Assembly (NCBI GenBank): GCA_905479515.1
Contig: CAJQMX010000342.1
Location: 1-12,075, forward strand
Source of the DNA: an uncultured Parasphingopyxis sp.
GTDB taxonomy: Bacteria > Pseudomonadota > Alphaproteobacteria > Sphingomonadales > Sphingomonadaceae
DNA: 12,075 nt
Reading direction: 5' to 3'
Position 1 is the first letter of the stretch. Every line of letters begins with the position of its first letter. Both the position numbers and the translations under genes were made by a program. Shown here piece by piece: positions 1 through 12,075 of the stretch. Under the pieces are notes generated by a model. It was not told the DNA's origin. It was given only the letters and a program-made list of their open reading frames with translations, and made no database searches.

Positions 1-927
1 ATCGAGATGGACATAGTCGAGGCCGAAGCGCTTGATCTCGTGATCGATGGCGCGGGCGACGATATCGCGGGGGGCGAGCTCTTCGCGGGAATCGAATTCC
101 GGCATGAAGCGATGGCCGGGATCGGGCGCATCCTGCGGTAGCTTCAGATGCCCGCCTTCGCCGCGCACGGCCTCGGTTATCAGGAAGTTCTTGACCTCCA
201 GATTATAGAGGCAGGTCGGATGGAACTGCATGAATTCCATGTTGGAAATGCTGCATCCGGCGCGCCAGGCCATGGCGATGCCGTCTCCGGTTGCGCCGCG
301 CGGCGCGGTCGAGAACAGATAGGTGCGGCCTGCGCCGCCAGTGGCGAGGATCGTCGCGCGCGCGGAAAAGGCTTCGACATGGCCGCTCGCCTTGTTGAAG
401 GCATAGGCGCCCCAGATATGATCGGTGCCGGTTGGCTCCTCGCAGTGCCGGTCGGTGATCAGATCGACCGCGACCATATCGGGCAGCATCGTGATATTGG
501 GGTTGGCCTCGGCGGCGCGCTCCAGCGCGACCTGCACGGCCCAGCCGGTGGCATCGTCGACATGGACAATGCGGCGATGGCTATGCCCGCCCTCGCGCGT
601 CAGATGAAGATCGCCATCATCCTCGACATTGAAAGGCACGCCAAGCTCGACAAGATTGGCGATCGCGCGCGGCGCATTCTCGACGACGAATTCCACCGTT
701 TCGCGGCGGTTCAGGCCTGCGCCCGCATCCATCGTGTCGTCGATATGGCTTTCGAAGGTATCGCCGGGTTCCAGAACGGCCGCAATCCCGCCCTGTGCCC
801 AGGCCGTAGACCCGCCCGAGATCGCGCCCTTGGCGAGCACCAGAACCTTGAACTTTTCGGCCAGTGTAATGGCGGCGGTCAGCCCGGCGGCTCCCGAACC
901 GATGATGAGGATGTCATGGTCGGCCAT
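1..927 (-). CDS. nadB: L-aspartate oxidase, N-terminal 309 residues (partial)
   Basis: The reading frame is open from an ATG at 927 to the window edge, giving 309 codons with no stop; full-length family members are about 530 residues, so the C-terminal part lies outside. NadB is a cytoplasmic FAD enzyme that oxidises L-aspartate to iminoaspartate, the first step of bacterial NAD synthesis, before quinolinate synthase NadA. The N-terminus carries the dinucleotide-binding motif IIGSGAAGL (residues 8-16). The STAWAQGGIAAV segment (40-51) is typical of NadB and related fumarate reductase/succinate dehydrogenase flavoproteins. TREGGHSHRR (110-119) and APRDIVARAID (285-295) match conserved active-site blocks. 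The absence of succinate dehydrogenase neighbours and the STAWAQGG wording favour NadB over SdhA. The start codon shares one base with the TAA stop of the DUF559 gene upstream. The Shine-Dalgarno GGAGG (941-937) lies inside the palindromic repeat, so translation may be coupled or structure-dependent. Confidence 0.93.
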   Translation of the reverse strand, partial: MADHDILIIGSGAAGLTAAITLAEKFKVLVLAKGAISGGSTAWAQGGIAAVLEPGDTFESHIDDTMDAGAGLNRRETVEFVVENAPRAIANLVELGVPFNVEDDGDLHLTREGGHSHRRIVHVDDATGWAVQVALERAAEANPNITMLPDMVAVDLITDRHCEEPTGTDHIWGAYAFNKASGHVEAFSARATILATGGAGRTYLFSTAPRGATGDGIAMAWRAGCSISNMEFMQFHPTCLYNLEVKNFLITEAVRGEGGHLKLPQDAPDPGHRFMPEFDSREELAPRDIVARAIDHEIKRFGLDYVHLD

Positions 928-1310
928 TATGTCTCCCCTCCCGCTTGCGGGAGGGGTTGGGGGTGGGCCTGAAATGCGCTCTCGATCACCATAAGCGCCC
1001 CTTCGACATTCTCGAGAATATCGGTGTTGCTGATTCGAAGCACCGTCAGTCCTTTCGATTCTAGATAGCGTGTCCGCCGCTGGTCTTCTGCTTGTCGTGC
1101 ATCGTGCGAAAAGCCGTCGAGTTCGACGACAAGATTTTCAGCTCGGCATAGAAAATCGACGAAATATGGGCCGATGGGCATCTGCCGGCTGAACTTTCGG
1201 CCAGAGAGCTGGCGCTTGCTCAGATAATTCCAAAGTTCGCGCTCTGCTGGCGTCGCACTGTTGCGAAGCTTGCGGGCACGCTCAGTGTCACGGGGTTGGA
1301 ACTGGCCCAC
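927..1310 (-). CDS. DUF559 (Vsr-like) endonuclease-domain protein
   Basis: This is a small protein of about 127 residues covering a whole DUF559 domain, related to very-short-patch-repair (Vsr) and other PD-(D/E)XK nucleases. Visible motifs, numbered from the GTG start, are ATPAERELW near residue 20, PIGPYFVDF with the candidate catalytic Asp52, VVELDG with Glu63 and Asp65, His69, and VLRISNTDIL near 91-100. No ATG exists in frame. I chose GTG at 1310 because GGAGG (1323-1319) sits 8 bases upstream; a TTG at 1328 lies in the repeat's loop and would add six residues. The last dozen residues (HPQPLPQAGGET) are simply the left palindrome read through. The gene is framed by the inverted repeats at 935-969 and 1304-1338, and its TAA stop overlaps the nadB ATG. 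The substrate is unknown: the family is assigned by sequence resemblance, and a role in DNA cleavage or repair is inferred. Confidence 0.85.
   Translation of the reverse strand: MGQFQPRDTERARKLRNSATPAERELWNYLSKRQLSGRKFSRQMPIGPYFVDFLCRAENLVVELDGFSHDARQAEDQRRTRYLESKGLTVLRISNTDILENVEGALMVIESAFQAHPQPLPQAGGET
935..969 (+). repeat. Palindromic repeat, left copy (inverted partner at 1304-1338)
   Basis: This copy has a perfect 10-bp stem, CCCCTCCCGC (935-944) and GCGGGAGGGG (947-956), separated by TT. A 13-base G-rich tail follows (957-969), ending GGTGGGCC. The other copy is in inverse orientation and matches at 33 of 35 positions. It overlaps the 3' end of the DUF559 gene, where it encodes the proline-rich tail HPQPLPQAGG, and lies just before nadB. 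There is no T-tract, so it is not a standard intrinsic terminator. I regard this GC-rich palindrome as a REP-like dispersed element; copy number elsewhere in the genome cannot be seen here. Confidence 0.85.
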
Positions 1311-1338
1311 CCCTAGCCCCTCCCGCAAGCGGGAGGGG
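1304..1338 (-). repeat. Palindromic repeat, right copy (inverted partner at 935-969)
   Basis: Read on the minus strand this copy starts with the same 10-bp stem (1338-1329 and 1326-1317) and ends with a 13-base tail differing at two positions from the left copy. The G-rich tails of both copies point inward, towards the DUF559 coding region. The copy sits between the ABC ATPase stop (1363) and the DUF559 start. Its 3' stem arm provides GGAGG, and its tail provides the likely GTG start codon of the DUF559 gene. Confidence 0.85.
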
Positions 1339-1362
1339 GATTTTCGTGTCCTCCCGAACGCG

Positions 1363-2283
1363 TCACGCCGCGTCCCGGGTCAGGTTGAGGAACACATCTT
1401 CAAGATCGGCTTCGCGCGTCGTGACGTCGATAATCGTATGGCCGGCCTCGCCAAGCGCCGTGAGCACTTCGCCTGCATTCACCTTGTCCTTGCGGTAGGT
1501 GATCGTCATCGTGTTGGAATTGATCTGTTCGATTTTCTCAAAGCAGCTTTTGTCGGGCATGGCCGTGATGTCCTGTTCGACCGTCACGACAACCGCCTTT
1601 TCCTGCGCCATATTCACCAGCTCGCGGGTTGGCTTGTCGGCGATCAGCTTGCCGTGATTGATGATCGCGATCCGGTCGCACAGTTCCTCGGCTTCTTCGA
1701 GATAATGCGTAGTGAGCACGACGGTCACACCGCCAGCATGCAGTTCGCGGACATAATCCCAGAGCTGACGACGCAAATCGATATCAACGCCAGCGGTCGG
1801 TTCATCAAGGATGAGCACGGGCGGCGTATGGACCATCGCCTTGGCAACCATCAGACGGCGCTTCATTCCGCCCGAAAGTGTGCGGGCATAGGCATCGGCC
1901 TTGTCCTCAAGACGGACCGCCTTGAGCAATTCCATCGTGCGACGGTTCTTCTTCGAAATGCCGTAGAGACCGGCCTGGATATCAAGCGTCTCGGCGGGCG
2001 TGAAGAAGGGATCGAACATGATCTCCTGATTGACGATGCCGATGCTCGCCTTGGCGTTGCGCGGATCCTGGTCGATATCGAACCCCCAGATCGAGGCCGA
2101 ACCTTCGGTCTTGTTCACCAGCCCGGCAAGGATGTTGATCAACGTCGATTTGCCAGCGCCATTTGGCCCAAGCAGGCCGAAAATCGAGCCGCGCGGGATC
2201 GTCAGATTGACGGCATCGAGTGCGCGAACATCGCCCTCATAGATTTTGGTGACATTTTCGACATGAATAGCTGCATCGGTCAT
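1363..2283 (-). CDS. ABC-2 type transporter ATP-binding protein
   Basis: This is a cytoplasmic nucleotide-binding subunit of about 306 residues. From the ATG at 2283 it shows Walker A GPNGAGKST (39-47), a Q-loop Gln86 in IVNQE, signature LSGGM (136-140), Walker B LILDEP (157-162) followed by TAGVD, and H-loop His193 in TTHYLEEAE. A C-terminal extension of about 90 residues ends DLEDVFLNLTRD, typical of the CcmA/YadG-like ABC-2 exporter group. An upstream in-frame ATG at 2295 would add four residues (MRGR). I prefer 2283 because MTDAAIHVENV resembles usual family starts, but neither start has a convincing Shine-Dalgarno. No permease gene lies next to it: the DUF559 cassette and nadB follow downstream, and a divergent DUF4402 gene lies upstream. 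The substrate therefore cannot be inferred. Confidence 0.93.
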   Translation of the reverse strand: MTDAAIHVENVTKIYEGDVRALDAVNLTIPRGSIFGLLGPNGAGKSTLINILAGLVNKTEGSASIWGFDIDQDPRNAKASIGIVNQEIMFDPFFTPAETLDIQAGLYGISKKNRRTMELLKAVRLEDKADAYARTLSGGMKRRLMVAKAMVHTPPVLILDEPTAGVDIDLRRQLWDYVRELHAGGVTVVLTTHYLEEAEELCDRIAIINHGKLIADKPTRELVNMAQEKAVVVTVEQDITAMPDKSCFEKIEQINSNTMTITYRKDKVNAGEVLTALGEAGHTIIDVTTREADLEDVFLNLTRDAA

Positions 2284-2285
2284 GC

Positions 2286-2311
2286 GCCCGCGCATAGCCT
2301 GTCGCGCGGGC
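2286..2311 (-). other. Hairpin over the ABC ATPase start region
   Basis: There is a perfect 8-bp inverted repeat, GCCCGCGC (2286-2293) with GCGCGGGC (2304-2311), around a 10-base loop. It lies immediately upstream of the preferred ATG at 2283, and the alternative ATG at 2295 begins inside the loop. There is no T-tract, so a terminator is unlikely. In the ABC mRNA it would be a GC-rich 5' structure that could limit ribosome access. The role is inferred. Confidence 0.45.
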
Positions 2312-2315
2312 GGCG

Positions 2316-2345
2316 CAAAGCATCTGCCCGCCTGTTTATGCTTTG
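2316..2345. promoter_or_regulatory. Inverted repeat in the divergent ABC/DUF4402 intergenic region
   Basis: CAAAGCAT (2316-2323) and ATGCTTTG (2338-2345) form a perfect 8-bp inverted repeat with a 14-base spacer. It lies between the divergent ABC ATPase and DUF4402 starts. It could be an operator or a second leader hairpin of the ABC transcript. No T-run follows on either strand. Confidence 0.35.
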
Positions 2346-2352
2346 TGGCCTA

Positions 2353-2360
2353 TTAACCAT
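2353..2360 (+). promoter_or_regulatory. TTAACCAT motif upstream of first DUF4402 gene
   Basis: TTAACCAT ends 60 bases upstream of the DUF4402 ATG at 2420. This octamer resembles the half-site recognised by the alphaproteobacterial cell-cycle regulator CtrA. A second TTAA at the spacing of a full CtrA box is not present. The same octamer occurs in the same relative orientation and distance ahead of the second DUF4402 gene. GTTCGGCCA (2365-2373) follows it and is also shared with that gene. Confidence 0.35.
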
Positions 2361-2419
2361 CCTTGTTCGGCCAGTATTCTCTATTTTCGGCGATAGCAGT
2401 CGTCAGGGGGAATATCACA

Positions 2420-2938
2420 ATGAAAACTACTCACTTTGGGCGCCGAACGGCGCTCTTCGCTGCGGCATTGACTGTGCTGACGGCGTCACCGGCTTATGCT
2501 GCAACAACAGATGCTACAGCTGAATCCGAAATTCTGCAGCCTTTGACCTTAACCCAGATCTCCGTTCTCGATTTTGGCTCGATCGTCCCGAGCAATGTCG
2601 CGGGGCGCGTCAATATCCGGCGCAATGACGGGGTGTGCGTGGCGCAAGGCGGCGCGATGATCGTCGGCACCGGGTGCCAGCGCGGCGAGTTCCTGATCAC
2701 CGGGGCGTCGCGTGAACCTATCAGCGTCGTTACCGCTGCCGCGCCGATAACATTGTCCCGTTCAGGCGGCGGCGCAACGATGACGATGGACCGCGTGCGG
2801 ATCAACGGCGGCGTCAACAAACGGCTGAATGCAGCGGGTGAGCGCACCTTCTACGTCAGTGGGCGGTTGCGCGTCGGCGCCAACCAGGCCGAAGGCGTTT
2901 ATGACGGAACGTTCAACGTCACCGTCGATTATCGCTGA
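2420..2938 (+). CDS. DUF4402 secreted protein 1
   Basis: The product is 172 residues. A Sec signal peptide covers residues 1-27 (positively charged start, hydrophobic core, AYA cleavage site), so the protein is exported to the periplasm or cell surface. The mature part has the DUF4402 pattern: an N-terminal strand around ILQPLTLTQISVLDFG (38-53) and a C-terminal signature GRLRVGANQAEGVYDGTFNVTVDY (148-171), resembling the beta-strand edges of spore-coat-U/chaperone-usher pilins. Unlike its two paralogues nearby, the mature region has two cysteines (Cys73 and Cys86) that could form a disulfide. I chose ATG 2420 because the signal peptide begins there and the G-rich CAGGGGGAA (2404-2412) precedes it; the upstream extension to 2363 has no such support. 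It is transcribed towards paralogue 2, with a shared terminator between. Function is unknown; a surface or pilin-like structural role is inferred. Confidence 0.85.
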   Translation: MKTTHFGRRTALFAAALTVLTASPAYAATTDATAESEILQPLTLTQISVLDFGSIVPSNVAGRVNIRRNDGVCVAQGGAMIVGTGCQRGEFLITGASREPISVVTAAAPITLSRSGGGATMTMDRVRINGGVNKRLNAAGERTFYVSGRLRVGANQAEGVYDGTFNVTVDYR

Positions 2939-2959
2939 TCCCATACACTCTGACAGTAT

Positions 2960-3010
2960 AAAGAGCGCTATGCGATATGCCCCCCGGCCAACATCGCATA
3001 GCGCTCTTTT
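2960..3010. terminator. Bidirectional intrinsic terminator between convergent DUF4402 genes
   Basis: There is a perfect 17-bp stem (2960-2976 with 2993-3009) around a 16-base loop. The plus strand ends in CTCTTTT and the minus strand in CTCTTTAT, so it can terminate both convergent genes. A weaker 6-bp inverted repeat, GGTCTC (3050-3055) with GAGACC (3063-3068), lies nearer the stop of the minus-strand gene. Confidence 0.85.
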
Positions 3011-3079
3011 ACCATATGTATGAGACGGAGATCCGCCTGAAAGCAGTCCGGTCTCAAAAACGGAGACCAGAAACCAGTC

Positions 3080-3586
3080 CTAGAAATAGGTGACGGTTAT
3101 CTCGAAGTCGCCTTCATACACACCAGGTGCCTGATTGGCACCGACCTGCAATCTGCCCCCCACGCGCAGATCAAGCAGGCCAGCGCCGCTCAGATACCGG
3201 TAAACCGGGCCGTTTAGCGTCAGCTGCGTGACATTCATGCTGCCTCCGCCGCCGACCCGATCGAGAACCGGAAGAGGGCCGCGCGTTACATAAATATACT
3301 GCCGCGGCCCTCCATAGGTCCAAAATTGGGCGGCCTGCCCCCCCGAACCGGCCGCCGTGACACCGCCCGTTACCGAGCGAGCGTCATTAGTTGGATCGAT
3401 GACCACCGTCCCGGCCGTGGCCCCGGACAATAGTGCACCAAATTCGAGATCGCTTGTGTTGACCAATGAAAGCGGCGTCACGATGACGGCTTCAGAGTCA
3501 CCGGTTACGTCAGCGGCAAGCGCTGTTCCGGTGTAGCTCAAGGCCATAACTGGAGCCATGATGGCCCATAACGTTTCGCGTTTCAT
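3080..3586 (-). CDS. DUF4402 secreted protein 2
   Basis: The product is 168 residues with a signal peptide at 1-24 (ALA cleavage site) and a mature DUF4402 domain without cysteines. Conserved blocks are VIVTPLSLVNTSDLEFGALL (34-53), VVIDPTNDARSVTGGV (61-76), and the C-terminal GGRLQVGANQAPGVYEG (143-159) followed by an alternating-hydrophobic final strand. The last block is nearly identical to those of the two flanking paralogues. The ATG at 3586 follows a G-rich stretch, CCGGGGGGA, a few bases upstream. It converges with paralogue 1 and diverges from paralogue 3. TTAACCAT (minus strand, 3656-3649) lies about 63 bases upstream. It is probably an exported surface or pilin-like subunit; this is inferred from fold resemblance only, and no chaperone or usher gene is nearby. 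Confidence 0.86.
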   Translation of the reverse strand: MKRETLWAIMAPVMALSYTGTALAADVTGDSEAVIVTPLSLVNTSDLEFGALLSGATAGTVVIDPTNDARSVTGGVTAAGSGGQAAQFWTYGGPRQYIYVTRGPLPVLDRVGGGGSMNVTQLTLNGPVYRYLSGAGLLDLRVGGRLQVGANQAPGVYEGDFEITVTYF

Positions 3587-3872
3587 AAATCCCCCCGGAT
3601 CTGAAAAAATGCTTTTGGCCGAACATACTCAAGATCAGGTCAAGTCTTATGGTTAACAAGGCGGTAACAAACAGATCGGGGTGAAGCCTTTGTTAAGGGT
3701 GTTCCACAGGGAAGCTTTAAGGCGTGCGGGCGTAATGACTCCACATGACATGGAAAACACTCTCCGGCTTCTGGCACAAGATTGCCCGCGAATTTTCGGC
3801 TTCTGCCGTTCTGGCGGCGCGTATCTTCCAGTCGGGCCCGGCCTGACCTTCAGCGGCGCCCATGGCGAAATC
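3587..3872. promoter_or_regulatory. Divergent intergenic region between DUF4402 genes 2 and 3
   Basis: These 286 bases hold no confident gene. They contain TTAACCAT on the minus strand (3656-3649) and GTTCGGCCA on the minus strand (3624-3616), both shared with the region upstream of DUF4402 gene 1. An imperfect inverted repeat pairs TTAACAAGGC (3653-3662) with GCCTTTGTTAA (3686-3696), with one extra T. Small hairpins lie close to gene 3 (CGGC/GCCG at 3797-3808; GTCGGG/CCTGAC at 3831-3847). The region presumably carries both promoters; no clear -35/-10 pair could be fixed by eye. A weak 33-codon frame at 3745-3846 is probably chance. Confidence 0.5.
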
Positions 3873-4430
3873 ATGAAAACCAAGCGATCCAGTCTTTCCC
3901 GGCAGTTCATGCGCGGTATATTGGCGGCGGGCGCCCTTCTGACGGGCAGCCTCGGTTCTGTGGCGGCCTGTGCCGCTGACGAGACCGGCCAGTCCGATGC
4001 GAAAATTCTGTCGATGGCGGGGCTCGTCAACCTTGATGATCTGGCATTCGGGTCGCTGATTCCCGGCGCATCGGGCGGCAGCGTAACCATCAATCCCGCC
4101 AATGGCGCACGTGCGACAACCGGTTCGGTTGTCGGGGCCGCCAGCACCTATCACCCCGCCCGCTTTCGGGCGAACGGCAGCCCCAATGTGCTGGCGCTGA
4201 TAGCGCTCCCAACGTCAGCCACGATCACCAATCAGAATGGCCCGGGCACGATGACGGTCAACAATTTCAATGTCGATGGCGCGGCGCAGATTCTCTTCGT
4301 CGGCCTGGCGGTCAATCTCGGCCCCACGGGTGTCCGTGATCTGGATTTCGGCGCGCGGCTCAATGTCGGTGCGAATCAGGAGCCGGGCAGCTATGAAGGC
4401 ACTTTCAACGTCACGGTAATCTATCTCTAA
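3873..4430 (+). CDS. DUF4402 secreted protein 3
   Basis: The product is 185 residues. A twin-basic N-terminus and hydrophobic stretch give a signal peptide of about 34 residues ending ACA|AD. The mature domain keeps the family blocks: LVNLDDLAFGSLIPGASGG (51-69), VTINPANGARATTGSV (71-86), TMTVNNFNVDG (126-136), and ARLNVGANQEPGSYEGTFNV (161-180) plus a final strand. It is clearly paralogous to the two genes upstream, and closest to gene 2 in the first block. The frame is open back to a GTG at 3681, but I place the start at ATG 3873 because the signal peptide begins there and the upstream 64 codons look non-secretory and unrelated to the family. The Shine-Dalgarno is poor, so the start is less sure than the gene. 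A pilin-like surface role is inferred. Confidence 0.83.
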   Translation: MKTKRSSLSRQFMRGILAAGALLTGSLGSVAACAADETGQSDAKILSMAGLVNLDDLAFGSLIPGASGGSVTINPANGARATTGSVVGAASTYHPARFRANGSPNVLALIALPTSATITNQNGPGTMTVNNFNVDGAAQILFVGLAVNLGPTGVRDLDFGARLNVGANQEPGSYEGTFNVTVIYL

Positions 4431-4452
4431 ACGCCGTGGCCGATTGATTAGG

Positions 4453-4478
4453 TCGAGGCGCTTTGCTAAGCGCGCGAC
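4453..4478 (+). other. Hairpin directly before the zf-CHCC gene start
   Basis: GCGCTT (4458-4463) pairs with AAGCGC (4468-4473) around a TGCT loop. After one mismatch the stem extends with GTCG (4453-4456) and CGAC (4475-4478). The structure ends three bases before the ATG at 4482 and occupies the usual ribosome-binding position. There is no T-tract. It could weaken transcription leaving DUF4402 gene 3 or control translation of the next gene; both are inference. Confidence 0.4.
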
Positions 4479-4481
4479 ACA

Positions 4482-4712
4482 ATGATTGATCAACCTGAAA
4501 CCCTCCGTGTCAGCCAGTCCCGCGTTGCTTGCGATGGCGCTGATGACATTCCGGGCGGGGCCGCACTCGGTCATCCGCGCGTCTGGCTGGATATCGACGA
4601 AGCCGGCTTTGTCGATTGTGGCTATTGTGATCGCCGCTTTGTGCTGATTGGCGGGCCGGCAGATACCGTTTCCGGCGAAAATCAGTCGGATGAGGGTGTA
4701 TCCGCGGCATAA
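4482..4712 (+). CDS. zf-CHCC zinc-finger domain protein
   Basis: This is a 76-residue protein with the CHCC zinc-binding pattern Cys17, His31, Cys46 and Cys49 in the contexts [17 protein letters not shown] and [10 protein letters not shown]. It matches the small zf-CHCC family (PF10276 type), related to the NDUFS6 accessory subunit of respiratory complex I. Alphaproteobacteria usually encode it as a separate short protein. The length is normal. A role in complex I or zinc handling is inferred from the family and not from context. A hairpin rather than a clear Shine-Dalgarno precedes the ATG. tldD starts 19 bases after the stop, so co-transcription is likely. Confidence 0.9.
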
Positions 4713-4731
4713 TCGCCTTATATCGGGAAGC

Positions 4732-6165
4732 ATGATAACAGCTTCCGACCCCCGCTCCTTCCTCTACCGTCCCGATGCTCTCGATCCTGATCGCGCGCAA
4801 ACGCTTGCGGCGGAGATCCTGAAAACCGCCGATGATGGCGAACTTTACCTGCAATATAGCGCGAGCGAGGCCTTCGCCTTTGACGATGGCCGCCTGAAGA
4901 CCGCCGATTACAGCACCGAGGCAGGCTTTGGCCTGCGCGGCGTATCGGGTGAGACCACGGCCTTTGCCCATGCCAATGAGATCAGCGAAGCCGCGATCCT
5001 CCGGGCGGGTGAAACGATGCGTCTGCTTGATCCGTCAAATCAGCCGCGCCAGGCGCCGCCGCGCCCCACCAACCGGCATCTCTATACCGATAGCGATCCG
5101 CTCACCCTTGTGCCCTTTGCCGAAAAGGTTGCGCTGTGTCAGCAGATTGATGCGGCCGCCCGGGCGCGTGATCCGCGCGTTGTGCAGGTTACGGCGGGGA
5201 TTTCGGGGTCGTGGAGCGTGGTCGAGATTGTTCGCCCCGATGGCTATGTGGCTACCGATATCCGTCCGCTGGTGCGCCTGAATGTGTCGATCGTTGTCGA
5301 GGAAAATGGCCGCCGCGAAACCGGCTTTTTCGGCATGGGCGGGCGCTATCTTTACGAGCGCCTGTTTGAGCCGGCCAACTGGAACCGCGCGATAGACGAG
5401 GCGCTGGCTCAGGCCGTTGTCAATCTGGGGTCGGAGCCTGCACCGGCCGGCGAAATGCAGGTCGTGCTCGGCCCTGGCTGGCCCGGCGTGTTGCTGCATG
5501 AAGCAATCGGCCACGGCCTGGAAGGCGATTTCAACCGCAAGGGTACGTCCGCCTTTTCCGGGCGGATTGGTGAGCGCGTTGCCGCGCCCGGCGTTACAGT
5601 CGTCGATGATGGATCGATAACGGATCGCCGTGGTTCGCTCTCCATCGATGATGAGGGCACGCCGACTCAGGAAACGGTGCTGATCGAAGACGGTATTCTC
5701 GCCGGTTATATGCAGGACCGGATGAACGCCCGGCTGATGGGCGCTCCTGCCACCGGCAACGGTCGCCGTGAAAGCTTCGCCCATGCGCCGATGCCGCGGA
5801 TGACGAACACCTTCATGCGCGCCGGCAATGATGATCCGGAAGAGATTATGAGCCGGGTGAAGGACGGCATCTTCGCCAAAAGCTTCGGCGGCGGTCAGGT
5901 TGATATCACTAGCGGCAAGTTCGTGTTCAGCTGCACCGAGGCGTATCGGGTGAAGAACGGCAAGATCGGCGCACCGATCAAGGGCGCAACCCTGATCGGC
6001 GACGGCCCGACCGTCCTCACCAAGGTCTCGGCAATCGGCAATGATCTGGAACTCGACGAAGGCATCGGCATTTGCGGCAAGGCGGGTCAGTCTATCCCGG
6101 CGGGCGTAGGTCAGCCGACCCTGCTGGTGGATGGGCTCACCGTGGGCGGTACAGCAACTGGATGA
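4732..6165 (+). CDS. tldD: TldD-type metalloprotease subunit
   Basis: The product is 477 residues, the normal length for TldD. TldD pairs with TldE/PmbA to form a cytoplasmic zinc protease that degrades unfolded peptides, matures microcin B17 and removes the antitoxin CcdA in enterobacteria. The catalytic motif HEAIGHGLEGD (256-266) provides the HExxxH zinc site, which TldE/PmbA lacks, so this is the catalytic TldD subunit. The motif CGKAGQSIP (448-456) near the C-terminus holds the conserved Cys taken to be the third zinc ligand. The start is ATG 4732, preceded by GGGAAG at unusually short spacing; the frame stays open further upstream, but that part overlaps the previous gene and adds no family-like sequence. 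The TGA stop overlaps the ATG of the DUF924 gene (ATGA). No tldE/pmbA lies in the window. Confidence 0.94.
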   Translation: MITASDPRSFLYRPDALDPDRAQTLAAEILKTADDGELYLQYSASEAFAFDDGRLKTADYSTEAGFGLRGVSGETTAFAHANEISEAAILRAGETMRLLDPSNQPRQAPPRPTNRHLYTDSDPLTLVPFAEKVALCQQIDAAARARDPRVVQVTAGISGSWSVVEIVRPDGYVATDIRPLVRLNVSIVVEENGRRETGFFGMGGRYLYERLFEPANWNRAIDEALAQAVVNLGSEPAPAGEMQVVLGPGWPGVLLHEAIGHGLEGDFNRKGTSAFSGRIGERVAAPGVTVVDDGSITDRRGSLSIDDEGTPTQETVLIEDGILAGYMQDRMNARLMGAPATGNGRRESFAHAPMPRMTNTFMRAGNDDPEEIMSRVKDGIFAKSFGGGQVDITSGKFVFSCTEAYRVKNGKIGAPIKGATLIGDGPTVLTKVSAIGNDLELDEGIGICGKAGQSIPAGVGQPTLLVDGLTVGGTATG

Positions 6166-6710
6166 CCGGAGCGCGTTGGCAGGAGGCGGTGCTGGATTTC
6201 TGGTTCGACGAGATCGGCGAACAGGGTTGGTGGCGGCATTCTGACACAACGGACGCAATGATCGCAGAGCGGTTCGGAGACGTGAGGGCCTCGGCGAAGG
6301 GAAAGCGTGCCGAAGCGTTCCTTGGGAGCGCGAATGAAGCGCTCGCCGCCGTCATTCTGTTCGATCAGTTTTCCCGCAATCTTTTTCGGGGCCAGGCGGA
6401 AGCCTTTGCCACCGACGGGCTGGCGCGCTCCATAGCGGACGGTGCCATTGATCGTGGGTACGACAAGGATATGACTGCCGAGCGCCGACAATTCCTCTAT
6501 ATGCCGTTCATGCACAGTGAGGACATTGGGGACCAAGACCGGTCGCTGGCGCTATTCAAGTCGCTCGATAGTGATGGCGCGCTCAAATATGCATATGACC
6601 ATCATGAGCTTATCGAACGCTTCGGTCGTTTCCCGCACCGCAACGCAGCGCTTGGCCGCGAGACGGCACCGGAAGAAAAAGAGGCTGTCGAGAAGGGCAG
6701 CGACTGGTAG
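6162..6710 (+). CDS. DUF924 family protein
   Basis: This is a 182-residue soluble protein with all DUF924 landmarks: VLDFWFDE (10-17), ILFDQFSRNLFRG (65-77), FLYMPFMHSED (111-121) and the C-terminal RFGRFPHRNAALGR (153-166). The family is all-helical with a TPR-like fold and has no established biochemical role. It starts at ATG 6162, overlapping the tldD stop by four bases, which implies translational coupling. The frame is open upstream inside tldD, but the family homology begins at this ATG. The next gene starts 23 bases after its stop. Confidence 0.92.
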   Translation: MTGARWQEAVLDFWFDEIGEQGWWRHSDTTDAMIAERFGDVRASAKGKRAEAFLGSANEALAAVILFDQFSRNLFRGQAEAFATDGLARSIADGAIDRGYDKDMTAERRQFLYMPFMHSEDIGDQDRSLALFKSLDSDGALKYAYDHHELIERFGRFPHRNAALGRETAPEEKEAVEKGSDW

Positions 6711-6733
6711 AGTCCGCACGAAAGGTACACCCG

Positions 6734-7294
6734 ATGTCAGAATTTTTCGATGCACTGACCGACAAGCATATCGCCTTTGTCGAGAAGCAGCCGATGTTCT
6801 TTGTCGCAACCGCCGCGTCCGAGGGCCGGATCAACCTTTCGCCCAAGGGGTATGATGCGTTTCGCATCCTTTCACCGGGCCATGTCGCCTATCTCGATCT
6901 TGGCGGCTCAGGGAATGAAACCCATGCGCACCTCACCGCCGATGGCCGGATCACCATCATGTTCTGTGCGTTTGAGAATCCGGCATTGATCCTCCGCATC
7001 TATGGCCGCGGCGTTCCGGTGTTGCCGCAGGATGCGGGCTGGAGCGCCCTTGCCGCGCATTTCGAGATCCTGCCGGGCACCCGCCAGATTTTCGATATTT
7101 CCGTCGAATCGGTACAGACGAGCTGCGGCTGGGGCGTGCCGATGATGGAGTTGGTCAACGATCGCGAAACGCTCAAAAAATATCACGCCCAGGCCGATCC
7201 CGATTCGTGGAAAGAGAAAACACAGGAACGAACGCGCAGCATAGACGGTCTGCCGACCCGGGCGACCGAACGCTATTTCGGGGTGGATGCATAG
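6734..7294 (+). CDS. Pyridoxamine 5'-phosphate oxidase-family flavoprotein
   Basis: The product is 186 residues and soluble. MFFVATAASEGRINLSPKG (21-39) and TIMFCAFENPALILRIYGRG (74-93) are characteristic of the PNPOx-like split-barrel FMN-binding family. The C-terminal segment TSCGWGVP (129-136) marks the subgroup annotated simply as pyridoxamine 5'-phosphate oxidase family protein, rather than true PdxH. It is likely a flavin-binding oxidoreductase of unknown substrate. AAAGG ahead of the ATG is a plausible ribosome binding site. It is followed after two bases by the DUF2007 gene, which suggests one transcript. Confidence 0.9.
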   Translation: MSEFFDALTDKHIAFVEKQPMFFVATAASEGRINLSPKGYDAFRILSPGHVAYLDLGGSGNETHAHLTADGRITIMFCAFENPALILRIYGRGVPVLPQDAGWSALAAHFEILPGTRQIFDISVESVQTSCGWGVPMMELVNDRETLKKYHAQADPDSWKEKTQERTRSIDGLPTRATERYFGVDA

Positions 7295-7296
7295 CC

Positions 7297-7509
7297 ATGG
7301 CACTTGTGGAACTCGGCCGGTTTTCGAACGGCGTTGAAGCATCGATCATTCGCGGGCGGCTGGCGTCCGATGGAATCGAGGCCCATTGTTTCGACGCTGG
7401 CATGAATATCGCGGAAAGCGTCGGCATCATGATTCCGGTGCGGCTGATGGTCGATGAGGCGGATCTCGAAGCGGCGCGCACGATAATCCGGGAGGCAGAA
7501 GCCCAATGA
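7297..7509 (+). CDS. DUF2007 small protein
   Basis: This is a 70-residue protein beginning MALVELGRFSNGVEASIIRG, with a short alpha/beta fold typical of DUF2007 (putative signal-transducing or metal/ACT-like small proteins). The pattern is strand, then helix (EASIIRGRLASDG), then strand (IEAHCF), and a C-terminal helix (EADLEAARTIIREAE). Its biochemical role is not established. The ATG lies two bases after the PNPOx-family stop, and its own TGA overlaps the ATG of the patatin gene (ATGA). The frame extends upstream to 7207, but that part lies within the previous gene. Confidence 0.85.
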   Translation: MALVELGRFSNGVEASIIRGRLASDGIEAHCFDAGMNIAESVGIMIPVRLMVDEADLEAARTIIREAEAQ

Positions 7510-8318
7510 CGATCGCGCTTGCCCTTGGCGGCGGTGCCGGGCTCGGTTGGGCGCATATCGGCGTGCTGCGTGAGCTGGAAGCGGCGGGTATCGAAATCAA
7601 TGCGCTCGCTGGCACATCAATCGGCGGTGTGGCGTCCATCGCCTTTGCCTCGGGCCGCCTCGAAATATTGGAAGAGCTTGCCCATTCGGCCTCTTCAGTG
7701 CGCTCGGTCGTCCGCTATCTGGGGCTGAACTGGCGTCCCGGCTCGGTGCTGAGTGGCAAGGCTATCGCAAAATTGCTTGATACGCATCTTGGTGACCTGA
7801 CCTTCGAGTCGCTTTCGGTCCCGACGGCGGTTGTTGCCGCCGATCTGCTGAGCGGAGAGGCGGTGATTCTCGATAATGGCCCGGTTTGCGATGCGATTCA
7901 TGCGACAATCGCCCTTCCCGGCATTTTTCAGCCCGTGATGCGTGACGGACGCATTCTGTCGGATGGCGGCGCGGTGATGCCCGTGCCAGTTCTGCCGCTA
8001 AGGGCCATGGCAGCCGGGCGCCCCATCGTCGCGATCAACCTGCAGGGGGATTACCCGGCGCGCCGCAAGGCGGTCGGGATCAGTGATGCAGAAAACCCAA
8101 GGCTTACAACGCTTTCGGTGGTCCGCAGTGCAACCGGATTGATGCTCTCCCAACTGACGCGCCTGTCGCTGGACCGCGACCCGCCGGACCTCGAACTGGC
8201 GCTTCCGGTCGGCCATATCGACACCTCCAATTTCACACGCGCGGAAGACCTGATTGCGATCGGGCGCCGAGCGGCGATCGAGGCAATGCCGGAAATAGAG
8301 CGGCTGGCTCAGTCCTGA
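7506..8318 (+). CDS. Patatin-like phospholipase (RssA-type)
   Basis: The product is 270 residues. The patatin signature is complete: a glycine-rich oxyanion loop LALGGGAGLGWAHIG (5-19), nucleophile elbow GTSIG with Ser38 (36-40), and the catalytic aspartate in DGG (Asp153). It has no signal peptide and no long membrane segment, so it is probably a cytoplasmic or membrane-associated Ser-Asp dyad lipid acyl hydrolase. The RssA/YchK-like group is the closest match by layout, and its natural substrate is unknown. The ATG overlaps the DUF2007 stop by four bases, suggesting coupled translation. It closes the plus-strand run that starts at the zf-CHCC gene; a 153-base gap follows before glnK. Confidence 0.93.
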   Translation: MTIALALGGGAGLGWAHIGVLRELEAAGIEINALAGTSIGGVASIAFASGRLEILEELAHSASSVRSVVRYLGLNWRPGSVLSGKAIAKLLDTHLGDLTFESLSVPTAVVAADLLSGEAVILDNGPVCDAIHATIALPGIFQPVMRDGRILSDGGAVMPVPVLPLRAMAAGRPIVAINLQGDYPARRKAVGISDAENPRLTTLSVVRSATGLMLSQLTRLSLDRDPPDLELALPVGHIDTSNFTRAEDLIAIGRRAAIEAMPEIERLAQS

Positions 8319-8335
8319 TATAAAACTTTTTTTGC

Positions 8336-8370
8336 AGGCCGTGCTTCTCGGAAAACGGGGATTTCGGCCT
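8336..8370 (+). terminator. Weak hairpin after the patatin gene
   Basis: AGGCCG (8336-8341) pairs with CGGCCT (8365-8370) across a 23-base loop, 18 bases after the patatin stop. The following sequence is A/T-rich but has no clean T-run. This is a possible weak terminator. Confidence 0.25.
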
Positions 8371-8374
8371 ATAA

Positions 8375-8391
8375 TTGTAATTTAATTACAA
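8375..8391. promoter_or_regulatory. Perfect AT-rich palindrome upstream of glnK
   Basis: TTGTAATT and AATTACAA flank a central T, giving a 17-base perfect palindrome about 80 bases upstream of the glnK ATG and 31 bases upstream of a TTGACA element. Its symmetry and position suit a transcription-factor operator. It does not match the GC-containing NtrC consensus I know, so the binding protein is unknown. Confidence 0.45.
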
Positions 8392-8421
8392 GAAAATCCA
8401 GCTTCTTATTGCTTTTACTAT

Positions 8422-8450
8422 TTGACAGCTATGTTGCATTGCAGCAATCT
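8422..8450 (+). promoter_or_regulatory. Candidate glnK-amtB promoter
   Basis: A perfect TTGACA (8422-8427) could be a -35 box, although no good -10 lies 16-18 bases later. Alternatively, TGACAG (8423-8428), five bases, then TTGCA (8434-8438) is a degenerate match to the sigma-54 -24/-12 pattern (TGGCAC-N5-TTGCA), but the usually invariant GG is GA here. ATTGC-A-GCAAT (8438-8448) is a perfect 11-base palindrome overlapping the same spot. The promoter is real by necessity; its class is uncertain. Confidence 0.4.
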
Positions 8451-8471
8451 AGTCGTGAACAGGGAGGTAAT

Positions 8472-8810
8472 ATGAAACTCATTATAGCTATCATCAAACC
8501 ATTCAAACTGGATGAGGTCCGCGAGGCCTTGTCCGATGTGGGTGTTCAGGGGATGACCGCGATCGAGGTAAAAGGCTTTGGCCGGCAAAAAGGTCAAACC
8601 GAGGTTTACCGCGGTGCGGAATATGCCACGAACATGGTTCCCAAGATTCGGATCGAAACTGTCGTGAGCGATGATCTTGCGCCGCGTGTCGTCGAAACCA
8701 TCGCGGCTGCCGCGAATACGGACTCGATCGGAGACGGCAAGATATTCACGCTTGATGTTGGTGCTGCACTGCGAATTCGCACCGGCGAAACCGACGACAC
8801 GGCTCTGTAA
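8472..8810 (+). CDS. glnK: PII nitrogen regulatory protein GlnK
   Basis: This is a 112-residue PII protein: MKLIIAIIKPFKLDEVREAL at the N-terminus, T-loop KGFGRQKGQTEVYRGAEY with the uridylylation Tyr51, and C-terminal IGDGKIFTLDVGAALRIRTGE (PII signature 2). It is a trimeric cytoplasmic sensor of 2-oxoglutarate, ATP/ADP and glutamine status that blocks AmtB when nitrogen is plentiful. It starts at ATG 8472 behind a strong AGGGAGGT ribosome binding site; the frame is open further upstream, but homology begins here. It lies 8 bases from amtB, the classical glnK-amtB pair, so GlnK is preferred over GlnB. Nitrogen regulation is expected, and palindromes and a promoter-like element lie directly upstream. 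Confidence 0.96.
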   Translation: MKLIIAIIKPFKLDEVREALSDVGVQGMTAIEVKGFGRQKGQTEVYRGAEYATNMVPKIRIETVVSDDLAPRVVETIAAAANTDSIGDGKIFTLDVGAALRIRTGETDDTAL

Positions 8811-8818
8811 AGGGGATT

Positions 8819-10153
8819 ATGATGCGCTTACTTACGAAAATTTCTGCTATGACGGTGGCGGCCATCGCCGCCGCGCCCGCTTGGGCACAAGACGCCGCTG
8901 AAGCCGCCGAAGAGGTGGCTGTAGCCGTTCCCAACCCCGGCAATAACGCCTGGATGATGACCGCGACGATCCTCGTCCTGCTCATGATCCTCCCCGGCCT
9001 CGCCCTTTTCTATGGCGGCCTTACCCGAACGAAGAACATGCTCTCCACGATGACGCAAGTCGGCGCCGTTTCGGCAATGGCGATGCTTATCTGGGTTATC
9101 TACGGCTACAGCACGGCCTTTGGGCCAGAGGGCAATGCCTTTTTCAGCTGGGGCAATCTGTTCCTCGCGCAAACCACGCCAGACAGTACGGCGGCGACCT
9201 TCTCTGACGAGGTGATCTCCGAATATGTCTTCATCTCGTTCCAGATGACCTTCGCGGCCATCACGGCGGCTCTTGTGCTCGGCGCTCTTGTCGAACGCGT
9301 GAAGTTTGCGGCGGTGATGCTGTTTACGGCCATCTGGCTCACGATCGTCTATTTCCCAATCGCGCATATGGTTTGGGCAGGCGGCGGCTTCCTCTTTGAA
9401 ATGGGCGCTCTCGACTTTGCCGGCGGCACCGTGGTTCACATCAATGCCGGTGTATCGGCGCTGGTTGCTGCGATGATCTTCGGCAAGCGTACCGGCTATC
9501 CCAAGGAACCAATGGCTCCGCATTCACTGACGATGACGATGATCGGCACGGGTCTGCTCTGGGTTGGTTGGTTCGGCTTTAACGCTGGCTCCGAACTCGA
9601 AGCTGACGGCACGGCGGGTCTTGCGATGATCAACACCTTTGTCGCCACGGCATCGGCAGGCCTCTTCTGGATGCTCGCTGAAGCGGTCAACGGCAAGAAA
9701 GCATCGGCACTCGGCCTCTGCTCCGGCATCATCGCCGGTCTGGTTGCGGTCACACCGGCTGCGGGCAACTCTGGTCCGTTCGGCGCGATCTGCCTTGGCG
9801 CTGTCGCCTCGATCGTTTGCTACTATGCGGTTGCGTTCCTCAAGCCGAAGCTCGGTTATGACGACTCGCTCGATGCCTTCGGCATTCACGGCATTGGCGG
9901 CATGGTTGGCGCAATCGGCACCGGCATTGTCTACCAGCCGATCTTTGGTGGCCCCGGTGACGGTTCGGTAGCCATGGGCGCTCAGGTCTGGATCCAGATC
10001 ATCGCTGTTGTTGTCGCGATTGCCTGGGCCGCTGTCGGTACCGCCATCGCAGCCACCATCGCCAAACTGGTTACCGGCGGTCGGGTGAGTGAAGAGGCTG
10101 AACGCGAAGGCCTCGATCTCGCCGAACATGGTGAGCGTGCCTACAACTATTAA
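8819..10153 (+). CDS. amtB: Ammonium transporter AmtB
   Basis: The product is 444 residues. An N-terminal signal peptide of about 23 residues (APAWA|QD) is followed by 11 predicted membrane helices, as usual for AmtB. The twin pore histidines are visible as His207 (GGTVVHINAG) and His357 (DAFGIHGIGG), with conserved Asp199 (GALDFAGG), FGFNAG (252-257) and the loop LPGLALFYGGLTR (58-70). The C-terminal tail GGRVSEEAEREGLDLAEHGERAY is the conserved GlnK-responsive region. The protein acts as a trimeric inner-membrane ammonium channel gated by the adjacent GlnK. ATG occurs twice in tandem (8819 and 8822); the AGGGGA ribosome site is better spaced for the second. A strong terminator follows. Confidence 0.97.
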   Translation: MMRLLTKISAMTVAAIAAAPAWAQDAAEAAEEVAVAVPNPGNNAWMMTATILVLLMILPGLALFYGGLTRTKNMLSTMTQVGAVSAMAMLIWVIYGYSTAFGPEGNAFFSWGNLFLAQTTPDSTAATFSDEVISEYVFISFQMTFAAITAALVLGALVERVKFAAVMLFTAIWLTIVYFPIAHMVWAGGGFLFEMGALDFAGGTVVHINAGVSALVAAMIFGKRTGYPKEPMAPHSLTMTMIGTGLLWVGWFGFNAGSELEADGTAGLAMINTFVATASAGLFWMLAEAVNGKKASALGLCSGIIAGLVAVTPAAGNSGPFGAICLGAVASIVCYYAVAFLKPKLGYDDSLDAFGIHGIGGMVGAIGTGIVYQPIFGGPGDGSVAMGAQVWIQIIAVVVAIAWAAVGTAIAATIAKLVTGGRVSEEAEREGLDLAEHGERAYNY

Positions 10154-10176
10154 GAAATTCGTTCCCGCGAATAACT

Positions 10177-10210
10177 GGGCCGGTGGAGCAATCCGCCGGC
10201 CCATTTTTTT
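10177..10210 (+). terminator. Intrinsic terminator of glnK-amtB
   Basis: An 11-bp stem (10177-10187 with 10192-10202, one G-T pair) carries a GCAA tetraloop and is followed by A and seven T residues (10204-10210). It lies 24 bases after the amtB stop. The T-tract runs into the stop codon of the convergent minus-strand gene. Confidence 0.93.
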
Positions 10211-10502
10211 AGAGGCAGTTGCCTTGGGAACAGGCTGCAACGAGCATGGCAGAAGGGCTCAAAATAATCAGCATGAGCACAAGGCTACAGCATGGAAGCA
10301 AGAATTGACGCTTCCGAACCGCGAGCACTGAAATCACTGTCCAGATACTGAAAGCGGACCAAAAGAGTATCCACGTTCCATTCCCTGCACTACCGAGAGG
10401 GAGCAGCAAGGCATCGGAAAAGTCGAATAGGCTGTAGATCGCCACGGCCAGAAAAAGAGTCGTCGCAAGGGCAAGGGAAACTTCGCCAGCTCGAATACCC
10501 AT
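10209..10502 (-). CDS. Small hydrophobic membrane protein, unknown
   Basis: I do not recognise this 97-residue protein. It has three hydrophobic stretches likely to span the membrane (about residues 8-24, 43-61 and 67-91), separated by short polar loops (including RKRQ at 63-66), and ends in a Cys-containing tail, CSQGNCL. The ATG shares one base with the TAA stop of the desaturase gene upstream (TAATG), and GGAGGATGA precedes it, so translation is probably coupled. Its stop codon falls in the T-tract of the amtB terminator. The base composition is visibly lower in GC than the neighbours, which may mean a poorly conserved or recently acquired gene. The continuous hydrophobic pattern and overlap support a real gene, but conservation has not been tested. 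Confidence 0.6.
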   Translation of the reverse strand: MGIRAGEVSLALATTLFLAVAIYSLFDFSDALLLPLGSAGNGTWILFWSAFSIWTVISVLAVRKRQFLLPCCSLVLMLIILSPSAMLVAACSQGNCL

Positions 10503-11392
10503 TACTGGGAATCATCCTCCCGCCACCGCGCCCTGATCGTATCGCTGGTATCGCGCGACCCGTCATGGCTCCAGCCAGGCGGGCGGATCATATAATTAAG
10601 CTTGTTGCGCAGCCCCGGCACGGTGAACACATCCTTCGCAATGCCGATCCATTCATGGAAGGCCGCCCATAACAGGTTGAAGCTGCCGAGGTTCCTGATG
10701 ATGCCGTACCGCGGCCTGTCCTCGTCTAGCTCGGCGGTGAAGGTGCCGAACATCTTGTCCCAGATAATGAAAACCCCGGCATAATTCCTGTCGAGATAGC
10801 GCGGGTTCGTCGCATGATGGACGCGGTGGTGCGAGGGCGTGTTGAAGATCGCCTCAAACCAGCGCGGCATCCGGCCAATCGTCTCGGTATGGATCCAGAA
10901 TTGATAGACCAGGTTCACGCCGCTCACGAAAATCAGCATCTCGACCGGAAAGCCGATCAGGATGAGCGGCAGGCTGAAGACGAAGGAGAGGCTGAAGAAT
11001 CCGGTCCAGGTCTGCCTGAGCGCGGTCGAGAGATTATAATGCTGGCTCGTATGGTGGATGACATGGCTTGCCCAGAACCAGCGGACCCGGTGGGCGGCGC
11101 GGTGAAACACATAATAGGCCAGATCGTCGAGCAGAAAGGCGACGATCCACGCCCACCAGACATAGCCGATATCGAACAGACGAAACTGGTACAGCCAGAC
11201 TGATAGCGCGATGACAGTCGCGCCGGTCAGCGCGCCGGCGACCGTGCTGCCGGTTCCCAGCAATAGGGAGGTCAGCGTGTCCTTGGCCTCATAGCGGCTG
11301 GGATCGAACCGCCGGGCAACCAGCATCTCGATCAGCACGAGGATGATAAAGGCGGGAACCGCGACCTGGGTCGGGCTTGGCAGTTCGGGCAT
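10502..11392 (-). CDS. Sterol desaturase / fatty acid hydroxylase family membrane protein
   Basis: This is a 296-residue integral membrane protein with the di-iron histidine boxes of the fatty acid hydroxylase superfamily: HRAAH (97-101), HVIHH (110-114), and HHRVHH (188-193), plus His168 in FWIHTE. Hydrophobic segments occupy roughly 11-27, 50-70, 77-96, 131-148 and 149-165. Members use oxygen and two iron ions to hydroxylate or desaturate lipids such as sterols, fatty acids or alkylglycerols; the substrate cannot be told from sequence. The ATG lies one base after the stop of the 130-residue gene upstream, and its TAA overlaps the next ATG, so it is in the middle of a tight four-gene unit with a TIGR01244 protein. 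Confidence 0.93.
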   Translation of the reverse strand: MPELPSPTQVAVPAFIILVLIEMLVARRFDPSRYEAKDTLTSLLLGTGSTVAGALTGATVIALSVWLYQFRLFDIGYVWWAWIVAFLLDDLAYYVFHRAAHRVRWFWASHVIHHTSQHYNLSTALRQTWTGFFSLSFVFSLPLILIGFPVEMLIFVSGVNLVYQFWIHTETIGRMPRWFEAIFNTPSHHRVHHATNPRYLDRNYAGVFIIWDKMFGTFTAELDEDRPRYGIIRNLGSFNLLWAAFHEWIGIAKDVFTVPGLRNKLNYMIRPPGWSHDGSRDTSDTIRARWREDDSQ

Positions 11393-11393
11393 G

Positions 11394-11786
11394 TTAGGGC
11401 CTCCCCAGTCGCGCGGACCAGCTATTCGCTTCGGCTTCGCCCAGGATCAGCGCCGTATCGCCGAACATCGCATCGCCGGTTGCAATCGTCAGCGTATCGC
11501 CGATCTGGGTGGCCGTAGGCGGTGCCCTGAAAACCCGGGCGGCAATCTGCGCGCCGTGGGGACGCAGCAGAACCACCTCTCCGCTTTCCCCCAGCACCAG
11601 CGCCGCGCGTCCGTCCCTGTCGAGCGCAATATCCTTCGGGCGAAAACCGCTATGCGCCTCGCGGGCATGCTGCGCCGCCGCTTCGGGGCTTTCGATCCGG
11701 GGCTCTTTGCCGAGCTTCAGCAGCCAGGCGATACCGGCCAGAACCAGCACCGCAGCGATTGAGCCGAGAAGGACGGTCAGAGTCAT
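11394..11786 (-). CDS. Membrane-anchored hypothetical protein
   Basis: I do not recognise this 130-residue protein. Residues 1-24 (TLTVLLGSIAAVLVLAGIAWLLKLG) form one hydrophobic anchor, probably leaving the remainder outside the inner membrane. The soluble part has repeated short strands (DIALDRDGRAALVLGESGEVVLLRP, then TLTIATG and TALILGEAEANSW), suggesting a small beta-rich domain. The ATG overlaps the TGA of the TIGR01244 gene by four bases, and the stop is one base before the desaturase ATG. Such spacing indicates translational coupling and a shared task with the neighbours. Confidence 0.75.
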   Translation of the reverse strand: MTLTVLLGSIAAVLVLAGIAWLLKLGKEPRIESPEAAAQHAREAHSGFRPKDIALDRDGRAALVLGESGEVVLLRPHGAQIAARVFRAPPTATQIGDTLTIATGDAMFGDTALILGEAEANSWSARLGRP

Positions 11787-12075
11787 TTTGCCGCAGCAAA
11801 GGCATCCATGATCGATCGGATCGGGGAGACATCATAGCCTGCGCCCGCCGCTGCTTGCGCGATGGTTTCCGGATCGCGCCCGGCATCCGCCTCGGCCAGC
11901 GCCCATAACAGGGTCGAACGGGTGCCCGAACGGCAGAAGGCCAGCGTCTTGCCGTCATTGGCATCGAGCGCCGTGCGCATCATCTCTACCTGCGGCACGG
12001 AAAAACCCGCATGGGTTACCGGAATCGCGACATAATCCATCCCCGCTTCGCGCGCAGCAGCGGCAATCTCCGCCC
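11783..12075 (-). CDS. TIGR01244 family phosphatase/sulfurtransferase-like protein, C-terminal 96 residues (partial)
   Basis: The frame is open through the right window edge, so the N-terminal part is missing; an internal ATG at 12040 is not the true start because family-like sequence (EIAAAAREAGMDY) continues before it. The visible part has the TIGR01244/DUF442 signature: IPVTHAGFS, then the active loop FCRSGTRSTLLWAL with the nucleophilic Cys codon at 11935-11933, and the ending GAGYDVSPIRSIMDAF. This domain is found alone or fused to metallo-beta-lactamase-like sulfur dioxygenases; here it ends soon after the domain, so it is stand-alone at the C-terminal side. The activity is likely phosphatase- or rhodanese-like. 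Its TGA overlaps the next ATG. Confidence 0.88.
   Translation of the reverse strand, partial: AEIAAAAREAGMDYVAIPVTHAGFSVPQVEMMRTALDANDGKTLAFCRSGTRSTLLWALAEADAGRDPETIAQAAAGAGYDVSPIRSIMDAFAAAK

Follow-up and report, generated by a model that had tools for sequence, protein, structure and literature searches.

The window, i.e., the whole stretch of 12,075 nt of DNA analysed here, carries a small DUF559 gene that is framed by two inverted copies of a hairpin-forming repeat and that is inserted between two genes adjacent to each other in the closest relative found. We read this unit as a REP-nuclease cassette without a transposase. That is, DUF559 would act on its own cognate folded repeat, and host repair would spread the unit. 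Based on the sequence comparisons given below, we assign this reading a probability of roughly 60%. What can be read directly from the sequences are the architecture of the unit, its recurrence at other loci, the pairing of nuclease clades with repeat types, gene-less repeat pairs, an empty site in a relative and an insertion into a coding sequence.

The coordinates of the respective features are compiled in Table 1. The two neighbouring genes, which we take to be nadB and an ABC transporter ATPase gene, are named from the sequence-only reading. This reading had described two 35-base hairpin repeats, identical at 33 of 35 positions, in opposite orientation with tails pointing inward, which enclose exactly one gene, a DUF559 nuclease. 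Both observations are confirmed. The inverted pair (935-969 / 1304-1338) covers 35 nt with 33/35 positions complementary (94%) and 334 nt between the arms, while DUF559 is the sole gene inside the inserted segment, its ORF (927-1328) matching PF04480/DUF559 with 118.9 bits (cut-off 20.6). Each copy consists of a 22-nt hairpin, whose 10-nt arms pair perfectly around a 2-nt loop, followed by a 13-nt inward tail, such that a copy read toward the gene is composed of CCCCTCCCGC-TT-GCGGGAGGGG, a three-letter linker and GGGGTGGGC. The additional claim that the copies form the terminal codons of the gene holds for the C-terminus, where the repeat encodes HPQPLPQAGGE. For the N-terminus, the answer differs between the two candidate starts, a TTG in the palindrome and a GTG in the tail.

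Table 1. Positions of the cassette, its parts and its neighbours within the window.
Feature	Position	Strand	Remarks
DUF559 (PF04480) Vsr-like predicted nuclease gene	927..1328	minus	133 aa counted from TTG
Upstream repeat copy	1304..1338	minus	hairpin, tail inward to gene
Hairpin CCCCTCCCGC-TT-GCGGGAGGGG of upstream copy	1317..1338	minus	
Mirror tail GGGGTGGGC of upstream copy	1305..1313	minus	predicted third-strand code for arm GCGGGAGGGG
Downstream repeat copy	935..969	plus	hairpin 935-956, linker 957-959, tail 960-968, tail inward to gene
Whole inserted segment	923..1362	none	missing from otherwise collinear relative G136
nadB (partial, presumed)	1..926	minus	downstream neighbour
ABC transporter ATPase gene (presumed)	1363..2295	minus	upstream neighbour

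By eye, the purine arm GGAGGGG (window 1305-1326) is a possible ribosome-binding site for the GTG start in the tail, and the purine arm at 927-945 is one for the ATG of nadB, where G136 has GTG. Neither window copy shows, by eye, a GTAG tag at the palindrome foot. An Rfam search of window positions 800-1500 gave no match, and neither did PADLOC.

With regard to the encoded protein, profile, fold and conserved residues agree on a predicted DUF559 / Vsr-like nuclease of the PD-(D/E)XK type. Its putative active site (E29, D58, E69, D71, H75, D82) is conserved, i.e., the six acidic/histidine residues are invariant in 29/29 aligned DUF559 proteins, E. coli YcjD included. The predicted structure (pLDDT 79.7) matches best the N. 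gonorrhoeae DUF559 structure 3hrl (E 5.5e-8, TM (target) 0.92), followed by the homing endonuclease I-Bth0305I (E 1e-4). E. coli Vsr (1cw0) is a weak fold match (E 0.19) that ranks under some mitoribosomal proteins and PvuRts1I. We assume both Vsr and I-Bth0305I to belong to the EDxHD group. Comparing the cores of the window gene and of sphingomonad locus L001 yields a dN/dS of about 0.18, with dS being near saturation. The proposal that a REP-like palindrome is combined with a PD-(D/E)XK-type nuclease rather than with an HUH enzyme is supported by the identification of the gene as PF04480.

The sequence-only reading further suggested checking whether DUF559 genes are flanked by inverted repeats more often than by chance, which is indeed the case. 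As score, we used the best inverted repeat that one flank of a gene forms with the other, with a threshold of 18. Flanks comprise 250 nt for the 42-locus scan and the plasmid loci, and 300 nt for the 69-locus set, the Pseudomonadota, the GIY-YIG loci and the 400-kb controls. In a scan of genome contigs from sphingomonads and Rhizobiales, 36/42 DUF559 loci show scores of 18-67; many of the Rhizobiales loci among them look like one orthologous site and are thus not independent, i.e., they represent few events. For 1,316 random placements within the same 42 loci, the 99th percentile is 14.85 and the 99.9th is 33.95, with a few placements that landed on other repeat copies reaching 29.5-44.5. A DUF559 match is found in 72/147 Sphingomonadales genomes, with up to ten matches in one genome; five of these 72 positives (G020, G029, G072, G078, G090) are weak, which leaves 67 firm ones. 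Here, 55/69 examined loci score 18 or more, where the set combines the 30 best matches with 39 further places from eight multi-copy genomes (L080 repeats L001). For genome G019 alone, all 8/8 full-length matches examined score at least 18, and the other two matches are partial.

Outside of this group, DUF559 matches occur in 68/200 genomes of a Pseudomonadota sample, many of them weak and inside very long ORFs. Among the 27 loci newly added by this sample within the 30 best, 13 score at least 18 and 14 are under the threshold, two of these at 16-17. Eight plasmid loci, picked out of 27 records, provide six with a score of at least 18, including two from Deinococcus and one from the cyanobacterium Pseudanabaena. 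At both Deinococcus loci (L142, L143) the tails seem, by eye, to point outward from DUF559, which is the reverse of the sphingomonads.

As controls, we scored 4,000 random placements and 328 ORFs within 400 kb of G019. Only 17/4,000 placements and 3/328 ORFs score at least 18; one of the three ORFs is a DUF559 gene and one is located in a repeat array. A second DUF559 gene of this stretch lost its place among the 328 ORFs to an overlapping longer one and reaches 38 when scored directly. Furthermore, none of six Y1_Tnp matches (5 places) and none of five GIY-YIG ORFs of UvrC length are flanked. These controls contradict the idea of plain terminators or widespread intergenic repeats, with a small gene placed in between by chance or for expression control. 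In favour of this idea, the hairpins are G+C-rich and the purine arm may offer a ribosome-binding site, but neither the mirror-coded tails, which are unexpected in terminators, nor the cognate pairing of protein and repeat (both discussed below) fit such a passive role, and we consider it very improbable.

The repeats share a common grammar: read backwards, the tail repeats the purine arm, with G kept as G and A either kept or replaced by T. This mirror rule and the REPIN-like pairs described below go beyond the sequence-only reading. Examples of arm/tail combinations are GCGGGAGGGG/GGGGTGGGC, AGGGAGGGG/GGGGTGGGT, GGGAGAGGG/GGGTGAGGG and GGGGGAGAGG/GGAGAGGGGG. The 111 loci offer 222 flanking sides; a qualifying hairpin is present on 190 of them, and the mirror tail is perfect on 158. 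The mean mirror match is 0.956 over 157 distinct arm-tail pairs compared to 0.835 +/- 0.006 for tails swapped among repeats; this test kept the best-mirroring hairpin per side and thus favours the rule, which is not undone by the swap control. When mirror and direct reading are compared for the 119 asymmetric arms, the mirror wins 87 times, loses twice and ties 30 times. For out-of-sample loci with all hairpins kept, the mirror match is 0.818 vs. 0.753 +/- 0.009. In the letter table, which is restricted to alignments with at least 8/9 matches, A is mirrored by A or T and C by C. Judged by its letters, the arm-tail rule is the predicted third-strand code of a purine-motif triplex.

The triplex motif as such is already known; it is the link to a nuclease that is new. 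Holder et al. (2015) describe an intrastrand triplex motif in more than 260 genomes, some instances of which stand in inverted pairs (PMC4666352). The E. coli motif TM_ECO folds as a triplex in vitro according to NMR, in vivo footprinting revealed no stable triplex, and triplex motifs are tied to instability in E. coli; the parts of the paper available to us report no mobility gene or function along with these motifs (PMC4666352). PIT elements/TM_ECO have a hairpin, a short linker (TTA or CCG types) and a purine-motif third strand in common with the cassette repeats (PMC4666352). In contrast to the motifs as published, the motif families observed here go with DUF559 clades. Many arms may form a G-quadruplex in place of a triplex, but a quadruplex would not need the mirroring of letters other than G (A by A or T, C by C), and for TM_ECO it was excluded by NMR (PMC4666352).

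Within the 400 kb of G019, 52 repeats fit the grammar, whereas reversing the sequence leaves 11 and each of three shuffles leaves 6. They include 12 neighbouring inward pairs with gaps of 26-86 bp, nine of which share an arm and some of which are part of tandem arrays, as well as 13 outward neighbours, where several are either one palindrome called on both strands or array neighbours. Inward neighbours at a distance of 150-700 bp are found only twice, and these enclose the two DUF559 genes of the stretch. Like REPs, these repeats occur as inverted pairs, and the pairs resemble REPINs. A search for the repeat among sphingomonads, also proposed from the sequence alone, ties it to the nuclease. 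The full window-type repeat is present in 23/147 Sphingomonadales genomes with 1 to 39 copies (reversed control: 0), and 23/23 of these genomes are DUF559-positive. The TM-type repeat is found in 22/147 genomes, among them 20 DUF559-positive ones and the DUF559-negative G100 and G136 with one copy each. Hypergeometric values for the co-occurrence with DUF559, uncorrected for kinship, are 9e-9 (window-type) and 1e-5 (TM-type). Y1_Tnp is absent from 5/10 DUF559-bearing genomes examined, including G039 and G124, which hold 39 and 18 copies of the full window-type repeat, respectively. A RAYT as mover was rejected for the five genomes without Y1_Tnp.

Paralogous DUF559 genes within one genome bear different palindromes. 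We related protein identity to repeat similarity for 76/82 sphingomonad loci, i.e., those whose repeat follows the mirror rule with a match of at least 0.85, and left out 168 pairs with similar surroundings. Across genomes, we find a rho of 0.41 (2,582 pairs), which is 0.508 for the eight multi-copy genomes only (43 loci, 768 pairs). Shuffling the repeats within each genome, between its paralogues, gives a rho of 0.018 +/- 0.062 with a maximum of 0.277 among 1,000 shuffles. The nearest protein in another genome comes with a similar repeat in 11/43 cases vs. 1.4 expected. This is also reflected in the DUF559 tree, where several clades retain one repeat type across genomes. The support value is 0.193 on the question whether the Sphingobium nadB-site cassettes (L005, L006, L010) on the one hand and those of the window and L001 on the other go back to one insertion or two. 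In terms of statistical association, DUF559 thus appears to be specific to its own repeat family.

Such a pairing bears on the possibility that DUF559 is a host repair nuclease that resolves folded repeats and is kept adjacent to them by selection, with the repeats spreading otherwise. The Vsr-like fold (1cw0, the weak match with E 0.19) is in accordance with this view, as is the link of triplex motifs with instability in E. coli (PMC4666352). The Caulobacter protein VsrA (CCNA_02930), with which the window protein shares the DUF559 domain, is proposed to be a mismatch-repair enzyme (PMC12907096), which points in the same direction. That VsrA is needed for the DNA-damage/SOS response of a methyltransferase mutant (PMC12907096) we count in favour of the REP-nuclease cassette. 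Host maintenance does not readily explain, however, why one genome has a separate paralogue per repeat family, why the gene is placed between two inverted copies, and why a given site is occupied in few relatives and even coding sequence is invaded. We thus hold it to be quite unlikely.

Empty and filled alleles of one ABC/nadB junction are observed. The closest relative found, G136, has a nadB fragment of 96% identity and can be aligned to the window over most of its length, with 82-88% identity at the DNA level, but without 923-1362. At its junction, the stop codon of the ABC gene and the start of nadB overlap. Neither a DUF559 match nor a window-type repeat is found in G136, whose single TM-type repeat is located elsewhere in the genome. 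A target-site duplication is not evident at the window junction when compared to G136. The sequence-only reading had asked for an empty nadB/ABC junction in close relatives, with or without a single repeat. It is found empty and without a single repeat, which supports the claim that the unit is or was mobile. Since the G136 site lacks both repeat and gene, the repeats arrived together with the gene or before it.

A match was obtained in 141 genomes, and we inspected the junctions of the 30 best ones. Within these 30, the gap between ABC and nadB is at most 14 nt in G136 and seven others, and besides the window only L150 (from G001, the genome of L001) holds the cassette. In L169 (G154), the junction contains a repeat pair of another family and no nuclease gene. 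The remaining inspected junctions show other or longer spacers, or a stretch without the ABC gene. In L156, L164 and L173, a further inverted repeat (CGTTCG..TCGAGCG..GTCGAGA) is located in the ABC/nadB junction, which may therefore be a preferred landing site. Two other parts of the window, 3840-4462 and 10208-10512, are also missing or much shorter in G136; the former overlaps one of three ORFs (2363-2938, 3080-3586, 3681-4430) that resemble each other as judged by eye.

Insertion is also seen within a coding sequence. A Pseudanabaena gene, presumably methylase-like as named from its motif, carries an in-frame insertion of repeats and DUF559 as well as a second insertion of repeats alone; neither of them is present in its Aulosira (56.7%) and Azospirillum (52.9%) homologues. 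Two Deinococcus plasmids carry the DUF559 gene in different slots of what seems to be the same hpa operon. Sequence comparison suggests that such units of gene and repeats move around bacterial genomes.

Alternatively, this could be due to homing only, where DUF559 would cut existing repeat pairs, the break would be repaired from a repeat-DUF559-repeat donor, and the repeats would spread otherwise. A cassette has precisely the form of a repeat pair that encloses a gene, the 400 kb of G019 hold 12 short inward pairs vs. 2 cassettes, and the homing endonuclease I-Bth0305I is the closest fold after the Neisseria DUF559 structure. On the other hand, the G136 site has neither repeat nor gene, the repeats are nearly confined to DUF559-positive genomes, and Y1_Tnp, the one other candidate mover tested, is missing from 5/10 genomes. 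Homing as the sole process is thus an unlikely, albeit serious, explanation.

In E. coli, a decayed palindrome marks the end of the DUF559 gene ycjD, with a triplex motif located 167 nt downstream, and the ycjD locus is not a clean cassette. A segment of 611 bp with ycjD is covered to at least 80% in 3,364/5,426 genomes. We rejected ycjD as a clean empty-site test, given that the four non-carriers examined hold parts of an efflux operon at this position. The listed E. coli strains without ycjD still keep triplex repeats, which implies that repeats can persist without the gene. In one E. coli strain (L138), ycjD is annotated as lacking its C-terminus, and the respective stretch is 106 bp shorter than the query.

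Under the preferred reading, i.e., a REP-nuclease cassette that needs no transposase, a repeat that becomes single-stranded due to replication, transcription or supercoiling would fold into a hairpin, and its G-rich tail would bend back to provide a third strand within the groove. This folded repeat would be recognised by the cognate DUF559 and cut at its foot, and the freed or broken DNA would be copied or rejoined elsewhere by host replication and repair. The same enzyme would act in trans on short repeat pairs, which would make the latter non-autonomous REPIN-/MITE-like derivatives. We infer the cutting of the palindrome by DUF559 from cognate pairing, co-occurrence and the conserved putative catalytic residues; transfer of the unit is suggested by the compared sites. 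No PD-(D/E)XK nuclease is known to join strands on its own, such that host repair must be invoked.

REPIN/RAYT systems (REPtrons) likewise show dispersed palindromes in inverted pairs and an enzyme gene flanked by them (PMC3116915), as well as repeat-specific enzymes in genomes with several families (PMC3116915, PMC3733652). In contrast, the cassette enzyme is a predicted PD-(D/E)XK-type nuclease and not an HUH Y1 transposase, there is no GTAG, the palindrome is extended by a mirror tail, and up to ten DUF559 matches are found per genome. Vsr and I-Bth0305I share the predicted fold and the conserved acidic/histidine residues with the window DUF559, whereas the latter is not located in an intron and is flanked by its own predicted folded repeats. 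Compared to a classical insertion sequence, the cassette has no transposase gene, and a target-site duplication is not evident.

A parallel is provided by GIY-YIG genes from ten Sphingomonadales genomes (L180-L209), for which 30/45 listed matches were examined (25 plus the 5 of UvrC length). Excluding UvrC-length matches, 21/25 score at least 18. The inverted repeats belong to other palindrome families, and for 10/25 loci CGTC-tagged hairpins are located outside the gene on both sides. CGTC REPs have been described without associated transposase genes (PMC3733652). We tentatively propose, at somewhat less than even odds, that dispersed palindromes are often transposase-free mobile units, with DUF559 serving triplex repeats and small GIY-YIG nucleases serving others, including CGTC-tagged REPs. 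Each nuclease would cut its own folded repeat, and host repair would spread gene-bearing as well as gene-less copies. Among the open-access titles and abstract starts searched, we found no link of DUF559 or GIY-YIG with such repeats.

If true, this would account for two repeat classes for which no mobilising enzyme had been described. The domain of unknown function DUF559 would gain a substrate, and recognition of DNA via a folded third strand would be suggested. Finally, a long-known class of mystery repeats would gain its missing enzyme.
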